NCBI GenBank assembly: GCA_017394835.1
Contig: JAFPXD010000024.1
Coordinates: 1-64,000, forward strand
Source of the DNA: Clostridia bacterium
GTDB lineage: Bacteria > Bacillota > Clostridia > Christensenellales > CAG-138
DNA length: 64,000 bases
Direction: 5' to 3'
Shown here in pieces: positions 1 through 64,000 of this stretch. Every line of letters starts with the position of its first letter. The stretch's first letter is position 1. The notes beneath the pieces are model-generated. The model saw nothing but the letters and a program-made list of their open reading frames with translations, was not told the DNA's origin and did no database searches. Made by a program: the position numbers and the translations under genes.

Positions 1-255
1 CAGACTGACCTGCGTGACGGCAGTCTTTCCCTCGCGGACGGACAGGTGCGACACGTCCACACCCTTCTCGGCAACGGCGCGGCGCATCAGCGCGCCAAAA
101 TCATCATTCCCGACCGGGCCGATATAGGAGGCCTCGCCGCCAAGACGCACGGTGTAGACGGCCATATTGACCGGACCGCCGCCCGGATAGGCTTTTCCGC
201 CCTCCACATTTTGATAATAATCCACGCAGTTGCTTCCAACCGCAGCAAGTTTCAT
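1..255 (-). CDS. frlD: PfkB-family sugar kinase, fructoselysine 6-kinase-like (5' part only)
   Basis: The first 85 codons of a ribokinase/PfkB-family kinase; the rest lies beyond the left edge. The protein begins MKLAAVGSNCVDYY and has the PfkB N-terminal glycine signature (YPGGGPVNMAVYTVRLGG, about residues 23-40), followed by GPVGNDDFG and a GVDVSHL segment. This pattern is close to E. coli FrlD as I remember it (GDNCVD, GGNAVNVAVY, GVDISH), which phosphorylates fructoselysine so that a deglycase can release lysine. ATG at 255-253 is preceded by GAGAGGTGAG. The substrate is inferred; another PfkB sugar kinase cannot be excluded because the catalytic C-terminus (GAGD motif) is not visible. 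If correct, it links Amadori-product use to the lysine operon at 20.8 kb. Confidence 0.7.
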   Translation of the reverse strand, partial: MKLAAVGSNCVDYYQNVEGGKAYPGGGPVNMAVYTVRLGGEASYIGPVGNDDFGALMRRAVAEKGVDVSHLSVREGKTAVTQVSL

Positions 256-294
256 GTTCTCACCTCTCAAAGCAGCAGACGTATCTTGCCTAGT

Positions 295-323
295 ATCTTA
301 TCCGATTATTGCGAAAAAATCAA
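295..323 (-). promoter_or_regulatory. sigma-A promoter for the PfkB kinase gene
   Basis: On the minus strand, -35 TTGATT (323-318) and -10 TAAGAT (300-295) are separated by 17 bp. The expected start lies about 30 bp upstream of the ATG at 255. Confidence 0.55.
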
Positions 324-650
324 CTCGTTTTTTTATCAGACGCAGCTGTCGGTTAAGCATCTTTACCGCTGTTTTTTTCATTCATCATCCCTTTCGCAGT
401 TCTTTGAGTACGTTACGCAGACCCGGGATGATTTGACGAATGTGCGAAAAGCTTTCTTCGCCTTTTTCCTGTGCTCTGCTGACGGATCGTTCTCAGGCAG
501 CCTGCGCCGGCGTATCATGCTGACCGTGAACGCGCCGAAGCCTGCGCCCTGCAGGGGGCAGGCTTCGTGGAGATCTCGTTCTGCTGACTCAACCCAACTA
601 TTGACGTTGAGCCGATGTTTTGCGCTTGTTCCTTTGCCTGCCGCCCGCTT
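324..650. other. Intergenic region with one palindromic hairpin
   Basis: No convincing gene. A 10-bp perfect stem at 536-545/558-567 encloses a further palindrome (CCCTGCAGGG, 547-556). It lies downstream of the leftward proline operon and may end or stabilise that transcript, but no T-tract follows it on either strand. On the minus strand around 415-500 a short open stretch ends in ...GLRNVLKELRKG then stop; it has no good start and is probably chance or a gene remnant. Confidence 0.35.
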
Positions 651-1799
651 TTACACGACGGAGGGCTCGGTAAAGAGGTTCCCTTCGGCGAAGCGGGAAA
701 GCTTCAGCCTGGAGGCGTCTATGGTGGGCTCCATCCCAAGTATCATCTCGGACATGACGGTTCCGGTGACGGGACCGAACATGAAGCCGTGGCCCGAGAA
801 GCCTACCGCCACGTAGAAGCCTTCGACTTCCTCCACCTTATCGTAGATGGGCTGGCGGTCGGGGGACATATTGTAGAGGCCCGCCCACTGGCGGATGACG
901 CGGAGCCTGCCGATGGGAGGCAGCACCTTGTCGATGGTCTTCGCCATCTCCTCAAGGAAGTGCCAGGAGGAGGTCCTGCGGAGGTCGCGCGGCTCGGAGG
1001 AATCGCTGCGGCCCATTATGAACGAGCCATGAGGAGTCTGCTGAACGTAAAGGTTCAGATTGAACGCCATGACCATGGGGTCCTGCATGGGCTCAACGGG
1101 CTCGGTGACGAGTATCTGGTGCCTCTCGGAATAGAGCGGGAGATCGACGCCGACCATCTTGGCGATGCCCTGAGACCATGCGTTCGCGGCGTTTACCACT
1201 ATGCGGGTCTCGATATAGCCCTTGTTCGTCTCAACGCCGACGATGCGGCCGTTTTCGACCTTTATGCCCGTGACCTCGGTATAGGTATTGAACTCAACGC
1301 CCATGCGCTTCGCCGCCTTGTAGAAGGCGTCCGTGGTCTTGTGGGGATTGAGGAAGCCGTCCTTCTGGCAGTAGGCCGCGCCGGAAAGTATGGAGGTGTT
1401 GAGGTGAGGAACTATCTCCTTAGCCTCCTCAAGGCTCACCATGCGGGAGGGGATGCCGCAGGCGTGCTGCACCTCTATGTTCTTTTTGAACTGGGTGAGC
1501 TCCTTTTCGGTATCGGCGATCATCAGATAGCCGCTCTGACGAAGCTCTATATCCCCGTCATACTCCAGAATATCATTCGCATGCTCGAAGAATTCGGTCG
1601 AGAACTTGGACATGCGGCAGTTCATTTCGGTGCCCCACTGCATACGGAAGCCCGCGCCGCAGGCGCCCGTGGAGCCGGAGCAGATAAAGCCCTTTTCGAG
1701 CACGACTATGTTCTTCGCGCCTCTCTTGGCAAGGTTATAAGCGATGGAGCAGCCGGACATGCCCGCGCCGATTATTACTATATCAGCCTTATTCTTCAT
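651..1799 (-). CDS. FAD-dependent amine oxidoreductase, SoxB/proline dehydrogenase beta-subunit-like
   Basis: A DAO-family flavoprotein of 382 residues with the Rossmann dinucleotide motif IVIIGAGMSGCSIAYNLA near the N-terminus, a basic KRGAKNIVVLEKG strand, and the C-terminal FAD loop GFSGHGFMFGPVTG. It resembles sarcosine oxidase beta, hydrogen cyanide synthase HcnC and the beta subunits of multimeric proline or D-hydroxyproline dehydrogenases. In such enzymes this subunit oxidises a secondary amino acid and passes electrons to the iron-sulfur partners. The chosen ATG (1799) has AGAGGAGG eight bases upstream, better than the in-frame ATG at 1820. It overlaps the end of the BFD-like gene by 11 bp and is the last gene of the operon. 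Proline or hydroxyproline as substrate is inferred from the neighbouring P5C dehydrogenase. Confidence 0.75.
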   Translation of the reverse strand: MKNKADIVIIGAGMSGCSIAYNLAKRGAKNIVVLEKGFICSGSTGACGAGFRMQWGTEMNCRMSKFSTEFFEHANDILEYDGDIELRQSGYLMIADTEKELTQFKKNIEVQHACGIPSRMVSLEEAKEIVPHLNTSILSGAAYCQKDGFLNPHKTTDAFYKAAKRMGVEFNTYTEVTGIKVENGRIVGVETNKGYIETRIVVNAANAWSQGIAKMVGVDLPLYSERHQILVTEPVEPMQDPMVMAFNLNLYVQQTPHGSFIMGRSDSSEPRDLRRTSSWHFLEEMAKTIDKVLPPIGRLRVIRQWAGLYNMSPDRQPIYDKVEEVEGFYVAVGFSGHGFMFGPVTGTVMSEMILGMEPTIDASRLKLSRFAEGNLFTEPSVV

Positions 1800-2070
1800 T
1801 TCTTTCCGCCTCCTCTGCAATAAGATGAAGCTTCACGCCGACCACGGGGGGACGGATGTTGTGGAACTTGAGATCGGCGATGTTCTGCCCGGTGGCGTTG
1901 GCGATCTCACGGAGCACGAGCTGACCGCAGGTCTTGCCCTGGCAGGGGCCCATGCCGATGCGGGTGATGCGCTTGATCTCGTCGTAGGTAACGTAGCCCT
2001 GGGCGATGAGGTCGCGGATGTCCTTCAGCGTCACGTCGGAACAGCGGCAGATGATTGTATTCTCGTCCAT
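1789..2070 (-). CDS. BFD-like [2Fe-2S] electron-transfer protein
   Basis: A 93-residue protein with the bacterioferritin-associated-ferredoxin (BFD) cluster motif: ICRCSDVTLKDI supplies C-x-C near residue 8-10 and GMGPCQGKTCGQ supplies C-x4-C near residue 43-48. In large sarcosine-oxidase/HcnB-type alpha subunits this domain is usually fused to the C-terminus of the FAD/NAD chain; here it is a separate polypeptide. It sits four bases after the [4Fe-4S] gene and overlaps the downstream flavoprotein gene, so production is probably coupled. Role inferred: wiring electrons between the two flavin subunits. Confidence 0.75.
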   Translation of the reverse strand: MDENTIICRCSDVTLKDIRDLIAQGYVTYDEIKRITRIGMGPCQGKTCGQLVLREIANATGQNIADLKFHNIRPPVVGVKLHLIAEEAERNEE

Positions 2071-2074
2071 GAGC

Positions 2075-2566
2075 TTATTCCCTCCTGAAATTTCTGAAAT
2101 CGTAGAGATACTCGCGGGAGACCTCCAGTGTGACGACGGGGGTGCGGTCGAAGGAGGCGGGGTTCATCACCCTTATGACCTTCGCCTCGCAGATGGGCTT
2201 GCCCGCGCGGTCAAGGCCCGTTACCTTTTCGCCCGACTCGGGCAGGGGGAGGAATTCGTAGGGGATGCGGAATTCCACCGTCTCGGCCGATTTGGAGCCG
2301 TCAACTATCATTATGGAGAGCCCCGGGCATTTCGCAACGCATACGCCGCAGCCGGTGCATACGTTTTCATCCCTGCAGGGGATCTCGTTTATATCCTCGC
2401 CGATCCTTATCGCGCCGAAGGGGCAGGCGGTCTGGCAGGGGTTGCAGGGGATCTTCTGGTAGCATTCCACCACCGCGACGGGGCCCCTGTTTATCCTCTC
2501 TATGGGAGGAAATTTGGTCATTACCATTTCGCGCGAGGCGACGCCTGTTTTCTCAAACATATTCAT
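2075..2566 (-). CDS. [4Fe-4S] ferredoxin-like subunit of the amine dehydrogenase complex
   Basis: A 163-residue protein with two ferredoxin-type cysteine clusters: IPCNPCQTACPFGAI and the classic CTGCGVCVAKCPG (about residues 70-82). The first cluster is slightly unusual (C-x2-C-x3-CP, with extra cysteines on both sides). About 80 C-terminal residues have no motif I recognise. The start overlaps the end of the FAD/NAD gene by 4 bp, indicating translational coupling. Such ferredoxin-like partners occur with archaeal multimeric proline dehydrogenases; here it would carry electrons from the amino-acid-oxidising flavin to an NAD- or ferredoxin-linked acceptor. Acceptor not visible from sequence. 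Confidence 0.65.
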   Translation of the reverse strand: MNMFEKTGVASREMVMTKFPPIERINRGPVAVVECYQKIPCNPCQTACPFGAIRIGEDINEIPCRDENVCTGCGVCVAKCPGLSIMIVDGSKSAETVEFRIPYEFLPLPESGEKVTGLDRAGKPICEAKVIRVMNPASFDRTPVVTLEVSREYLYDFRNFRRE

Positions 2567-3654
2567 TCCTCCTTGAGCTCACTTTGTTTCATGCCCGCGC
2601 GGATGCGGTCGCCGACGGGGCCGGAGCGCAGCCCGTCAAGCTGCTTCAGATATTCCGCCCTGCGCCGATCGAAGTCTTCGGGAACGTGGCCGAGCTTTGC
2701 CGCCGCGCAGAGGCCGGCAAGATAACCTTCCGCCATGGCGGAGCTCGCTTCCTCTATGCCGGAGGCGTCTCCCGCGACGAATATGCCGGGGATGCTCGTC
2801 TCGCAGTTTTCGGTCCTCATGGGGACCTGCCCGCTGAGCTGGGGAACGTATTTCATTTCCACGCCGCGCATGGCTATGATCTCGTTCAGGGGACTCAAGC
2901 CCACGGAGATGCACAGCACGTCAACGTCGTAACGCTTCTCGGTGCCGGGGATGGGGCGGAATTTGTCATCCACCTCGCAGACTATCGCCGCCTCGAGGCA
3001 ATCCTTGCCGATGGCCTCCTTTACGGTGTGCGAGGTCAGTATGGGCACGCCCATCCTCGCAAGCTTGGAGGCGTGCACGAGGTACGCGCCTATGCGGGGG
3101 GCGGCGTCGAGCACTGCGACGACCTCTATGCCCGCCTGCATGAGCTGATAGCTGACTATAACGCCTATATTGCCCGCGCCGACCATGAGCACCCGGTCGC
3201 CGGGCTTAACGCCGTAAACGTTCATGAGCGTCTGCACGGCGCCCGCGCCGTATATGCCGGGCAGGTCGTTGTTGGGGAAGGCCAGGGATTTTTCGAATGC
3301 GCCCGTGGCGCAGATCACGGACTTTGCCCGGATCTTGAAATACTCCTTCTCGTCCTTCAGAACAGTCACGACGTTATCCTCATAGAAGCCGACGGCGGTG
3401 GCGTTGAGCATTATTTCGATCCTGTCGCCGAATTCTTCGACCTTTTTAAGAAGGATGCCCGCAATATCGACTCCCCTGTGGGAGGCGTACTGGCTTTCCG
3501 AGCCGAAGAACATATGGGTCTGTTTTATGAGCTGGCCGCCGGGCTTGAAGGTGCGCTCGAGCACGAGCACGCGCGCGCCGGATTCCGCCGCGGAGATAGC
3601 GGCGCAGAGGCCGGCGGGGCCGGAGCCGATTATAAGCAGTTCGACTTCTCTCAT
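2563..3654 (-). CDS. FAD/NAD(P)-dependent oxidoreductase, SoxA/proline dehydrogenase alpha-subunit-like
   Basis: 363 residues with two dinucleotide folds: FAD-binding LLIIGSGPAGLCAAISAA at residues 6-23 and NAD(P)-binding VLMVGAGNIGVIVSYQ near residue 155, ending in the FAD ribityl motif IFVAGDASGIEEASSAMAEG. This is the pyridine nucleotide-disulfide oxidoreductase core of sarcosine oxidase alpha and HcnB-type proteins, without their fused N-terminal [2Fe-2S] and C-terminal BFD domains, which are separate genes on each side. It overlaps both neighbours by 4 bp. Likely role: second flavin/NAD site of a multi-subunit amino-acid dehydrogenase. Confidence 0.75.
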   Translation of the reverse strand: MREVELLIIGSGPAGLCAAISAAESGARVLVLERTFKPGGQLIKQTHMFFGSESQYASHRGVDIAGILLKKVEEFGDRIEIMLNATAVGFYEDNVVTVLKDEKEYFKIRAKSVICATGAFEKSLAFPNNDLPGIYGAGAVQTLMNVYGVKPGDRVLMVGAGNIGVIVSYQLMQAGIEVVAVLDAAPRIGAYLVHASKLARMGVPILTSHTVKEAIGKDCLEAAIVCEVDDKFRPIPGTEKRYDVDVLCISVGLSPLNEIIAMRGVEMKYVPQLSGQVPMRTENCETSIPGIFVAGDASGIEEASSAMAEGYLAGLCAAAKLGHVPEDFDRRRAEYLKQLDGLRSGPVGDRIRAGMKQSELKEE

Positions 3655-3956
3655 TTGATCACGCCCTTTCCTTCCTGGGATTCGACCTTCATGCCCTCCT
3701 TCAAAAGGGTGATGCAGGTGCGGACGTTCGGCTCGCCGTCAACGGTCATCTGGCAGGAGGCGCAGTTGCCTATCGCGCAGTAAAACCCGCGGGGGCGGTG
3801 CTTTTCGGGGCTCTTGGCAAGCACTTTCACGCCTGCGGCATGGAGCGCCGCGGCTATGGTCTCGCCCTCATAGCCCTTCATGGGCTGACCGTTAAAGGTG
3901 AAATTGATCTCCCTGCCGCGGTCAAAGGTTAAAATTGGGTGCTGTTCGATCCTCAT
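3651..3956 (-). CDS. [2Fe-2S] ferredoxin-like subunit (SoxA N-terminal domain type)
   Basis: 101 residues with the plant-ferredoxin-like motif GFYCAIGNCASCQMTVDG plus NVRTC, giving C-x4-C-x2-C-x(12)-C near residues 60-80. In long sarcosine-oxidase alpha chains this is the N-terminal domain; in HcnA and the small subunit of D-hydroxyproline dehydrogenase it is separate, as here. The stop overlaps the next start by 4 bp. It lies between the P5C dehydrogenase gene and the rest of the complex, after a strong intergenic hairpin. Confidence 0.75.
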   Translation of the reverse strand: MRIEQHPILTFDRGREINFTFNGQPMKGYEGETIAAALHAAGVKVLAKSPEKHRPRGFYCAIGNCASCQMTVDGEPNVRTCITLLKEGMKVESQEGKGVIK

Positions 3957-4002
3957 TTTCCGCTTATCCTTTCATAGAAAATTACGGTGGGTTATATGCA
4001 TG

Positions 4003-4034
4003 CGGGACAAAGCCTTCGATCCGGCCTTGTCCCG
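4003..4034 (-). promoter_or_regulatory. Intercistronic hairpin after the P5C dehydrogenase gene
   Basis: An 8-bp perfect stem (CGGGACAA 4003-4010 with TTGTCCCG 4027-4034) extended by an inner GCC/GGC pairing. There is no T-tract on the minus strand, so it is more likely an mRNA-stabilising, processing or partial-termination element that sets pruA apart from the five downstream dehydrogenase genes. Confidence 0.5.
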
Positions 4035-4046
4035 TATTTCACTTAT

Positions 4047-5675
4047 TTACTTTTCGGACATGTAGGGGTAGGCGATCGCCTCGGAGGGATTGAAGGTCTC
4101 CTTCACGCAGTGGGGGCTCATCCAGCGGATCATGTTGAGCGCGGTGCCCGCCTTGTCGTTGGTGCCGGAGGCGCGCGCGCCGCCGAAGGGCTGCTGGCCT
4201 ACTACCGCGCCGGTGCACTTGTCGTTGATGTAGAAGTTGCCCGCGGAATGCAGGAGCGCCCTCTCCATCCTGACTATGGCCTCGCGGTCCTGCGCGAATA
4301 TCGCGCCGGTCAGAGCATAGGGGGAAGCCTCGTCGCAGATCTTCAGGGTCTCGTCCAGCTTATCGTCGGGATAGACGTAAACGGATACGATGGGCCCGAA
4401 TATCTCGTTGACCATGGATTCGTAATCGGGCTTTTTGCAGACTATCACGGTGGGCTCCACGAACCAGCCCTTGCTGTCGTCGCAATTGCCGCCGATCACT
4501 ATATCGCAGTCGGGGCTCTGCTTCGCGCGGTCGATATAGCCCTTGCAGCGATCGAAGGAGGCCTTGTCTATAACGGCGGCGAGGAAGGTATCGAAATCCC
4601 GAACGTCGCCCATGGTGGCTTCCTTCATCATTTCCTTCATGGCGGCGAGCACGTCGGGCCAGATGCTTTCGGGCACGAACGCGCGGGAGCAGGCGGAGCA
4701 CTTCTGGCCCTGGAACTCGAACGAGCCCCTTATTATCGCCGCGGCCAGCGGGCGTACCTTCGCGGTCTTATGGGCGAATATGAAGTCCTTGCCGCCGGTC
4801 TCGCCGACTATGCGAGGATAGTTGCGGTAGGAGGCGATGTTTTCGCCGATCTGCTTCCACACGCTCTGGAACACCTCCGTGGAGCCGGTGAAGTGGAAGC
4901 CCGCAAGCTCGGGACGGGAGATGACGTATTTTGCCATATCGCTTCCGCTGCAGGGAACGAAGTTGATGACGCCCGCGGGAAGACCGCAGTCCATCAGCAG
5001 CTTCATATAATAGTAGTTGGAAAGCACCGCGGTGCGGGAGGGCTTCCAGACCGCCACGTTGCCGACTATCGCGGGAGCGGTGGGAAGGTTGCCGCCTATG
5101 GAGGTGAAGTTGAAGGGCGTGATCGCGCAGATGAAGCCGTCAAGCGCGCGGTAATCCTGGCGATCCCAGATGCCGGGGATGGAGCCGGGCTGATCCTTGA
5201 ATATCTCCTGAGCGGACCATACGCCGAATCTGAGGAAATCCGCAAGCTCCGCAATATCTATTTCGGCCTGGAACACCGTCTTGGACTGGCCGAGCATGGT
5301 GGAGGCGTTCAGCACCTTGCGGTAGGGGCCGGTGATCATGTCGGCTGCCTTGAGGAATATGGCGGAGCGGTGCTCCCAGGGCATATCCTCCCACGCGGCC
5401 TTGGCCTCAAGCGCGGCGTCAACAGCCATCTTGAGCTCCTTCTCGCCGGCCATTGAGCATTCCGCGATCACGTGGCCGTGATCGTGCGGCATCGTGACCT
5501 TGATGGTCTTTTCGGTGAAGATCTCCTTGCCGCCGATTATGAGCGGGATCTTCACGACCTCGGCAGCCTGGCGGGCAAGCTCTTCCTTGAGCTCGGCGCG
5601 CTCCTTCGATCCGGGCAGATAGCCGCGGAAAGCGTCGTTATCGGGTCTTGCGATGGTGAAATAAGCGTTTGACAT
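4047..5675 (-). CDS. pruA: L-glutamate gamma-semialdehyde (1-pyrroline-5-carboxylate) dehydrogenase
   Basis: An aldehyde dehydrogenase of 542 residues, the length of monofunctional P5C dehydrogenases. It has the family motifs ITPFNFTSIGGNLPTAP and the catalytic region GETGGKDFIFAHK followed by GSFEFQGQKCSACSRAFVP (catalytic Cys), with C-terminal QQPFGGARASGTNDKAG. It oxidises glutamate semialdehyde, the hydrolysis product of P5C, to glutamate with NAD(P). It is first in the leftward operon, starting at ATG 5675 behind AAAGGAGGA. A six-gene unit of pruA plus a multi-subunit flavoprotein implies that the flavoprotein makes P5C from proline, or a related imine from hydroxyproline. Confidence 0.92.
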   Translation of the reverse strand: MSNAYFTIARPDNDAFRGYLPGSKERAELKEELARQAAEVVKIPLIIGGKEIFTEKTIKVTMPHDHGHVIAECSMAGEKELKMAVDAALEAKAAWEDMPWEHRSAIFLKAADMITGPYRKVLNASTMLGQSKTVFQAEIDIAELADFLRFGVWSAQEIFKDQPGSIPGIWDRQDYRALDGFICAITPFNFTSIGGNLPTAPAIVGNVAVWKPSRTAVLSNYYYMKLLMDCGLPAGVINFVPCSGSDMAKYVISRPELAGFHFTGSTEVFQSVWKQIGENIASYRNYPRIVGETGGKDFIFAHKTAKVRPLAAAIIRGSFEFQGQKCSACSRAFVPESIWPDVLAAMKEMMKEATMGDVRDFDTFLAAVIDKASFDRCKGYIDRAKQSPDCDIVIGGNCDDSKGWFVEPTVIVCKKPDYESMVNEIFGPIVSVYVYPDDKLDETLKICDEASPYALTGAIFAQDREAIVRMERALLHSAGNFYINDKCTGAVVGQQPFGGARASGTNDKAGTALNMIRWMSPHCVKETFNPSEAIAYPYMSEK

Positions 5676-5749
5676 GATTCCTCCTTTTTCGGCTCATTCT
5701 TGAAAAGAGTCAAGCCTCATGTTTAATGCCAAGTCAGATTTGGTTGAGC

Positions 5750-5776
5750 GGCGAATGCCCGGCGGGCTTTTTCGCC
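5750..5776 (-). promoter_or_regulatory. Hairpin in the 5' leader of the proline operon
   Basis: GGCGAA (5750-5755) pairs with TTCGCC (5771-5776), enclosing GCCC/GGGC. It begins just downstream of the -10 box, so it would be at the 5' end of the transcript. It could stabilise the mRNA or be an operator. Confidence 0.35.
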
Positions 5777-5783
5777 AATAGAT

Positions 5784-5812
5784 AATATAACATATCAAAA
5801 AGGCGATGTCAA
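5784..5812 (-). promoter_or_regulatory. sigma-A promoter of the proline-catabolism operon
   Basis: On the minus strand, a perfect -35 TTGACA (5812-5807) and -10 TATATT (5789-5784) are 17 bp apart, about 105 bp before the pruA start. Confidence 0.75.
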
Positions 5813-5880
5813 CGAAAAGAGAGGCGAAAGACGCGCCGCAAAACGCCTTTTTTGAGATCGTACCGGGGCGGCGCAGCCCT

Positions 5881-5909
5881 TTGATTTACAGCGCGCAGGA
5901 TGGTATAAT
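5881..5909 (+). promoter_or_regulatory. sigma-A promoter of the azoreductase gene
   Basis: -35 TTGATT (5881-5886) and -10 TATAAT (5904-5909) with a 17-bp spacer; the ATG is 32 bp downstream behind GGAGGA. Confidence 0.75.
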
Positions 5910-5940
5910 AGCGTAAACGAACCGTTTTCAGGAGGAAGAA

Positions 5941-6507
5941 ATGATACTCTTTGTCAATGCCTGCGTGCGGAAGGGCTCCCGAACGAAGGAGCTTGCGGAC
6001 TGCCTGCTCGAAACGGCGGGGGAGCCCTATGAGGAGCTGCGTCTCGGCGAGCTCTGTTTTCCGAATGCCGACGGGGATTTTTTGGAAAAACGCGCCCGTC
6101 TTGAGGAAAAGGGCGAGTTCGGCAGCCCGATGTTTGCGCTCGCGAGGCAGTTTGCGCAGGCGGATGAGATCGTGATAGCCGCGCCGTTCTGGGATCTTTC
6201 GTTCCCGGCGGCGCTGAAGCAGTATTTCGAGCAGATAAACGTGCTCGGCGTTACGTTTTATTATACTCCGGAGGGCGAGCCGAAGGGCCTCTGCCGCGCG
6301 AAGCGCATGACCTATATCACCACCGCGGGCGGCGATCATTTTCCCGCGGAATTCGGAGCGGGCTATGCCGAAGCGCTTGCGAAGACGTTTTACGGCATAC
6401 CCGAATTCAGGCTCATAAAGGCCGTGGGGCTCGATCTTGAAGGGGCGGATCCCCGCGCGAAGATCGAGGCGGCGAAGGAAGAGATAAGAAAGCTTTATTC
6501 CCCGTAA
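5941..6507 (+). CDS. Flavodoxin-fold NAD(P)H oxidoreductase, FMN-dependent azoreductase-like
   Basis: 188 residues with the flavodoxin-2 fold of AzoR/NQO-type quinone reductases. The N-terminal phosphate-binding region is VNACVRKGSRTKELADCL, followed by IVIAAPFWDLSFPAALKQY (FMN isoalloxazine contact region, about residues 76-94) and ITTAGGD near residue 120. Expected role: two-electron reduction of quinones, azo or nitro compounds in the cytoplasm. It is a single-gene unit with its own promoter, divergent from the proline operon. The natural substrate cannot be told from sequence. Confidence 0.8.
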   Translation: MILFVNACVRKGSRTKELADCLLETAGEPYEELRLGELCFPNADGDFLEKRARLEEKGEFGSPMFALARQFAQADEIVIAAPFWDLSFPAALKQYFEQINVLGVTFYYTPEGEPKGLCRAKRMTYITTAGGDHFPAEFGAGYAEALAKTFYGIPEFRLIKAVGLDLEGADPRAKIEAAKEEIRKLYSP

Positions 6508-6572
6508 AGCGCCGCGCTCCTATGGGGGCATAAGCCGGGGAAAGGCTCTTATCCCCGCGGGGAAGGCGCTTT
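6506..6572 (+). terminator. Possible terminator after the azoreductase gene
   Basis: AAAGCGCC (6506-6513) pairs with GGCGCTTT (6565-6572) across a GC-rich, itself foldable loop. There is no clear T-tract, so assignment is weak. Confidence 0.3.
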
Positions 6573-6578
6573 CGCGTA

Positions 6579-6607
6579 TTGACTGCGGAGCGGCAAAATG
6601 ATAGAAT
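6579..6607 (+). promoter_or_regulatory. sigma-A promoter of the sensor-phosphatase gene
   Basis: -35 TTGACT (6579-6584) and -10 TAGAAT (6602-6607), 17-bp spacer, 30 bp before the ATG at 6638. Confidence 0.65.
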
Positions 6608-6637
6608 AAAACCAATATGAATGCAGGAGGTCAAGCC

Positions 6638-8041
6638 ATGCTCGCGATCACGGCCGCATCGGCGGGAGCAACAAGCATATCGCAGTTTTTCACGAATATG
6701 ATCGGCACGCTTGCCGTTATACTCATAATAGCCGCTTTTATTGGCGGAAGCGATCTTATGAGCAAGCTCACAGGGGCGAAAAGCGGGTGGAAGGCCGCGC
6801 TCATTTCGGGCGTGCTCGGGGGCATATTCGGCATATACGGCACCATGTCCGGCCTGCAGCTCAACGGCGCCATAATCTCCGTGCGCGATATAGGCCCCAT
6901 GCTCGCGGGCTTCACAAGCGGCCCCCTGGGCGGCCTCATCGCGGGCGTCATCGCGGGCGTGCACAGGTTCATCGTGGGCTCCACTGATTCGATGACCTCG
7001 CGGCTCGTCACCGTTGCCTGCATACTCGCCACGGTCAGCATAGGCGTAATGTGCGGCTTCCTCTCCAAAAAATTCCATGACAGGCTCATCAAGCCCTGGT
7101 GGGCGCTGCTTATAGGCATTGTGATGGAGATCTTCCATCTTTCGCTCGTCCTTCTTATAGTAAAGCCCTTTTCCGCCGCTCTCGAGATAGTCAAAACGAT
7201 AGCGATCCCGTTCCTGCTCGTTAACGCCGTCGGCTTCACGCTGATGATAACCATGATAGAATACTTCGAAAAGCAGAGGCGGATCACGCTTGAACGTTCG
7301 AGGCTCAAGACTGAGCTGGAGGTCGCGACGGTGATCCAGCGGTCGCTTCTGCCGCCCATTACGGAAAGCTACCCCGGCAGGGCGGAAATAGAGATCGCCG
7401 CCTCTATGGACCCCGCTAAGGAGGTCGGCGGCGATTTCTACGACGTATTCTTTGTGGATAAGGACAGGCTGTGCTTCGTCGTGGCCGACGTTTCGGGCAA
7501 GGGCATACCTGCCGCGCTGTTCATGGCGAATTCCAAAACGACCATTCAAAACTGCGTGCGCGATATGCCGACCCTTGCGGAGGCAGCGGCCGCCGCTAAC
7601 GAAGGCCTTTGCAGGAACAACACCGCGGAGATGTTCGTTACCGCGTGGCTGGGAGTGCTCGACCTTACGAGCGGCAAAGTGAACTTCGTCTGCGCGGGGC
7701 ATAATCCGCCCGTGCTCATTTCGGAGGATAAGGCCTCGTTCGTTAAGCTCAAGGGCGGTTTCGTATTCGCCGGTCTGGAGGGCGTCAAATACCGCGAGCA
7801 CAGCTTGGAGCTCAAAAAAGGCCAAAGCCTCTTCCTTTATACAGACGGCGTGACCGAGGCGGAAAACAGCCGGCATGAGCTTTACGGTGAGGAAAGGCTC
7901 CTCGCCTGCCTCGAAAACGCATACGGGAAATCGCCCGAAGGGCTCATAGCCGAGGTCAAAAACTCCCTCGATTCTTTCGTTGCGGGGTTCGACCAGTTCG
8001 ACGATGTAACGATGCTCTGCATCCGCTACAAGGGCGAGTGA
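6638..8041 (+). CDS. 5TM (LytS-like) membrane sensor fused to SpoIIE/RsbU-type PP2C phosphatase
   Basis: 467 residues. The first ~200 form about six hydrophobic segments with the 5TMR-LYT signatures NGAIISVRDIGPMLAGF and GPLGGLIAGVIAGVHRF, as in LytS-type sensors. After a short helix (residues ~205-230, ERSRLKTELEVATVIQRSLLP) comes a serine phosphatase with all metal-binding motifs: VGGDFYDVF, VADVSGKGIPAALFMA, LFLYTDGVTEA and FDDVTMLCI. It should dephosphorylate an anti-anti-sigma-like STAS protein in response to a ligand or cell-envelope signal; no such partner is encoded nearby. ATG 6638 has GCAGGAGG at ideal distance, so the ATG at 6617 is rejected. Confidence 0.88.
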   Translation: MLAITAASAGATSISQFFTNMIGTLAVILIIAAFIGGSDLMSKLTGAKSGWKAALISGVLGGIFGIYGTMSGLQLNGAIISVRDIGPMLAGFTSGPLGGLIAGVIAGVHRFIVGSTDSMTSRLVTVACILATVSIGVMCGFLSKKFHDRLIKPWWALLIGIVMEIFHLSLVLLIVKPFSAALEIVKTIAIPFLLVNAVGFTLMITMIEYFEKQRRITLERSRLKTELEVATVIQRSLLPPITESYPGRAEIEIAASMDPAKEVGGDFYDVFFVDKDRLCFVVADVSGKGIPAALFMANSKTTIQNCVRDMPTLAEAAAAANEGLCRNNTAEMFVTAWLGVLDLTSGKVNFVCAGHNPPVLISEDKASFVKLKGGFVFAGLEGVKYREHSLELKKGQSLFLYTDGVTEAENSRHELYGEERLLACLENAYGKSPEGLIAEVKNSLDSFVAGFDQFDDVTMLCIRYKGE

Positions 8042-8092
8042 GCTCCATAAAGGATCAACGGCGCGGGGCCGATAATATATTATTCCGCGGTA

Positions 8093-8121
8093 TTGACGCG
8101 GGGCCCTGCGCGTGGTAATAT
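8093..8121 (+). promoter_or_regulatory. sigma-A promoter ahead of the AAA+ gene leader
   Basis: -35 TTGACG (8093-8098) and -10 TAATAT (8116-8121), 17-bp spacer. Transcription would start near 8128, some 345 nt before the proposed start codon at 8473. Confidence 0.65.
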
Positions 8122-8150
8122 ATACGAACATAAAAGCTGAAGCAAAACAG

Positions 8151-8223
8151 CGCCGATGCTTTGACTAACGGAAAATACTTGTTGAGTGAGGTTTTTTTCG
8201 TTCGCCAAAGCATCGGCGTTTTT
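8151..8223 (+). terminator. Long hairpin with T-tract in the AAA+ gene leader
   Basis: A 13-bp perfect stem (8151-8163 with 8206-8218) followed by TTTTT (8219-8223). The loop continues as a second helix: AACGGAAAA near 8167-8175 can pair with TTTTTCGTT near 8195-8203. It is either the terminator of the phosphatase gene upstream, or, because a promoter lies only ~30 bp before it, an attenuator or the 3' end of a ~95-nt RNA. Confidence 0.6.
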
Positions 8224-8259
8224 GTCGTGCTGCGCATTTTGACAACCGAATACCGAGAG

Positions 8260-8411
8260 CCGGCGCCGTGCGCTGACCCCGGGGAAGCAGGCCGCGATCC
8301 CGCGAAAGCGGAGAGCCTGCCAAGGGGAGCGGCAAAGGCTGAGACCACAGAAGGGATACCGCCCCGTTTTGCCCCCGCGGGGCAAGCCGCATTAAGGGAA
8401 GAGGGCGCTGG
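8260..8411 (+). promoter_or_regulatory. Candidate structured RNA leader of unknown class
   Basis: Four nested or adjacent helices can be drawn by eye: P1 8260-8267 with 8404-8411 (8 bp, one G-U); P2 8287-8292 with 8315-8320, capped by CCGC-GAAA-GCGG (a GNRA tetraloop, 8300-8311); P3 8324-8332 with 8359-8365; P4 8369-8375 with 8379-8385. The segment is not coding-like before 8473. It matches no riboswitch class that I could recall: TPP, Mn2+ yybP-ykoY, SAM, glycine, c-di-GMP and guanidine-I were compared by key motifs. Confidence 0.4.
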
Positions 8412-8472
8412 ATGCAACGAAAAAAACGGTGAAAATGATAGACAAATCAGCAATGAAAGCGAGGTATTGGAT

Positions 8473-10329
8473 ATGTACGGAATAAACAGCGACGACTGCA
8501 TGGTGAAGCTCGAAGTAAGGGAATACCGCGAGTACTATCAAAGACTTAAGGCTTCCGATGAAGCGGCGGTAAGGTTCATGCGCGCGGCGCGGGCGCTTCC
8601 CGCAGGGAGCGCGCTCACCCTTATAGGCGGCGCTTTCAAAGAAGCTCCGCGTGAGATGCTCGCGGCGGCGGAAAGGGCTTCCGGCATTACGGAAGACGAT
8701 TTCCGCTGGATATTCGAATCCTGCGGGAGCGTGAGCGGTTACGCGCCGGACGGGGATGGCGAAAGCGGGGAGCCGCGCTTCGTTTACGAGGTTTGCCGTG
8801 ACGAGGTCGAAAGCGAACCCGGCGGTCGAAACGATTGCTTTGCTTCAGATAACGTCTCGGATGAAGCATTGTCCCGCCGCGCTGAGTTTTTCAGTGCGCT
8901 TCGGGAAGCGAGGGCCCGCATCGGCGTCATCGCCGCTTCCGATTCGGGAGCCGCCGTGTGGCTGGAGCTCGCGGAGCCCATGTCCGTCAAAAACAAAACG
9001 CGGTTTTCCATTGCCTTCCCGGGCTTGAGAGCGGTCGGGCAGGAAACGGAGCGCGGGCCGAAAACCCTCTGCGAAAAGGACGCGAGGCGGATACTGTCCG
9101 GCTTTTTATATCCCGCCATGAAGGGCGATAATGAAGAAGCCGGTCTTGACGGCTTCGACGTTGAAGACGAGGACGAAGCTCCCCTGTTTCCGGAAGCTCC
9201 CTATGAAGAGCCGGAAGCCGTGCCCGCCGAACAGAACGCTTCCGATGAAGCGCCGGAAAAGCCGGAAATACCCGATTCCGCGGCCTTGGACGAGCTCGAC
9301 CTCAGCGCGGCGGCGTTCCACCGTCTGAACAGGGCGGGGGTGCGTACCGCGGGCGAAATAAGAAACATGACCGACGACGAGCTTTTCCGCTGCATGCTCG
9401 GCAGGAACCACATCCGTGCGATAAGAAAGCTGCTTGGCAGCGCGCCCGTCCGGGAGGAGGCGGAGGAGGAGGGCGACCCTCTCGCCGAACTCAACGGGCT
9501 CATTGGGCTTGAAAACGTGAAGACGCAGGTGAGGCGCATAGCGGCGTTCGCAAGGATGAACAAGGATATGGAACGGCTCGGGAGGACCGCCGTCCCCATG
9601 GTGCTCAACATGGAATTCACGGGCAATCCCGGCACGGCAAAGACCACTGTTGCGAGGATTCTCGCCGGGATATTCAAACGCCTCGGCATACTTACAAGCG
9701 GCGAACCCGTCGAAACGGGCCGCGCGGACCTCATCGCCCGTTACGAGGGGCAGACCGCGGACAAGGTTCGGAACGTATTCCGCGGAGCGAAGGGCAAGCT
9801 CCTGTTCATTGACGAGGCGTATTCGCTGGTCGAAGGCATGGAAGGCGCTTACGGCGACGAGGCGATAAACACGCTCGTACAGGAGATGGAGAACGGCCGC
9901 GGCGAAACGGTGGTGATATTCGCGGGCTACCCCGACGAGATGCGCGCCTTCTTCGCAAGGAACCCCGGCCTGCGTTCGAGGGTGCCGTTCCGCATAGACT
10001 TCCCCGATTATTCGGCGGAAGAGATGGTAAAAATAGCTGAGCTCGAGGCGGCGAAGCGCGGCTTCACACTGCGCCGCGAAACGCTTCCGAAGCTCCGACT
10101 CATCTGCGAGACCGCCCGAAACGGAGCGGAAACGGGCAACGGCCGCTTCTGCCGCAACCTTATTGAGGGCGCGATACTCTGCTATGCCGACCGCGTTTAC
10201 GGCACGGATGACCTGCGGGAAGAAATTTGCCCGGAAAACAACGACTTTGCGATAGCGCCGGAGGATCTCATCCTCCCCGAAATACCCAAAGCAAACAAAA
10301 AAACCGTCAGGATCGGGTTCGCGGCGTGA
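8473..10329 (+). CDS. CbbX/SpoVK-type AAA+ ATPase with an RNA polymerase alpha-CTD-like domain
   Basis: 618 residues in three parts. Residues 1-~270 are an acidic region I do not recognise. Residues ~272-323 closely follow the RNA polymerase alpha C-terminal domain (LDELDLSAAAFHRLNRAG ... GEIRNMTDDELF ... GRNHIRAIRKLL; compare ELDLSVRSYNCLKRAG and LGRKSLEEV in B. subtilis RpoA). Residues ~340-610 are an AAA+ module of the CbbX/SpoVK family: Walker A GNPGTAKTT, Walker B LLFIDEAYSL, then VIFAGYPDEM and a conserved NPGLRSR arginine region. Such ATPases remodel partner proteins. The ATG at 8473 has a modest GAGGT site; the frame is open back to 8161 but that region looks like leader RNA. Function inferred only as a chaperone-like ATPase possibly contacting DNA or the transcription machinery. 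Confidence 0.75.
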   Translation: MYGINSDDCMVKLEVREYREYYQRLKASDEAAVRFMRAARALPAGSALTLIGGAFKEAPREMLAAAERASGITEDDFRWIFESCGSVSGYAPDGDGESGEPRFVYEVCRDEVESEPGGRNDCFASDNVSDEALSRRAEFFSALREARARIGVIAASDSGAAVWLELAEPMSVKNKTRFSIAFPGLRAVGQETERGPKTLCEKDARRILSGFLYPAMKGDNEEAGLDGFDVEDEDEAPLFPEAPYEEPEAVPAEQNASDEAPEKPEIPDSAALDELDLSAAAFHRLNRAGVRTAGEIRNMTDDELFRCMLGRNHIRAIRKLLGSAPVREEAEEEGDPLAELNGLIGLENVKTQVRRIAAFARMNKDMERLGRTAVPMVLNMEFTGNPGTAKTTVARILAGIFKRLGILTSGEPVETGRADLIARYEGQTADKVRNVFRGAKGKLLFIDEAYSLVEGMEGAYGDEAINTLVQEMENGRGETVVIFAGYPDEMRAFFARNPGLRSRVPFRIDFPDYSAEEMVKIAELEAAKRGFTLRRETLPKLRLICETARNGAETGNGRFCRNLIEGAILCYADRVYGTDDLREEICPENNDFAIAPEDLILPEIPKANKKTVRIGFAA

Positions 10330-10366
10330 GCCGCGCCCGGATCGGGGCGGAAAACGGCGGAGCAAC

Positions 10367-10396
10367 GAAAAAGGGCGGGGTAAAACCCCGCCTTTT
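10367..10396. terminator. Bidirectional intrinsic terminator
   Basis: AAGGGCGGGG (10371-10380) pairs with CCCCGCCTTTT, with A-tract and T-tract flanks on the two sides. It separates the convergent AAA+ gene and DUF1508 gene. Confidence 0.85.
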
Positions 10397-10412
10397 CAAA
10401 TCACGATCAGTT

Positions 10413-10784
10413 TCAGTCGATCTTTTCGATGGGCGCGTCGGGAGCGTTTTCCTTTACGGACTCGATGCCGTTGATGCAGCTCTTCATTGCCTTGTAGCCT
10501 TCGGAAACGGCAATGATCTGGCCGTTCCTTGCCTTCAGACGGAAACGGAATTCGCCGGACTTATCGGTATAGATCTCGAACTTCGGATTGATAAGGACCT
10601 TGTAATCCTCAACCGTCTGATCCTCAATGGGCGCGATGGGAGCGTTGCGCATTACGCTCGCGATGCCCTTGCGGCAGGAAGCTTCGGCTTCATAGACCTC
10701 GGAGGTGGCGATAACTTCGCCGTTGCCCGCTTTGAGGTCGAACTTGATGCCGGTGTTGGTCTTCTTTATAATGAATTTACCCAT
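10413..10784 (-). CDS. DUF1508/YegP-family tandem-repeat protein
   Basis: 123 residues made of two copies of the short DUF1508 (YegP) unit: FDLKAGNGEVIATSEVY with GIASVMRNAP, and FRLKARNGQIIAVSEGY with GIESVKENAP. Each repeat has the [FR]-x-L-K-A-x-N-G-[EQ]-[VI]-I-A-x-S core. The family is small and cytoplasmic; its cellular role is poorly defined. It is monocistronic, with a good promoter and AAAGGAGGA ribosome site, suggesting solid expression. Confidence 0.88.
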   Translation of the reverse strand: MGKFIIKKTNTGIKFDLKAGNGEVIATSEVYEAEASCRKGIASVMRNAPIAPIEDQTVEDYKVLINPKFEIYTDKSGEFRFRLKARNGQIIAVSEGYKAMKSCINGIESVKENAPDAPIEKID

Positions 10785-10816
10785 ATAAAAAGTCCTCCTT
10801 TATGTGGTTCGGTTAC

Positions 10817-10845
10817 AATATACAACATTTCGAAACGATTTTCAA
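10817..10845 (-). promoter_or_regulatory. sigma-A promoter of the DUF1508 gene
   Basis: Minus strand: -35 TTGAAA (10845-10840), 17-bp spacer, -10 TATATT (10822-10817). Confidence 0.7.
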
Positions 10846-10885
10846 GTGTTTTTATCGAAAATTCCGAAATCCGGGATAAAAAAGC

Positions 10886-12355
10886 TTATCTTTCGCCGAA
10901 CAGGACGCCCGTTATGCGCGCTTCCGCCGCGTCGAGCTCCTTCCTGACGGAGACCGATACGCCCTCTTGCGAGGTGGGCATCACCACGAAGGCCTTCCCT
11001 CCGTAAGTCCTCAGCACACGGCAGGGGTGATAGATCTCGTTCGCTATCGTCACGTTCCCATCGCCGTCCTTATGGATATGGAGCTCCGTTATGAATGTAT
11101 CCTTCGAGGCGTCCTGCGACATGCTCGAAACGAAATTTCCCATCGAATACAGGCAGAGCACCTGCCTGCCGTCGTCCGCTTCGACCCAGACGGAGGGCTG
11201 GACGGTGTGGGAATGTGAACCGCAGATGAGATCCGCGCCCGCGTTTGCGAGCTTTACCGCATGGCGGCGCTGAATATCGGTGGGGACGTGGGTGTGCTCG
11301 CGGCCCCAATGCTCATAGACGATAACAAATTCCGCGCCCGCGCTCCTGGCTTGTTCAATATCCCGCCTTACCGTGGATTCGGAATAGGTGTTTATCATGT
11401 ACGGGCGGCCGACGGAGGTCACGCAGCCCTCCTTGCCGTTGTAGAATTCGGCGTATGAAAGCAGGGCGGTCTTTATCCCGCGGATGTTTACTATCACGAA
11501 GCGGGGCTCTTCCGGGGAGGCGAATACGCCCGTGTGTATGAAGCCGTATTCATCGGCGGCTGAGATGGTATCGAGTATGCCCTGCAGGCCCGCGTCGCAG
11601 CAGTGATTGTTGGCGAGCGCAAGCGCGTCGAAGCCCGCGGCCTTCACCGCGGCGAGGTATTCCGCGGGGCCGTTGCAGTTGGGCATGCCGTCCGTCATCG
11701 TCTGCTGATAGGCATAGGGGAAATTGGGCGAAAGAGTGCTTTCGAGATTCGCAAAAGCGAGGTCCGCCCGCGAGAGTATCGGCGCAACGTATTCAAAGGA
11801 CGGGCTGAAATCGAAATGCGAAGACGAGCCCGCGCTGCTCATTGCGGCGTACTGCTGACCCGAAAGGCACATGAGATCGCCCGCGAACATCAGCACGGGA
11901 TCGTTAGGATCGATAACGCCGGGATCCGGTGCGGAGCCGGTATGGGGCTGGCTCGGGCCCGGAGTTTCGGCCGGTTTTTCGGTGGGCTTCGGCGTTTTAG
12001 TGGGATTCGGGGTATCGGCCGGCTTTTCGGTGGGCTTGGGAGTTTTAGTGGGCTTGGGAGTGGACGTGATATTAACGGAAGGCTCGGCCGTGAACGTGGG
12101 TTCGGGAGTCTTTGCGGGAAGCTCAGTGGGTTTTTCGGTGGGGGCGGCGGTTTCGGGCGAGGGCTCGGGTGAAGCGGAAGGCTCCGCGGAGGGCGCTTCC
12201 GAAGCGGGCTCCGCCGGCGCTGCGGTCGGCTCTTGGGTCATGGGGTCGGTCGGGGCGGTGACGACGGTCTCATGCCCGCTTTCGCGCGTGGGAAAGCACC
12301 CCGCCGAAACGAGCGTCAACAGTATGAGCACAGCCGCAAGCACCCTTTTGACCAT
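10886..12355 (-). CDS. CapA/PgsA-family lipoprotein (poly-gamma-glutamate capsule-type metallophosphatase fold)
   Basis: 489 residues. The N-terminus is a lipoprotein signal (VLILLTLVSAGC lipobox), so the protein is anchored outside the membrane. Residues ~25-150 are a low-complexity Pro/Thr/Glu linker with TPKPTEKP repeats. The CapA domain follows: LMFAGDLMCLSGQQ, FANLESTLSP, ALANNHCCDAGLQG, VYEHWGREHTHVP and ICGSHSHTVQPS. These are the Asp/Asn/His motifs of the calcineurin-like family; CapA/PgsA proteins are linked to poly-gamma-glutamate export or anchoring. No capB/capC genes are near, so capsule synthesis is not supported here. Start chosen at 12355 (GGGAGG upstream). Upstream there is an extended -10 (TGCTAAAAT, 12391-12383 region). 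Confidence 0.85.
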   Translation of the reverse strand: MVKRVLAAVLILLTLVSAGCFPTRESGHETVVTAPTDPMTQEPTAAPAEPASEAPSAEPSASPEPSPETAAPTEKPTELPAKTPEPTFTAEPSVNITSTPKPTKTPKPTEKPADTPNPTKTPKPTEKPAETPGPSQPHTGSAPDPGVIDPNDPVLMFAGDLMCLSGQQYAAMSSAGSSSHFDFSPSFEYVAPILSRADLAFANLESTLSPNFPYAYQQTMTDGMPNCNGPAEYLAAVKAAGFDALALANNHCCDAGLQGILDTISAADEYGFIHTGVFASPEEPRFVIVNIRGIKTALLSYAEFYNGKEGCVTSVGRPYMINTYSESTVRRDIEQARSAGAEFVIVYEHWGREHTHVPTDIQRRHAVKLANAGADLICGSHSHTVQPSVWVEADDGRQVLCLYSMGNFVSSMSQDASKDTFITELHIHKDGDGNVTIANEIYHPCRVLRTYGGKAFVVMPTSQEGVSVSVRKELDAAEARITGVLFGER

Positions 12356-12453
12356 ATCGGGACCTCCCATTGCAATATGCTCATTTTAGCACAAAGACCG
12401 CGTCGGCACAACCGGACCCGCCGCGCGCAATGCGCAATATATTCGGCGATTTG

Positions 12454-12482
12454 TTGCGAATGAGGCCGAACGCTGTTATAAT
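12454..12482 (+). promoter_or_regulatory. sigma-A promoter of the YwaF-like/HAD operon
   Basis: -10 TATAAT (12477-12482) with -35 TTGCGA (12454-12459) and a 17-bp spacer; ATG at 12513 behind GGAGGTG. Confidence 0.6.
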
Positions 12483-12512
12483 CTCAGCATACTCGTTCGG
12501 AGGTGTGTTCAA

Positions 12513-13277
12513 ATGAGAGAGTTTTTCGGTTTCGGCGGCTATCAGAGGAGCGCCGAGGGCTTCCTTTCATGGCAGCATCTCGCCGCTTCGGCCTTTTATC
12601 TCGGTGTAATGGCGCTGCTTGCGGTCATAATAGGCCGCGCCCGCAGAAACGCGGATATTGAAAGGAAGAACCGCGTGCTCGCCGCAGCCGCGATACTCAT
12701 AGACGGGCTGGAGCTTTTCAAAATAGTCCTTATTTGCTTCCGCTCGCATAACGCGATGCAGTGGCTCTACATACTGCCGCTCTTCCTTTGCAGCATACAG
12801 CTCATTACGATCCCCCTCGCCGCGTTCGCAAAGGGGCGCCTTAAGAACGCCGCGCTCGATTTCGTGGTGGTGTTCGGGCTTTTGGGCGCCGTTATGGGCA
12901 TAATCGGCGCGGGCAACAATTACTCCTGCTATCCCGTCGTTTCGTTCGATAACGTCGTTTCGGGCTTAACTCACGCGATCTCCGGCTTCTGCTCGCTCTA
13001 CATACTCATTTCGGGCATGGCGAGCATGAAGAGGAGCGATATGCACATCACTTTCTTCATAATGCTCGGCTTCTGCATCGCGGCGTACGCTGTGAACAAG
13101 CTGATCGACTACAACTACATGTTCCTTATGCGGGGCGACGGCACTCCCTATGACATGATCTTTAACCTTGTGGGAGGCAGCCCCGTGCTTTACCCCCTCG
13201 CGGTGGTGGGGCTCTTCCTCATCTATATAGCGGCGTTCTATTCGGTCTATTACATAGCTGCCAAAAAGAAGAGCTGA
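12513..13277 (+). CDS. YwaF/TIGR02206-type integral membrane protein (copy 1)
   Basis: 254 residues with about seven hydrophobic segments. It has the family hallmarks: an early HLAASAFYLGVMALL helix, LYILPLFLCSIQLITIP (residues ~85-105), the GAVMGIIGAGNNYSCYP loop, LTHAISGFCSLYI, and VNKLIDYNYMFLMRGDGTPYD near the C-terminus. Function of the family is not established as far as I know. It is followed after one base by a HAD hydrolase gene, so the two are probably co-translated. A paralogue lies at 16238-17020. Confidence 0.75.
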   Translation: MREFFGFGGYQRSAEGFLSWQHLAASAFYLGVMALLAVIIGRARRNADIERKNRVLAAAAILIDGLELFKIVLICFRSHNAMQWLYILPLFLCSIQLITIPLAAFAKGRLKNAALDFVVVFGLLGAVMGIIGAGNNYSCYPVVSFDNVVSGLTHAISGFCSLYILISGMASMKRSDMHITFFIMLGFCIAAYAVNKLIDYNYMFLMRGDGTPYDMIFNLVGGSPVLYPLAVVGLFLIYIAAFYSVYYIAAKKKS

Positions 13278-13278
13278 A

Positions 13279-13995
13279 ATGGCATATCCCGTTTACATTT
13301 TCGATCTTTACGGCACGCTCGTCGATATACTGACGGACGAAAGCCCCGGCCCCCTGTGGGAACGTGAGGCGGCGCTTTACACATCCTTCGGCGCGGCTTA
13401 CGGCGCGGATGAGCTGAGGCGCGAATACCTGCGGCTCTGCGCGAAGGAGCAGGCGGGCGAAGCCGATCCCCTTTACGAGATAGAGCTGAGGAGGGTGTTC
13501 GAGGGGCTGTTTCTGCGCAAGGGCAGGGAGCCCGGCGAAAAGCTCACCGCATTTGCCGCGGAACGCTTCCGCGAATATTCGACGCTCCGGCTCGAGATCT
13601 ATCCTTGGGTCGGGTCCGTTTTCCGCCGCATAAGGGAGGCGGGGAGTCGCATATTCCTTCTCAGCAACGCGCAGGCGTGCTTCACTGTGCCGGAGCTCGA
13701 AAAGCTCGGCCTTGCGCGGGCGTTCGATGCGATCCGGCTTTCCTCCGACGTGGGGCGCAGGAAACCTCATCCCGCCATAATGCGGGCGCTCCTTGAAGGG
13801 GCGGGGGCCGATCCCGCGCAGTGTATGATGATCGGAAACGACAAAAGCAGTGATATAGCGATCGCCAAGGCATTCGGCATGCGCTCGCTCTATATCAAAA
13901 CAGAGACCTCCGCGGAAATTGAGGGCGCGCCCGAAGCGGATGCAGAACTCACGGACGGGGACTGGTCGAAGCTCCCCGCGTTATTGGGGCTTTAA
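13279..13995 (+). CDS. HAD-superfamily hydrolase, YjjG/haloacid-dehalogenase-like
   Basis: 238 residues. Motif I is FDLYGTLVD: the nucleophile Asp is present but the second Asp of phosphatase HADs (DxD) is Tyr (DxY), as in 2-haloacid dehalogenases. Motif II is FLLSNAQ, motif III is the Lys in DVGRRKPHP, and motif IV is MIGNDKSSDI. Substrate unknown. It starts one base after the YwaF-like gene and its TAATG end overlaps the next HAD gene, so the three genes form a tight operon. Confidence 0.8.
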   Translation: MAYPVYIFDLYGTLVDILTDESPGPLWEREAALYTSFGAAYGADELRREYLRLCAKEQAGEADPLYEIELRRVFEGLFLRKGREPGEKLTAFAAERFREYSTLRLEIYPWVGSVFRRIREAGSRIFLLSNAQACFTVPELEKLGLARAFDAIRLSSDVGRRKPHPAIMRALLEGAGADPAQCMMIGNDKSSDIAIAKAFGMRSLYIKTETSAEIEGAPEADAELTDGDWSKLPALLGL

Positions 13996-14699
13996 TGCTT
14001 ATGGAAAAAAGAAAATTCGATACGCTTTTGTTCGATCTTGACGGAACGCTCGTCGATTCGAGCGAGGGGATAACCGATTCGGTGCGGTTCGCGCTGGAGC
14101 ATTACGGCATACACCCCTCCTCGCGTGAGGAGCTTTACAGGTTCATCGGCCCGCCGCTCGTCGATTCGTTCATGCGCTTCTGCGGCTTTTCACGCGAGCA
14201 GGCGGGGGAGGCGACCGATATTTACAGGAGCCGCTACCGCGTGAAGGGCGTTTACGAAAACAGAGTGTACGACGGAATAAAGGAGACCCTTTCGGCGCTG
14301 AACGAAATGGGAGTCACGTGCGCGCTCGCCACCTCCAAGCCGGAGATATTCGCAAACACGGTGCTGGACGATATGGGGCTCCGCCCTTATATTTCGTTTG
14401 CTGCGGGAGCGGAGCTCGACGACGCCGAGGGCAGGAAGCGGCGCCTCCGCTCCGAAAAGGCGGAAGTGGTCGCCTACGCGCTGGAAAGCCTTGGGGCCGC
14501 GGATAAAACGCGCGTGCTGATGGTGGGGGACAGGCTCCACGATATAGAGGGCGCAAGGGCGAACGCGATCCCCTCCGCGGGCGTGCTCTGGGGCTTCGGG
14601 AACCGCGAAGAGCTTGAAACCGCGGGCGCGGACTATATAGTGAACAGCCCCTCGGAGCTTATAGGGATAGTGCTCGGGCAGGCGCTTTCGCGCCGTTGA
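13995..14699 (+). CDS. HAD-superfamily phosphatase, phosphoglycolate phosphatase-like
   Basis: 234 residues with the complete phosphatase motif I FDLDGTLVDSSEGI, a helical cap domain with FIGPPL, motif II CALATSKPE, a motif III Lys (SEKAEVV) and motif IV MVGDRLHDIEGARANAI. It belongs to the Gph/PpaX branch that removes phosphate from small metabolites or pyrophosphate. The ATG overlaps the stop of the preceding HAD gene (TAATG). Confidence 0.85.
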   Translation: MLMEKRKFDTLLFDLDGTLVDSSEGITDSVRFALEHYGIHPSSREELYRFIGPPLVDSFMRFCGFSREQAGEATDIYRSRYRVKGVYENRVYDGIKETLSALNEMGVTCALATSKPEIFANTVLDDMGLRPYISFAAGAELDDAEGRKRRLRSEKAEVVAYALESLGAADKTRVLMVGDRLHDIEGARANAIPSAGVLWGFGNREELETAGADYIVNSPSELIGIVLGQALSRR

Positions 14700-14724
14700 C
14701 ACAGCCCGAAGTTTGAAGTAAAAT
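14696..14724 (+). promoter_or_regulatory. Strong sigma-A promoter of the VanY-like gene
   Basis: Perfect -35 TTGACA (14696-14701) and -10 TAAAAT (14719-14724), 17-bp spacer. The -35 box overlaps the stop region of the upstream HAD gene. Confidence 0.75.
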
Positions 14725-14730
14725 GTAAAA

Positions 14731-14758
14731 GGGTTTTAATGGGCTTTGCCCTAAACCC
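14731..14758 (+). promoter_or_regulatory. Hairpin at the 5' end of the VanY-like transcript
   Basis: GGGTTT/AAACCC encloses GGGC-TTT-GCCC; it starts at or just after the expected transcription start. Possibly a 5' stabiliser; no T-tract. Confidence 0.4.
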
Positions 14759-14775
14759 AACGAGGAGAGGAACCG

Positions 14776-16161
14776 ATGAAAAAGCATTCACCCCGCGCGA
14801 TAATGGCGATCACAGCGGCTGCGCTCGCAGCCCTTTTGCTGTTTGCCGCGTGCGGTGAAAAAAAGCCCGGCCCCTCCGCCGCGCTGTCTTCCGAGACCGT
14901 GAACACCCTCGACCCGGCAAGCTCGGCCGATCCTACGGGCGCCGTTTACACGGCGGGGCCCGCCGATCCCACGGGGCAGGCTCCCGTAGGCGGCTCCGAA
15001 GCGCCGTCGCCCACGGGCTTTTCGCCCGCGCCCATAGGCGTCAAGGTCACGCCCACTCCCGATCCGATCCCCGAAAACGGCTATCTTTCCTATTGGGAAA
15101 AGACGAGGCTCGTCAATTTCGAAAACCGTCTGCCGGAGGGTTACGTCCCGCACGATCTCATAAACGCAAGGGAATATCTGGGCGACGTATGCGATACCAA
15201 GCTCGACACTACCAAGATACAGCTCGAGGTAGCCGTCCACCTGCGCGAAATGCTCATCGCCGCCAAGGAGGAGGGCGTAAAGGGCAGGTATCAGCTCCGC
15301 AACGCCTACCGCACGATGAGCCTGCAGTGGGAGATGTGGAACGAGAGGGTCGCTTCGTCCCGCTATTACGGAATGGATCCGCACAGCAATCCCGTAGGCA
15401 CCATGCCGGGCGACGCATCAGAGCACGTCGCGGGCCTCGCGATAGATATAGCTTCCGTAAAACACCCTTACTGCGATTATAATTTCGGCCTCACGGAGGA
15501 GGGCGTATGGCTCCGCGATAACGCGTACAGGTTCGGGTTCATACTCCGCTATCCCGCTAACAAGGCGCACGTCACGGGCGTGCATTACGAGCCCTGGCAT
15601 TTCAGATACGTCGGGGTCGAGCTTGCCGCGATAATACATGAAAACGGCATCTGCCTTGAAGAATATTTCAACGGAGTGGAGCCCACTCCCACTCCCACCG
15701 TAAGGCCCACGCCGACGGCAACGCCCACGCCTTCGCCCGTGCCGACGCCTGCTCCCGAGCCCACGCCCACTCCCGCGCCGACCAAGACTCCCGCGCCCAC
15801 GGTAACGCCCATGCCCACGCCGGAGCCTTCCGATACGCCGGAGCCCACGCCGGAGCTCACGGAGACTCCCGCGCCGACGGATACTGCCGCGCCCACGCCG
15901 ACACCGAAGCCCACGCCGACACCGAAGCCCACGCCGACTCCGAAGCCCACGCCGACACCGAAGCCCACGCGGACACCGAAGCCCACGCCGACACCGAAGC
16001 CCACGCGGACACCGAAGCCCACGCCCGCGCCTTCGGGCAAACCGACCCCGACTCCGACCCCGAAGCCGACCCGCACGCCTAAGCCCACGGCGACCCCCAC
16101 GCCCACGCCCAGGCCGACTATACCGCCCATCGCAACTCCGCGTCCCTCGGGCGGCGCGTAA
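14776..16161 (+). CDS. VanY/M15B-type D-Ala-D-Ala carboxypeptidase lipoprotein with Pro-rich tail
   Basis: 461 residues. The N-terminus is a lipoprotein signal (LLLFAAC lipobox). Residues ~95-295 hold the peptidase M15B domain: [15 protein letters not shown], the zinc motif [11 protein letters not shown] (S-x-H-x6-D) and the second zinc/catalytic region EPWHFRYVG. It should trim D-Ala from peptidoglycan stem peptides outside the membrane. From about residue 300 the chain is a 160-residue Thr/Pro/Lys low-complexity tail (TPTPKP units), long for this family, perhaps a wall-spanning or wall-binding arm. It is monocistronic with its own promoter and terminator. Confidence 0.85.
15889..16026 (+). 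repeat. In-frame tandem repeat encoding TPKP units
   Basis: An imperfect 18-bp DNA unit (cccacgccgacaccgaag and variants) is repeated about seven times, encoding (TPTPKP)n inside the VanY-like gene tail. Such repeats change length by slippage or recombination. Confidence 0.8.
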
Positions 16162-16179
16162 AACGCAGGCATAACAATA

Positions 16180-16221
16180 ACGGGACCCGTATCCGCATGA
16201 GCGGACTCCGGGTCCCGTTTT
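16180..16221. terminator. Bidirectional intrinsic terminator
   Basis: ACGGGACCCG (16180-16189) pairs with CGGGTCCCGT (16209-16218), followed by T residues. It lies between the convergent VanY-like and second YwaF-like genes. Confidence 0.8.
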
Positions 16222-16237
16222 ATAGTCTGCGTTTTCG

Positions 16238-17020
16238 TTACGCCTTCTTCTTTGCCGCGGCGCGCACCGCCTTGTAAACGCCCACTACCAGCGCCGCGAG
16301 GGGCAGGTGGGTAAGAAGCATTATCCAAGTATAGACAAAGCGCAGATCCTTCTCCGCAAGGCGGGAGGCAAGCCCCTCATAGAAGGGGACTCCGCCGCCG
16401 CTGTAAAGCAGCATGTAGTCGGCGCCGTAGGTATAATCGACGGGTATCGCAAGCAATGAAAGCAGTACTATCGGGATGAACGCGCGGAAGATATCCTTGA
16501 ATTCGAGCTTCTTGTAGCCCGTCACGAGCAGGAAAACGCCCGTTGCGAACATGGTGGCGTGGAAGAAGAGCGAATAGAATGCGCCGAAGGTCCAGAAGGG
16601 GTAAAAGTTGAGGCCGTTGCAGTAAACAACGCCTATCGCGCCGTAGAGCAGGCCAACCGTAGTTATGAACGAGAGCGAGCATTCGCGCGCGCGGCCCCTG
16701 CCCCAAGCCGCCGCAAGCAGCGTGTATATGAACAGCGAGCAGGTGTAAAGGGGGAGGAGCCCTTCCTTGTTGAAGCCGCGCCCGGTCGTTATGTCGTAAT
16801 AGCTCTCCCATGAGATCTTGCTCACCTCGTGGATCACCATTATTATCGAAAGCACCTTCAAAAAGACTGTGATCCGCTCATGCTTCGCGTTCCGCAGAAG
16901 GTAGGAAACGAAGAACGCGAGAAAATAGACGAGCGCTATGAAAACGATGTGAGAGGGGCTGAAAAGATCGGAGGTAAAGCCTTCAAAAGCGTATTTGTAG
17001 CCGAAAAAGTTTTCACACAT
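16238..17020 (-). CDS. YwaF/TIGR02206-type integral membrane protein (copy 2)
   Basis: 260 residues with about seven hydrophobic segments and the same architecture as the protein at 12513-13277: HIVFIALVYFLAFFVSYLL, a GLLPLYTCSLFIYTLLA helix matching LYILPLFLCSIQ, GLLYGAIGVVYCNG matching GAVMGIIGAGNN, FFHATMFATG, and VDYTYGADYMLLYSGGGVP. ATG 17020 has GGAGG six bases upstream, so the in-frame ATG at 17035 is rejected. It follows the zinc-ribbon protein gene by 18 bp in a two-gene operon. Function unknown. Confidence 0.75.
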   Translation of the reverse strand: MCENFFGYKYAFEGFTSDLFSPSHIVFIALVYFLAFFVSYLLRNAKHERITVFLKVLSIIMVIHEVSKISWESYYDITTGRGFNKEGLLPLYTCSLFIYTLLAAAWGRGRARECSLSFITTVGLLYGAIGVVYCNGLNFYPFWTFGAFYSLFFHATMFATGVFLLVTGYKKLEFKDIFRAFIPIVLLSLLAIPVDYTYGADYMLLYSGGGVPFYEGLASRLAEKDLRFVYTWIMLLTHLPLAALVVGVYKAVRAAAKKKA

Positions 17021-17038
17021 ATAAAGCCTCCGCACTTA

Positions 17039-17701
17039 TCAGCATTCGCCCGCATCGACGAGCACCCAGCCCTGCCCCGCGGAAACGAGCAGCGCCGCAC
17101 CGCAGTAGCGGCAGACCTTATCGCCCACGGCAGGCACGGGAGCCGAGCAGTTGGGACATTTTATCACGGTTATGCCGTTCTGAAAATCGTTGGTGTAGGC
17201 GGCTACGTAACGGAGCTTCAGCCGCACCTGATAAACGTCGTTATCCTTCCCGTCGTACTTGACGGCGGCCTGATAGGTGATGAGCCTGTCGCGCATCTGC
17301 CTGTCGTAAGCGGTGAGGGCGACCTTATGCACCTCGATCCCGCCGGCTACGTTATCGGGCAGCTTCAAATTCTCCTTCAAAGCCGCGGAGACCCCGCCTT
17401 CATACAGGAGCTCGCCCGCGGCCGCGCTCTCATAGAAAAGGCGCGCGTCCCGCTTCACCCGCTCGGCAATAACGGCGGGATTGTATTCGGGGAAATCCTT
17501 CATGACCTGCGGCAGCATGAAGGATTCAACGGAGGTCAATGACCTCGGCGTTGTCCTTGCCGCTTCGTCCGCGGTCTTGATCTGATCTATAAGGCTTTCC
17601 GCCTTGGAGCCGACGCGCGTGATCCAGCGCACGGCATAGACCACGACGTACAGTACGCCGAGCCCCCCGATCGCCAGGAGCGCAATTAGATACCACTGCA
17701 T
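17039..17701 (-). CDS. Membrane-anchored protein with Tim44-like region and C-terminal zinc ribbon
   Basis: 220 residues. One N-terminal membrane helix (LIALLAIGGLGVLYVVVYA) is followed by a ~150-residue globular region reminiscent of Tim44/MPL domain proteins (MKDFPEYNPAVIAERVKRDARLFYES and YDRQMRDRLITYQAAVKYD). The C-terminus has a zinc ribbon CPNCSAPVP...CRYCGAAL. The Tim44 comparison is by eye and tentative. It is the first gene of a two-gene operon behind a textbook promoter. Confidence 0.6.
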   Translation of the reverse strand: MQWYLIALLAIGGLGVLYVVVYAVRWITRVGSKAESLIDQIKTADEAARTTPRSLTSVESFMLPQVMKDFPEYNPAVIAERVKRDARLFYESAAAGELLYEGGVSAALKENLKLPDNVAGGIEVHKVALTAYDRQMRDRLITYQAAVKYDGKDNDVYQVRLKLRYVAAYTNDFQNGITVIKCPNCSAPVPAVGDKVCRYCGAALLVSAGQGWVLVDAGEC

Positions 17702-17728
17702 AGAAGACCTCCTATGAGTTCTGATTTG

Positions 17729-17757
17729 ATTATAGCGCCTTTATGAGGCTCCGTCAA
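17729..17757 (-). promoter_or_regulatory. sigma-A promoter of the zinc-ribbon/YwaF operon
   Basis: Minus strand: -35 TTGACG (17757-17752), 17-bp spacer, -10 TATAAT (17734-17729). Confidence 0.75.
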
Positions 17758-17770
17758 TATCCGCCGGATG

Positions 17771-17799
17771 TGGACACCGGCGGGGTTCTATGTTATAAT
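17771..17799 (+). promoter_or_regulatory. sigma-A promoter of the 301-aa membrane protein gene
   Basis: -35 TGGACA (17771-17776), 17-bp spacer, -10 TATAAT (17794-17799). It is divergent from, and adjacent to, the promoter at 17729-17757. Confidence 0.65.
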
Positions 17800-17824
17800 A
17801 ATAAAAAAGCATTGGAGGATATAG

Positions 17825-18730
17825 ATGAACAGCTTTCTGCATCTTGATATCGACGGCATATTCGGCCGTGCGGAAAAGCCCGAAGGGGAAAGGAGCATAA
17901 GGCGCAGCAACGCCGTTGTTGCGATACTGCTCGTCCTTGCCGGGATAATACTGGCCGCCGGGTTCATAGCGCTTGCCGTTTCCGATCCCGACGCGCATAT
18001 CGCAGGCTGGTTCTGTTTGGGTTCCGCGGCGGTCTTGGCGCTCTGCTCGCCCCTTGCCGCAAGCTCCCGGATGACCCTTGTTCCGGAAGGACTGCGAATT
18101 AAGCGCATGGGCTCCGAAGAGGAGTATTCCTGGGCGGATATTTCGTGGTTCGAAACGCAGGGCGTCGATAAGGTCACCATCCATACGAAGGACAGGAAGT
18201 ATGAATACTACGGCAAGGATTGGCAGCTCCTGATCGGGGCGATGCGGGCGGCGGACGTGCGCGGGTTCGATCCGGACGACGAGGTCCCCGGCGGATTGGG
18301 CGTGAAGCGCGTTGCGGGCGCAAAAACCTCGGCGGTGGCGCTGCTCATAGTTTCCGTGCTGTTCTGGGCGGAATTCCTGATCCCCGGAATACCCGAGGAG
18401 GCGGTGATCATGCTTTCGATATTCTTCGGGATACTGTCGCTTACGTTCATCACAATAGCGGTCTGCCTGCTCAGGCAGAAGGTCGAGCTGTTTGAGGACG
18501 GCTTCTATCTGACGAAGGCGATAGGCCCCAAAAAGTATTTCCGCTATGACGAGATCGCCGGCAGGACCATTAAAAAGCAGATGGCGAGCCAGTACGGCGG
18601 CGAGCTCTATAACGTGACTCTTTATTCGAGCGACGGGCGGAAGGCGGTCGTTCAGCACGCCCTGCTCTGCCCCGAGCTTTTGGAGCTTGCGGGCTTCGAC
18701 GGGCTGCCCTTCAAGGACGGCGCGAAATGA
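17825..18730 (+). CDS. Hypothetical membrane protein with two PH-like soluble segments
   Basis: 301 residues, not assigned to a family. There are two pairs of membrane helices: AVVAILLVLAGIILAAGFIAL plus WFCLGSAAVLALCSPLAA (residues ~30-80), and VALLIVSVLFWAEFLIP plus MLSIFFGILSLTFITIAV (~175-220). After each pair comes a beta-rich stretch of similar pattern (MTLVPEGLRIKRMG...YSWADISWFE and VELFEDGFYLTKAIG...FRYDEIAG). This duplicated two-helix plus PH-like layout resembles bacterial PH-domain membrane proteins. ATG has TTGGAGG upstream. Function unknown. Confidence 0.6.
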   Translation: MNSFLHLDIDGIFGRAEKPEGERSIRRSNAVVAILLVLAGIILAAGFIALAVSDPDAHIAGWFCLGSAAVLALCSPLAASSRMTLVPEGLRIKRMGSEEEYSWADISWFETQGVDKVTIHTKDRKYEYYGKDWQLLIGAMRAADVRGFDPDDEVPGGLGVKRVAGAKTSAVALLIVSVLFWAEFLIPGIPEEAVIMLSIFFGILSLTFITIAVCLLRQKVELFEDGFYLTKAIGPKKYFRYDEIAGRTIKKQMASQYGGELYNVTLYSSDGRKAVVQHALLCPELLELAGFDGLPFKDGAK

Positions 18731-18744
18731 ACGGTGAAACAGAA

Positions 18745-18874
18745 TGAAGATATGCTTTAACACATCCGCGCTCGCGCCAATGCTCGAAAGGAAAAGCTGT
18801 ATGAGGCGATAGCGGAGCCTGAGCGGTTCGTTCCGCTCTATAACGCCGCGGCGGAGGAGAAGTATCGCTTCTGA
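18745..18874 (+). pseudogene. Possible frameshifted small-gene remnant
   Basis: An ATG at 18745 opens MKICFNTSALAPMLERK and soon hits a stop. A +1 frame then reads ARKEKLYEAIAEPERFVPLY...EEKYRF to a stop at 18872. The two pieces join smoothly if one base is shifted near 18790, and both have host-like composition. This suggests the remains of a small gene, but no family could be named and chance is possible. Confidence 0.25.
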
Positions 18875-18894
18875 TACGGGAAAGTATGCATGAG

Positions 18895-18926
18895 AAAGGC
18901 GCAGCAGTAATATTGCCGCGCCCTTT
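18895..18926. terminator. Probable intrinsic terminator between convergent genes
   Basis: AAAGGCGC (18895-18902) pairs with GCGCCCTTT (18918-18926) with one bulge, followed by TTTATT. Confidence 0.5.
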
Positions 18927-18942
18927 ATTCGCTTAAAAATCC

Positions 18943-19626
18943 TTATGCCGCTTGCTCTTTTTTCTTCCGCTTGCCGTTAAGGATAACGAGCAGAAGGGTA
19001 TAGACCGCGACGGCGCAAATATCGATCGCGGCGGTGATATAGGGGCGGCCCTTCCAGAGGAGCCCGCCGAACGCCCCCGCGAAGGCGATAACGCCCGCGC
19101 ATACCGCAAGGGGCACGAGGTTCTTTTTGGAGAGCAGTTCTTTAAGCGGGATGTTGGGGAAAACAAGCTTCTGAGCCAAGAGTATGAGCCCCAGCACCAC
19201 GGCCGCGCCTATCAGCCATTTCAAAAACGCGCCGAGTATCGGGACACCCATAAGGCTCCCGAGCAGTGAGAACGCCCACAGTATCGCGAAGCCCACCGCC
19301 CAAGCGGGGAGCACGAACAGCACGCGCACCGCAAGGGGGAGCCTCGTTATGCGTTCCGCGATCCTTTCGCGTAAGGTACGCTTCCTTTCGGGAACGGCTT
19401 CGTTCGCGGCTGTCAGATCGTCCGAAGCGGAGGGCATGTCCACGGTCTGCACTATGGCTGCTCCGCCCGCGGCGTTTTCGGGGTCGGTGATCTCCTTCGG
19501 AGAGGCAAACAGCCCGCCGAAGAACAGCGAGACGGCAAGCAGCGCGCCTCCCGCAGTCTGTGCGGCGCGTTTGCCGGCTTTTTTTATATCGGGACGGGTC
19601 TTGCCGTCCCCTTCTTTGCTTTTCAT
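18943..19626 (-). CDS. Hypothetical multi-pass membrane protein
   Basis: About 227 residues from the ATG at 19626. A first hydrophobic helix (AGGALLAVSLFFGGLFAS) is followed by an acidic/Ala-rich extracytoplasmic-type stretch, a basic amphipathic region (ERKRTLRERIAERITRLP), and four more helices ending in KRKKKEQ. No family recognised. A TTG three codons upstream (19635) with AAAGG before it is an alternative start. The frame is open upstream to 19839, but that part overlaps two palindromes and a likely promoter, so it is probably leader. Confidence 0.5.
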   Translation of the reverse strand: MKSKEGDGKTRPDIKKAGKRAAQTAGGALLAVSLFFGGLFASPKEITDPENAAGGAAIVQTVDMPSASDDLTAANEAVPERKRTLRERIAERITRLPLAVRVLFVLPAWAVGFAILWAFSLLGSLMGVPILGAFLKWLIGAAVVLGLILLAQKLVFPNIPLKELLSKKNLVPLAVCAGVIAFAGAFGGLLWKGRPYITAAIDICAVAVYTLLLVILNGKRKKKEQAA

Positions 19627-19638
19627 CTCTATCAATAT

Positions 19639-19657
19639 GCCTTTGCGCGGCAAAGGC
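19639..19657. repeat. Hairpin GCCTTTGC-3 nt-GCAAAGGC (copy 1)
   Basis: An 8-bp perfect stem with a 3-nt loop, sharing arm sequence with the 24-bp palindrome 44 bp away. Both lie in the leader of the membrane-protein gene that ends at 18943. Confidence 0.7.
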
Positions 19658-19700
19658 TTCCTTTCCCGGCGGTCAATGCCGTTTTTTGCTTTATGGGGTC

Positions 19701-19724
19701 GCCTTTGCCGCATGCGGCAAAGGC
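19701..19724. repeat. Perfect 24-bp palindrome (copy 2)
   Basis: Each half begins GCCTTTGCCGCA; the whole is its own reverse complement. Either a dyad protein-binding site or an RNA hairpin; paired with the related hairpin at 19639-19657. Confidence 0.8.
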
Positions 19725-19791
19725 TTGAAAGCGCCCGTGCCGAAAACGCGGTTTTCACACTGCCCGTCCACTTCGCAGGGGGCTTGACCGA

Positions 19792-19820
19792 ATTATACCG
19801 TGATATGGGGAAAAAGTAAA
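19792..19820 (-). promoter_or_regulatory. Likely promoter of the membrane-protein gene at 18943-19626
   Basis: Minus strand: -10 TATAAT (19797-19792), 17-bp spacer, -35 TTTACT (19820-19815). This would give a leader of about 160 nt containing both palindromes. Confidence 0.45.
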
Positions 19821-19841
19821 TATATTGAATGAAAAACACGC

Positions 19842-19865
19842 AAAAAAGAGCCTCGAGAGAGGCTC
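19842..19865 (-). terminator. Intrinsic terminator of the 154-aa membrane-protein gene
   Basis: Read on the minus strand: GAGCCTC-TCTC-GAGGCTC followed by TTTTTT (19847-19842). Confidence 0.9.
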
Positions 19866-19881
19866 ATTCTAAAATGCAGCG

Positions 19882-20346
19882 TCACTTCTTGGGTTCCTTG
19901 ATCTTCTTGGGGATGCAGCAGGCGCATATAAAGGCGACTATGAACAGCACGCAGACTATCCAGAGGCCGATGCTGAGATTGGCCTTATTGCCGAAGAACG
20001 CGCCTATGGAACCGGAATTCCTGCCGTACATGATGAGCGTGTAGGCCATGCCCGCAATGCCCATGAGCGAGGCGATTATGCTCAGCACCTTCGAGCCGAA
20101 GAGCGAGAAGAAGAAAAGCAGTATCGCCGGGATGAAGGCGGCAAGCGTGAATATGACGGGCCAACTGCTCCAATCGAGCATGCTCGCGGAGGTGTCGCCG
20201 CCGGACTTTACGAAGTTGAACACGTCGAAGAAATCAAGGTCCGCCTTGAAATTGAACGTGCCGCCAAGGGGCTGGAACATCGGCAGGAAAACTATCGAGG
20301 CGATGATCACAATGGAAAGAATGAATACGACGAGAGTTCTTTTCAT
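19882..20346 (-). CDS. Hypothetical four-helix membrane protein
   Basis: 154 residues: N-terminal helix (VVFILSIVIIASIVFLPMF), a ~40-residue polar loop rich in Phe/Asp, then three helices (VIFTLAAFIPAILLFFFSLF, VLSIIASLMGIAGMAYTLI, LSIGLWIVCVLFIVAFICACC) and a basic tail KKIKEPKK. No family recognised. It is a well-delimited single-gene unit with a strong promoter, a good ribosome site (AAAGGAGAAAAC) and a strong terminator, so it is probably expressed. Confidence 0.65.
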   Translation of the reverse strand: MKRTLVVFILSIVIIASIVFLPMFQPLGGTFNFKADLDFFDVFNFVKSGGDTSASMLDWSSWPVIFTLAAFIPAILLFFFSLFGSKVLSIIASLMGIAGMAYTLIMYGRNSGSIGAFFGNKANLSIGLWIVCVLFIVAFICACCIPKKIKEPKK

Positions 20347-20415
20347 TTTTGTTTTCTCCTTTGGAATTTGATGAGGGGCGGCCCCGCACAGCGAAAACCC
20401 CCCGCCTCATCGTAT

Positions 20416-20444
20416 AATATACCATATTTTGCGGCGCAGGTCAA
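20416..20444 (-). promoter_or_regulatory. sigma-A promoter of the four-helix membrane-protein gene
   Basis: Minus strand: -35 TTGACC (20444-20439), 17-bp spacer, -10 TATATT (20421-20416). The leader holds a GATGAGG/CCTCATC-type inverted repeat (20370-20410). Confidence 0.7.
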
Positions 20445-20550
20445 GCGTTTTTTGCGCTTCGGGCGCGCAAAGGGGCGGATGTGCGAAAAACGGCGGCCCG
20501 CAGGCGGGGGCTTCGCCGCAAACTATTTGCTCCGCATGCCGAAATTCGGC

Positions 20551-20580
20551 TTGACAAATCCCCGCGTTTTATTCTATAAT
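20551..20580 (+). promoter_or_regulatory. sigma-A promoter of the lysine-fermentation operon
   Basis: -35 TTGACA (20551-20556), 18-bp spacer, -10 TATAAT (20575-20580), directly before the lysine riboswitch. Confidence 0.8.
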
Positions 20581-20582
20581 GA

Positions 20583-20752
20583 AACAAATAGAGGTGCGAA
20601 AACTCAGGTAGCTTTCCCCGTTCGGTGCTGCGGGGCATGGGGGGTGAATGGGGCTTTCGCCGAAGGTGCGCCGAGGTCCGCGGCGGCGCGTCTGGGCGTG
20701 CGCTCCAGCGGCGTACGACTGTCATTGATCACGTCAATGAAGCGCTATTGTT
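20583..20752 (+). promoter_or_regulatory. Lysine riboswitch (L-box) aptamer
   Basis: The segment carries the lysine-riboswitch core: ATAGAGGTGCG (20588-20598; B. subtilis lysC has AUAGAGGUGCGA), GGGGCTTTCGCCGAAGGT (20650-20667; lysC GUCGCCGAAG), GTCTGGGC (20690s) and GACTGTCATTGA (20718-20729; lysC GGCUGUCAAGA) with the P5 hairpin CATTGA/TCAATG. P1 is AACAAATAG (20583-20591) with CTATTGTT (20745-20752), one bulge. Its 3' P1 strand lies inside the following terminator stem, so lysine binding should block termination and switch the operon on. The class assignment is from recalled consensus, not a covariance search. Confidence 0.88.
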
Positions 20753-20789
20753 ACGGCCCTTCGCGGGGCCGCGGCAGCAGCGCCTTTTT
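20742..20789 (+). terminator. Riboswitch-controlled terminator
   Basis: GCGCTATTGTTACGGCCC (20742-20759) pairs with GGGCCGCGGCAGCAGCGC (about 20766-20783, with some wobble pairs), then TTTTT (20785-20789). It overlaps the aptamer's P1 3' strand at 20745-20752. Confidence 0.78.
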
Positions 20790-20824
20790 GATTTATTTAA
20801 GATAACACACGGAGGTACAATATC

Positions 20825-21232
20825 ATGGAAAACAAGATCACATCCACTATCCGTCTCCGCATGAGCGCACAGGATGCTCATTACGGCGGGAACCTTGTTG
20901 ACGGCGCGCACATGCTCGCCCTGTTCGGAGACGTTGCGACCGAGCTCCTCATAAAGCTCGACGGCGACGAAGGTCTCTTCAAGGCATACGATATGGTCGA
21001 GTTCATCGCTCCCGTTTTCGCGGGCGATTATATCGAGGCCTACGGTGAGATCACACATATCGGCAACACCTCCCGCAAGATGGTGTTCGAGGCAAGAAAG
21101 GTGATAGTTCCCCGTCCCGACATCAACGATTCCGCGTGCGACGTGCTCCCCGAGCCCATCGTCGTATGCAGGGCTTCCGGCACCTGCGTAGTCCCCAAGG
21201 ACAAGAAGCGCGGCAATTACGAGAACCTGTAA
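20825..21232 (+). CDS. kal: 3-aminobutyryl-CoA ammonia-lyase
   Basis: A 135-residue hot-dog-fold protein with the family pattern [43 protein letters not shown] and [10 protein letters not shown]. Kal removes ammonia from 3-aminobutyryl-CoA to give crotonyl-CoA, a late step of clostridial lysine fermentation to acetate and butyrate. It is first in the operon, 35 bp after the riboswitch terminator, with GGAGG before the ATG. The next gene, kce, makes its precursor, which supports the call. Confidence 0.9.
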
Positions 21233-21243
21233 GGAGGGCGTAA

Positions 21244-22071
21244 ATGGAAAAGCTCATAATCACCGCCGCCATCTGCGGTGCGGAAGTCACCAAGGAACAT
21301 AACCCCGCTGTCCCCTACACCGTTGAGGAAATGGTAAACGAGGCCCGCTCCGCTTACAACGCGGGCGCCGCCATAATCCACGTTCACGTCCGCCATGACG
21401 ACGGCACCCCCACTCAGGACCGCGAGCGCTTCCGCGTCGTTATGGACGCCATTCGCCGTGAGCTGCCCGACGTTATAATGATCCCCTCCACGGGCGGCGC
21501 CACCGGCATGAGCCCCGAGGAGCGTCTCCAGCCCACCGAGCTCTTCCCCGAAATGGCCACCCTCGACTGCGGCACCTGCAATTTCGGCGATGAGATATTC
21601 GACAACACCATGCCCAATATGCGCGTGTTCGGCAAGCGCATGATCGAGAACGGCATAAAGCCCGAATACGAATGCTTCGAAATGGGCCATATCGACACCA
21701 TCCTCGATATGGCGAGGAAGGGCGAGGTCCCCGGCGATCCCATGCAGTTCAACTTCGTTCTGGGCGTTAAGGGCTGCACCCCCGCGACCGTGCAGAATCT
21801 CTGCTGGATGGTCAACGCCATCCCCAAGGACGCGACCTGGACTTCCACCGGAGTCGGCCGCGCCGCGTTCCAGCTTGCCGCGCCCACCATCGTAATGGGC
21901 GGCAACGTGCGCGTCGGTTTCGAAGACAACATCTACCTTTCCCGCGGCGTTAAGGCAAAGTCCAACGGCGAACTCGTAGAAAAGGTCGTCAGGCTTTCCC
22001 GCGAGCTCGGGCGTGAGATCGCTTCCCCCGAAGAGGCGAGGCGGATCCTTTCCCTCAAGCCCCTCAAGTAA
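21244..22071 (+). CDS. kce: 3-keto-5-aminohexanoate cleavage enzyme (BKACE family)
   Basis: 275 residues of the DUF849/BKACE TIM-barrel family. Zinc and substrate motifs are visible: IITAAICGAEVTKEHNPAVP, the zinc H-x-H in IIHVHVRHDDG, PSTGGATGMSPEER, ECFEMGHID, and GGNVRVGFEDNIYL. Kce condenses 3-keto-5-aminohexanoate with acetyl-CoA to give acetoacetate and 3-aminobutyryl-CoA. AAGGAGGGCG precedes the ATG. Among many BKACE activities, the lysine-pathway role is fixed by neighbours kal and kdd. Confidence 0.93.
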   Translation: MEKLIITAAICGAEVTKEHNPAVPYTVEEMVNEARSAYNAGAAIIHVHVRHDDGTPTQDRERFRVVMDAIRRELPDVIMIPSTGGATGMSPEERLQPTELFPEMATLDCGTCNFGDEIFDNTMPNMRVFGKRMIENGIKPEYECFEMGHIDTILDMARKGEVPGDPMQFNFVLGVKGCTPATVQNLCWMVNAIPKDATWTSTGVGRAAFQLAAPTIVMGGNVRVGFEDNIYLSRGVKAKSNGELVEKVVRLSRELGREIASPEEARRILSLKPLK

Positions 22072-22146
22072 TGGATCAACGAGTTAATTTAGCCCCGAAA
22101 AGGCTTAAAACAAAATAAAAATAATATAAATCGGAGGATATTTATT

Positions 22147-23187
22147 ATGGCACTCAAAGGCAACAAGTACGGTACTCACAGGGTCATCGAGCCCCAGGGC
22201 GTTCTCACTCAGGCCGCTTGGAAGATCGACAACGACATGACCAAGCATTATTCCAATGAGATCATCTGTGACGTTATCTCCCTGAACATCGACTCCGCTT
22301 CCTTCACCCAGATCGAGGAAGCCTGCGGCGGCGATGAGAAGAAGATCGGCGAAATGATAATGGGCATCGTCGCCGAGCGCGGCAAGCAGCAGAACCCCGT
22401 GACCGGTTCCGGCGGCATGTTCATCGGCAAGGTCGCCTACATCGGCGAAGACCTGAAGGACCGCGACCTCAAGGTGGGCGACAAGATCGCTTCCCTCGTT
22501 TCCCTGTCCCTCACTCCTCTCAAGATCGACAAGATCCTTGCCATCCATAAGGAGATCGACCGCGTCGATATAGTCGGTCAGGCCGTCCTGTTCGAGAGCG
22601 GCATCTATGCCAAGCTCCCCGATGATATGAGCGAGCCTCTCGCCCTTGCGGCTCTTGACGTTGCCGGCGCTCCCGCCCAGGCTCGCAAGCTCCCCAAGGA
22701 GGGCGACAGCGTCCTCATCCTCGGCGCAAACGGCAAATCCGGCGTTCTCTGCGGCTATGAGGCCATGAAGAAGGTCGGCCCCAAGGGCAACGTCGTCGGC
22801 GTAGTAAGGAACCCGAAGCAGGTCCCCGCTCTCATGGAGCTGGGCGTTTACAACAAGGTCATCGTCGCCTCCGCGACCGAGCCCATCGCGGTGCTGAACG
22901 CCGCTCTTGAGGCGAACGGCGGCAAGGAATACGATATCTCCATCTCCTGCGTCAACGTTGAGTCCTGCGAGATGAGCGCGATCCTCCCCGTTCGTGACGA
23001 CGGTATCGTTTACTTCTTCTCCATGGCGACCTCCTTCACCAAGGCCGCTCTCGGTGCAGAGGGCATCGGCAAGGACGTCACCATGATCGTCGGCAACGGC
23101 TACACCAAGGATCATGCCGAGATCACTCTGAACGTTCTCCGTGAGAACGAGAAGCTCCGCAAGCTCTTCGACGAGAAGTATTGCTAA
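22147..23187 (+). CDS. kdd: L-erythro-3,5-diaminohexanoate dehydrogenase
   Basis: 346 residues beginning with the family-typical MALKGNKYGTHRVIEPQGVL, with an NAD-binding loop VLILGANGKSGVLCGYEAM near residue 195. Kdd oxidatively deaminates 3,5-diaminohexanoate to 3-keto-5-aminohexanoate using NAD. It lies between kce and a lipoprotein gene, followed by a strong GC-rich hairpin (23201-23235). Confidence 0.93.
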   Translation: MALKGNKYGTHRVIEPQGVLTQAAWKIDNDMTKHYSNEIICDVISLNIDSASFTQIEEACGGDEKKIGEMIMGIVAERGKQQNPVTGSGGMFIGKVAYIGEDLKDRDLKVGDKIASLVSLSLTPLKIDKILAIHKEIDRVDIVGQAVLFESGIYAKLPDDMSEPLALAALDVAGAPAQARKLPKEGDSVLILGANGKSGVLCGYEAMKKVGPKGNVVGVVRNPKQVPALMELGVYNKVIVASATEPIAVLNAALEANGGKEYDISISCVNVESCEMSAILPVRDDGIVYFFSMATSFTKAALGAEGIGKDVTMIVGNGYTKDHAEITLNVLRENEKLRKLFDEKYC

Positions 23188-23200
23188 TCGAATCAACACA

Positions 23201-23235
23201 CGCCCTGCGCCCGCGCGCTGCGCGGGAGCGGGGCG
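23201..23235 (+). promoter_or_regulatory. Intercistronic hairpin after kdd
   Basis: CCCGCGC (23210-23216) pairs with GCGCGGG (23220-23226), extended by CGCCC/GGGCG (23201-23205 with 23231-23235). A short ATTTT follows. It may reduce read-through or protect the upstream mRNA, giving different levels of kal-kce-kdd and kamADE. Confidence 0.5.
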
Positions 23236-23260
23236 ATTTTGGCAGAGAGGCCGAAACAAC

Positions 23261-23920
23261 ATGAAAAAGCTTTTATCTTTATCGCTATGCGTACTGATCC
23301 TTATGACCTGCGCCTTCACGGGCTGCAAGAAGGAAGAGTACGTTCCCGAAGGCCCCACGGACGTCGATTACGGCGAGGTCGCGTATAAAGCCTATAATGA
23401 CGGCTCTGCGGTCACGTTCGATTATCTCGATTGCTTCACGACCTCCGTTGACGAGGAGGATCGGAACGATTCGTTCGTCGCCAACACTCCCGACGATAAG
23501 GGCGTGCTCTCCTATGAATTCTTTGATTCCTTCATAGATTACGAGCATTCGAGCGCGTATTACAAGATCCCCAGCCGCAAATACGCGGAGATCGCCGCCT
23601 ATTCCGATGAGGAAGCCCTCGATTACATGAAGATAATAATGGGCATGATCTCCTCGCAGAACGCGGAATACACCATTGAAAGCCACAAGTTCGAGGTGCG
23701 CGAGCACTACGTCTATCTGAGCCTTGAGGCGACCGCGACCTACAAGGTCACGGGCGAGATACAGAAGCTCTGGCTCGAAAAATTCGTAGTTGAGAACGAG
23801 CGCGTCTATACCGTTCAGGCTTTCGTGCCCGCCTCCTGCCTGACCAAATACGGCCCCGTTTTCAAGAACGTCGTTTTCGATATTGAAAACGCGCTCACGA
23901 ACGGCGCCGACGGTCAGTGA
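23261..23920 (+). CDS. Hypothetical lipoprotein inside the lysine-fermentation operon
   Basis: 219 residues. The N-terminus is a lipoprotein signal (SLCVLILMTCAFTGC lipobox; mature protein starts CKKEE). The rest is acidic and Tyr-rich, with a segment DYGEVAYKAYNDGSAVTFDYLDCF, an ARC-like alternation of helices and strands, and no motif I can name. It lies between kdd and kamA, in the same direction, with GAGAGG ten bases before the ATG. Position suggests an accessory role, such as a surface sensor or part of lysine uptake, but this is inference only. Confidence 0.6.
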   Translation: MKKLLSLSLCVLILMTCAFTGCKKEEYVPEGPTDVDYGEVAYKAYNDGSAVTFDYLDCFTTSVDEEDRNDSFVANTPDDKGVLSYEFFDSFIDYEHSSAYYKIPSRKYAEIAAYSDEEALDYMKIIMGMISSQNAEYTIESHKFEVREHYVYLSLEATATYKVTGEIQKLWLEKFVVENERVYTVQAFVPASCLTKYGPVFKNVVFDIENALTNGADGQ

Positions 23921-23953
23921 TCCCCTTTTTAACGGACAAGAAAGGAAAAAACT

Positions 23954-25234
23954 ATGGTAACCATCAATCAGAGCCGCGCATACGGTCTTTTCAAGGATGT
24001 TCCCGATGAGCTTTGGAACGACTGGCAGTGGCAGGTAGCCAACCGCATCGAGACCCTTGAGGATCTCAAAAAATACATCAAGCTCACTCCCGAGGAGGAG
24101 GATGGCGTAAAGAAATGCCTGGGCACCCTGCGCATGGCGATCACGCCCTATTATCTCTCCCTCATTAATCCCGACGATCCCTACGATCCCGTAAGGCGTC
24201 AGGCGATCCCCACCGCGCTCGAGCTTTATCAGGCTCCCGAAGATCAGCTCGATCCTCTCCATGAGGATACCGATTCTCCCGTTCCCGGCCTCACCCACAG
24301 GTATCCCGACCGCGTGCTCTTCCTCGTGACCGATCAGTGCTCCATGTACTGCCGTCACTGCACGAGGCGCCGCTTCGCCGGTCAGAACGACACCGCCGTT
24401 CCCGACTGCCAGGTCGAAGGCTGCCTTGAGTACATAAGGAACCACCCCGAGGTGCGCGACGTTCTGCTTTCCGGCGGCGACGCGCTCATGATCTCCGACG
24501 AGAAGCTGGAGTACATAATCTCCGAGCTCAGGAAGATCCCCCACGTTGAGATCGTCCGCATCGGCTCCCGCACCCCCGTCGTATGCCCCCAGAGGATCAC
24601 TCCCGCTCTCTGCAATATGCTGAAGAAGTATCATCCCATTTGGCTGAATACTCACTTCAATCATCCCAATGAGATCACCGAGGAGTCCAAGCGCGCCTGC
24701 GCGATGCTGGCCGACGCCGGCATCCCCCTGGGCAACCAGACGGTGCTCCTCCACGGCGTGAACGACTGCGTCCACGTAATGAAGAAGCTCGTTCAGGCGC
24801 TGGTCTATATCAGGGTCCGCCCCTATTATATCTACGTCTGCGATCTTTCGATGGGTCTTACCCATTTCCGCACCCCCGTTTCCAAGGGCATCGAGATAAT
24901 CGAGGGCCTGCGCGGTCATACCTCCGGCTATGCCGTGCCCACCTTCGTTGTTGACGCTCCCGGCGGCGGCGGCAAGACCCCCGTCATGCCCAACTACGTC
25001 ATAAGCCAGACCCCGAGGAAGACCATTTTGAGGAACTTCGAGGGCGTTATCACCACCTACACCGAGCCCGAGCATTATGAAGAGGACTGCCATTGCGAGG
25101 AATGCCGCAAGGCGAAGGAAGCCCGCTTCGAGCCCGTCGGCGTAGCGGGGCTCGAGCAGGGCCGCAAGGACGGCGCCATCTCGCTGGAGCCCAAGGGGCT
25201 TGCCCGTCTCGAAAGGGGCAGGAAGCATGACTGA
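23954..25234 (+). CDS. kamA: L-lysine 2,3-aminomutase
   Basis: 426-residue radical SAM enzyme with the cluster motif CSMYCRHCTRRRF, the PLP-lysine loop GGGKTPVMPNY, and the two lysine-specifying aspartates in CDLSMG and VVDAPGGG, which separate it from glutamate 2,3-aminomutases. The C-terminal CHCEEC supplies zinc ligands for the tetramer. It converts L-lysine to beta-lysine, the first step of fermentation. AAGAAAGG precedes the ATG; the stop overlaps kamD by 8 bp. Confidence 0.95.
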   Translation: MVTINQSRAYGLFKDVPDELWNDWQWQVANRIETLEDLKKYIKLTPEEEDGVKKCLGTLRMAITPYYLSLINPDDPYDPVRRQAIPTALELYQAPEDQLDPLHEDTDSPVPGLTHRYPDRVLFLVTDQCSMYCRHCTRRRFAGQNDTAVPDCQVEGCLEYIRNHPEVRDVLLSGGDALMISDEKLEYIISELRKIPHVEIVRIGSRTPVVCPQRITPALCNMLKKYHPIWLNTHFNHPNEITEESKRACAMLADAGIPLGNQTVLLHGVNDCVHVMKKLVQALVYIRVRPYYIYVCDLSMGLTHFRTPVSKGIEIIEGLRGHTSGYAVPTFVVDAPGGGGKTPVMPNYVISQTPRKTILRNFEGVITTYTEPEHYEEDCHCEECRKAKEARFEPVGVAGLEQGRKDGAISLEPKGLARLERGRKHD

Positions 25235-26780
25235 AAAGCTTCGTCTTAATGAAGAAAACGTAAAAAGGGCGCGTGAATCGGCCCGCAGGATAGCGGCCGA
25301 TACGCAGAGCTTCATTGATCTGCATACCACCGTCACCGTTGAGCGCACCGTCTGCCGTCTTTTGGGCATCGACGGCGTTAACGCGCTGGACGTTCCCCTT
25401 CCCAACGTGGTCGTGGATCACATGAACGAAAAGGGGCTCCTCGGCGTCGGCGCGGCTTACCTCATCGGCTCCGCGATGCTCGAAACGGGGCTCGATCCCC
25501 AGGGCGTTGCCGATGGCGTTGACGATGGCAGCATCGATCTTTCGAAGCTCCCGCCCCACTCCATAGAGGAGATAAGGGGAGTCATAATGCCCGTCGCGCA
25601 AAGCACCGTCGAAAGGATCAAAAAGAACGTCGCAAAGCGCGACGAGTATTTGAGCGAGTTCGGCGACAAGACCGATCCCTACCTTTACGTCATAGTCGCA
25701 ACGGGCAATATCTATGAGGATATCACCCAGGCGAAGGCGGCGGCCAAGCAGGGCGCGGATATAATCGCCGTCATAAGGACGACGGGTCAGAGCCTTCTCG
25801 ATTACGTTCCCTACGGCGCCACCACGGAGGGCTTCGGCGGCACCTACGCCACGCAGGAGAATTTCCGTCTCATGCGAGCGGCGCTGGATGAGGTCGGCGA
25901 GGAGCAGCACCGCTACATAAGGCTGTGCAATTACTGCTCCGGCCTCTGTATGCCCGAGATCGCCGCGATGGGCGCTCTTGAAAGGCTCGACGTTATGCTG
26001 AACGACGCGCTTTACGGCATCCTCTTCCGCGACATCAACCCCCAGCGCACCATTATCGACCAGTTCATGAGCCGCGTCATAAACTCCTTCGCGGGCGTCA
26101 TTATCAACACGGGCGAGGATAACTACCTCACCACTGCGGACGCCGTCGAGGAAGCGCACACGGTTCTCGCCTCGCAGTTCCTCAACGAGCAGTTCGCGCT
26201 CGAAGCGGGCCTTCCCGAGGAGCAGCAGGGTCTGGGCCACGCTTTCGAGATCGATCCCGACGTTGAAAACGGCTTCCTCTACGAGCTGGCGCAGGCGCAG
26301 ATGGCAAGGCAGATATTCCCCAAGGCTCCCTTGAAGTACATGCCCCCGACCAAGTTCATGACGGGCAACATATTCCGCGGCCACGTGCAGGATGCGCTCT
26401 TCAACATCGTTACCATTCTGACGGGTCAGAGGCTCCACCTGCTCGGCATGCTGACCGAGGCGATCCATACCCCCTTCATGAGCGACCGCGCGCTCTCCAT
26501 AGAAAACGCGCAGTACATATTCCGCACCATGCACGATCTGGGTGACGATATCACCTTCCGTGAGGGCGGCATTATGGAAACGAGGGCGAACGAAGTGCTT
26601 GCGAAGGCCGCGGATCTGCTTGCCGAAATAGAAAAGATGGGTCTCTTCGCCACTCTCGAAAAGGGCATCTTCGCCGACATCAAGCGCTCGCGCGACGGCG
26701 GCAAGGGCCTCTCCGGAGTCACGAAGAAGGATACCGTCTATTTCAACCCCTTCATCGAACTCATGAAAAGGAGCCTGTAA
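25227..26780 (+). CDS. kamD: Lysine 5,6-aminomutase, alpha subunit
   Basis: 517 residues, the TIM-barrel alpha subunit of the adenosylcobalamin- and PLP-dependent beta-lysine 5,6-aminomutase, which makes 3,5-diaminohexanoate. Family segments seen: GAAYLIGSAMLETGLDPQGVADGVDDG, DIIAVIRTTGQSLLDYVPYGATTEGFGG (in parts), and KYMPPTKFMTGNIFRGH. ATG 25227 overlaps the end of kamA, with GGGGCAGGA upstream; the earlier in-frame ATG at 25200 is inside kamA. Confidence 0.93.
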   Translation: MTEKLRLNEENVKRARESARRIAADTQSFIDLHTTVTVERTVCRLLGIDGVNALDVPLPNVVVDHMNEKGLLGVGAAYLIGSAMLETGLDPQGVADGVDDGSIDLSKLPPHSIEEIRGVIMPVAQSTVERIKKNVAKRDEYLSEFGDKTDPYLYVIVATGNIYEDITQAKAAAKQGADIIAVIRTTGQSLLDYVPYGATTEGFGGTYATQENFRLMRAALDEVGEEQHRYIRLCNYCSGLCMPEIAAMGALERLDVMLNDALYGILFRDINPQRTIIDQFMSRVINSFAGVIINTGEDNYLTTADAVEEAHTVLASQFLNEQFALEAGLPEEQQGLGHAFEIDPDVENGFLYELAQAQMARQIFPKAPLKYMPPTKFMTGNIFRGHVQDALFNIVTILTGQRLHLLGMLTEAIHTPFMSDRALSIENAQYIFRTMHDLGDDITFREGGIMETRANEVLAKAADLLAEIEKMGLFATLEKGIFADIKRSRDGGKGLSGVTKKDTVYFNPFIELMKRSL

Positions 26781-26783
26781 GTT

Positions 26784-27572
26784 ATGAGCAGCGGACTTTA
26801 CAATACGCATAAAGCGGATTTCGATACCCATTTCGATCCCACCCGCGTCAAGGCCTACGGCGATACGATGAACGACGGCAAGGTGCAGTTTTCATTCACC
26901 CTGCCCGTCAAGAACGATGAGCGCGGCGTAGAGGCCGCCCGTCAGCTCGTCCGCAAGATGGGCGTTGACGAGCCGAACGTCGCCTGCGCGAAAACGCTCG
27001 ATAAGGAGTTCACCTTCTTCGTCGTTTACGGCTCCGTTTCCCACTCCGTCGATTACGAGAACATCCACGTCGTTACCGTCGAAGAGGAAACGATGGGCAT
27101 GGAGGAGACGAACGAATACATCCGTGAGCATTTCGGACGCAAGATAGTGATGGTCGGCGCCTCCACCGGCACCGACGCGCACACAGTCGGCATCGACGCC
27201 ATTATGAACCGCAAGGGCTTTGCGGGGCATTACGGGCTCGAGCGTTACGAGATGATAGAGGCCTATAACTGGGGCGCGCAGATCCCGAACGAGGAGTTCG
27301 TCAAGAAGGCGCTCGAGGTGAACGCAGACGTTCTGCTCGTTTCGCAGACGGTCACGCAGAAGGATATCCACATCCAGAACCTGACCGAGCTCGTCGAGTA
27401 TCTTGAGGCGGAGGGCCTGCGCGACAGGTTCATCCTGATCTGCGGCGGCGCGCGCATAACGCACGAGCTCGCCAAGGAATTGGGCTACGACGCCGGCTTC
27501 GGCGCGGGCAAGTATGCCGATGACGTCGCCACCTTCGCAGTCACCGAAATGGTAAAGCGCGGGATGAAATAA
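26784..27572 (+). CDS. kamE: Lysine 5,6-aminomutase, beta subunit (B12-binding)
   Basis: 262 residues with the base-off cobalamin motif D-x-H-x2-G in GTDAHTVGIDAIMNRKG, followed by the PLP-lysine region GLERYEMIEAYN and the Rossmann-like B12 domain (VLLVSQTVTQKDIH, ILICGGARITHELA). It carries adenosylcobalamin and PLP for KamD. Last gene of the operon, three bases after kamD and followed by a strong terminator. Confidence 0.93.
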   Translation: MSSGLYNTHKADFDTHFDPTRVKAYGDTMNDGKVQFSFTLPVKNDERGVEAARQLVRKMGVDEPNVACAKTLDKEFTFFVVYGSVSHSVDYENIHVVTVEEETMGMEETNEYIREHFGRKIVMVGASTGTDAHTVGIDAIMNRKGFAGHYGLERYEMIEAYNWGAQIPNEEFVKKALEVNADVLLVSQTVTQKDIHIQNLTELVEYLEAEGLRDRFILICGGARITHELAKELGYDAGFGAGKYADDVATFAVTEMVKRGMK

Positions 27573-27584
27573 AAAAGAAGATGC

Positions 27585-27612
27585 AAAAGGCAGAGCGAAA
27601 GCTCTGCCTTTT
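27585..27612. terminator. Bidirectional terminator after kamE
   Basis: AAAAGGCAGAGC (27585-27596), GAAA loop, GCTCTGCCTTTT (27601-27612). It serves both kamE and the convergent EF-hand gene. Confidence 0.9.
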
Positions 27613-27636
27613 CATTATTCGCCTGTGATCAAGGAA

Positions 27637-28638
27637 TCAGAAATCTATCTCATATTCGAAATAGCGGTTGTTCTCGGACTCCGCTTCTTTTTCCACTGAA
27701 ACGCTCACGTTGGCTTTCATTGATGAAAGAGCGGCGTCAATGCTTGCTGCGTCCTTAGATTTTATGCCCGAGGTGTTGCTCATTTTCAGCGTGTATATCT
27801 GATGAGTTATGGTGTTGTCGGACATTCTGAAAGATATGAGGTTTTGTATCTGCGGATCCTTTTTGAAATAGAGCAGCGTCGGCTGAACGGGCTTGTGACC
27901 GAGAAAATGCATTTCCGCGGCTATCTCGACCTTTGAAGCGTTGTTTTCAACAACCGAATGCTCCGCATTCATTTTTGCGGTTTCGCCCGCAATGGTTTTG
28001 ACGGCTGCTTTTGCCAAAGCCTGCTTTTTTGAGGATGATTGCGCGTATTCCTTATACGTTACCCTAAAATGCTTTGCACCGAGATCTTGAGCGATCTTCT
28101 GAAGCTCGCTTAACCGAGCAATCTTCAAATAGTTGAAATACTCGTCCAAAGCGATATAATGATTGCGGTCGCAGGGATCGACGTAATAGACTTCATTATC
28201 TAAATCCGGATAGAATGTAAGCCCGAAGCTGTGAAGGTATTCCGGGTAAATGTTGACTATGCGCAAGCCCTTATAATCGGATTCGTGGCCTATCGAACCT
28301 ATGCAGACCTCGCTTTCGGCATGCCTCTTATCCATCCCGACTAATCGAATCATTTTGGGCATGTTGAATTCCGGAGCTTCAAGATCGTCCTCGAACAGTG
28401 GGCGGAGAAGATTAATCTCAGCTTCGCGTTTGCTGGTTTCCCTCTTCTCGCTCCAACGGCGGGAAACGGAAGTAAGATCTTTTACGTCGATCCTGCCGTC
28501 TTTATTTTGATCGACTGCGGTAACGATGCGTTCCTTGGTCTTCTCCAAAAAACCGGGGGAATGTTTTTCAGCCTTTTCGGCAGTCTTTTTTTCGCCCTTT
28601 TTAGGGAGCTTGTTCTTTGGATCTTCGTTCTTGTTCAT
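27637..28638 (-). CDS. Hypothetical protein with an EF-hand-like calcium loop
   Basis: 333 residues. A Lys/Glu-rich N-terminus (no signal peptide) is followed by one clear EF-hand/dockerin-type loop, DQNKDGRIDVKDL (residues ~44-56). The middle part includes VCIGSIGHESDYKGLRIVNIYP and VYYVDPCDRNHYIALDEYF; the C-terminal ~130 residues are Ser/Ala/Lys-rich with alternating strands. No family recognised. Base composition is visibly lower in GC than neighbours and codon choice is looser, which suggests acquisition by transfer. It has its own strong promoter. Confidence 0.55.
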   Translation of the reverse strand: MNKNEDPKNKLPKKGEKKTAEKAEKHSPGFLEKTKERIVTAVDQNKDGRIDVKDLTSVSRRWSEKRETSKREAEINLLRPLFEDDLEAPEFNMPKMIRLVGMDKRHAESEVCIGSIGHESDYKGLRIVNIYPEYLHSFGLTFYPDLDNEVYYVDPCDRNHYIALDEYFNYLKIARLSELQKIAQDLGAKHFRVTYKEYAQSSSKKQALAKAAVKTIAGETAKMNAEHSVVENNASKVEIAAEMHFLGHKPVQPTLLYFKKDPQIQNLISFRMSDNTITHQIYTLKMSNTSGIKSKDAASIDAALSSMKANVSVSVEKEAESENNRYFEYEIDF

Positions 28639-28701
28639 TTTTTAGCCTCCGTTTGTTTATTCACAACAGCCTATGTAAAAAATGCGCGGACGATCATTGA
28701 T

Positions 28702-28730
28702 ATTATACATTATAAATGTGGTCTTGTAAA
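28702..28730 (-). promoter_or_regulatory. sigma-A promoter of the EF-hand gene
   Basis: Minus strand: -35 TTTACA (28730-28725), 17-bp spacer, -10 TATAAT (28707-28702). Confidence 0.75.
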
Positions 28731-28788
28731 TAAATCTGCCGGTGCGTGACACGTAAAATTCAATTTTCGATTTTCCAAAATCTCCCTC

Positions 28789-28816
28789 TTGCATTTTAGA
28801 ACAAATGTGTTATAAT
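28789..28816 (+). promoter_or_regulatory. Promoter immediately before the Y-family polymerase gene
   Basis: -35 TTGCAT (28789-28794), 16-bp spacer, -10 TATAAT (28811-28816). The expected start point coincides with the ATG at 28823, implying a leaderless transcript. Confidence 0.6.
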
Positions 28817-28822
28817 ACGGAT

Positions 28823-30862
28823 ATGGAACAAATGCTCGAAAAAGCCTATATCTGCATCGACCTCAAATCGTTCTACGCCTCCGTCGAATGCGCGGACAGG
28901 GGCTTGGATCCCCTTGACGCCAATCTGGTGGTGGCGGATGAATCGAGGACGGAGAAGACCATCTGTCTCGCCGTTTCGCCCTCCTTGAAGGCATACGGCA
29001 TTTCGGGCAGGGCAAGGCTTTTCGAGGTGGTCCAAAGGGTGGCGGAGGTCAACGCCGAAAGGGCGATGAAGGCGCGCGTCAGGGCGCTTTCGGAAGGCTC
29101 GCATTTCGCTCACGAGCTGGACGCCGATCCGAAGCTCGCCGTTTCCTATATAGTCGCGCGGCCGCGCATGGCGAGATACATGGAAGTGAGCGCCAAGATC
29201 TGCGACATCTATCTGCGTTACATAGCCGAGGAGGATATCCACGTCTATTCGGTCGATGAGGTGTTCATCGACGCGACGCACTACCTTCGCACCTACCGCA
29301 TGACCCCGCGCGAGCTCGCAATGAGGATGATAGGCGACGTTCTGCGCGAGACGGGTATCACCGCGACGGTGGGCATAGGCACCAATATGTATTTGGCGAA
29401 GATAGCGATGGATATCGACGCGAAGCACATGAAGCCCGACGCGAACGGAGTCCGTATTTCGGAGCTCAACGAGATGAGCTACCGCAGGCGGCTCTGGGCG
29501 CACACGCCCATAACCGATTTCTGGCGGATAGGCGCGGGTATCGCGCACAGGCTGGAGCAGTACGGCATTCGCACCATGGGCGATATAGCGCTCTGCTCCG
29601 TCGCGGATGAGCGCAGCGCGCTGAACGAAAGCTTCCTATATAAACTGTTCGGCATAAACGCGGAGCTCGTCATCGACCACGCCTGGGGCTGGGAGCCCTG
29701 CACCATAGCGGACGTAAAGGCATATCGCCCGCAGACTCACAGCTTAAGCACGGGGCAGGTATTGGCCGAGCCCTACGAATTCGAGAAGGCGGAGCTCATA
29801 GTCCGCGAAATGGCGGATAATCTCGCAATGGATCTCTTCTCAAAGGGGCTCGTCTGCGATCAGCTTGTGATGAACGTGAGCTACGACGTTGAAAACATTT
29901 CCGATCCCGAGCGCAGGCGGCGCTACAAGGGCGAGGTAACGGCCGATTTTTACGGCAGGCGCGCGCCCAAGCCCGTGCACGGCTCCGTGAATTTGAAGCG
30001 GCAGACGGCCTCCGCAAGGCTCATAACAGAGGCGGCGGCGGAGCTCTTCCGCCGCATAGCGGACAGGAGCCTGCTTGTCAGGCGCCTCAATATCGCGGCA
30101 AATCACGCCGTGCGGGAGTCGGATATCCCAAAGGGCCCCGTCTATGAGCAGACGGATCTTTTCACCGATCCCGAGGAGAGCCTGAAACTCTTCCTTGCGG
30201 AGGACCGCGAGCTCGAAAGGGAGAAGAGCCGCCAGTCCGCCATACTCGAGATACGCGGCAAATTCGGCAAGAACGCCATACTGAAGGGCATGAATTTTGA
30301 GGAGGGCGCCACCGCAAGGGAGCGCAACGCCCAGATCGGCGGCCACAGAGCCGGCGAGGGCGAGACCGCGGGGGAAGCTTCCGCACAGCCCGAAAAATTA
30401 AAAAAAAACGCCGCCGATGGCACAACGAATGACGAAGGCGGCGGGGAGGATACCCGGATGAGGCATGACGAAGGCGCCTATGAGCGCATAATCGACCTGC
30501 CGCATCACCGCTCGACCGAAAGGCCGCATATGTCGAATTACGACAGGGCGGCCCAGTTCGCACCCTTTGCGGCGCTGACGGGCTTTGGCGATACCGTTGC
30601 CGAGACCGCGCGCCGCACGGAGCGGAAGCCCCTGCTCGACGACAGCGAAGCTTTTATGATCGACAGGCGTCTGCGCGATATAAGGGCGCGCATTTCGGAA
30701 AGACCGGAGGCGACGCTTTCGTATTTTGTCCCCGATAAGAGAAAGGATGGGGGAGCGATAGTCACCGTGAGCGGCCGCGTTGCGGCGATAGACGCGCAGG
30801 CGCGCATGATCGTTTTCGAGGACGGCACCTGCGTGAACATAGAGGACATAGTGAGCGCGTGA
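28823..30862 (+). CDS. Y-family DNA polymerase (DinB/UmuC type) fused to a YolD-like domain
   Basis: 679 residues. The N-terminal ~510 are a UmuC/UvrX-type lesion-bypass polymerase: YICIDLKSFYASVEC, the palm acidic residues in VYSVDEVFID, and ATVGIGTNMYLAKIAMD, ending in the family's usual tail RNAQIGGHRAGEG. A ~45-residue charged linker follows, then a YolD-like domain (MSNYDRAAQFAPFAALTGFGD, about residues 565-585), which normally is a separate small gene beside uvrX/umuC. The earlier in-frame ATG at 28805 overlaps the -10 box, so ATG 28823 is preferred although no Shine-Dalgarno is present. Role: SOS-type translesion synthesis. Confidence 0.88.
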   Translation: MEQMLEKAYICIDLKSFYASVECADRGLDPLDANLVVADESRTEKTICLAVSPSLKAYGISGRARLFEVVQRVAEVNAERAMKARVRALSEGSHFAHELDADPKLAVSYIVARPRMARYMEVSAKICDIYLRYIAEEDIHVYSVDEVFIDATHYLRTYRMTPRELAMRMIGDVLRETGITATVGIGTNMYLAKIAMDIDAKHMKPDANGVRISELNEMSYRRRLWAHTPITDFWRIGAGIAHRLEQYGIRTMGDIALCSVADERSALNESFLYKLFGINAELVIDHAWGWEPCTIADVKAYRPQTHSLSTGQVLAEPYEFEKAELIVREMADNLAMDLFSKGLVCDQLVMNVSYDVENISDPERRRRYKGEVTADFYGRRAPKPVHGSVNLKRQTASARLITEAAAELFRRIADRSLLVRRLNIAANHAVRESDIPKGPVYEQTDLFTDPEESLKLFLAEDRELEREKSRQSAILEIRGKFGKNAILKGMNFEEGATARERNAQIGGHRAGEGETAGEASAQPEKLKKNAADGTTNDEGGGEDTRMRHDEGAYERIIDLPHHRSTERPHMSNYDRAAQFAPFAALTGFGDTVAETARRTERKPLLDDSEAFMIDRRLRDIRARISERPEATLSYFVPDKRKDGGAIVTVSGRVAAIDAQARMIVFEDGTCVNIEDIVSA

Positions 30863-30916
30863 AGCGCGGAATACGGCGGGGGAGCGGCGAAGCAAAATAT
30901 ATTCGCAGCTCCCTTG

Positions 30917-30944
30917 TTGAATTGGCAAAAAAGCGTGGTAACAT
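30917..30944 (+). promoter_or_regulatory. Probable sigma-A promoter of htpG
   Basis: -35 TTGAAT (30917-30922), 16-bp spacer, -10 TAACAT (30939-30944), 38 bp before the ATG. No CIRCE-type repeat was seen. Confidence 0.45.
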
Positions 30945-30981
30945 ATAGCTGACACAGAATGAACGAAAAGAGATGACAACT

Positions 30982-32889
30982 ATGGCAAAGAAACAATTCA
31001 AGACCGAATCCAAGAAGCTGCTCGACATGATGATCAACTCCATCTACACTCATAAGGAGATCTTCCTGCGCGAGCTCATTTCAAACGCAAGCGACGCGAT
31101 AGACAAGCTCTATTTCCGCTCGCTGACCGACGGGAGCGTGGAGGTCGCCCGCGATTCCTATGAGATAAGGCTCATCGCCGATAAGCAGGCGCGCACGCTT
31201 GAGGTGCGCGACAACGGCTGCGGCATGACCCGTGAGGAGCTGGAGCAGAACCTCGGCACCATCGCAAAGAGCGGCTCGCTCGATTTCAAAAAGGGCGAGG
31301 CGGCGGATGAGCCCGCTGAAAAGGTCGATATTATAGGCCAGTTCGGCGTGGGCTTCTATTCCGCGTTCATGGTAAGCGATCATATCACGGTCACGAGCCG
31401 CGCCTTCGGCTCCGACGAGGCGTGGAAATGGGAATCCTCCGGCGTTGACGGCTACACCGTCGAAAAAGCCGAAAGGGAAGGCTTCGGCACCTCCGTGCTG
31501 CTGCATCTGCGCCCCGATGCGGAGGAAGAGAATTATTCCGAATTCCTCGAGGATTACAGGCTCAAGGGGCTCATCCGCAAATACTCCGATTACATAAGGT
31601 ATCCGATCCGCATGACGGTCGAAAGATCCCGCCGCAAAGAGGGCTCGTCCGATGATGCTCCCGAGTATGAGCAGTATTTCGAGGATGAGACCTTAAACCG
31701 CATGATCCCCATCTGGAAGCGCGACCGCTCCGAGGTAACGGATGAGGAATACGCCAATTTCTATAAGGAAAAATACCACGATTACGAGGACCCCCTCCGC
31801 GTGATCCGCCAGAAGGCCGAGGGCGTTTACGAATACACCGCGCTCATGTTCATTCCCGCGAACGCGCCATATAACTATTACACCCGCGATTACGAAAAGG
31901 GCCTGCAGCTCTATTCCTCGGGCGTTATGATAATGGATAAATGCGCGGAGCTTTTGCCCGACTATTTCAGCTTTGTGAAGGGGCTTGTCGATTCTGCCGA
32001 TCTTTCGCTCAATATCTCCCGAGAGACCCTTCAGCAGACGCATCAGCTCAAGGCGATAGCAAAGGCGGTGGAAAAGAAGATCGCTTCGGAGCTTGCCGAT
32101 ATGCTCGCTTCCGACCGCGAAAAGTACAGGATCTTCTTCAAGGCCTTCGGCACTCAGCTCAAGTACGGCCTCTATGCCGATTACGGTATGCACAGAGACG
32201 TTTTGAAGGATCTCGTGCTGTTCGAATCCTCCGCTTCCGAGGAGCCCACCACGCTGAAGGAATACGTCTCCCGCATGAGGGAGGATCAGAAAAAGATCTA
32301 TTTCGCCGCGGGCGAGAGCCGCAGTCAGGCCGAGCTTCTGCCCCAGGCGGAGGCGGTCGTCAAGAAGGGCTGCGAGGTGCTGTATCTTACCGAGGAGGTC
32401 GATGAATTCGCCCTCATGATGCTGCACGAATACGAAGGCAAGGAGTTCTCCAATGTCTCCACCGACGAGCTCGATCTCGGCACCGAGGAGGAGAAGGAGA
32501 CCGTTAAAAAGGAGAACGAGAACAACAAGGATATGCTCTCCTTCATCAAGGACGCGATAGGCGAGGGCGTTTCCGACGTGCGTTTCACCAACACCTTATC
32601 CGGGCACCCCGTTTCGATCGCGACCGAGGGCGCCCTCTCCGCCACCATGGAGAAGACCCTGGAGCGCATGCCAGGCACGGAAAACGCGGGCGTGAAGGCG
32701 GAAAAGGTGCTGCAGATCAACATGGAGCACCCCGTCGCCGAAAAGCTCAAGTCGCTCTACGGGGAGGATAAGGAAAAACTCGCGAAATACAGCAAGGTGC
32801 TTTACGCCGCGGCAAGGCTCATTTCGGGTCTGGGCGTCGAGGATCCCTCTGGCCTGGGCGAGCTCATAACCGGGCTCATGCTCGACTGA
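30982..32889 (+). CDS. htpG: Molecular chaperone HtpG (Hsp90)
   Basis: 635 residues with the GHKL ATPase motifs of Hsp90: ELISNASDAIDKL, VRDNGCGMTREEL, LGTIAKSGSLDF and IGQFGVGFYSAFMV in the first 130 residues. Middle-domain signatures are also present, such as GLVDSADLSLNISRE. Length is normal. It assists folding and stress recovery in the cytoplasm. ATG 30982 has AGAGATGA upstream; an in-frame ATG at 30973 is an alternative. Confidence 0.95.
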   Translation: MAKKQFKTESKKLLDMMINSIYTHKEIFLRELISNASDAIDKLYFRSLTDGSVEVARDSYEIRLIADKQARTLEVRDNGCGMTREELEQNLGTIAKSGSLDFKKGEAADEPAEKVDIIGQFGVGFYSAFMVSDHITVTSRAFGSDEAWKWESSGVDGYTVEKAEREGFGTSVLLHLRPDAEEENYSEFLEDYRLKGLIRKYSDYIRYPIRMTVERSRRKEGSSDDAPEYEQYFEDETLNRMIPIWKRDRSEVTDEEYANFYKEKYHDYEDPLRVIRQKAEGVYEYTALMFIPANAPYNYYTRDYEKGLQLYSSGVMIMDKCAELLPDYFSFVKGLVDSADLSLNISRETLQQTHQLKAIAKAVEKKIASELADMLASDREKYRIFFKAFGTQLKYGLYADYGMHRDVLKDLVLFESSASEEPTTLKEYVSRMREDQKKIYFAAGESRSQAELLPQAEAVVKKGCEVLYLTEEVDEFALMMLHEYEGKEFSNVSTDELDLGTEEEKETVKKENENNKDMLSFIKDAIGEGVSDVRFTNTLSGHPVSIATEGALSATMEKTLERMPGTENAGVKAEKVLQINMEHPVAEKLKSLYGEDKEKLAKYSKVLYAAARLISGLGVEDPSGLGELITGLMLD

Positions 32890-32904
32890 CGGAAAGGAAA
32901 GAAA

Positions 32905-33942
32905 ATGGCACAGGACTTCAAAAAAGAGGCGGAGGAGCTGCTCGTCTGCGCCAAATGCGGCGCCAATATGGAGCTGCGCTCCGAGGATGGGCGGGACGTC
33001 GCCGTTTGCCCCTACTGCGGGTTCACGCGCGTGCTCCCCAATGATAAGGATGACAGCGCGGAAGCCCTGCGCGAATACCTTTACGAGCGTGAGCGCGCAA
33101 GGCTGCGGGCGGAGGACGAGCACAGCGCCATGCGCGACGCGCGCTTAAAGCGGGGCAGGCGAATTGCGCTCGCTATAGTGCTGACTCCCTTCATACTTGC
33201 GGTCATCGCCGGGGTGCTCATCGCGATATTCGGCGATCCGACCCTTGAGCGCATAGACCCCTTCGAGGGAATAAAAGTCACCTTTTCCGGGATCGACGGA
33301 ATGGGCACAGTCAATATAGAGGGCAAGCCGGGGGTCAAGTACGAATGCCGCGAAAGCGGCAAGCTCGAAGAGAACGGCAAAGCGATCGTGCAGGCGGAAA
33401 GCGAGGCTTATAACCTCAAGCGCAGAAAACGCGAGTATGACGTTACCGGGCTCGATCTTTACATAACCGATATTTCGCTGCTCCGAGGCGAGCCCGCGGA
33501 GTTCCTGCGCGGGCAGACCGTGACCGATATAGAAAAGGAATTCGGTGCGACGGGCGCCTTGCTTTCCTCCGCCACCAAGCATTACGACAGCTACGAATGG
33601 GCTCCCGAGGGCTTCATACTCCTCGCAAAGGGCATGAGAGCCGATAAGATCTACGACGTCATAAGGCTCACCTTCACCCGCGGCGAGGCGCAGGTCACGC
33701 GTTATGCCGTCATCTGCTATGAAAACGCCGTCCGCCGCACGGGTGGGATCGCGCCGGTGAGCTATTCGCGGAGGTTCTTCTGCGGCGGCATTACGAATAT
33801 CGGCTCAATGGGCTCGGGCCCCGATCCCGTGTGGGGCTCCTATATGGGAGTGATGACGGGCTTCGATACCTATGAGGAGCTTGAAAGCGCCATAAGGACC
33901 AACAACGCCGAATACACGGTGTTCCAAAAGCTTGACTATTAA
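32905..33942 (+). CDS. Hypothetical zinc-ribbon membrane protein
   Basis: 345 residues: an N-terminal zinc ribbon (VCAKCGANMELRSEDG ... AVCPYCGFTRVLP), an acidic/basic helical linker (EYLYERERARLRAED), one membrane helix (IALAIVLTPFILAVIAGVLIAI, residues ~90-111), and a ~230-residue extracytoplasmic beta-rich part without known motif. It starts 15 bp after htpG with GGAAAGGAAAG and is followed three bases later by another membrane-protein gene, so the three are probably one operon. Function unknown. Confidence 0.65.
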   Translation: MAQDFKKEAEELLVCAKCGANMELRSEDGRDVAVCPYCGFTRVLPNDKDDSAEALREYLYERERARLRAEDEHSAMRDARLKRGRRIALAIVLTPFILAVIAGVLIAIFGDPTLERIDPFEGIKVTFSGIDGMGTVNIEGKPGVKYECRESGKLEENGKAIVQAESEAYNLKRRKREYDVTGLDLYITDISLLRGEPAEFLRGQTVTDIEKEFGATGALLSSATKHYDSYEWAPEGFILLAKGMRADKIYDVIRLTFTRGEAQVTRYAVICYENAVRRTGGIAPVSYSRRFFCGGITNIGSMGSGPDPVWGSYMGVMTGFDTYEELESAIRTNNAEYTVFQKLDY

Positions 33943-33945
33943 GGG

Positions 33946-34500
33946 ATGAACGGGAACGGGGCAAAACGAAAGACCGCGCTTGCCGTGACCTTCTGCGGGC
34001 TCATGGCGGCGCTCGGAGTGGGGCTTATGCTGATCGGCGCCGCGCTTGCCGTCGCCGCCTATGCCGCGCCCATGTTCGCTTCGATGTGCCTGATACCCGT
34101 TATCATCGAATTCGGCAAGCCCCGCGCATGGCTCTGCTATACGGCGTCGGCGGTGCTTATAGCATTGCTCTCGCCCGATAAGGAGCTTGCGTTCTTTTAC
34201 GTCGCCATGGGCTATTACCCCATAGTGCGTTCGGCGTTCGAGGCGATCCGCCTCAAATGGCTCCGCGTGCCGGTAAAGCTCGTCTATTTTGCGGCGGTGA
34301 TCGCGGCGCTCTATCTCTTCCTCTGCTTCGTGCTGAGGCTGGACGCCGTGCTTGCCGAGCTTCAAAAGAGCGGGCCTTGGCTCAACGCGCTGTTCTTCGT
34401 CCTTCTCTCGCTCGCGATGCTCCTGTACGACCTCGCGGTATCGGTCGCGGAGCGCGTTTACATCCAAAGGATAAGGCCGAAGCTCAAATTCCTGAAATAA
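33946..34500 (+). CDS. Hypothetical integral membrane protein
   Basis: 184 residues with about five hydrophobic segments (ALAVTFCGLMAALGVGLMLIG, AMFASMCLIPVIIEF-type second helix, LCYTASAVLIALLS, LVYFAAVIAALYLFLCFVL, ALFFVLLSLAMLLYDL). The layout resembles small substrate-binding S-components or DUF-type membrane proteins, but no motif is decisive. It begins three bases after the zinc-ribbon gene without a strong ribosome site, implying translational coupling; terminator follows. Confidence 0.6.
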   Translation: MNGNGAKRKTALAVTFCGLMAALGVGLMLIGAALAVAAYAAPMFASMCLIPVIIEFGKPRAWLCYTASAVLIALLSPDKELAFFYVAMGYYPIVRSAFEAIRLKWLRVPVKLVYFAAVIAALYLFLCFVLRLDAVLAELQKSGPWLNALFFVLLSLAMLLYDLAVSVAERVYIQRIRPKLKFLK

Positions 34501-34513
34501 ATACGATCCCGTT

Positions 34514-34557
34514 AAGCGCCGCTCTGCGGGGGGATGCTCCCGGAGGCGGCGCTTTTT
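34514..34557 (+). terminator. Intrinsic terminator of the htpG operon
   Basis: AAGCGCCGC (34514-34522) pairs with GCGGCGCTT (34546-34554), continuing into a T-rich run. Confidence 0.85.
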
Positions 34558-34577
34558 CTTTGTTTTTTCCAATATAT

Positions 34578-34605
34578 TTGATTTGCCCGCGCCATGTGGT
34601 ATAAT
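34578..34605 (+). promoter_or_regulatory. sigma-A promoter of the first MATE gene
   Basis: -35 TTGATT (34578-34583), 16-bp spacer, -10 TATAAT (34600-34605). Confidence 0.65.
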
Positions 34606-34633
34606 GGGGCAAATACGTGTTTCCGGAGCCTGT

Positions 34634-36016
34634 ATGAGAAAGTATTTCGGGGACAGGGCGTTCTACCGCAGACTCTTCGCGGTCATGATACCCATCCTCA
34701 TCCAGAACGTAATAACGAATTTCGTAAGCCTGCTCGATAACCTCATGGTCGGCGCGGTGGGCACGGAGCAGATGAGCGGCGTCGCTATAGTGAACCAGCT
34801 CCTGTTCGTGTTCAACCTCGCGATATTCGGGGGCATTTCGGGCGCGGGCATATTCACCACGCAGTTCTACGGCAGCCGCGATAACGAGGGCATAAGGCAG
34901 ACGGTCAGGATGAAGTACTATATCGTCCTCACTGTTTTCGCGCTGTTCTTCACGGCGTTCGTCCTATTCGGCGAGCAGCTCATCAGCCTCTTCCTGCATG
35001 AGAGCACGGAGGAGATAGACCTTGCGATGACCCTCCATTACGGCAAGCAGTACCTTTCCGTGATGCTCATACAGATGATCCCCTTCGCGATAATGCAGGT
35101 ATATGCCGGCACCCTGCGCGAAACGGGGGAGACCCGCCTTCCCATGCTGGCGGGGCTCATCGCTATAATCGTGAACCTCGTTTTGAACTACATATTCATA
35201 TTCGGCAAGCTGGGCCTTCCAGCAATGGGCGTAGTCGGCGCGGCGTGGGCGACCGTTATCGCAAGGTTCGTCGAATGCGGTATAGTCGTGATAGTGCCGC
35301 ATCTTAAAAAGGCGAAATTCCCTTATCTTACGGGGCTTTTCAAGTCCTTCCGCGTGAACGGCGGGCTCTTGAAGGATATCTTTGTGAAGGGCCTCCCGCT
35401 CATGCTGAACGAGCTTCTGTGGTCGAGCGGAATGACCATCCTCAACCAGTGCTATTCCTATAAGGGGCCGGAGGTGGTGCCCGCCCTGAGCATATCCTCT
35501 ACGGTCTCGAACCTCTTTTTCTGCTCCTTCTTCGCAATGGGCTCCACCGTTGCGATAATAGTGGGTCAGCATCTGGGCGCGGGGGATTTCGAAAAGGCCG
35601 TCGATGAGGACAGGAAGCTCGTAGCCTTCTCCGTGCTGCTCTGCACGGCGACGGGCGTCGTTATGGCGGCGGTGGCGCCGCTCATCCCGCAGCTGTACAA
35701 CACCATTGATTCGGTAAAGGCGCTGGCGATGGATCTGCTCATAGTCAGCGCGTGCATGATGCCCATTGACTCCTATACGAACGCCGCGTATTTCACGCTC
35801 CGCTCGGGCGGCAAGACATTCATCACCTTCCTTTTCGACAGCGGCTTCGTGTGGACGGTCTCCGTCCCTGCCGCATTCATCCTCTCGCATTTTACGGGAG
35901 TGCCGATAGTGCCCATGTTCATTATCGTACGCGGACTCGATATTATAAAATGCGTTGTGGGCTATATCTTCATCAAGCGCAAAAAATGGGTGAATAACCT
36001 TACGACGGATAAATAA
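34634..36016 (+). CDS. MATE-family multidrug/metabolite exporter
   Basis: 460 residues with twelve predicted membrane helices and MATE-type features: IPILIQNVITNFVSLLDNLMVG in helix 1 (in parts), GAVGTEQMSGVAI, FGGISGAGIFTTQFYG, and a repeated pattern in the second half (LSISSTVSNLFFCSFFAMG, GQHLGAGDF). Cation-coupled efflux across the membrane; substrate unknown. Start ATG 34634 (CCGGAG upstream); the ATG at 34583 lies in the promoter. Confidence 0.85.
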   Translation: MRKYFGDRAFYRRLFAVMIPILIQNVITNFVSLLDNLMVGAVGTEQMSGVAIVNQLLFVFNLAIFGGISGAGIFTTQFYGSRDNEGIRQTVRMKYYIVLTVFALFFTAFVLFGEQLISLFLHESTEEIDLAMTLHYGKQYLSVMLIQMIPFAIMQVYAGTLRETGETRLPMLAGLIAIIVNLVLNYIFIFGKLGLPAMGVVGAAWATVIARFVECGIVVIVPHLKKAKFPYLTGLFKSFRVNGGLLKDIFVKGLPLMLNELLWSSGMTILNQCYSYKGPEVVPALSISSTVSNLFFCSFFAMGSTVAIIVGQHLGAGDFEKAVDEDRKLVAFSVLLCTATGVVMAAVAPLIPQLYNTIDSVKALAMDLLIVSACMMPIDSYTNAAYFTLRSGGKTFITFLFDSGFVWTVSVPAAFILSHFTGVPIVPMFIIVRGLDIIKCVVGYIFIKRKKWVNNLTTDK

Positions 36017-36055
36017 AACAGGGCGCGGGCTATGCGCCGGCGCCTCAAAAGGGGG

Positions 36056-36084
36056 TTGTATAAAACTCCCCGATATGCTATAAT
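36056..36084 (+). promoter_or_regulatory. sigma-A promoter of the cobalamin-controlled operon
   Basis: -35 TTGTAT (36056-36061), 17-bp spacer, -10 TATAAT (36079-36084). Confidence 0.65.
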
Positions 36085-36090
36085 CCTCAA

Positions 36091-36280
36091 GTACTGTTTG
36101 AGTGCCGGAGGCGCGTGTTATGCGTGCCGATGGGTAAAAGGGAACCGGGTGAAAATCCCGGACGAACCGGTCACTGTGAACGGCGAGCTCCCCTGCATTA
36201 CGCCATTGCTCCGTTTGGGCGAGAAGGCGCAGGGGCGCGTCGGAGCCGCAAGTCAGGAAACCTGCTCTTACGGAACGATG
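36091..36280 (+). promoter_or_regulatory. Cobalamin riboswitch
   Basis: Recognisable conserved blocks: GTGCCGATGGGTAAAAGGGA (36124-36143), the hairpin CCGGGTGAAAATCCCGG (36145-36161), TCACTGTGAAC (36171-36181) and the B12 box AAGTCAGGAAACCTGC (36250-36265). The segment between the hairpin and TCACTG reads ACGAACCGG rather than the more usual GGCCCCGC-like sequence, so it is a mild variant. It precedes cbiK, a cobalamin-synthesis gene, which fits repression by cobalamin. No covariance search was possible. Confidence 0.88.
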
Positions 36281-36358
36281 AGCTTTCTCCGGAGAAAAGC
36301 AGCTCGTCTGAACGCGGCCTTTTCGCGCATTTCGCACGGTCAGGCCGGTATCGGGTGT

Positions 36359-36390
36359 GCCGTTTTCCGCTTTTCGGGAACGGTTTTTTC
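36359..36390 (+). terminator. Terminator of the cobalamin riboswitch
   Basis: GCCGTTTTCCG pairs imperfectly with CGGGAACGG (36375-36383), followed by TTTTTT (36384-36389). Likely the transcription-off expression platform. Confidence 0.7.
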
Positions 36391-36439
36391 TTTGGAGAGC
36401 CAATCCAAGCAAATTTCTCTATAAGAAAGGGCCAATACC

Positions 36440-37228
36440 ATGAACAGCATCAAACCCGTTTTGCTCGTCGTCTCATTCGGCACGACCCATGAGGATACCT
36501 GCAGAAAGAACATCGGCGCCATTGAGGATGCGCTCCGCAGCGCGTTCCCGAATTATGAGATCCGCCGGGCCTTCACTTCAAAGGCGGTGGTGAACAAGCT
36601 CCGCGGGGAGGGCGTTTACGTCGATACCGTGAGCGAGGCGCTCACCCGGCTCGTGAACGAGGGCGTGCGCGAGGCCGTCCTCCAGCCGACGCATATAATG
36701 CCCGGCACGGAATATGAAATGATGAAGGCGGATGCGGGCGCTTTTTACGGCCGATTCGACCGCCTTTCGATAGGCAAGCCCCTGCTTTCGGAAGAGAGCG
36801 ATTACGACGAGGTGCAGAGGATAGTTTCAGGCTTCTGCGCAGAGTATTCGGATCCCGATACGGCCGTCGTACTCATGGGTCACGGCACGGTGCATAACGC
36901 GAACATAGGCTATGCAAAGCTGCAGAGGCGCATCAACGCCGGCGGCCGCTCCAACATATTCATCGGAACGGTCGAGGCGATGCCCACCGTCCACTATATC
37001 CGCGCGCTCATCCGCCTCGGCGATTACAAGCGCGTCGTTATGATGCCGTTTATGATAGTTGCGGGCGATCACGCCCGGAACGATATGGCGGGCGACGGCG
37101 AGGATTCATGGAAGAGCATTTTCGAGCAGGACGGCTTCAAAGTGGAATGCGTGCTGCGCGGCCTCGGCGAAAACGCGGAGATCCGCCGCCTGTTCGTTCG
37201 CCACGCTGCGGCGGCGATAACCGAATAA
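36440..37228 (+). CDS. cbiK: Sirohydrochlorin cobaltochelatase (anaerobic type)
   Basis: 262 residues of the CbiK family: N-terminal PVLLVVSFGTTHEDTC, VLQPTHIMPGTEYE with a metal-binding His, VVLMGHGTVHNAN and MIVAGDHARNDMAGD. It inserts cobalt into sirohydrochlorin in the early, oxygen-independent cobalamin pathway. It lies directly under the cobalamin riboswitch with AAGAAAGGG before the ATG. Its product supports the B12-dependent lysine 5,6-aminomutase encoded at 25-27 kb. No signal peptide, so cytoplasmic. Confidence 0.92.
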   Translation: MNSIKPVLLVVSFGTTHEDTCRKNIGAIEDALRSAFPNYEIRRAFTSKAVVNKLRGEGVYVDTVSEALTRLVNEGVREAVLQPTHIMPGTEYEMMKADAGAFYGRFDRLSIGKPLLSEESDYDEVQRIVSGFCAEYSDPDTAVVLMGHGTVHNANIGYAKLQRRINAGGRSNIFIGTVEAMPTVHYIRALIRLGDYKRVVMMPFMIVAGDHARNDMAGDGEDSWKSIFEQDGFKVECVLRGLGENAEIRRLFVRHAAAAITE

Positions 37229-37243
37229 AGGGAGGATACAGGT

Positions 37244-37561
37244 ATGCTTACAGTCAATCGCATCAAGGATGAAGACCGCGTCGTTTACGGCACGGATGAG
37301 GAGCTCATACCCATGCTTTCGAAGTATCTTTCAATGCCCGAGCTCGGCAGAAAGATACGCGAATTCCGCGAAAACCCCGTGAAGGAGGGCGTGACCCTCC
37401 GCGGGGGCAGGCGCACGAGCGCGGTGCTTTTCATCCCCGATATGTATTTTGAAGACGACCTCGTTATGGGAGGCAACGTGTGGCTGTATCTCGGCGATAT
37501 GCAGCCCGCATACTGCATCTACCGCCCGTGGGAGGGCGGCGTCGATCCCGACGAGGCGTAA
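37244..37561 (+). CDS. Hypothetical small protein downstream of cbiK
   Basis: 105 residues, acidic, no membrane helix and no recognised domain. Notable segments are DEELIPMLSKYLSMPELG and VLFIPDMYFEDDLVMGGNVWLYLGD. It starts 15 bp after cbiK with GGGAGG upstream and ends before a strong terminator, so it shares the cobalamin-controlled transcript. A role in cobalt or B12 metabolism is only suggested by position. Confidence 0.6.
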   Translation: MLTVNRIKDEDRVVYGTDEELIPMLSKYLSMPELGRKIREFRENPVKEGVTLRGGRRTSAVLFIPDMYFEDDLVMGGNVWLYLGDMQPAYCIYRPWEGGVDPDEA

Positions 37562-37572
37562 CGCAAAGCCCG

Positions 37573-37600
37573 AAAAACCACCGCGCTGCGGTGGTTTTTT
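37573..37600. terminator. Bidirectional intrinsic terminator
   Basis: AAAAACCACCGC (37573-37584), GCT loop, GCGGTGGTTTTTT (37588-37600). Confidence 0.92.
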
Positions 37601-37611
37601 GATGCGTATGC

Positions 37612-38376
37612 TTAATTTTTCTGCGCCTTCCTTTTGCCCTTGCCCTTGCCGTAGATGTACTTGTGCTTTATATCGTTTATGTGCTTTTCCTTCTGCTCGT
37701 CGGTAACGTACATATAGGGGTAGAGCTTGAAGTAGATGCTCGTTATGTCCTTCTCGGTAAGCGTGTCCTTCGCGTTCCAATAGATATTGCCCACGACTAT
37801 CGGAAGATCTCCCTCGTGCGTGATGAAGGTATCGGGATCGGAAACGTTTATGCGGTCTATATCGGTGTTTTCGGAGAAGGAGATGACCGACCAGGTCTTT
37901 ATCCTGCCCCCCAAAAGCTTTTTGAGGTGCGCGATATGCCCGCGGTTCTGCAGTATGGGGTTGTAGAGCTTGTTTTCTATGAGGGAGCCGTCCTTTCGGA
38001 AAAGGAACTGCGACCATTCGCGGTCGGTCTCGCTTCCCTCGAGCCAGCCGTAGCGGCTCTTGCTTTCGAAAACGAATATCCCGCGGGAGCAGATCATGAC
38101 GGCGTCAAGCTCCGTGGTCCTGCCTCCCGAAATGGGCAGGTAAAGGTTGAAAAGGAATTTCGCGCCCTTTTCTTCGTATTCGCGCAGCCGCTCATAGACC
38201 TTGTATTCGCTCATGCGCGCGGCGTCGTTCTTGAGATCCTTCCGCTCTATGCCCGTCACGCGGTAATACTGGCCGCTCCTGTATCGGCGGTCGCGAGAGG
38301 AAATCAAAAGGAACGCCGCTGCGCCCGAAGCCAGCGCCGCGCCCGCGCCTATCAATGCTGCAATGGTACCCGTCAC
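37612..38376 (-). CDS. Membrane-anchored NERD-domain (nuclease-related) protein
   Basis: 254 residues. An N-terminal helix (AALIGAGAALASGAAAFLLI) anchors the protein; the NERD domain spans residues ~60-190 with the PD-(D/E)XK-like core TTELDAVMICSRGIFVFESKS (in parts: ELD...E-x-K) and YGWLEG, plus a conserved NPILQNRGHIAHLK. The tail is Lys-rich (KGKGKRKAQKN). It starts with GTG overlapping the HerA-like gene stop (GTGA). NERD domains are thought to act as nucleases in DNA processing or defence. It probably works with the ATPase encoded just before it. Confidence 0.78.
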   Translation of the reverse strand: MTGTIAALIGAGAALASGAAAFLLISSRDRRYRSGQYYRVTGIERKDLKNDAARMSEYKVYERLREYEEKGAKFLFNLYLPISGGRTTELDAVMICSRGIFVFESKSRYGWLEGSETDREWSQFLFRKDGSLIENKLYNPILQNRGHIAHLKKLLGGRIKTWSVISFSENTDIDRINVSDPDTFITHEGDLPIVVGNIYWNAKDTLTEKDITSIYFKLYPYMYVTDEQKEKHINDIKHKYIYGKGKGKRKAQKN

Positions 38377-39884
38377 TTCTTAAAAATCCCCAATATCCCG
38401 CGGAAAATGGAGCGCCCTATCTCGCGCCCGATGCTGTTCACCGCGGAGTTTGCCGCCTTGCCGAACACGGAGTTCTTCTTGCGGGCGTTCTTCTTTTTTT
38501 CCTTTTCTTTCTCCTGCTTGGCCTTTTCCTTTTCTTCCTTCTCCTTGGCTTTGCGCTCCTCCTCGGCCTTTGCCTCCTCCTCGCGCCGCTTATCCTCCTC
38601 GGCCTTCTCCGCGGTGATTATCTCGTAAGCGGATTCGTTATCGACGGGGGTATCGTACTTGCCGAAAAGATCGTCCGCCTCTATCTCCGCTTTGCGCCTT
38701 GAATCGTCTATGGTGCCCATCATGGACTGCGGGGGGAGTACCGTCACCCTTTCGCATATGCTCGGGCGGCCCTTTTCATCGAGGAAGCTCACCACCGCTT
38801 CGCCCGTACCGAGGGCCATTATGGTCTCTTCGGTGTCGAATTCGGGGTTGGTGCGGAAGGTCTGCGCCGCCGCCCTTATCGCGCGCTGCTCCGCGGGAGT
38901 GTATGCGCGCAGAGCGTGCTGAACGCGGTTGCCGAGCTGTGCAAGCACGGGATCGGGCACGTCGGAGGGCTGCTGGGTGATGAAATAGACTCCCACGCCC
39001 TTCGAGCGGATGAGCTTCACGACCTGCTCGATATTGTCGCGCAGGGCCTTTGTGGAATCGTTGAAGAGAAGATGCGCCTCGTCAAAGAAGAACACGAGCT
39101 TGGGCTTATCAAGATCGCCCACCTCGGGCAGCTCCTCGAAGAGCTCCGCCAGCAGCCACAGCATGAAGGTGGAGTAAAGCAGGGGAGAGCGGAACAGCTT
39201 CGCGCAGTGGAACACGTTGATATAGCCCCTGCCCGAATCGTCGTGACGCATCCAGTCGGCGATCTCGATCTCCGGCTCGCCGAAGAAAATATCGCCGCCC
39301 GCGTCCTCAAGCTGAAGGAGCGCCCTCTGTATCGCGCCTGCGGACTGCTTTGAAATATTGCCGTATTCGTTGAGCAGCTCGTTTGAATGATCCGTGGCGT
39401 AGGCGACCATGGACCTCAGATCCTTGAGGTCGGTCAAAAGCCAGCCCTTGTCGTCCGCCAGACGGAACACTATCGCAAGCACGCCCGTCTGAACGTCGGT
39501 CAGCCCAAGGAGCCTTGCCAAAAGAGTCGGCCCCATCTCCGAAACGGTGGTGCGGACGGGATGCCCGCCCTCGCCGAATACGTCCCAGAAACGAACGGGG
39601 AAGCTCTTCATGGGGAACTCCTCCGCGGTTATGCCGAGATTATCGAGCCTCTTCGAAATGGCGTCGAAATCGCCCGCCTTTACGCAGGCGGCAAGATCGC
39701 CTTTGACGTCCGCCAAAAACACGGGCACGCCGAGCTCCGAAAAGCTTTCCGCCATCACCTTCAGGGTTATCGTTTTGCCCGTGCCCGTCGCGCCGGCGAT
39801 GAGCCCGTGGCGGTTCGCCATTTGGGGCAGTATGTATGCGTCGGCGGTGCCGCGCCCGACCAGTATCCTTCCGTCCTTGAGCAT
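38373..39884 (-). CDS. HerA-like P-loop ATPase, DUF853/YjgR family
   Basis: 503 residues. Walker A GATGTGKTITLK near residue 33, LADVKGDLAACVKAG, Walker B LVFFFDEAHLLF near residue 265, and the QQPSDVPDPVL sensor segment are those of the HerA/FtsK-like DUF853 family (E. coli YjgR). The C-terminal ~60 residues are highly charged (KEKEEKEKAKQEKEK), likely coiled-coil. HerA-type motors translocate DNA, usually with a nuclease partner; here a NERD protein gene overlaps by 4 bp. ATG has AAGGAGAAATCACC upstream. Confidence 0.85.
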   Translation of the reverse strand: MLKDGRILVGRGTADAYILPQMANRHGLIAGATGTGKTITLKVMAESFSELGVPVFLADVKGDLAACVKAGDFDAISKRLDNLGITAEEFPMKSFPVRFWDVFGEGGHPVRTTVSEMGPTLLARLLGLTDVQTGVLAIVFRLADDKGWLLTDLKDLRSMVAYATDHSNELLNEYGNISKQSAGAIQRALLQLEDAGGDIFFGEPEIEIADWMRHDDSGRGYINVFHCAKLFRSPLLYSTFMLWLLAELFEELPEVGDLDKPKLVFFFDEAHLLFNDSTKALRDNIEQVVKLIRSKGVGVYFITQQPSDVPDPVLAQLGNRVQHALRAYTPAEQRAIRAAAQTFRTNPEFDTEETIMALGTGEAVVSFLDEKGRPSICERVTVLPPQSMMGTIDDSRRKAEIEADDLFGKYDTPVDNESAYEIITAEKAEEDKRREEEAKAEEERKAKEKEEKEKAKQEKEKEKKKNARKKNSVFGKAANSAVNSIGREIGRSIFRGILGIFKK

Positions 39885-39913
39885 GGTGATTTCTCCTTGT
39901 TTTTAATGATATA

Positions 39914-39942
39914 ACTATATCAGCATATTGCGCGCTTGTCAA
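39914..39942 (-). promoter_or_regulatory. sigma-A promoter of the HerA-NERD operon
   Basis: Minus strand: -35 TTGACA (39942-39937), 17-bp spacer, -10 TATAGT (39919-39914), only ~30 bp before the ATG. Confidence 0.7.
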
Positions 39943-39952
39943 TAAAAGCGGG

Positions 39953-40429
39953 TCATTCGATGCTTTTCGGGCAGTTATTAAGCTCGAAAAGATATACGGC
40001 GGCCCTGCGCTTGCCCTCGGCGTACATCTCGTTGTCCTCGGGAATATCCGCCACCTCTACGAGCCTGCCGCCCGCCGCCTCGCAGGTGCGGGCGGAAGCG
40101 ATGTTTTCCGGGTCGCAGGTGATATAGAGGTGATCCATGCCATGCTTTTCGGCAAGCTTGAAAAGCAGCCCGCATGCCTTTGCCGCGTACCTGTGCCCGC
40201 GGTGGGCTTCATCTATGCCGTAGCCGATATTGCCGCCTATATAGCTTTTTTCGTTGTGCCCGACGCGCAGATCGCATGAGCCGATCTTTGTCCCGTCCCG
40301 CAGGCAAATATCAAAATAATAGGCGGGCACCCATCGCTTTTCGGGCTTGGCAGGCGCCGTCTTTCGCAGACGGAGGGCTATTTCGTCCGTGAAAAGATCG
40401 TCCGTATCAAGAAAAAACTCATTCTCCAT
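39953..40429 (-). CDS. GNAT-family N-acetyltransferase
   Basis: 158 residues with the acetyl-CoA-binding pattern in GIDEAHRGHRYAAKACGLLF (R-G-x-x-Y/G-A loop) and the C-terminal CDPENIASARTCEAAGGRLVE typical of RimJ/RimL-like and small-molecule acetyltransferases. Substrate unknown. The ATG overlaps the end of the upstream metallopeptidase gene by 11 bp, so they are co-expressed. Confidence 0.82.
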   Translation of the reverse strand: MENEFFLDTDDLFTDEIALRLRKTAPAKPEKRWVPAYYFDICLRDGTKIGSCDLRVGHNEKSYIGGNIGYGIDEAHRGHRYAAKACGLLFKLAEKHGMDHLYITCDPENIASARTCEAAGGRLVEVADIPEDNEMYAEGKRRAAVYLFELNNCPKSIE

Positions 40430-40988
40430 AATCCATCCTCCTCATAAGGATACCGCCGTTGTCCTTCAGCCATTTTCGAAGCCGTCTGTGCTCCGGAATG
40501 ACGCTTTCGACCTCCGCCCAAAAGGCGGGGGAATGATCCATGTGCTTCCTGTGGCAAAGCTCGTGCACAATGACGTAATCCAGCACTTCCTCGGGCGCGA
40601 GCATCAGCAGACAGTTGAAATTGAGGTTCCCTTCGCGGGTGCAGCTTCCCCACTTGCTCTTCTGCGCGCGGATAGTCACCCTGTTATACGTAACGCCCAG
40701 CCGCGCCGCGTAACGCGGGAGCTTTTCATTGAGAACGGGGCGCATACTTTCCGCAAGCCGCTTTATATCGGCGGGGGAGAGGGCCCCGGCGGAAACCGCC
40801 TCGCGCTCCGTTTTTTCAAACCGAGCAAGCTGTTTTTCGATCCAGCCCGCCTCGTCCGACACGAATTTTTCTATGAGCGCGCGCGATGAGCCCCGGGGCG
40901 CCCGCACGATGACCGCTCCATCGCGGCCTATTGTGAGCCCAAGGGTCCTCCTGTTGCTGTAAACGATGCTGTAAGGCGTTCTGCTCAT
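40419..40988 (-). CDS. YgjP-like (DUF45/M48-related) metallopeptidase
   Basis: 189 residues with the zinc-protease motif HELCHRKHMDHS (HExxH) and the family signature KSKWGSCTREGNLNFN just before it, plus WIEKQLARFEK upstream. YgjP/WLM-type proteins are probable zinc metallopeptidases of unclear role. Start at ATG 40988; a -10 box ends only seven bases upstream, so the message is leaderless or nearly so (AAGGG remains as a very short potential site). Confidence 0.85.
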   Translation of the reverse strand: MSRTPYSIVYSNRRTLGLTIGRDGAVIVRAPRGSSRALIEKFVSDEAGWIEKQLARFEKTEREAVSAGALSPADIKRLAESMRPVLNEKLPRYAARLGVTYNRVTIRAQKSKWGSCTREGNLNFNCLLMLAPEEVLDYVIVHELCHRKHMDHSPAFWAEVESVIPEHRRLRKWLKDNGGILMRRMDYGE

Positions 40989-40994
40989 GCCCTT

Positions 40995-41024
40995 ATTATA
41001 GCACAGCGCGGCGTTTTTTGCCAA
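40995..41024 (-). promoter_or_regulatory. Promoter of the YgjP-GNAT operon
   Basis: Minus strand: -35 TTGGCA (41024-41019), 18-bp spacer, extended -10 TGCTATAAT (TATAAT 41000-40995). Confidence 0.65.
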
Positions 41025-41028
41025 CCGC

Positions 41029-41057
41029 TTGACAGCGGGAAGAATAAATGCTATCAT
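41029..41057 (+). promoter_or_regulatory. sigma-A promoter of the YczE-like gene
   Basis: -35 TTGACA (41029-41034), 17-bp spacer, -10 TATCAT (41052-41057). Confidence 0.7.
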
Positions 41058-41118
41058 CCCGAAGTCATCATATCTTTCTCCGTTTCTGTATCAAACGGTG
41101 CTTAGGAACGGAGTTCCC

Positions 41119-41811
41119 GTGAATAAAAAAGTATTCCCGTCCGAGCTCGCTTACATAGCGGGGCTCGTAATACTGGCGCTCGGCACGGCGCTCATGGAAA
41201 GGAGCGACCTCGGCATTTCGATGGTCGTAGCCCCGGCGTACGTCATCCATCTGAAGCTCGTGACCGTGCTGCCCTTCTGGTCGTTCGGCGTGAGCGAATA
41301 CGCATTTCAGGCCTTCCTTATACTGCTGCTTTCGCTCATCCTGCGCAGATTTCGCAGGAGCTTCCTCCTTTCGTTTGCGACGGCGGTGCTCTACGGTACG
41401 CTGCTCGATATTGCGATGAAGCCCGCGGCATGGCTGCCCGCGGATACCCTCCCCCTGCGGATAGTGTGGTTCGCACTGGGGACGGCCGTATGCGCGCTCG
41501 GGGTCGCGCTCCTGTTCAACACCTATTTAACGCCCGAAGCATATGAGCTTTTCGTCAAGGAGATCGCACAAAAGACGGGGAAGGGGTTGGGCTTCGTCAA
41601 AACCGTTTACGATATTGCGAGCTGCCTTACGGGCATAGCGCTTTCGTTCGTTTTCTTCGGCTTCATGCATTTCGAGGGAGTGAAGTGGGGGACGCTCGTC
41701 TGCGCGCTCGTGAACGGGCCGCTGATAGGCCTCATATCAAAGGGGCTTTCAAGGGCGTTCGAGTTTCGAGACGCGCTCCCGTGGAGACGCTTTTTCGAGG
41801 AAACGCGCTGA
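41119..41811 (+). CDS. YczE/YitT-like integral membrane protein
   Basis: 230 residues with five predicted helices and the YczE/YyaS pattern: ELAYIAGLVILALGTALM, ERSDLGISMVVAPAYVIHLK, GTLLDIAMKP and FFGFMHFEGVKWGTLVCAL near the end. The GTG at 41119 is chosen because GGAACGGAG lies upstream and because the in-frame ATG at 41029 coincides with the -35 box. Transport or regulatory role not established. Confidence 0.72.
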   Translation: MNKKVFPSELAYIAGLVILALGTALMERSDLGISMVVAPAYVIHLKLVTVLPFWSFGVSEYAFQAFLILLLSLILRRFRRSFLLSFATAVLYGTLLDIAMKPAAWLPADTLPLRIVWFALGTAVCALGVALLFNTYLTPEAYELFVKEIAQKTGKGLGFVKTVYDIASCLTGIALSFVFFGFMHFEGVKWGTLVCALVNGPLIGLISKGLSRAFEFRDALPWRRFFEETR

Positions 41812-41826
41812 TGCGGCCGGGTTCCA

Positions 41827-41855
41827 AGCTGTGCGGAAGCACGGCTTTTTCTTTT
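41827..41855 (+). terminator. Intrinsic terminator
   Basis: AGCTGTGC-GGAA-GCACGGCT with one G-T pair, then TTTTCTTTTT. Confidence 0.8.
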
Positions 41856-41895
41856 TGCCCAAACAAATATACATCGCGCAAAGCCCCTGCGCCTC

Positions 41896-41924
41896 TTTAC
41901 TTTTCGGGCCCGATGTGTTATTCT
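41896..41924 (+). promoter_or_regulatory. Probable promoter of the purine operon
   Basis: -35 TTTACT (41896-41901), 17-bp spacer, -10 TATTCT (41919-41924). The ~80-nt leader shows no purine-riboswitch core, so other control (for example PurR) is possible but no box was recognised. Confidence 0.5.
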
Positions 41925-42008
41925 GTTTATAAAGGTATTACCATTGGGGGAGTATTTTCCGATGGCGGTGCCGAAATCAATTCCATAAGCCGTGAAAGCG
42001 AGGTCAAC

Positions 42009-42491
42009 ATGAAAAAGACAGCCCTCATTTTGGGAAGCGACAGCGATCTGCCCATTGCCGAAAAAGCCATAGCCGTATTGAAAAAACTCGATATGCCCTA
42101 TGAGGCGCATATCATGAGCGCTCACCGCACGCCGGAAGTCACCGCGCGTTTCGCTTCGGGCGCGGAGGAAGCGGGCTTCGGCGCGATCATCGCGTTTGCC
42201 GGCAAGGCGGCGCATCTTGCGGGCGTGATCGCCGCGCACACCTCGCTGCCCGTGATCGGCGTGCCCATCAAGTCCCCGGATCTCGGCGGCATGGACGCGC
42301 TGCTTTCCACCGTGCAGATGCCCTCGGGCATCCCCGTGGCGACCGTTGCGATAGACGGCGGCGCGAACGCCGCATGGCTCGCCGCGCGTATCCTCGCGGT
42401 ATCGGAGCCCGCGCTTTCCGCCCGTCTTGCGGATGAGAAGCGCGCCATGGAGGAAAGCGTCATGAAAAAGGACGCGGCGCTGAACGTATAA
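42009..42491 (+). CDS. purE: N5-carboxyaminoimidazole ribonucleotide mutase
   Basis: 160 residues starting MKKTALILGSDSDLPIAEKA, with the active-site SAHRTPE and the GKAAHLAGVIAAHT and GGMDALLSTVQMP motifs of class I PurE. It moves the carboxyl group to make CAIR in purine synthesis. GCGAGG precedes ATG 42009; the frame extends upstream but includes the promoter. First gene of an eight-gene rightward operon. Confidence 0.93.
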   Translation: MKKTALILGSDSDLPIAEKAIAVLKKLDMPYEAHIMSAHRTPEVTARFASGAEEAGFGAIIAFAGKAAHLAGVIAAHTSLPVIGVPIKSPDLGGMDALLSTVQMPSGIPVATVAIDGGANAAWLAARILAVSEPALSARLADEKRAMEESVMKKDAALNV

Positions 42492-42519
42492 ACCCATATA
42501 TAAATACAGGAGGAGCAGT

Positions 42520-43548
42520 ATGAAGAGCAGCAGTAAAAGCTATGCCGAAGCGGGCGTAGATATCACCGCCGGTTACGAGGCGGTAAAGAGGATCAAGGAT
42601 CACGTTGCAAGGACGGTCATCCCCGGCACGGCTTCCGAGCTCGGCGGCTTCGGCGGCGCGTTCGAGCTCATGGGCTATAAGGAGCCCGTGCTCATTTCGG
42701 GCACCGACGGAGTCGGCACCAAGCTGAAGCTCGCCTTCCGCATGGATAAGCACGATACGATAGGCATCGACTGCGTTGCAATGTGCGTGAACGACGTAGT
42801 ATGCAGCGGCGCAAAGCCCATATTCTTCCTCGATTACATAGCCACGGGCAAGCTCCTTCCCGAAAGGGTGGAGCAGATCGTCAAGGGCGTGGCAGACGGC
42901 TGCTGTGAGTCCGGCTGCGCGCTGATCGGCGGCGAGACCGCCGAAATGCCCGGCTTCTATCCCGAAAACGAATACGATCTGGCGGGGTTTGCCGTGGGCG
43001 TTGTCGAAAAGTCCGAGCTCATGGATAACGCCAACGTAAAGGAAGGCGACGCGGTCATCGCAATGCCCTCCTCCGGCGTGCATTCCAACGGCTTCTCCCT
43101 TGTCAGGAAGGTGTTCGATGTTGAGGGCGACGAGCTTTTCGAATACGTTCCCGAGCTCGGCAGGACCTTGGGCGAAGCGCTCCTTGAGCCCACCCGCCTT
43201 TACGTCAAGCCCGTGCAGGCGCTCCGCAAGGCTGTGACAGTCCACTCCCTCGCTCACATCACCGGCGGCGGCTTCTATGAAAACATCCCCCGCGCCATCC
43301 CCAAGGGCCTTACCGCAAGGATAAGGAGGAGCGCCGTACGCGTGCTGCCGATATTCGATATTATCGCGAAGAAGGGCAATATCCCCGAGCGCGATATGTT
43401 CAACACCTTCAATATGGGCGTCGGCATGGTGGCGACCGTCCCCGCAGATCAGGCGGAGGACGCGCTTGCCGCCCTTCATGAGGCGGGCGTCGATGCTTAT
43501 ATCGTGGGCGACGTTATCGTTTCCGATGAGGGCGTGACCGTATGCTGA
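42520..43548 (+). CDS. purM: Phosphoribosylformylglycinamidine cyclo-ligase
   Basis: 342 residues with AIR synthetase signatures: YAEAGVDITAGYEAVKRIK, ISGTDGVGTKLKLAF, IGIDCVAMCVNDVV, LIGGETAEMPGFY and THITGGGFYENIPR-like HITGGGFYENIPR. It closes FGAM to AIR. AGGAGGAG precedes the ATG and the end overlaps purN by 7 bp. Confidence 0.95.
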   Translation: MKSSSKSYAEAGVDITAGYEAVKRIKDHVARTVIPGTASELGGFGGAFELMGYKEPVLISGTDGVGTKLKLAFRMDKHDTIGIDCVAMCVNDVVCSGAKPIFFLDYIATGKLLPERVEQIVKGVADGCCESGCALIGGETAEMPGFYPENEYDLAGFAVGVVEKSELMDNANVKEGDAVIAMPSSGVHSNGFSLVRKVFDVEGDELFEYVPELGRTLGEALLEPTRLYVKPVQALRKAVTVHSLAHITGGGFYENIPRAIPKGLTARIRRSAVRVLPIFDIIAKKGNIPERDMFNTFNMGVGMVATVPADQAEDALAALHEAGVDAYIVGDVIVSDEGVTVC

Positions 43549-44141
43549 AGACCAAAGCGGCCGTGCTCGTTTCGGGCGGAGGCACCAATCTGCAGGCGCT
43601 CATAGAGGCGGCGTCCGAGGGGCAGACGCCCCACGTGCAGCTCGCTCTCGTAGTATCGAACCGCGCGGGGGCCTATGCGCTCACAAGGGCCGAAAACGCG
43701 GGCATACCCCATGAATTCATCCCGAACGGGCCTTGTTTTGAGGAAGAGCTTGTCTCCCTGCTTGAGGAGCACGGCATTGAAATGATAGTGCTGGCGGGCT
43801 TTTTGAGGATCCTTTCCCCCGAATTCATAGAAAAATTCGAGGGGCGGATCGTAAACGTCCATCCCTCGCTCATCCCCTCATTCTGCGGCAAGGGCTTTTA
43901 CGGCCTTCGCGTGCATGAGGCGGCGCTTCAAAGGGGAGTCAAGGTAACGGGAGCGACGGTGCATATAGTCACCGCCGAAGCGGACGCGGGCCCCATACTG
44001 CTGCAGAGGGCCGTCCCCGTTGAGGAGGGCGATACGCCCGAAACACTGCAGCGGCGCGTGATGGAGCAGGCCGAATGGAAGCTCCTGCCCATGGCGTGCG
44101 AGCTCATTGCCGAAAAAATATCGAACGAGAAAGAGGTATAA
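43542..44141 (+). CDS. purN: Phosphoribosylglycinamide formyltransferase
   Basis: 199 residues with GAR transformylase motifs: AVLVSGGGTNLQALIEA, VVSNRAGAYAL, LAGFLRILSPEFIEKF, the catalytic Asn/His in VNVHPSLIPSF, and HIVTAEADAGPIL. It uses 10-formyl-THF, linking to folD at the end of the operon. The start codon overlaps purM. Confidence 0.95.
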   Translation: MLKTKAAVLVSGGGTNLQALIEAASEGQTPHVQLALVVSNRAGAYALTRAENAGIPHEFIPNGPCFEEELVSLLEEHGIEMIVLAGFLRILSPEFIEKFEGRIVNVHPSLIPSFCGKGFYGLRVHEAALQRGVKVTGATVHIVTAEADAGPILLQRAVPVEEGDTPETLQRRVMEQAEWKLLPMACELIAEKISNEKEV

Positions 44142-44142
44142 C

Positions 44143-44844
44143 ATGACAGAGCTGTATTCCCTTCTTCGCACACAGAAATATTCGGGCCGAGGCATAATCC
44201 TGGGGACCACTCCCAAGGGGAAGATCGCCATCGCCTACTTCATAATGGGCAGATCGGCTTCGAGCCGCGCCCGCAAATTTGCCCGCCGCGGGGACGATCT
44301 CGTTATCAATTACACCTCCGACCGCGATCCCGAGCATGCCGAGCTCATAATCTATTCCCCCATAAGGGTGCTGGGTAACAGGATAATAGTCACCAACGGC
44401 GATCAGACCGATACCGTTTACGACGCGCTCGTTTTGGGCGGCAGCTTCGAATCGGCTTTGAAGACCCGCTGCTTCGAGCCCGATCCCCCTCATTTCACCG
44501 CGAGGATTTCCGGCCTTGTCACCGTGAACGAGGGAGTCCCCTCCTTCGAGCTTTCCGTGCTGAAGGCCGCCGATCCCGAGGGGAAGACCTGCGCCCGTCA
44601 GTTCTTCTGCTATGAAAAGCAGGAGGGCGTCGCGCACTATATCCACACCTACATGGGCGGGAACGAGGTGCTGCGCACCTATTCCGGCGAACCGCACGAG
44701 GTGGATATCCCCGATGATATTGAGGTGTTCACTCAGCTCATCTGGACGGGCATAGACGATGACAACAAGGTGGCGCTGTACGTCCGCTTCGTCGATCCCA
44801 TCACCATGGAATACACCGACAGGCTCATCAACAAGAACGAATAA
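44143..44844 (+). CDS. purO: IMP cyclohydrolase, PurO-type
   Basis: 233 residues of the PurO-like IMP cyclohydrolase family (pfam IMP_cyclohyd): MTELYSLLRTQKYSGRGIILG, then GRSASSRARKF, VTNGDQTDTVYDAL and EPDPPHFTARISG. It would close FAICAR to IMP, replacing the N-terminal half of classical PurH. The start at 44143 has AAAGAGG upstream, one base after the purN stop. Next gene supplies the formyltransferase half. The symbol follows the archaeal name; sequence-level similarity was recalled, not computed. Confidence 0.85.
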   Translation: MTELYSLLRTQKYSGRGIILGTTPKGKIAIAYFIMGRSASSRARKFARRGDDLVINYTSDRDPEHAELIIYSPIRVLGNRIIVTNGDQTDTVYDALVLGGSFESALKTRCFEPDPPHFTARISGLVTVNEGVPSFELSVLKAADPEGKTCARQFFCYEKQEGVAHYIHTYMGGNEVLRTYSGEPHEVDIPDDIEVFTQLIWTGIDDDNKVALYVRFVDPITMEYTDRLINKNE

Positions 44845-44856
44845 AGGAGAAAACGC

Positions 44857-46041
44857 ATGAAAGAGCTCAAATTAAAGTATGGCTGCAACCCCAATCAGAA
44901 TCCCGCCGCGCTCTCCATGCCGGACGGCGCCGATCTCCCCTTCGAGGTGCTTAACGGCAATCCCGGCTATATCAATTTTCTCGACGCTTTGAATTCGTGG
45001 CAGCTCGTCCGTGAGCTTCGCGCGGCGACGGGCCTTCCCGCGGCAGCCTCCTTCAAGCACGTCAGCCCCGCCGGCGCCGCCGTGGGCGTTGCGCTTTCCG
45101 AAGTCATGAAGCGTAAGCTTTTCGTGACCGATATTGAGAACATAAACGATTCCCCGCTTGCCTGTGCCTATGCGAGGGCGAGAGGCGCGGACAGGATGTC
45201 CAGCTTCGGCGATTTCATTGCGCTTTCCGATAAATGCGATCTTCTGACCGCGCGTGTCATAAAGCCCGAGGTCTCAGACGGCGTCATCGCCCCCGATTAC
45301 GAGCCCGAAGCGCTCGAGCTTCTTGCTTCCAAAAAGGGCGGCAAATACTGCATTATAAAGATGGATCCCGATTATGCGGCTCCCGAATTCGAGACGAAGG
45401 AGGTATTCGGAGTCCGCTTCATGCAGAAGAGGAACGACGCGGTGCTTGACGCTTCGACCCTCACCAACATAGTGACCGAAAACCGCGAGCTTCCCGATTC
45501 CGCAAAGCGCGATCTTATAGTCGCAATGATAACCCTTAAATACACCCAGTCCAATTCCGTCTGCTATGCGGTCGATGGTCAGGCGATAGGCGTCGGCGCG
45601 GGTCAGCAGAGCCGCATCCACTGCACGCGCCTCGCGGGCGACAAGGCGGATAACTGGCTCATGCGCGAGCATGAGAAGGTACTGGGGCTCCCCTTCAGGG
45701 AGGGTATCGGCCGCCCCGACCGCGATAACTGCATAGACTGCTATATCTCCGATCATGCGGAGGACGTGCTTGCGGAGGGCGAGTGGCAGCGCTTCTTCAC
45801 CGAAAAGCCCGAGGAGCTTACCAAGGAAGAAAAGCGCGAGTTCTTAAGGAGCCGCGAAGGGCTGGCGCTGGCCTCCGATGCGTTCTTCCCCTTCTCCGAT
45901 AACATAACGAGAGCAGCGCGTTCCGGCGTCCGCTACATCGTGCAGGCGGGCGGCTCGAAGCGCGACGGGGACGTTATAGACGAATGCAACAGGCTGGGCA
46001 TAACCATGGTGATGAACGGGATACGCCTGTTCCACCATTGA
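44857..46041 (+). CDS. purH: Stand-alone AICAR formyltransferase (PurH C-terminal type)
   Basis: 394 residues corresponding to the transformylase half of PurH: LKYGCNPNQNPAAL, SFKHVSPAGAAVG with the catalytic Lys-His, YTQSNSVCYAVDGQAIGVGAGQQSRIHC (in parts), SDAFFPFSDNI and YIVQAGGSKRDGDVI. The N-terminal MGS-like cyclohydrolase domain is absent; that reaction is assigned to the preceding PurO-type gene. GGAGAAAACGC precedes the ATG. Confidence 0.92.
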   Translation: MKELKLKYGCNPNQNPAALSMPDGADLPFEVLNGNPGYINFLDALNSWQLVRELRAATGLPAAASFKHVSPAGAAVGVALSEVMKRKLFVTDIENINDSPLACAYARARGADRMSSFGDFIALSDKCDLLTARVIKPEVSDGVIAPDYEPEALELLASKKGGKYCIIKMDPDYAAPEFETKEVFGVRFMQKRNDAVLDASTLTNIVTENRELPDSAKRDLIVAMITLKYTQSNSVCYAVDGQAIGVGAGQQSRIHCTRLAGDKADNWLMREHEKVLGLPFREGIGRPDRDNCIDCYISDHAEDVLAEGEWQRFFTEKPEELTKEEKREFLRSREGLALASDAFFPFSDNITRAARSGVRYIVQAGGSKRDGDVIDECNRLGITMVMNGIRLFHH

Positions 46042-46101
46042 CGTTTTTCACCCCCCTGGCATGGAGCTCGGCACACATCATGAGTAAAGGATAAAACGGT
46101 A

Positions 46102-47382
46102 ATGGATATTCTCATCATAGGCGGCGGCGGCCGCGAATACGGCATTGCGAAAAAGCTTCACGAGGACGAGCGGGTGGGCAAGCTTTACGCCCTTCCCGGA
46201 AACGGCGGCATTGCGGAATTTGCCGAATGCTACCCCATAAAGGCGACCGACCTTAAAGGAGTCTGCGATTTTGTGCGCGGAGTCCACGTGGATTTTGCGG
46301 TCGTCACTCCGGACGATCCCCTTGCCATGGGCATGGCGGACAGGCTCCGCGAAATGGGCGTGCCCTGCTTCGGCCCCTCCGCAAAGGCGGCTCGCATAGA
46401 ATCGAGCAAGATCTTTTCAAAACGCCTCATGGAAAAATACGGCATCCCCACGGCCAAGGCGGAAAAGTTCGATAATATCGAGGATGCGCTGAATTACGTA
46501 TTAGCAAACGAGCCTCCCATGGTCGTCAAGGCGGACGGGCTTGCGCTCGGCAAGGGCGTGTTCATCTGCCATACCCGCGAGGAGGCCGTATCCGCCGTCC
46601 GCGAGCTCATGGAGGATAAGCTCTTCGGCGAGTCCGGATCGAGGCTGCTCATAGAGGAATTCCTGGAGGGCCCCGAGGTGAGTGTTCTGAGCTTCACCGA
46701 TGGGAAGACCGTCGTTCCCATGGTCTCCTCGATGGATCACAAGACCGCGGGCGAGGGCGGCACGGGCCCCAACACAGGCGGCATGGGCGTTATCGCTCCC
46801 AACCCCTTCTACACGGAGGAAGTCGCATCGGAATGCATGGAGCGGATATTCCTGCCCACGATCCGCGCCATGGCGGAGGAGGGCTGCCCGTTTTCCGGCT
46901 GCCTGTATTTCGGCCTGATGATAACGAAGGAAGGCCCCAAGGTCATCGAATACAACTGCCGATTCGGCGATCCCGAGGCGCAGACCGTTCTGCCGCTCAT
47001 GAAGAGCTCCCTGCTGGACGCCATGCTTGCCTGCGAGACGGGCGAGCTCGAAAGGACCCCCGTTGAATTCTCGAACGAGGCGGCGGCGAACGTGGTGCTC
47101 GTTTCGGGCGGGTACCCCGGTAAATATGCGAAGGGCCTCCCCATTAAGATCGACGAGCCCGCGGAGGGCACTCACATAATCCACGCCGGCACCGCCAAAA
47201 CGGAAGAAGGCTTCGTTACCGCAGGCGGCAGGGTCATAAACGTCGTATCCGTCGCTCCCACGCTCCGCGAAGCGGTCGAGACCGCCTACCGCGAGACGGC
47301 GAAGGTCAGCTTTGAAAACATGTATATGCGCCGCGACATAGGCCGCGCCGCGCTTGAAGCATCGGAAGACAAGAATAAGTAA
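46102..47382 (+). CDS. purD: Phosphoribosylamine-glycine ligase
   Basis: 426 residues of the ATP-grasp GAR synthetase: MDILIIGGGGREYGIAKKL, PPMVVKADGLALGKGVFI, EEFLEGPEVSVLSF, MDHKTAGEGGTGPNTGGMG (in full 19 residues) and EYNCRFGDPEAQTVLP. It joins glycine to phosphoribosylamine. A 60-bp gap to the previous gene contains no obvious promoter. Confidence 0.95.
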   Translation: MDILIIGGGGREYGIAKKLHEDERVGKLYALPGNGGIAEFAECYPIKATDLKGVCDFVRGVHVDFAVVTPDDPLAMGMADRLREMGVPCFGPSAKAARIESSKIFSKRLMEKYGIPTAKAEKFDNIEDALNYVLANEPPMVVKADGLALGKGVFICHTREEAVSAVRELMEDKLFGESGSRLLIEEFLEGPEVSVLSFTDGKTVVPMVSSMDHKTAGEGGTGPNTGGMGVIAPNPFYTEEVASECMERIFLPTIRAMAEEGCPFSGCLYFGLMITKEGPKVIEYNCRFGDPEAQTVLPLMKSSLLDAMLACETGELERTPVEFSNEAAANVVLVSGGYPGKYAKGLPIKIDEPAEGTHIIHAGTAKTEEGFVTAGGRVINVVSVAPTLREAVETAYRETAKVSFENMYMRRDIGRAALEASEDKNK

Positions 47383-47427
47383 CGGCGCAGGCCGGGAAAG
47401 GGCCCCGCATATAGGGGGTAGAAAGCT

Positions 47428-50400
47428 ATGGTATTCAGAGTTTACACCGAAAGAAAAAGCGAATTCTCCCATGAGGAGGAGTCTCTCAAAAACGATTTCG
47501 TCAGCCTGCACGGTATCGGGGGGCTTGAAAGGATAAGGCTCCTTCGCCGCTACGATATAGAAAACGTCTCCGAAGAGACCTTCAAAAAGAGCGTCGGCTC
47601 CGTATTTTCCGATCCGAGGACCGAAAACGTGCTCTTCGATCTTCCCGAAGGCTTCGACCGCGCCTTTGCCGCGGAATACCTGCCCGGCCAGTACGATCAG
47701 TGCGCCGACGCCGCCGAGCAGAGCATCCGCCTTATCGCGATAGGCGAGGGCGGCGAGCGCCCCATAGTCCGCACGGCGAGGGTCTATCTCATTTACGGCG
47801 CCGTCAGCGATAAGGAATTCGAAGAGATCCGCTCAGCGCTCATAAACCCCGTTGACAGCCGCGAAGGGCGCCTTTCCGAATACGAGAGCCTTGCCCAGAC
47901 CTATGACGAGCCCGAGGGAGTGGAATTCATCGCGGGCTTCACAGAGCTTAATGACGAGGGCTTGAAGAAGCTCATTGCCGATATGGGGCTCGCGATGGAT
48001 CTGGCGGACGCCGTCTGCTGCCGCGAATATTTCAGATCCGAGGGGCGCGATCCTTCCGTGACCGAAATAAAGGTGCTCGATACCTACTGGTCGGATCATT
48101 GCCGCCACACCACTTTCAATACCCATATAGATTCCATCGAATTCGAAGATGAGGACGTTAAAGCCGCGTATGAGCGCTATCTCGGCATCCGCCGCGAGGT
48201 GGGGGATAATAAGCCCGTCTGCCTCATGGATATGGCCACCGTCGGCGGCAAATACCACAGGAAGGTAACGGGGCGGCTCACCAAGCTCGACGATTCCAAG
48301 GAGATAAACGCCTGCACCGTAAAGGTGGAGGTCGATCACAACGGCGAAAAGGAGCCCTGGCTGCTCCTCTTCAAGAACGAAACGCATAATCATCCCACCG
48401 AGATAGAGCCCTTCGGCGGAGCCGCGACCTGCGTCGGCGGCGCCATCCGCGACCCCTTATCCGGCAGGGGCTACGTATATCAGTCTATGCGCATCACCGG
48501 CGCGGCGGATCCCACCCGCCCCGTTTCGGAGACCATCCCCGGCAAGCTCCCCCAGCGCCGCATAGTGCGCGAGGCGGCGGCTGGCTTCTCCTCCTACGGT
48601 AACCAGATAGGCTTGGCGACGGGTCTCGTCCATGAGCTCTATCACGAAGGCTATGCCGCAAAGCGCATGGAGGTCGGCGCGGTGATCGCGGCGGTACCGC
48701 AGGCGAACGTAAGGCGAGAGGAGCCCGAAGCGGGCGACCGCGTGATCCTTATGGGCGGCAAGACGGGGCGCGACGGCTGCGGCGGCGCGACGGGCGCTTC
48801 CAAGGCGCATACCGTCTCCTCCCTCGAGCTCTGCGGGGCCGAGGTGCAGAAGGGCAACGCTCCTGAGGAGCGCAAGCTCCAGCGCCTGTTCAGGAACCCG
48901 ACCGCTTCCCGCATGATAAAGCGCTGCAACGATTTCGGCGCGGGCGGCGTTTCGGTCGCAATAGGCGAGCTCGCGGACGGGCTCGTGATAGATCTCGATA
49001 AGGTCCCCAAGAAATACATGGGCTTGACTCCCACCGAGCTTGCGATCTCCGAATCCCAGGAGCGCATGGCGGTGGTCGTTGAGGCGAAGGACGCCTCCGC
49101 CTTCATCGCGCTCTGCGCGGCTGAGGGCGTTGACGCCGTGGAGGTGGCCCGCGTCACCGACGAAGGCAGGCTCACCATGTTCTACAAGGGCGAAAAGGCC
49201 GTCGATATTTCGAGGGCGTTCATAGATACCAACGGCGCGGCGAAGCATACCGCCGTACGCGTTGAAAAGCAGCACGCCTTCAAGCCCGCTCCCCTTACCG
49301 GCACCTTCAGGGAAAAGCTCATGAAGGTCGCCTCCGATCTTAACGTATGCTCGCAGCGCGGCCTTGTTGAAACCTTCGATTCCACCGTCGGCGCGAACAC
49401 CGTGCTTATGCCCTTCGGCGGCAAAAAGCAGATGACCCCCACTCAGGCGATGGCGGCAAAATTCCCCGTCCTCGATGGTAAAACCGAGACCTGCTCCGTG
49501 ATGAGCTGGGGCTTCGATCCCTACGTTTCCGAAGCTTCCCCCTATTGGGGCTCCTATATGGCGGTATGCTCCTCGTATGCAAAGCTCGCCGCGGCGGGCG
49601 CCGATCTTGACGAGGCTTGGATGAGCTTCCAGGAATATTTCGAGCGTATGCGTACGGCGGAAAGCTGGGGCAAGCCCATGTCGGCGCTTCTTGGAGCGCT
49701 TGACGCGCAGGTGGATATGGGCTGCGCGGCGATCGGCGGCAAGGATTCCATGAGCGGCAGCTTCGAGAGCATCCACGTGCCTCCCACGCTCATCTCGTTC
49801 GCCGCCGCCAAGGGCGAAGTCGGCAATATCATCTCCCCCGAATTCAAGCACGCGGGAAGCTGTGTATGCCGCCTTTCCGTCAGGAAGGATGAAAACGGCC
49901 GCATTAACGGCAAAAAGCTGCGCGAGCTCTGCGAAAGGGTCAATTCCCTCATCAAGCAGGGCAGGATCAGCGCCGCATACGTTCCCGAAAGGTTCGGCGC
50001 CGCGGAAGCGCTCATCAAAATGACCATGGGCAACGGAATAGGCGTAAAGCTCTTTACGGACGATATTTTCGCTCCCGAATTCGGCTCGTTCATAATCGAA
50101 TGCACCGCGATGGCGAATATCTCCGATCCCGAAATAGAGGAGGAGCTCATCGGCGTTACCGTCGATAAGCCCGTCGTCACCCTTGAAATGAAGAAAAAGA
50201 AGGAGGAGGACGCCGAGCCCGTTTCCGTCGGCGAACTCATCGCCTCCTATGAGAGCACGCTTGAGGGCATATTCCCCGCTTACTGCGAGAATGAGCCCAT
50301 GATAGAATTGAACTGCACCGATCGCCCCTACGTCAAGCCCTTCGGCGTTTCGACCGCGCATCCCAAGGCTGTCATCCCCGTATTCCCCGGCACCAACTGC

Positions 50401-51153
50401 GAATACGAGACCGAGCGCGCCTTCCGCAGGGCGGGCTTTGATACCAAGGTCGTGATAGTCCGCACAGGCTCCGGCGCCGCGCTTGCCGATTCCATCCGCG
50501 AATTCACGCAGGAGACAGGCTCCGCCGAAACGCTCTTCATCCCCGGCGGCTTCTCCAACGGCGACGAGCCCGACGGCTCCGGCAAATTCATTGCCGCCTT
50601 CCTCAGGAGCGAGGACTGCCGCCGCGCGGTGGAGGATATGCTGAAGAGGGGCGGCCTCATTGGCGGCATCTGCAACGGCTTCCAGGCATTGACGCGCACG
50701 GGCCTCCTGCCCTACGGCAAATTCGTCGAGCCCACCGCCGATATGCCCGCGCTCACGCATAACGTCATCGGCCGCCATCAGAGCCGCATAGTCAGAGTCA
50801 GAGTGGAGACCTCCGCCTCCCCGTGGCTGCGCAAGGTGCGCGCGGGCGAGATCTACTGCGTGCCCATCTCCCACGGCGAGGGGCGTTTCGTCGCTCCCCG
50901 GGAGGTGCTTCTGAAGCTTGCCGAAAACGGTCAGGTGATCACCCGCTACGTTGATGCTTCGGGCGAGCCCACCATGGACGTGCTCTTCAACCCCAACGGC
51001 TCCTTCGGCGCGATAGAGGGCATAATGTCTCCGGACGGCCGCATTTTCGGCAAGATGGGGCATTCCGAAAGGATAGGCGCGGGGCTTTACAAGAACGTCA
51101 CCGGCGTTTACGATATGAAGCTCTTTGAATCCGCATACGATTTCTTCAAATAA
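47428..51153 (+). CDS. purL: Phosphoribosylformylglycinamidine synthase, single-chain with glutaminase domain
   Basis: 1241 residues, the large PurL in which synthetase and glutaminase are one chain (unlike Bacillus PurS/Q/L). Seen are DTYWSDHCRHTTF, FKNETHNHPTEIEPFGGAAT (in parts), FGAGGVSVAIGELADGL, GGKDSMSGSF, and a C-terminal class I GATase with the nucleophile Cys in GGICNGFQALTRTGLLP and HGEGRFVAP. It converts FGAR to FGAM. Sits between purD and folD. Confidence 0.95.
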   Translation: MVFRVYTERKSEFSHEEESLKNDFVSLHGIGGLERIRLLRRYDIENVSEETFKKSVGSVFSDPRTENVLFDLPEGFDRAFAAEYLPGQYDQCADAAEQSIRLIAIGEGGERPIVRTARVYLIYGAVSDKEFEEIRSALINPVDSREGRLSEYESLAQTYDEPEGVEFIAGFTELNDEGLKKLIADMGLAMDLADAVCCREYFRSEGRDPSVTEIKVLDTYWSDHCRHTTFNTHIDSIEFEDEDVKAAYERYLGIRREVGDNKPVCLMDMATVGGKYHRKVTGRLTKLDDSKEINACTVKVEVDHNGEKEPWLLLFKNETHNHPTEIEPFGGAATCVGGAIRDPLSGRGYVYQSMRITGAADPTRPVSETIPGKLPQRRIVREAAAGFSSYGNQIGLATGLVHELYHEGYAAKRMEVGAVIAAVPQANVRREEPEAGDRVILMGGKTGRDGCGGATGASKAHTVSSLELCGAEVQKGNAPEERKLQRLFRNPTASRMIKRCNDFGAGGVSVAIGELADGLVIDLDKVPKKYMGLTPTELAISESQERMAVVVEAKDASAFIALCAAEGVDAVEVARVTDEGRLTMFYKGEKAVDISRAFIDTNGAAKHTAVRVEKQHAFKPAPLTGTFREKLMKVASDLNVCSQRGLVETFDSTVGANTVLMPFGGKKQMTPTQAMAAKFPVLDGKTETCSVMSWGFDPYVSEASPYWGSYMAVCSSYAKLAAAGADLDEAWMSFQEYFERMRTAESWGKPMSALLGALDAQVDMGCAAIGGKDSMSGSFESIHVPPTLISFAAAKGEVGNIISPEFKHAGSCVCRLSVRKDENGRINGKKLRELCERVNSLIKQGRISAAYVPERFGAAEALIKMTMGNGIGVKLFTDDIFAPEFGSFIIECTAMANISDPEIEEELIGVTVDKPVVTLEMKKKKEEDAEPVSVGELIASYESTLEGIFPAYCENEPMIELNCTDRPYVKPFGVSTAHPKAVIPVFPGTNCEYETERAFRRAGFDTKVVIVRTGSGAALADSIREFTQETGSAETLFIPGGFSNGDEPDGSGKFIAAFLRSEDCRRAVEDMLKRGGLIGGICNGFQALTRTGLLPYGKFVEPTADMPALTHNVIGRHQSRIVRVRVETSASPWLRKVRAGEIYCVPISHGEGRFVAPREVLLKLAENGQVITRYVDASGEPTMDVLFNPNGSFGAIEGIMSPDGRIFGKMGHSERIGAGLYKNVTGVYDMKLFESAYDFFK

Positions 51154-51166
51154 TAAGGAGGAAAAC

Positions 51167-52009
51167 ATGGCACAGCTCATTGACGGCAAAGCGATAGCGG
51201 CAAAGGTGATGGCCGAGGTCGCGGAAGGATCAGCCGCGCTCGTTTCCGAATTCGGCGAGGAAGCCCGCCCCAATATGACCCTCATTGTGGTCGGCAGCGA
51301 TCCCGTTTCCAAAAGGCTCGTCGAGCTCAAGGCGAAGGACTGCGAAAAGACGGGCATCACGCCTACTGTGATCGCGCTTTCCGAATCCACGAGCGAGGAA
51401 AAGCTCCTGCGCATGATAGAAAGGCTGAACGCGGATGAGGACGTTAAGGCCATCCTTTGCCAGCTTCCCGTGCCGGAGCATATCTCCACCAAGAAGCTGC
51501 TCGCCGCCATCGCCCCCGATAAGGATGTTGACGGTTTTTCCGCCCGCATAGACAGCGATGATTACGACATCGCCGCCTGTACGCCCGCCGCGGTCATGCG
51601 CATGCTCAAGGAAAGCGGAGTGGAGGTCGCGGGGAAGCACTGCGTGGTAGTGGGAAGGAGCAATATAGTCGGCAAGCCCATGGCGATACAGCTCCTCCTG
51701 AACGACGCGACCGTTACCGTCTGCCACAGCAAAACGGCGGATCTTGCGGAGCACACCAAAAGAGCCGACGTGCTCATAGTCGCGGTCGGCAGGCCCCGCT
51801 TCGTAACGGGCGATATGGTGAAGGAGGGCGCCGTGGTGATCGACGTCGGCATGAATTATATCGACGGCAAGCCCGTGGGCGACGTGGATTTTGAAAGCGT
51901 CGAGCCCAAGGCCGCTATGATAACCCCCGTTCCGGGCGGCGTCGGCCCCATGACGAGGGCGGGCCTGCTCGTGAACGCGTTGAAGCTCGCGGAAAGAAAG
52001 GTAAAGTAA
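51167..52009 (+). CDS. folD: Methylenetetrahydrofolate dehydrogenase / methenyltetrahydrofolate cyclohydrolase
   Basis: 280 residues with the FolD signatures: a catalytic-Lys region VSKRLVELKAKDCEKTGI, ILCQLPVPEHI, PDKDVDGFSA, VVGRSNIVGKPMAIQLL and TPVPGGVGPMTRAGLL. It makes 10-formyl-THF for purN and the AICAR formyltransferase, explaining its place at the end of the purine operon. AAGGAGG precedes ATG 51167. Confidence 0.95.
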   Translation: MAQLIDGKAIAAKVMAEVAEGSAALVSEFGEEARPNMTLIVVGSDPVSKRLVELKAKDCEKTGITPTVIALSESTSEEKLLRMIERLNADEDVKAILCQLPVPEHISTKKLLAAIAPDKDVDGFSARIDSDDYDIAACTPAAVMRMLKESGVEVAGKHCVVVGRSNIVGKPMAIQLLLNDATVTVCHSKTADLAEHTKRADVLIVAVGRPRFVTGDMVKEGAVVIDVGMNYIDGKPVGDVDFESVEPKAAMITPVPGGVGPMTRAGLLVNALKLAERKVK

Positions 52010-52017
52010 GAATAGGG

Positions 52018-52036
52018 GCCCGCCTTTTGGCGGGCT
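52018..52036 (+). terminator. Hairpin at the end of the purine operon
   Basis: GCCCGCC-TTTT-GGCGGGC (52018-52035); only a weak T-rich stretch follows, so termination may be partial. Confidence 0.55.
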
Positions 52037-52072
52037 CTGTCGTTAATTTGCTTTGAAGGGTGGACAGAGAAC

Positions 52073-52933
52073 ATGAAAAAGAAGGTTTCTGCTCCGACTC
52101 TGTTCGGAATTATTATAGGCTTGCTTGCCGCGATGCTTATCGCGGTGCTGTTGATCAATATTGCCAACGCCAAAGAAATATCGGAATTGCTTAATAACGG
52201 CAAAAAGACTGAGGCGGAGGCGCTGATTGAAAAGCACCCCGGTTGCTTGAATACGAGGCCTGCTTATGCTCCGAGGTGGCTTGCGAGATTTATGGATTTT
52301 CCGCAGAGTGGTTATTTGCTGCCGGATGCCTGTTCAAACGGGTATTACGATACCGCCCGCCGCATGGTCGAGCTTGGCGCGGACCCGAATAAGGGCAGCT
52401 TTTTGAAGCCGCTTGGCGCAGTGCTTCAGGATAAGCATGCGGGCTGTTATGATATGGCTGTTTGGCTATATGAACATGGAGCAAAAGCCGAAGTCGTTAC
52501 CGATCCATGGTCTTTACCGGAATATTCGGCAATATGGGCGATAGCCTATACGCGTGCGGATGAAGGATGCGCCGAGGAGGAATCGGAAAAACTGTTTGAT
52601 TATTTTTATGAACGAATCGGAAACACCATTGGCACGGAGGATAGCCGCTCGACAGATGATTGGCCGCTTATAATGCTGCTGTGTGCGGGGAACGGACACT
52701 CAGGGATCATCGAGCGCATTCTCGATAAAGCCCTTTGCGATGTAAACGCGGACAGCAACGGAGTGACCGCGCTTATGCGGGCAGCGGCTTCCGGAGATAC
52801 GGAGATCGTACAACTTCTGCTTTCACGCGGCGCAGATAAAACAAAAGTCGATAAGGACGGGCTTACCGCATTACAGTATGCGGAAAAATACTGTAAAAAC
52901 CCCGAAGCGGTAATACGCCTGTTGAGCGAATAA
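52073..52933 (+). CDS. Membrane-anchored ankyrin-repeat protein
   Basis: 286 residues. An N-terminal helix (LFGIIIGLLAAMLIAVLLINIA) is followed by ankyrin-type repeats; clear units are DTARRMVELGADPNKG, GHSGIIERILDKALCDVN, NGVTALMRAAASGDTEIVQLLLSRGADK (in parts) and DGLTALQYAEKY. The repeat face would bind another protein. GC is lower than the purine genes. It is followed five bases later by the gene at 52939, so the pair is probably co-expressed. Confidence 0.78.
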   Translation: MKKKVSAPTLFGIIIGLLAAMLIAVLLINIANAKEISELLNNGKKTEAEALIEKHPGCLNTRPAYAPRWLARFMDFPQSGYLLPDACSNGYYDTARRMVELGADPNKGSFLKPLGAVLQDKHAGCYDMAVWLYEHGAKAEVVTDPWSLPEYSAIWAIAYTRADEGCAEEESEKLFDYFYERIGNTIGTEDSRSTDDWPLIMLLCAGNGHSGIIERILDKALCDVNADSNGVTALMRAAASGDTEIVQLLLSRGADKTKVDKDGLTALQYAEKYCKNPEAVIRLLSE

Positions 52934-52938
52934 AGGTA

Positions 52939-53481
52939 ATGAAGATCGAACTGGAAAACTGCATGGTCGCCATAGATGCGGAAGCAACGAGAGAATACTA
53001 CGCCCGGCGCCCCGTCGAGCCTTTTTGCGGGTGCGAGTACTGCCGCAGCTTCAAAGCCCACGCTCACCGTTTTTCCGATAAAGTGAAGGAGTTCTTTGCT
53101 TCGTGCGGTATTGACGATCTGCTTTGCGTAACGGAAATATCGCCTCTCTATGAAAAAGAAGGCTTTGCTTACGTTGACGGATGGTTCTTTGCCGTGGGTT
53201 CAATGGAAGGCGGCGATCCGCCCAAAATATGGGTGCCGCCGCTTAAGGGATTTCGCGGATTGCTCTATAAGCTTCTGTTTACGGGAAAGAAGCGTAAGGA
53301 GAACGAGCGGCATGTCGAGGAGTTGCTCGAAGTTCAGCGCATGAGCCGTGAGCTTAAGATAGACGATGATTTTTCCGTGTATTTTATGAATTCCGGGGAT
53401 CTCATTCCCGCCGACTTTCCCGAAAACCACGTGGCGATAAAGTTTTGCACCCGAGTTCCGCTTCTGCCCGATGAAGGCTAA
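52939..53481 (+). CDS. Hypothetical protein with CGCEYC motif
   Basis: 180 residues, cytoplasmic, no recognised family. It has a conspicuous cysteine motif FCGCEYCRSFKAH near residue 30 and a hydrophobic/basic middle (LLYKLLFTGKKRKENERH). It starts five bases after the ankyrin gene without a strong ribosome site. Similar short cysteine-bearing proteins occur beside contact-toxin immunity genes, but nothing here proves that role. Confidence 0.5.
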   Translation: MKIELENCMVAIDAEATREYYARRPVEPFCGCEYCRSFKAHAHRFSDKVKEFFASCGIDDLLCVTEISPLYEKEGFAYVDGWFFAVGSMEGGDPPKIWVPPLKGFRGLLYKLLFTGKKRKENERHVEELLEVQRMSRELKIDDDFSVYFMNSGDLIPADFPENHVAIKFCTRVPLLPDEG

Positions 53482-53529
53482 CGGTACGATCCGTGACCGC
53501 GCGAAGAGATCCTGCCGGGATATAGAACG

Positions 53530-53558
53530 AGCCCGAAGGCTTCCGCCTTCGGGCTTTT
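53530..53558. terminator. Bidirectional intrinsic terminator
   Basis: GCCCGAAGG (53531-53539) pairs with CCTTCGGGC (53546-53554) and TTTT follows; it lies between convergent genes. Confidence 0.85.
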
Positions 53559-53572
53559 GCATATCCTTGATT

Positions 53573-54970
53573 TTAAGCGGCGGCTTCCGCTTCCTCCTGC
53601 CGCCGGATGCATTTTCTTCTTATCGTTTCCGAGAAAATGAAATGAGTCAGCGCGGTGAGCGTCCAGCTTATAGGGTAGGAGAGGTACACCACCCAAAGCT
53701 CGCCGACTGCGGGAACGACCGTCCATATCCAAATGAGGCGGAACACGCAGGAGCCTATGAGCGAAACCAGAGTTGAAGTGGTGCTTCGCCCGAGCCCGCG
53801 CAGTATGCCGGAGCCGACCTCCATGAATGCAAGGGTTATATAGGGCGTGAGCATAACGTGCATTCGGAGCATCGCTATCTCCTCCGCCATGGGCTTTAAC
53901 GTGTAGAGCCCGAGCAGGGGCTTGTGGAATATGAGCAGTATCGCGGCGACAAGGATCGCGATAAGACCCGTCGCAAAATAGCAGCAGCGCATGACGAGCC
54001 CTATCCGCTTGTACTTGCCCGCGCCATAATTCTGGCTCGTAAAGGTGACGCTCGCCTGATAGACGGAGTTCGTCGCAACGTATGCGAAGCCTTCGAGATT
54101 GCCCGCCGCGGCGTTGCCGTCGATTATGTCGGAGCCGCCGGGGCAGAGACGGTTGTTGAAGCCGATTATGGTGGACTGAATAAGCATATTCGAAAGGGAG
54201 AACAGCGCTCCCTGTACGCCCGCGGGGAGGCCGTCCCTTATGATCTCGCGCACGGCGGCCTTCTCAAGACGGAGCTTCTTGAGATCGAGGCGGCACATGC
54301 CCTTGTCGCGCGTGAGCTTTGCGCCGAGCCAGACCGCCGAAACGACGTTTGCGATAACCGTCGCCCACGCGACGCCGTCAACGCTCATACCGCAGACGAG
54401 CACGAAGAAGAGGTTCATCCCCACGTTCATAAGTCCCGTGCAGGCGAGTATCACGAGCGGGGTGGTGGTGTCGCCCTTTGCGCGGAATATGGCGATCAGG
54501 TAATTGGAAAGCGCGATGAAGGGCACGCCGACGAAATAGATGCGCGTGTAGAGCGTGGCAAGATCGAGTATGTGCCCCTTGTCGCCCAATATCCCGAGCA
54601 CCGGGCGGCAGACGAAGAAGCCGATTATAGCGCAGATGACGCCCGTGATGAGCCCTACTATGAGCGATGAATGCACCGAATCGGATACCGCTTTGGGATC
54701 GCGCTTGCCGAGGTTGCGCGCCACGACCACGTTCGTTCCCACCGAGAAGCCCATGAATATGTTAAGGATCAGGTTTATCATGGCGGTGGTGGTGCCGATG
54801 GAGCCTATCGCGCCCTCCACGTTGGATTTGCCCGCGATTATCATATCCGCGGCGTTGTAAAACACCTGCAGCGCGTTCGTGATTATGAGCGGTATGGAGA
54901 AAAGGAACACCTTGCCGAGCAGGGGCCCTTCGAGCATGTCGATGTCGCGGGAACGATCGAAAAATTTCAT
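53573..54970 (-). CDS. MATE-family exporter (second copy)
   Basis: 465 residues, twelve predicted helices. N-terminal LLGKVFLFSIPLIITNALQVFYNAADMII (in parts), MGFSVGTNVVVARNLGKRD, and second-half VTFTSQNYGAGKYKRIG and GSGILRGLGRSTTSTLVSLIG are typical of the DinF/NorM-like MATE branch. It differs clearly from the copy at 34634-36016, so it is a paralogue and not a recent duplicate. Substrate unknown. Confidence 0.87.
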   Translation of the reverse strand: MKFFDRSRDIDMLEGPLLGKVFLFSIPLIITNALQVFYNAADMIIAGKSNVEGAIGSIGTTTAMINLILNIFMGFSVGTNVVVARNLGKRDPKAVSDSVHSSLIVGLITGVICAIIGFFVCRPVLGILGDKGHILDLATLYTRIYFVGVPFIALSNYLIAIFRAKGDTTTPLVILACTGLMNVGMNLFFVLVCGMSVDGVAWATVIANVVSAVWLGAKLTRDKGMCRLDLKKLRLEKAAVREIIRDGLPAGVQGALFSLSNMLIQSTIIGFNNRLCPGGSDIIDGNAAAGNLEGFAYVATNSVYQASVTFTSQNYGAGKYKRIGLVMRCCYFATGLIAILVAAILLIFHKPLLGLYTLKPMAEEIAMLRMHVMLTPYITLAFMEVGSGILRGLGRSTTSTLVSLIGSCVFRLIWIWTVVPAVGELWVVYLSYPISWTLTALTHFIFSETIRRKCIRRQEEAEAAA

Positions 54971-55052
54971 AAGTTCAAAGCCTTTTTCCTCGATTTATGG
55001 CTCTATTCTATACCGATGCGCCGAATGTGTCAACGCGAAAAAAGCAATATAT

Positions 55053-55077
55053 AACGCCCGCTTGTTCGGCGGGCGTT
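55053..55077 (-). terminator. Terminator after the truncated nitrilase gene
   Basis: AACGCCCGC (55053-55061) pairs with GCGGGCGTT (55069-55077); on the minus strand a T-rich run appears about ten bases further on. Confidence 0.6.
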
Positions 55078-55084
55078 CATTGGC

Positions 55085-55460
55085 TCATATCCTTCTTTCA
55101 TTCCGCTTGAAGGGCTCATCCACGCGCTCGCATATGAGCGCCCCGTAAAGCTCCGGGCGGCGGAAGGCGTTGCCGTGCACCTCATGCTTTCGGTATTCGC
55201 GGAGCATATCCATATCGAGCGATCCCAAATACACTCCCGGCTCTGCGCCTGCTTCCATAACGCAGGTATCGCGCGAGCCCTCCGCATCGGGCGCATACGC
55301 GACCCCGTCAAACAGCGTGGAATGCCCGTTGCAGTCGGGCTTGCCCTCGGGGTAGTTGCAGGTGGCTATTGCGAGCATATTCTCATAAGCCCTTCCCCTG
55401 AGCTGTGAAAGGCGGTTTATCTCCATGGGGCATGGCATGGTAACGGCAAGCAGTAGCCCT
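55085..55460 (-). pseudogene. Nitrilase-family hydrolase, 3' half, cut off by the integrated element
   Basis: About 125 codons of a carbon-nitrogen hydrolase C-terminus: GGLLLAVTMPCPMEINRL, LRGRAYENMLAIATCNYP, GHSTLFDGVAYAPDAEGSRD and the final VYLGSLDMDMLREYR. The catalytic Glu-Lys-Cys region is missing. Homology ends near 55455-55465, exactly where phage-type sequence begins, so the 5' half should lie beyond the other end of the element. An internal ATG at 55438 exists but is not a real start. Confidence 0.75.
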
Positions 55461-55468
55461 CCTTGCGT

Positions 55469-55519
55469 GGCTGACGATTGAAAAAACCAAGAGAATGCTT
55501 AGGATTTCAGTCGTCAGCC
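55469..55519. repeat. 14-bp imperfect inverted repeat at the element edge
   Basis: GGCTGACGATTGAA (55469-55482) is the inverse of TTCAGTCGTCAGCC (55506-55519) with one mismatch. It overlaps the recombinase stop codon. Either a hairpin ending the recombinase message or part of the recombinase-binding attachment region. Confidence 0.6.
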
Positions 55520-57255
55520 TTTTTGTTTTGTCGATACACGAAAACGTGCTCTATGCCGTTTTTGAACTGGATTGACGTGATTTTTGCGTCCGTGATGACA
55601 ATTTTTTGAATGAGAGAACCCACGAACTGCTGAAGCACTTTAGGCTCGATTTTTGTAGCCATCGCCTCGTAATTTACGTATCTGCTCGAAAGCAGCTCGT
55701 TTGTCATAATGAAAAGATTTGCTTTTGAGATGAACTCCGCATCTGACAGGCTGAAGCTCGATTCCACATCCACGTTGAGCTCTTCGAGCCGCTTGTCAAG
55801 CTCATCGATCTCGTCTTCGAGCTTCTTCTTCTCGACGATGTACTCACGCTCCGGCATGGCGTCTTCGTCATAGAGGAACAACGAATGAAGCCTCGATAAC
55901 GCTCGCTCCTTTTTGCGTCGTTCAGACGTGATTGTTTCACGTTCTACTGACAGGCTTTCCTGCTCATTGGCAGCCGGCTTCATCCTCTCAGCGTATGTAG
56001 TCCCGGAAACCCCTGATTTGAGCATGGCGTACATCTCAGATAGCCCTTGATGCTCGATGTGGTCGATGTCCGAAAACCAATCCCCTCTAAGCAGCTTGCG
56101 TTCGAAAGTATCGAGCGTAGTAGTCTTCCCGAAATTGTTTTGGGCTCGAATGATGTTCGATATGTAATTGAACACGAAAGGACCGATATAGACGTCAGAC
56201 GTGAATACAGCATTGCAGTCACCGTACCTACGCCTGAGCGAGCATGAATACAGAGATGGCGTATATCCTGCATTCTTCGGCTTTCCGAGCTGACATATCA
56301 TGTTGCTGCCACAGTTCCCGCATTGCAGAAGCCCTGCGAAAATGTGGACGTGCTTCCTGAAGTATGTTTTTGGAGCTGAACCGCCTTTTCGCCTCGAAGC
56401 CATAGACGAGATGACTCTGCTCTGCAACTCCTCATCAACGATAGAGCCGTGAGTATTGTCGACGGTTATCCACTCAGATTCCTTCTTCAGCGTACCGCCG
56501 CTCTGATCAAGGGACATTGCATGGTAATTGTATCGAAGAGCGCCGATGTACGTCGGGCTCTTCAGGACGTAGCTCAGAGCCTTCGTAGTCCAGTGGGCGC
56601 CACGCTTATGAATGCCAAGCCTGTTGAGTTCTCGTGCGATTGACAGCAATGATTCTCCGCTGTCGTACATTGAATAGATCTGACGGACGACTGCCGCCTC
56701 AGCCTCGTTTACGACCAAGCTCTTCGTTTCTGTGTCGTAGTCGTACCCGAAAGGGATAGGACCTCCGTTGAAAAGCCCTTTTTCAGCCCTCGATACCATT
56801 ACTGCAGTAACACGTTCAGACGTCATCTTGCGTTCGAGCTCTGCGAAGACCAGGATGATTTTGAGCATAGCCTCGCCCATTGCGTTTGAAGTATCGAACT
56901 GCTCGTTCTTTGAAACGAAGACGACGCCGAGCTTCTTGATTTCCGCATACATGCTTGCGAAGTCCAGAAGGTTCCTGCTGATGCGGTCGATTTTCCAGAC
57001 GCACAGGTGAGAGAACTCCCCGGTCCTCAGCCTTGACATCATGTACTGGAACGCAGGACGGTCTGTATTCTTGGCTGAATAGCCTGCATCCTCAAAGACC
57101 TCGTATCTGTCGATTCCAAGCGCGTATTTGGCGTAGTTAATGAGCTCCTCACGCTGCACAGGTAAACTATCCTTATCCACCTGCCAACGTGTTGATACAC
57201 GAATGTATAAAGCAGCCTTTTTCGAGGACAGCTTGTTTGAAACTGACTGCGACAT
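55507..57255 (-). CDS. Large serine recombinase (site-specific integrase)
   Basis: 582 residues. The catalytic domain (1-~150) has the nucleophile in ALYIRVSTRWQVD (Ser21) and the Arg residues of WKIDRISRNLLDF and ELERKMTSER. The recombinase domain follows (FGYDYDTETKSLVVNEAE, SVL/YVLKSPTYIGALRY), then a zinc ribbon (LLQCGNCGSNMIC ... YSCSLRRRYGDCNA) and a coiled-coil-type C-terminal region. It integrates and excises the element between short att sites. Located right beside the boundary, as is usual. AGGCAGGA lies upstream of the ATG. Confidence 0.93.
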   Translation of the reverse strand: MSQSVSNKLSSKKAALYIRVSTRWQVDKDSLPVQREELINYAKYALGIDRYEVFEDAGYSAKNTDRPAFQYMMSRLRTGEFSHLCVWKIDRISRNLLDFASMYAEIKKLGVVFVSKNEQFDTSNAMGEAMLKIILVFAELERKMTSERVTAVMVSRAEKGLFNGGPIPFGYDYDTETKSLVVNEAEAAVVRQIYSMYDSGESLLSIARELNRLGIHKRGAHWTTKALSYVLKSPTYIGALRYNYHAMSLDQSGGTLKKESEWITVDNTHGSIVDEELQSRVISSMASRRKGGSAPKTYFRKHVHIFAGLLQCGNCGSNMICQLGKPKNAGYTPSLYSCSLRRRYGDCNAVFTSDVYIGPFVFNYISNIIRAQNNFGKTTTLDTFERKLLRGDWFSDIDHIEHQGLSEMYAMLKSGVSGTTYAERMKPAANEQESLSVERETITSERRKKERALSRLHSLFLYDEDAMPEREYIVEKKKLEDEIDELDKRLEELNVDVESSFSLSDAEFISKANLFIMTNELLSSRYVNYEAMATKIEPKVLQQFVGSLIQKIVITDAKITSIQFKNGIEHVFVYRQNKKADD

Positions 57256-57302
57256 TCAATCCTGCCTTTTGTTGCCAAAGTGCAACTGAACGACCTTCGA
57301 CG

Positions 57303-57683
57303 TCAACCGGCTTTCACTTCGTCTTCGTCCTCTGTAGGACGTAAGAAGCCCCTTTCGCTCGGAGTAAGATACGCATCGAGTATTTGCCAGATGATAGCAA
57401 GGTCGCGCTCTGAAGCCTTCCTTAGCGTTGAAAGCAGTATGCGCTCCTCGGCGTTAATCTCATACTTCACACGAGGGATGTCGGTCAAGCCGAGAAGATA
57501 GTCTGTCGTCACGTTCAACGCTTTTGCAATGCCGACAAGGATCTCGACGTCAGGAGACTTATTGATGCCGTTGACATACCTGCTGATAGTAGCTTCTTTC
57601 GTGTCTGCTGCGTCTGCCAACCAACGCTGAGAAACGCCGCGAGTTTCGAGCTCGTTGCGAAGCCGTTTTGCGAAATCGACCAT
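57303..57683 (-). CDS. XRE-family phage repressor (CI-like)
   Basis: 126 residues with an N-terminal HTH (residues ~9-64): RGVSQRWLADAADTKEATISRYVNG and ALNVTTDYLLGLTD, followed by a short C-terminal oligomerisation region without a peptidase motif. It is divergent from the Cro-like gene across 158 bp, the layout of a lysis-lysogeny switch. CGGAGG precedes the ATG; an extended -10 (TGCTACAAT) is visible upstream. Confidence 0.88.
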   Translation of the reverse strand: MVDFAKRLRNELETRGVSQRWLADAADTKEATISRYVNGINKSPDVEILVGIAKALNVTTDYLLGLTDIPRVKYEINAEERILLSTLRKASERDLAIIWQILDAYLTPSERGFLRPTEDEDEVKAG

Positions 57684-57774
57684 GGAAGAAACCTCCGTTT
57701 TTTCTTTATTGTAGCATAAAATGATACCAAAAAGATAATTCTTGCGGAAATGATAAAAAAATGCAAAAAACCGC

Positions 57775-57804
57775 TTGACATATTACCGTTCAGTAAGATA
57801 TAAT
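57775..57804 (+). promoter_or_regulatory. Rightward early phage promoter with possible operator
   Basis: -35 TTGACA (57775-57780), 18-bp spacer, -10 TATAAT (57799-57804). The spacer contains TTAC-N6-GTAA (57782-57796), a dyad that a repressor dimer could bind. Confidence 0.75.
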
Positions 57805-57841
57805 AAAGATACACCAATATCACCCTTGGAAGGAGAAGAAA

Positions 57842-58090
57842 ATGAACACGAAAGAGCTTCAGATTGCTCGTATTCGTCGTGACAAGGACCGCAGTGATGT
57901 CGCAGGAGCCATTGGCATGTCCCGTGACCTGTACGCCAAGAAAGAGCGTGGATGCACGAAGTTCGATCCGGATCAGATCGCAGCCATCCAGAATTACCTC
58001 GACCTTACGCCGGAGGAGTTCAATTCGATTTTTTTTGACGGCAAGTTACTGTTCGGTAAGCCGCTGACAGATTTCTCCTCTCATCAGTAA
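57842..58090 (+). CDS. Small Cro-like DNA-binding protein
   Basis: 82 residues with an HTH-like N-terminus (RDKDRSDVAGAIGMSRDLYAKKERG) that follows the XRE pattern, and a tail DLTPEEFNSIFF often seen in phage Cro/antirepressor proteins. First gene of the rightward early operon; GGAAGGAG before the ATG. It probably opposes the repressor at 57303-57683. Confidence 0.78.
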   Translation: MNTKELQIARIRRDKDRSDVAGAIGMSRDLYAKKERGCTKFDPDQIAAIQNYLDLTPEEFNSIFFDGKLLFGKPLTDFSSHQ

Positions 58091-58120
58091 GCAGTATATC
58101 ACGGAAAGGACGAGCGCAAC

Positions 58121-58627
58121 ATGGCAAAGGACTGTATGACGACCAATGAAAACATCTACTTTAGGTGCAGGAAAGAGGCGGCAAGATACAACGACAAGCT
58201 GAACAGCCGTGAAAGCACCTCTGAGTTGCTCGGCGTTTCCGTATCGTCGCTTGCCAATTACGAATTGGGCAATACTAAGGTGGTTCCGGTAGACGTTGTT
58301 GTCCTCATGGCTGATTTGTACAACGCCCCGGAGCTGCTGAACAACTACTGTGCGAACGATTGCCCGATAGGGTGCAGAAAAGCCATAGCCACAGAAGTAA
58401 AGCCTATCGAGAAGACCACGCTTGGTCTGCTTGAACTGTTCTCCGGAAACAAGCTCGATTTTATGATGAGCGCCCTCACGACGATTGCAGTAGATGGAAA
58501 AGTCGAGGAAGCGGAGAGGCAGAAGATGAACGAGATAGTCGCTTACATGCAAAAGCTGAAGGTTCTGGTCGAAGAGCTCATGTTGTTCGAGGCAAAGCAG
58601 AAAGGAGAACATAATGAGCAGAGCTGA
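58121..58627 (+). CDS. XRE-type phage regulator with C-terminal helical extension
   Basis: 168 residues. The N-terminal HTH (RKEAARYNDKLNSRESTSELLG, SVSSLANYELGNTKVVPVDVVVLMADLY in parts) is followed by a CANDCPIGC cysteine cluster and a helical C-terminus. This form recurs in early regions of Firmicute prophages. GGAAAGGACG precedes the ATG; the end overlaps the next small gene by 14 bp. Confidence 0.8.
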   Translation: MAKDCMTTNENIYFRCRKEAARYNDKLNSRESTSELLGVSVSSLANYELGNTKVVPVDVVVLMADLYNAPELLNNYCANDCPIGCRKAIATEVKPIEKTTLGLLELFSGNKLDFMMSALTTIAVDGKVEEAERQKMNEIVAYMQKLKVLVEELMLFEAKQKGEHNEQS

Positions 58628-58757
58628 AGAGCTGAAAGGCATCCTGAAGAGGGACTACGGAATCGAGACTGCCGCAGACCTCAACAGTGCCTTGAGCAAA
58701 CTGAAGATACCGATAGGCGTCTTCGTAGATAAAAAGACCACAGGAAAGGAGGAATGA
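58614..58757 (+). CDS. Small phage early protein (47 aa)
   Basis: ATG at 58614 opens a 47-codon frame, MSRAEELKGILKRDYGIE through PIGVFVDKKTTGKEE, with AAAGGAG upstream and a stop just beside the next start. It resembles short unnamed proteins found next to XRE genes in prophages. Function unknown. Confidence 0.65.
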   Translation: MSRAEELKGILKRDYGIETAADLNSALSKLKIPIGVFVDKKTTGKEE

Positions 58758-58759
58758 AA

Positions 58760-59002
58760 ATGTGCGAGATTTGTTACAGAAGCCCTTGCGATCCGAGATG
58801 CCCGAACGCACCTCAGCCTGAAGCAGTGTTCGTCTGCAAGTCGTGTGGCGAGGACATCGTAGAAGGTGAGGACTACTACGAACTCGACGGCGAGCATTAC
58901 CACGAAGAATGCTTCAAAGACGAAGCCGTCAGCATCTTGGAAGACAAGTATGGCGCCGAAAAGGGCGTCGCAGAAGTGGAGGCGTATTTCGATGATGAGT
59001 AG
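58760..59002 (+). CDS. Small cysteine-rich (zinc-binding) phage protein
   Basis: 80 residues with two cysteine/histidine clusters: MCEICYRSPCDPRCP and FVCKSCGEDIVEGEDYYELDG-HYHEECF, a LIM-like arrangement. GGAGG (58748-58752) fits ATG 58760 better than ATG 58754. Function unknown; zinc-binding is inferred from spacing. Confidence 0.65.
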   Translation: MCEICYRSPCDPRCPNAPQPEAVFVCKSCGEDIVEGEDYYELDGEHYHEECFKDEAVSILEDKYGAEKGVAEVEAYFDDE

Positions 59003-59618
59003 TGAGCCCATTCCGTCGTTCAAAGAGCTTGTCTTTGAAGGCGAAAAACATATCTACCGCTTGGACGGAAGATGTGTTCCCTCGGTCACGACAGTCATGC
59101 GTCCGCTTTCACAGGCTCTGTACAAAGACGTAGACGAGAAGATACTCAACGAAGCCGCAAACAGGGGAACTGCAATCCACAACGCCATTGAGAACTATAT
59201 CCTCTATGGAGTAAAGGATGTCCCGGAATGCTACGAAGGATACTTCGAAGCCTTCAGGACATGGTATAAGGACATGAACCCCGAACCGCTCGCAACAGAA
59301 TGTCGAGTGTACCACAAGTCGCTGCTTTATGCAGGGACGGCAGACCTGCCTTGTTTGATCGACGGGAAACGAATCCTCGTTGACCATAAGACCTCGGCGA
59401 CGGTGAACAGGATGCTCACCGGTGTACAGCTTGAGGCGTACAGCAAGGCGTATGAGAGCCACGGATTCAGGTTCGATGGCAAAGCGATTCTGCACCTGAT
59501 GCCTACCGGAAAATACCAGTGGGTGTTCTATGACAGGAACGACCTTGAGAGTTGGGAAGTATTCGGTGCGTTGCTCACAGTTCACAGACATATCCAAAAA
59601 TACAGAAACAAGAGGTAG
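58992..59618 (+). CDS. PD-(D/E)XK phage exonuclease
   Basis: 208 residues with the Cas4/RecB-like nuclease pattern: GTAIHNAIENYIL (motif with catalytic His), YAGTADLPCLIDGKRILVDHKT (G-T-x-D ... D-x-K), and QLEAYSKAYE (motif III Gln). It should resect double-stranded DNA ends to give ssDNA for the Bet/RecT annealase encoded 0.7 kb downstream. The start (ATGATG) overlaps the preceding stop. Confidence 0.82.
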   Translation: MMSSEPIPSFKELVFEGEKHIYRLDGRCVPSVTTVMRPLSQALYKDVDEKILNEAANRGTAIHNAIENYILYGVKDVPECYEGYFEAFRTWYKDMNPEPLATECRVYHKSLLYAGTADLPCLIDGKRILVDHKTSATVNRMLTGVQLEAYSKAYESHGFRFDGKAILHLMPTGKYQWVFYDRNDLESWEVFGALLTVHRHIQKYRNKR

Positions 59619-59621
59619 CAA

Positions 59622-60329
59622 ATGATGGAAGAAAAAGTTGTAGCGGTCATTGAACCGCAGTCGGCACAGGGCGAGGAAGAGCTTCAGAGTCAGGTCACTG
59701 ACATCGAGCTCAGAGCCGGTCGTCTTGTAGTAGCAGACGACAGCCAGTATGAGGAAGCCGGCGAGTTCGGCGTCCTTTTGAAGCAGAAGATAGCAGAAGT
59801 CACCGAGTTCTTCTCCCCGATGAAGAAGGCGGCTCACGAAGCGCACAAGCAGATATGCGACAGAGAGAAGCTCATGCTTGAGCCGCTGAAGAAAGCCGAG
59901 AAGATAGTTAAGAAGACCATGGGCGACTATGCGATGAGAAAAGAACAGGAAAGGATTGCCGCAGAGGAAGCCGCACGGAAGCTCGCACAGGAAGAAGCAG
60001 ACCGAAAGCTTCAGGCGGCAATTTCTGCTGAAGAAGAAGGAGACGAGATTGCCGCTGAAATGGCAATGCTCGATGCAGAAATAGCAGACAGGGCTGCCCG
60101 GAGCGTAGTCATAGAGGACGAAAGCCCCAAGGCGAAGGGTGTCAGCTACCAGAAGGACTGGCAGATAGTCGCCATCTCTCCCGGCAACGTCCCTGTCGAA
60201 GTGAACGGCGTCGTCATCAGACCTGTTGACGAAGCTGCCGTACTGAAGCTCATCAGAGCTTCGAAAGGCACGATTAAGATTCCCGGCGTCGCCTATGAGG
60301 AGATCGCCAAGATGAGCTTCAGGAGGTGA
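59622..60329 (+). CDS. DUF1351-like coiled-coil phage protein
   Basis: 235 residues. After an acidic N-terminus comes a helix-rich Glu/Ala/Lys coiled-coil (KEQERIAAEEAARKLAQEEA, residues ~105-140) and a globular C-terminus (YQKDWQIVAISPGNVPVEVNG). Such proteins are regularly encoded between exonuclease and annealase genes in Firmicute phages and may assist recombination. Exact role unknown. Confidence 0.7.
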   Translation: MMEEKVVAVIEPQSAQGEEELQSQVTDIELRAGRLVVADDSQYEEAGEFGVLLKQKIAEVTEFFSPMKKAAHEAHKQICDREKLMLEPLKKAEKIVKKTMGDYAMRKEQERIAAEEAARKLAQEEADRKLQAAISAEEEGDEIAAEMAMLDAEIADRAARSVVIEDESPKAKGVSYQKDWQIVAISPGNVPVEVNGVVIRPVDEAAVLKLIRASKGTIKIPGVAYEEIAKMSFRR

Positions 60330-60334
60330 GCACC

Positions 60335-61177
60335 GTGCCGAACGAACTGATGAAAGTCACCTACGAATCCGCATTCGGAAACGTAGAGCTTGACGCAAAT
60401 ACCGTCAAGCAGTATCTCGTCAAAGGAAACGGCGAAGTATCGGATCAGGAAGTAATGCTGTTCCTGAAGCTGTGCGAAGCCCAGAAACTCAATCCCTTCG
60501 TTACCGGAGAAGTTTACCTCATAAAGTTCGGCAGTCAGCCGGCACAGACCGTAGTCGGCTACGATACGTACAAGCGCAGGGCAGACGACAACCCGAACCA
60601 CATGTACTTCGAGAGCGGCATCGTCGTATGCAGGGGACAAGCGGGAGAAATAGTTCAGAAAGCCGGCGCATGCCTCTACCCTACAGAACAGCTCATAGGC
60701 GGTTGGTGCAGAGTCCATAAGCTCAGGAACGGTCATGAAGTCACGACGTACAAGGAAGTCACCTTCAGCGAGTACAACAAGGGCAACGCCATCTGGAAAG
60801 AGAAGCCCTGCACCATGATAGAGAAGGTCGCAATAAGCCAGTGCCTCCGTGAAGCGTACCCGAAGGACTATGAGGGTATGTACACGGCAGAGGAAATCAG
60901 CGCCGGAGGCTATGACATCATAGATACTGACGGCACAGTCATCGAGACCACTGTGCCTGATGATCCGGTCATCACGCAGGACGACAGGAAAGCCCTCTTC
61001 CTGACCGCCTACAATGCTTTCGGCAAGGAAAAGGGAGCTGAGGTAATCAAGACGCTCATGACCGAAGAGGGATTCGAATCCACCACGAACATGAGGCGGT
61101 CCGAGTATGACCTCATCATGAAAAAGCTCGTCGAGGAGATAGAGAACTCCGTTCCCGACGAGGAACCGCAGGAGTAA
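60335..61177 (+). CDS. bet: Bet/RecT-type single-strand annealing protein
   Basis: 280 residues. The core VMLFLKLCEAQKLNPFVTG, EVYLIKFG, AQTVVGYDTYKRRADDNP and CTMIEKVAISQCLREAYP follows the phage Bet/RecT annealase family. It would coat ssDNA made by the PD-(D/E)XK exonuclease and drive annealing or strand invasion. GTG 60335 is chosen because AGGAGG lies nine bases upstream; GTG 60326 is too close to it. Confidence 0.85.
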   Translation: MPNELMKVTYESAFGNVELDANTVKQYLVKGNGEVSDQEVMLFLKLCEAQKLNPFVTGEVYLIKFGSQPAQTVVGYDTYKRRADDNPNHMYFESGIVVCRGQAGEIVQKAGACLYPTEQLIGGWCRVHKLRNGHEVTTYKEVTFSEYNKGNAIWKEKPCTMIEKVAISQCLREAYPKDYEGMYTAEEISAGGYDIIDTDGTVIETTVPDDPVITQDDRKALFLTAYNAFGKEKGAEVIKTLMTEEGFESTTNMRRSEYDLIMKKLVEEIENSVPDEEPQE

Positions 61178-61237
61178 CAACGAAGTGTCAAGGGCAGGCA
61201 ACGCAGCATGACCTGCCCTATGAAAGAAGGTGATTTG

Positions 61238-61948
61238 TTGCACTGGATCGCAGTACACGAAGAAGTCCTCGGAAGCAAGCTCCGGGGATTCAGGAAAGCC
61301 ATCGGATGCTCTGACGCAGAAGCCCTTGGGATCCTGACAGTCTTATGGCTCTGGGCGAGGAAGAACGCCGACGTCTCCGGTCTTCTCGGCAATGCCGATA
61401 AAGAAGACATCGCATCTGCGATTAGACCGTACATCAATCCAAGCCTCAATGCTTCGACTGTTGCCGATGCAATGATAAGCGCAGGATGGATCGATGAGGA
61501 GGACGGTAAGCTTTACATCCACGATTGGTACGAATGGCAACAGTACTGGTACAGCTACCTCGACAAGAAGGAAAAGGACAGGCTCAGGAAGCGCAGCGAG
61601 CGAGATAAGCGCAGGGAAGAACATGTCCCTGAAGTCAAAGCCATAGAGCCGCCTCCTGACGAGGCTGAACCTCCCAAAAAGCCGAAGCCTCCTGCTCCGA
61701 AAAAGACCAAGTATGCTGAAGCTGTATCGATGCTTCCTGCCGAATACGAAAAGCTTGTCGAGAAGTACGGAGAGGCGTTCACGCAGAAGCTCATAGAAGA
61801 GCTCGACAACTACAAGGTAGCCAATGGCAAGCGATACAAGGATGATTATCGTGCCATCCTCAACTGGGTTGTCGAAAAATGCGAGAAGAAGTACCCCGGA
61901 CTCAAGACAGCCAAGACCGAGATCGGCGCTGAGAACCCATTCAGATAG
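61238..61948 (+). CDS. Phage replication organiser (DnaD/O-like)
   Basis: About 236 residues. The N-terminus LHWIAVHEEVLGSKLRGFRK, followed by DAEALGILTVLWLWARKN and AGWIDEEDGKLYIHDW, is a winged-helix-type replication-initiation domain; a basic linker with Pro/Lys repeats (PPKKPKPPAPKKTK) leads to a C-terminal helical domain (AILNWVVEKC). A TTG at 61238 with AAGGTGA upstream matches the usual family N-terminus; ATG 61220 or 61208 are alternatives. It likely recruits the DnaC-like loader encoded next. Confidence 0.75.
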   Translation: MHWIAVHEEVLGSKLRGFRKAIGCSDAEALGILTVLWLWARKNADVSGLLGNADKEDIASAIRPYINPSLNASTVADAMISAGWIDEEDGKLYIHDWYEWQQYWYSYLDKKEKDRLRKRSERDKRREEHVPEVKAIEPPPDEAEPPKKPKPPAPKKTKYAEAVSMLPAEYEKLVEKYGEAFTQKLIEELDNYKVANGKRYKDDYRAILNWVVEKCEKKYPGLKTAKTEIGAENPFR

Positions 61949-61956
61949 GAGGCTTT

Positions 61957-62814
61957 ATGGAATCGTTAGGTGATGCTTTTAAGGAAGTCCTCAGAGCGAA
62001 CACTAAAGAGCAGCGCACGACCAACTTTGAGAAAGGCGATTACAAAGACGACGAAGGATTCCTGCGTTGTTGTATATGCCATGAAAGGAAGGAGTTCGAC
62101 CTCGAATTTCCTGACGGTGAAGTAATGAGAGTCCCTGTCCTTTGCAAGTGCGGTGTTCGTAAAAGGGATGAAGAAGCTGAACGAAAGAACCTTGCCGAAA
62201 AGGTCGAACGCATCAAGATGCTCAAGGCGAACAGCCTTATGGACAGAAAGTTCATGGAAAGCACGTTCGACAGCCTTGTTGTCAACCAAGACAACGTAAA
62301 GCAGGTAAAAATATGCAGGAGGTACGCTGAGAAGTTCGAAGAGCTCCGTAAAAAGAACCAAGGGCTCCTCCTCTTCGGAACCGTAGGATCAGGCAAGACG
62401 CACCTTGCCTGCTGCATCGGGAATTACGTGATGGACAACCTCCGGGCAGTGATTGCCACGTCGCTCGTAAAGATTCTCCAGAACGCAGACCTCCTGAAGG
62501 ACGATGGCTTCGTAAGGCAGATGAGCATGGCAGACCTCCTCATCCTCGACGACCTCGGAGCCGAGCGAGGAACGGACTTTGCACTTGAGACCGTCTACAA
62601 CGTCATCGACAGCAGATACCGTACAGGAAAGCCCATGATAGTCACTACGAACATGACGCTTGCAGAGATGCAGAACCCTGCCGACATACGGTACAAGAGG
62701 ATTTACGACCGAATCTTTGAAGTGTGCTATCCCGTAGAGTTCACCGGAAAATCGTGGAGGATGCGAGAAGCGGCTACAAGGTTCGATGCCATGAAAAAGC
62801 TTTTGGAGGAGTAA
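61957..62814 (+). CDS. DnaC/IstB-like replicative helicase loader
   Basis: 285 residues with an N-terminal zinc-binding region (CCICHERKEF ... VLCKCGVRKR) and an AAA+ ATPase core: Walker A LLLFGTVGSGKTHLACCIG near residue 135, Walker B LLILDDLGAERGTDFA, and YNVIDSRYRTGKPMIVTTN. It loads the host replicative helicase at the phage origin. AGGAGG precedes the ATG, 8 bp after the replication-organiser gene. Confidence 0.88.
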   Translation: MESLGDAFKEVLRANTKEQRTTNFEKGDYKDDEGFLRCCICHERKEFDLEFPDGEVMRVPVLCKCGVRKRDEEAERKNLAEKVERIKMLKANSLMDRKFMESTFDSLVVNQDNVKQVKICRRYAEKFEELRKKNQGLLLFGTVGSGKTHLACCIGNYVMDNLRAVIATSLVKILQNADLLKDDGFVRQMSMADLLILDDLGAERGTDFALETVYNVIDSRYRTGKPMIVTTNMTLAEMQNPADIRYKRIYDRIFEVCYPVEFTGKSWRMREAATRFDAMKKLLEE

Positions 62815-62988
62815 ATGAATAGGCTCGAAATCAACGAACAGAACGACAGGCTTGCAGTTGCGGCTATCCTCGTGAAGAACGGCTACACTGTACGCCAGGG
62901 CAAGTCAAGGAAGGGCGAGAAGTCCAAGTCGTACATGTATTATATCGATTATGAGAAAGAACAGGAGGACAACCAGAATGAACGTTAG
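62815..62988 (+). CDS. Small phage protein (57 aa)
   Basis: ATG 62815 directly follows the DnaC stop (TAA ATG) with GGAGG upstream and opens 57 codons: MNRLEINEQNDRLAVAAILV ... KSYMYYIDYEKEQED. The C-terminus overlaps the rusA start by 11 bp. No family known to me; the VKNGYTVRQGKSRKG middle is basic. Confidence 0.65.
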   Translation: MNRLEINEQNDRLAVAAILVKNGYTVRQGKSRKGEKSKSYMYYIDYEKEQEDNQNER

Positions 62989-63412
62989 ATTCACTGTCCC
63001 CGGAGAGCCGAAAGGCAAGGGGAGACCGAAGTTCTCGAAAGTTGGGGATTATGTCAAAACGAGGACGCCTGAAGATACCGTCATCTATGAGAACCTGATA
63101 AAGGTCATGTTCCAGAAAGCCTGCGGGAACGTAAGGTTCGCTGATGATGAAATGCTCGGAATGGACATCAATGCGTACTATTCGATCCCGAAGAGTGCAA
63201 GCAAGAAGAAAATCGAGATGATGCGAAAAGGGCAGCTTCGCCCCACAAAGAAGCCGGACATGGACAATGTGCTCAAGGTGTACGCCGATTCTTTGAACAA
63301 AGTCCTTTACAGGGATGATACCCAGATCGTAGACGCCCACGTTCGAAAGTTCTACTCCGATACACCGAGAGTCGAAGTAAATGTTTACAAAATAGCTGAA
63401 AGGAGCTTTTGA
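62978..63412 (+). CDS. rusA: RusA-family Holliday-junction resolvase
   Basis: 144 residues with RusA features: N-terminal FTVPGEPKGKGRPKF, the acidic metal-binding set KKPDMDNVLKVYADSLN and VLYRDDTQIVDAHV. RusA enzymes cut branched DNA formed during phage replication and recombination. ATG 62978 is preceded by ACAGGAGG. Confidence 0.9.
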   Translation: MNVRFTVPGEPKGKGRPKFSKVGDYVKTRTPEDTVIYENLIKVMFQKACGNVRFADDEMLGMDINAYYSIPKSASKKKIEMMRKGQLRPTKKPDMDNVLKVYADSLNKVLYRDDTQIVDAHVRKFYSDTPRVEVNVYKIAERSF

Positions 63413-63414
63413 AA

Positions 63415-64000
<586 letters not shown>

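What the first reader, a model, noticed from the sequence alone, without database searches (positions are those of the whole stretch)
20551..20824. A lysine riboswitch wired as an ON switch for lysine fermentation
Seen: a lysine-aptamer core follows a strong promoter, and the 3' strand of its P1 helix (20745-20752) lies inside the 5' arm of an intrinsic terminator (20742-20789). P1 and the terminator exclude each other directly, with no separate anti-terminator needed. Known: typical lysine riboswitches repress biosynthesis or uptake. Inference: here lysine stabilises P1, breaks the terminator and lets kal-kce-kdd-kamADE be made. Positive lysine control of catabolic operons has been proposed from comparative genomics, but the architecture here is very clear.
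Basis: partly seen in the sequence, partly recalled or inferred. Interest (0 to 1): 0.75.

Follow-up and report, generated by a model that had tools for sequence, protein, structure and literature searches.

The report
Lysine-activated riboswitch for lysine fermentation
A lysine-sensing RNA in front of a gut bacterium's lysine-eating operon is built so that lysine prevents an early transcription stop and switches the genes on; this reversed logic had been predicted before, and about 75 related leaders show it is the rule for this operon in these bacteria.

Summary
Rfam's Lysine model hits 20581-20755 (75 bits, E 7e-18) behind a perfect TTGACA-18-TATAAT promoter. The P1 3' strand lies in the 5' arm of an intrinsic terminator (20742-20783 plus U5), and the next gene starts a complete kal-kce-kdd-(lipoprotein)-kamA-kamD-kamE operon. 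Folding favours the terminator over P1 by about 8 kcal/mol without ligand.

The decisive evidence is comparative. Of 62 lysine riboswitches before this operon in the family, 60 have a terminator overlapping P1; of 38 before lysine biosynthesis or transport genes only 5 do, all weakly (p about 1e-18). Outside the family, 14 of 15 agree. Both partners of the P1 3' strand co-vary with it. Ten genomes carry both kinds, and the genus lacks DapA. An ON switch for lysine fermentation is very likely, though not assayed.

The idea is not new: ON-logic lysine riboswitches and positive control of kal/kce operons were proposed in 2003-2017. The window is a new member of a known kind.

New, as far as I could find: 21 relatives carry a second copy of the aptamer's 3' half after the first terminator, followed by another hairpin of the same design.

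The parts
20551..20580 (+). sigma-70-type promoter, TTGACA-18-TATAAT
   Evidence: consensus scan, 12 of 12
20581..20755 (+). lysine riboswitch aptamer (RF00168)
   Evidence: cmscan 75.3 bits, E 7.2e-18, model 1-182
20586..20591 (+). P1 5' strand AAATAG, at or next to the expected transcription start
   Evidence: Rfam alignment; start inferred from -10 position
20745..20750 (+). P1 3' strand CTATTG, the switching strand
   Evidence: Rfam alignment; covariation with both partners
20742..20789 (+). intrinsic terminator: stem 20742-20783, U5 20785-20789; its 5' arm contains the P1 3' strand
   Evidence: folding and z-score
20811..20815 (+). ribosome binding site GGAGG, downstream of and outside the terminator stem
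   Evidence: sequence
20825..21232 (+). kal, 3-aminobutyryl-CoA ammonia lyase
   Evidence: NF052388 equivalog above cut-off
21244..22071 (+). kce, 3-keto-5-aminohexanoate cleavage enzyme
   Evidence: NF052387 equivalog above cut-off; BKACE
22147..23187 (+). kdd, L-erythro-3,5-diaminohexanoate dehydrogenase
   Evidence: NF052381 equivalog above cut-off
23261..23920 (+). lipoprotein-like gene of unknown family inside the operon
   Evidence: open frame with lipobox-like start; no Pfam or NCBIfam hit
23954..25234 (+). kamA, lysine 2,3-aminomutase
   Evidence: TIGR03820 equivalog above cut-off
25227..26780 (+). kamD, lysine 5,6-aminomutase alpha subunit
   Evidence: NF052384 equivalog above cut-off
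26784..27572 (+). kamE, lysine 5,6-aminomutase beta subunit
   Evidence: NF052385 equivalog above cut-off

Best explanation
This is a transcription-terminating lysine riboswitch with ON logic. Shown: a full lysine aptamer lies behind a strong promoter, its P1 3' strand is also part of the lower 5' arm of an intrinsic terminator, and the RBS lies outside the terminator. Inferred: without lysine the short P1 is displaced, the terminator forms and transcription stops at about 20789. With lysine, binding locks P1 and J5/1, the 5' arm is withheld, only the upper hairpin (20754-20771) can form, 13 nt away from the U tract, and polymerase reads on into kal-kce-kdd-kamADE. The host, which appears unable to make lysine, thus pays for the lysine-to-acetate/butyrate enzymes only when external lysine is plentiful.
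For: Rfam hit; operon identity; terminator z -3.0 and about 7.6 kcal/mol preference for the terminator over P1 without ligand; P1-overlapping geometry in 60 of 62 leaders of the same operon against 5 of 38 leaders of lysA, lysC-dapA-dapB or transporter genes, p 9e-19, in 15 genera, with 10 genomes carrying both kinds; 14 of 15 leaders outside the family; P1 3' positions 5-6 take all four bases while P1 5' and the terminator 3' arm compensate; rarely seen in shuffles; no DapA in 13 of 13 genus genomes and no DapB in the host.
Against: No binding or transcription data. The U tract is short (C then U5). P1 may be only 5 pairs if transcription starts at 20587. The aptamer scores lower than many biosynthetic ones (75 bits) and lacks two nucleotides of the consensus P2 asymmetric bulge, so affinity may be weak. 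Nearest-neighbour folding does not model tertiary structure or kinetics, and the terminator partners come from predicted folds. Related leaders are not independent observations.
Confidence: 0.9

Rival explanations
1. A conventional OFF lysine riboswitch in which lysine favours termination.
For: Most characterised lysine riboswitches are OFF switches, and 28 of 38 non-catabolic leaders in this family have only a downstream non-overlapping terminator, the OFF layout.
Against: The window has no such downstream terminator and no antiterminator; its only terminator needs the P1 3' strand. OFF logic would shut lysine catabolism exactly when lysine is abundant.
Confidence: 0.03
2. The same ON device, but the aptamer answers mainly to another molecule of the pathway, such as beta-lysine, D-lysine or a 3,5-diaminohexanoate.
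For: The aptamer is a somewhat divergent RF00168 member (75 bits, shortened P2 bulge) and regulates only catabolism.
Against: The core segments of the Rfam consensus (AGAGGUGCG, GUGAA, GCCGAAG, CUGGG, ACUGUCA, GCUA) are intact in the alignment, and sister leaders before lysine biosynthesis genes match the same family.
Confidence: 0.05
3. The hairpin is a constitutive attenuator or processing site and the aptamer works by another route, such as translation.
For: Some lysine riboswitches act on translation or RNase E cleavage (literature cited in PMC13273304).
Against: The RBS is free of the predicted stem, and the overlap with P1 is conserved and co-varies across the family.
Confidence: 0.02

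Closest known systems
Predicted ON-logic lysine riboswitches (Rodionov et al. 2003, as cited in Barrick and Breaker 2007, PMC2258182)
   Same: Ligand binding buries part of a terminator stem; no separate antiterminator.
   Different: Nothing in principle; here the claim is tested on 77 leaders with a contrasting set from the same family of genomes.
Lysine riboswitches before kal/kce in Clostridium sticklandii, Fusobacterium nucleatum and Thermoanaerobacter (Mukherjee et al. 2017, PMC5584792)
   Same: Same aptamer family, same catabolic genes, positive control proposed.
   Different: That paper's section on this does not describe the expression platform; here one leader heads the whole kal-kce-kdd-kamADE operon in Christensenella-related Clostridia.
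Full aptamer-plus-terminator covariation model for lysine riboswitches (2026, PMC13273304)
   Same: Aptamer and expression platform share more sequence than in B. subtilis lysC, and short post-aptamer regions (25-50 nt) were used.
   Different: The passage read does not tie the model to catabolic genes or ON logic.
B. subtilis lysC L-box riboswitch
   Same: Same aptamer class.
   Different: OFF logic with an antiterminator and downstream terminator (established knowledge).
Adenine pbuE and glycine gcvT ON riboswitches
   Same: ON logic with a terminator that competes with the aptamer (established knowledge).
   Different: Different ligands and aptamers.

Membership tests
Lysine riboswitch (RF00168) | Five-helix aptamer scoring above the Rfam gathering threshold | tested here: met
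   75.3 bits against 30, model positions 1-182
Lysine riboswitch (RF00168) | Conserved core segments around the junction | tested here: met
   AGAGGUGCG, GCCGAAG, CUGGG, ACUGUCA and GCUA present in the alignment
Lysine riboswitch (RF00168) | K-turn/loop E asymmetric bulge in P2 | tested here: inconclusive
   Two consensus nucleotides missing; PMC2258182 notes natural variants lacking the K-turn
Lysine riboswitch (RF00168) | Binds L-lysine | not testable with these tools
   Needs in-line probing or calorimetry
ON-logic transcriptional riboswitch | Terminator arm shared with a ligand-stabilised aptamer helix | tested here: met
   P1 3' strand inside terminator 5' arm, conserved in 60/62 leaders
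ON-logic transcriptional riboswitch | No antiterminator or downstream OFF terminator before the gene | tested here: met
   Only P1-overlapping hairpins found between aptamer and kal
ON-logic transcriptional riboswitch | Ligand raises read-through | not testable with these tools
   Needs single-round transcription
Lysine fermentation operon | KAL, KCE, KDD, KamA, KamD, KamE present | tested here: met
   All six above NCBIfam equivalog cut-offs

The most novel reading that the evidence does not exclude
The window holds the simple form of a lysine-fermentation ON switch that other Clostridia have elaborated into a serial device. After the first ON terminator the aptamer's 3' half (P5 3' strand, J5/1, P1 3' strand) is repeated and followed by a second hairpin of the same design, usually with a U tract. 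One 5' half can then pair with either 3' half, and the freed 3' arm of the first terminator can pair with the second copy, so the two checkpoints could act as a relay that tightens the OFF state.
Probability: 0.5. Interest if true: 0.65.

Novelty: new member of a known kind. Interest (0 to 1): 0.45.

Why it matters
ON-logic lysine riboswitches have been predicted for two decades, but I found no experimental test in the open literature. This leader is compact, has a perfect promoter, and sits in a genus that seems unable to make lysine, so it is a clean test case. The family also supplies matched OFF versions of the same aptamer, sometimes in the same genome, for asking how evolution flips the sign of a switch. 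Lysine-to-butyrate fermentation is relevant to gut microbiology, and lysine-ON elements could serve as biosensors.

Tried and rejected
OFF logic was rejected for lack of any non-overlapping terminator in the leader. One search's first automatic rule flagged a lysA leader (L052) as ON; its compact terminator lies downstream of P1, so the rule was tightened. The two family exceptions are L053, whose full hairpin does overlap P1 although the compact-core rule misses it, and L089, with no clear terminator. Outside the family L182 seems by eye to have a P1-overlapping hairpin without a good U tract. A class-wide RF00168 search was not used for the census because its match list is cut to the best scores and loses catabolic aptamers. 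An exact pattern for the tandem form found one match in 391 class genomes; the matched sequence does not look like a leader and was taken as chance, so that pattern is too strict to measure frequency. Rodionov 2003 and Garst 2012 are not held and could not be read. A covariance search without a built model failed.

Full report
OBSERVATION. Infernal against Rfam 15 gives one lysine riboswitch in the window, 20581-20755 (+), model 1-182, 75.3 bits, E 7.2e-18, and one in the whole host assembly. A 12-of-12 promoter ends at 20580. By the usual 6-8 nt distance, transcription starts at 20586-20588, inside or at the first base of the P1 5' strand AAATAG (inference).

EXPRESSION PLATFORM. Bases 20739-20790 fold into a hairpin of -27.2 kcal/mol, z -3.0: lower stem 20742-20746 with 20779-20783, middle 20748-20752 with 20773-20777, upper 20754-20760 with 20765-20771, then CUUUUUG. 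Five of the six P1 3' bases (20745-20746 and 20748-20750) pair in the terminator. Folding 20586-20789 gives -88.3 kcal/mol with the terminator forced and -80.7 with P1 forced, so the ligand-free default is termination. In the P1-forced fold the upper hairpin survives but the lower stem does not, leaving 13 nt to the U tract, which should not terminate (inference). In 400 dinucleotide shuffles of the region after P1, a P1-overlapping terminator of -15 or better appeared 10 times. The GGAGG at 20811-20815 lies outside the stem, so a transcriptional mechanism is preferred.

OPERON. NCBIfam equivalogs above cut-off identify KAL, KCE, KDD, KamA, KamD and KamE in order. A lipoprotein-like gene without family (23261-23920) lies between kdd and kamA; the neighbouring gene downstream, 27637-28638, is on the other strand. 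DapA (PF00701) is absent from the host and from all 13 genomes searched in the genus (host included), while the control genomes all ring; DapB is absent from the host; there is one weak LysA-type C-terminal domain hit. The genus therefore probably depends on external lysine, which suits a catabolic ON switch. Its nearest named relatives are rumen and gut Clostridia, one labelled Christensenella sp..

COMPARATIVE TEST. 79 of 103 genomes of the family hold 100 lysine riboswitches including the window. I fetched them and classed them by the next genes: 62 stand before the KAL operon. Of the other 38, 36 stand before NhaC-type transporters, ABC amino-acid transporters, lysA or lysC-dapA-dapB, and two are unassigned. 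With one fixed rule (U tract, hairpin of -9 kcal/mol or better, compact core, at least 3 P1 3' bases in the 5' arm), 60 of 62 catabolic leaders have the P1-overlapping terminator, against 5 of 38 others; Fisher p 9e-19. Those five overlapping hairpins are weak (about -9 to -12 kcal/mol), and four of the five leaders also have a stronger downstream terminator. The 62 catabolic leaders come from 15 genera, and 10 genomes carry both a catabolic and a non-catabolic riboswitch. Related genomes are not independent, so the p-value is only a guide; the spread over genera is the stronger argument. Among KAL loci from a public genome collection, 19 of 60 scanned had an RF00168 hit upstream. After removing four contigs already in the family set, 14 of 15 have the same geometry, including Proteocatella sphenisci, Lachnospiraceae, Oscillospiraceae and Clostridium.

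COVARIATION. In 74 such leaders the last two bases of the P1 3' strand take all four letters. P1 pairing holds in 64 and 47 of 74 cells there, through A-U, G-C, U-A and G-U pairs, and terminator pairing holds in 71 of 74 at both positions with C-G, U-A, A-U, G-C and G-U types. The terminator partners were taken from predicted folds, so the second count leans towards pairing. Still, in many leaders the terminator 3' arm is an outright copy of the P1 5' strand (for example P1 5' TGGTAG, P1 3' CTATCA, terminator TTGGTAG in L086), which is what strand competition requires.

PRIOR ART. Barrick and Breaker 2007 (PMC2258182) state that certain lysine riboswitches with ON logic bury terminator stems, citing Rodionov 2003, which was not readable here. 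Mukherjee 2017 (PMC5584792) reports lysine riboswitches before kal/kce in C. sticklandii, F. nucleatum and Thermoanaerobacter as positively regulating. A 2026 covariation study (PMC13273304) finds that the lysine aptamer and terminator share more sequence than in B. subtilis lysC. Searches for an experimental lysine-ON riboswitch before this pathway found none in the open library; subscription papers were not searchable. The window is therefore a well-supported new member of a predicted kind.

A SIDE FINDING THAT MAY BE NEWER. In 18 family leaders and 3 external ones, the segment from the P5 3' strand through J5/1 to the P1 3' strand is repeated 49-90 nt downstream, after the first terminator, and leads into a second hairpin of the same design, usually followed by a U tract. 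In L135 the last 20 nt (GGTTACATGAAGCGCTATTG) are identical in both copies. Copy 2 could form 114 of 119 of the outer P5 pairs with the single P5 5' strand, against 39% at random placements, and none of the 38 non-catabolic leaders has the repeat; copies were found with a pattern covering J5/1 and P1 only, so the P5 agreement is not built in by the P5 letters themselves. Rfam itself aligned the aptamer to an apparent second copy in L094 and L097 (long matches of 224-230 nt). A relay is conceivable: when lysine holds copy 1 in the aptamer, the freed 3' arm of terminator 1 can pair with copy 2 before terminator 2 is complete. At equilibrium terminator 2 usually wins, so this would have to be kinetic. 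The alternative is a second chance for the aptamer to bind lysine after a leaky first stop. Complete tandem lysine riboswitches are known (PMC9481103); I found no description of a shared 5' half with two 3' halves. The window itself has only one copy.

LIMITS. No assay was run. Folding ignores tertiary contacts. The transcription start is inferred. The host is a 93%-complete assembly.

Noticed in passing
L135, L133, L138, L071, L059, L074, L072, L088, L084, L061, L073 and others; about 49-90 nt after the first P1 3' strand: The aptamer's 3' half (P5 3' strand, J5/1, P1 3' strand) is repeated after the first terminator and leads into a second hairpin of the same ON design, usually with a U tract; 21 catabolic leaders, none of 38 others.
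   Followed up: partly
window 36083-36283 and 36440-37228: A cobalamin riboswitch (102.6 bits) precedes a CbiK-like sirohydrochlorin cobaltochelatase gene (below the curated cut-off) about 9 kb from the B12-dependent kamDE genes.
   Followed up: partly
window 23261-23920: A lipoprotein-like gene of no known family sits inside the operon between kdd and kamA; a gap of similar size is seen in the other genomes of the genus and in L051.
   Followed up: no
whole genome and genus: DapA is missing from all 13 genomes of the genus and DapB from the host, suggesting that the genus cannot make lysine or diaminopimelate by the usual route.
   Followed up: partly
L100 and related loci before NhaC-type transporters: A group of lysine riboswitches, mostly with downstream (OFF-type) terminators, precedes NhaC/Tet(35)-like antiporter-family genes, possible lysine transporters.
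   Followed up: no
L149, L172, L182 (Clostridium): A P1-overlapping hairpin seems present by eye but its U tract is weak or missing, and L149 and L182 have a further terminator downstream; the logic of these leaders is unclear.
   Followed up: no
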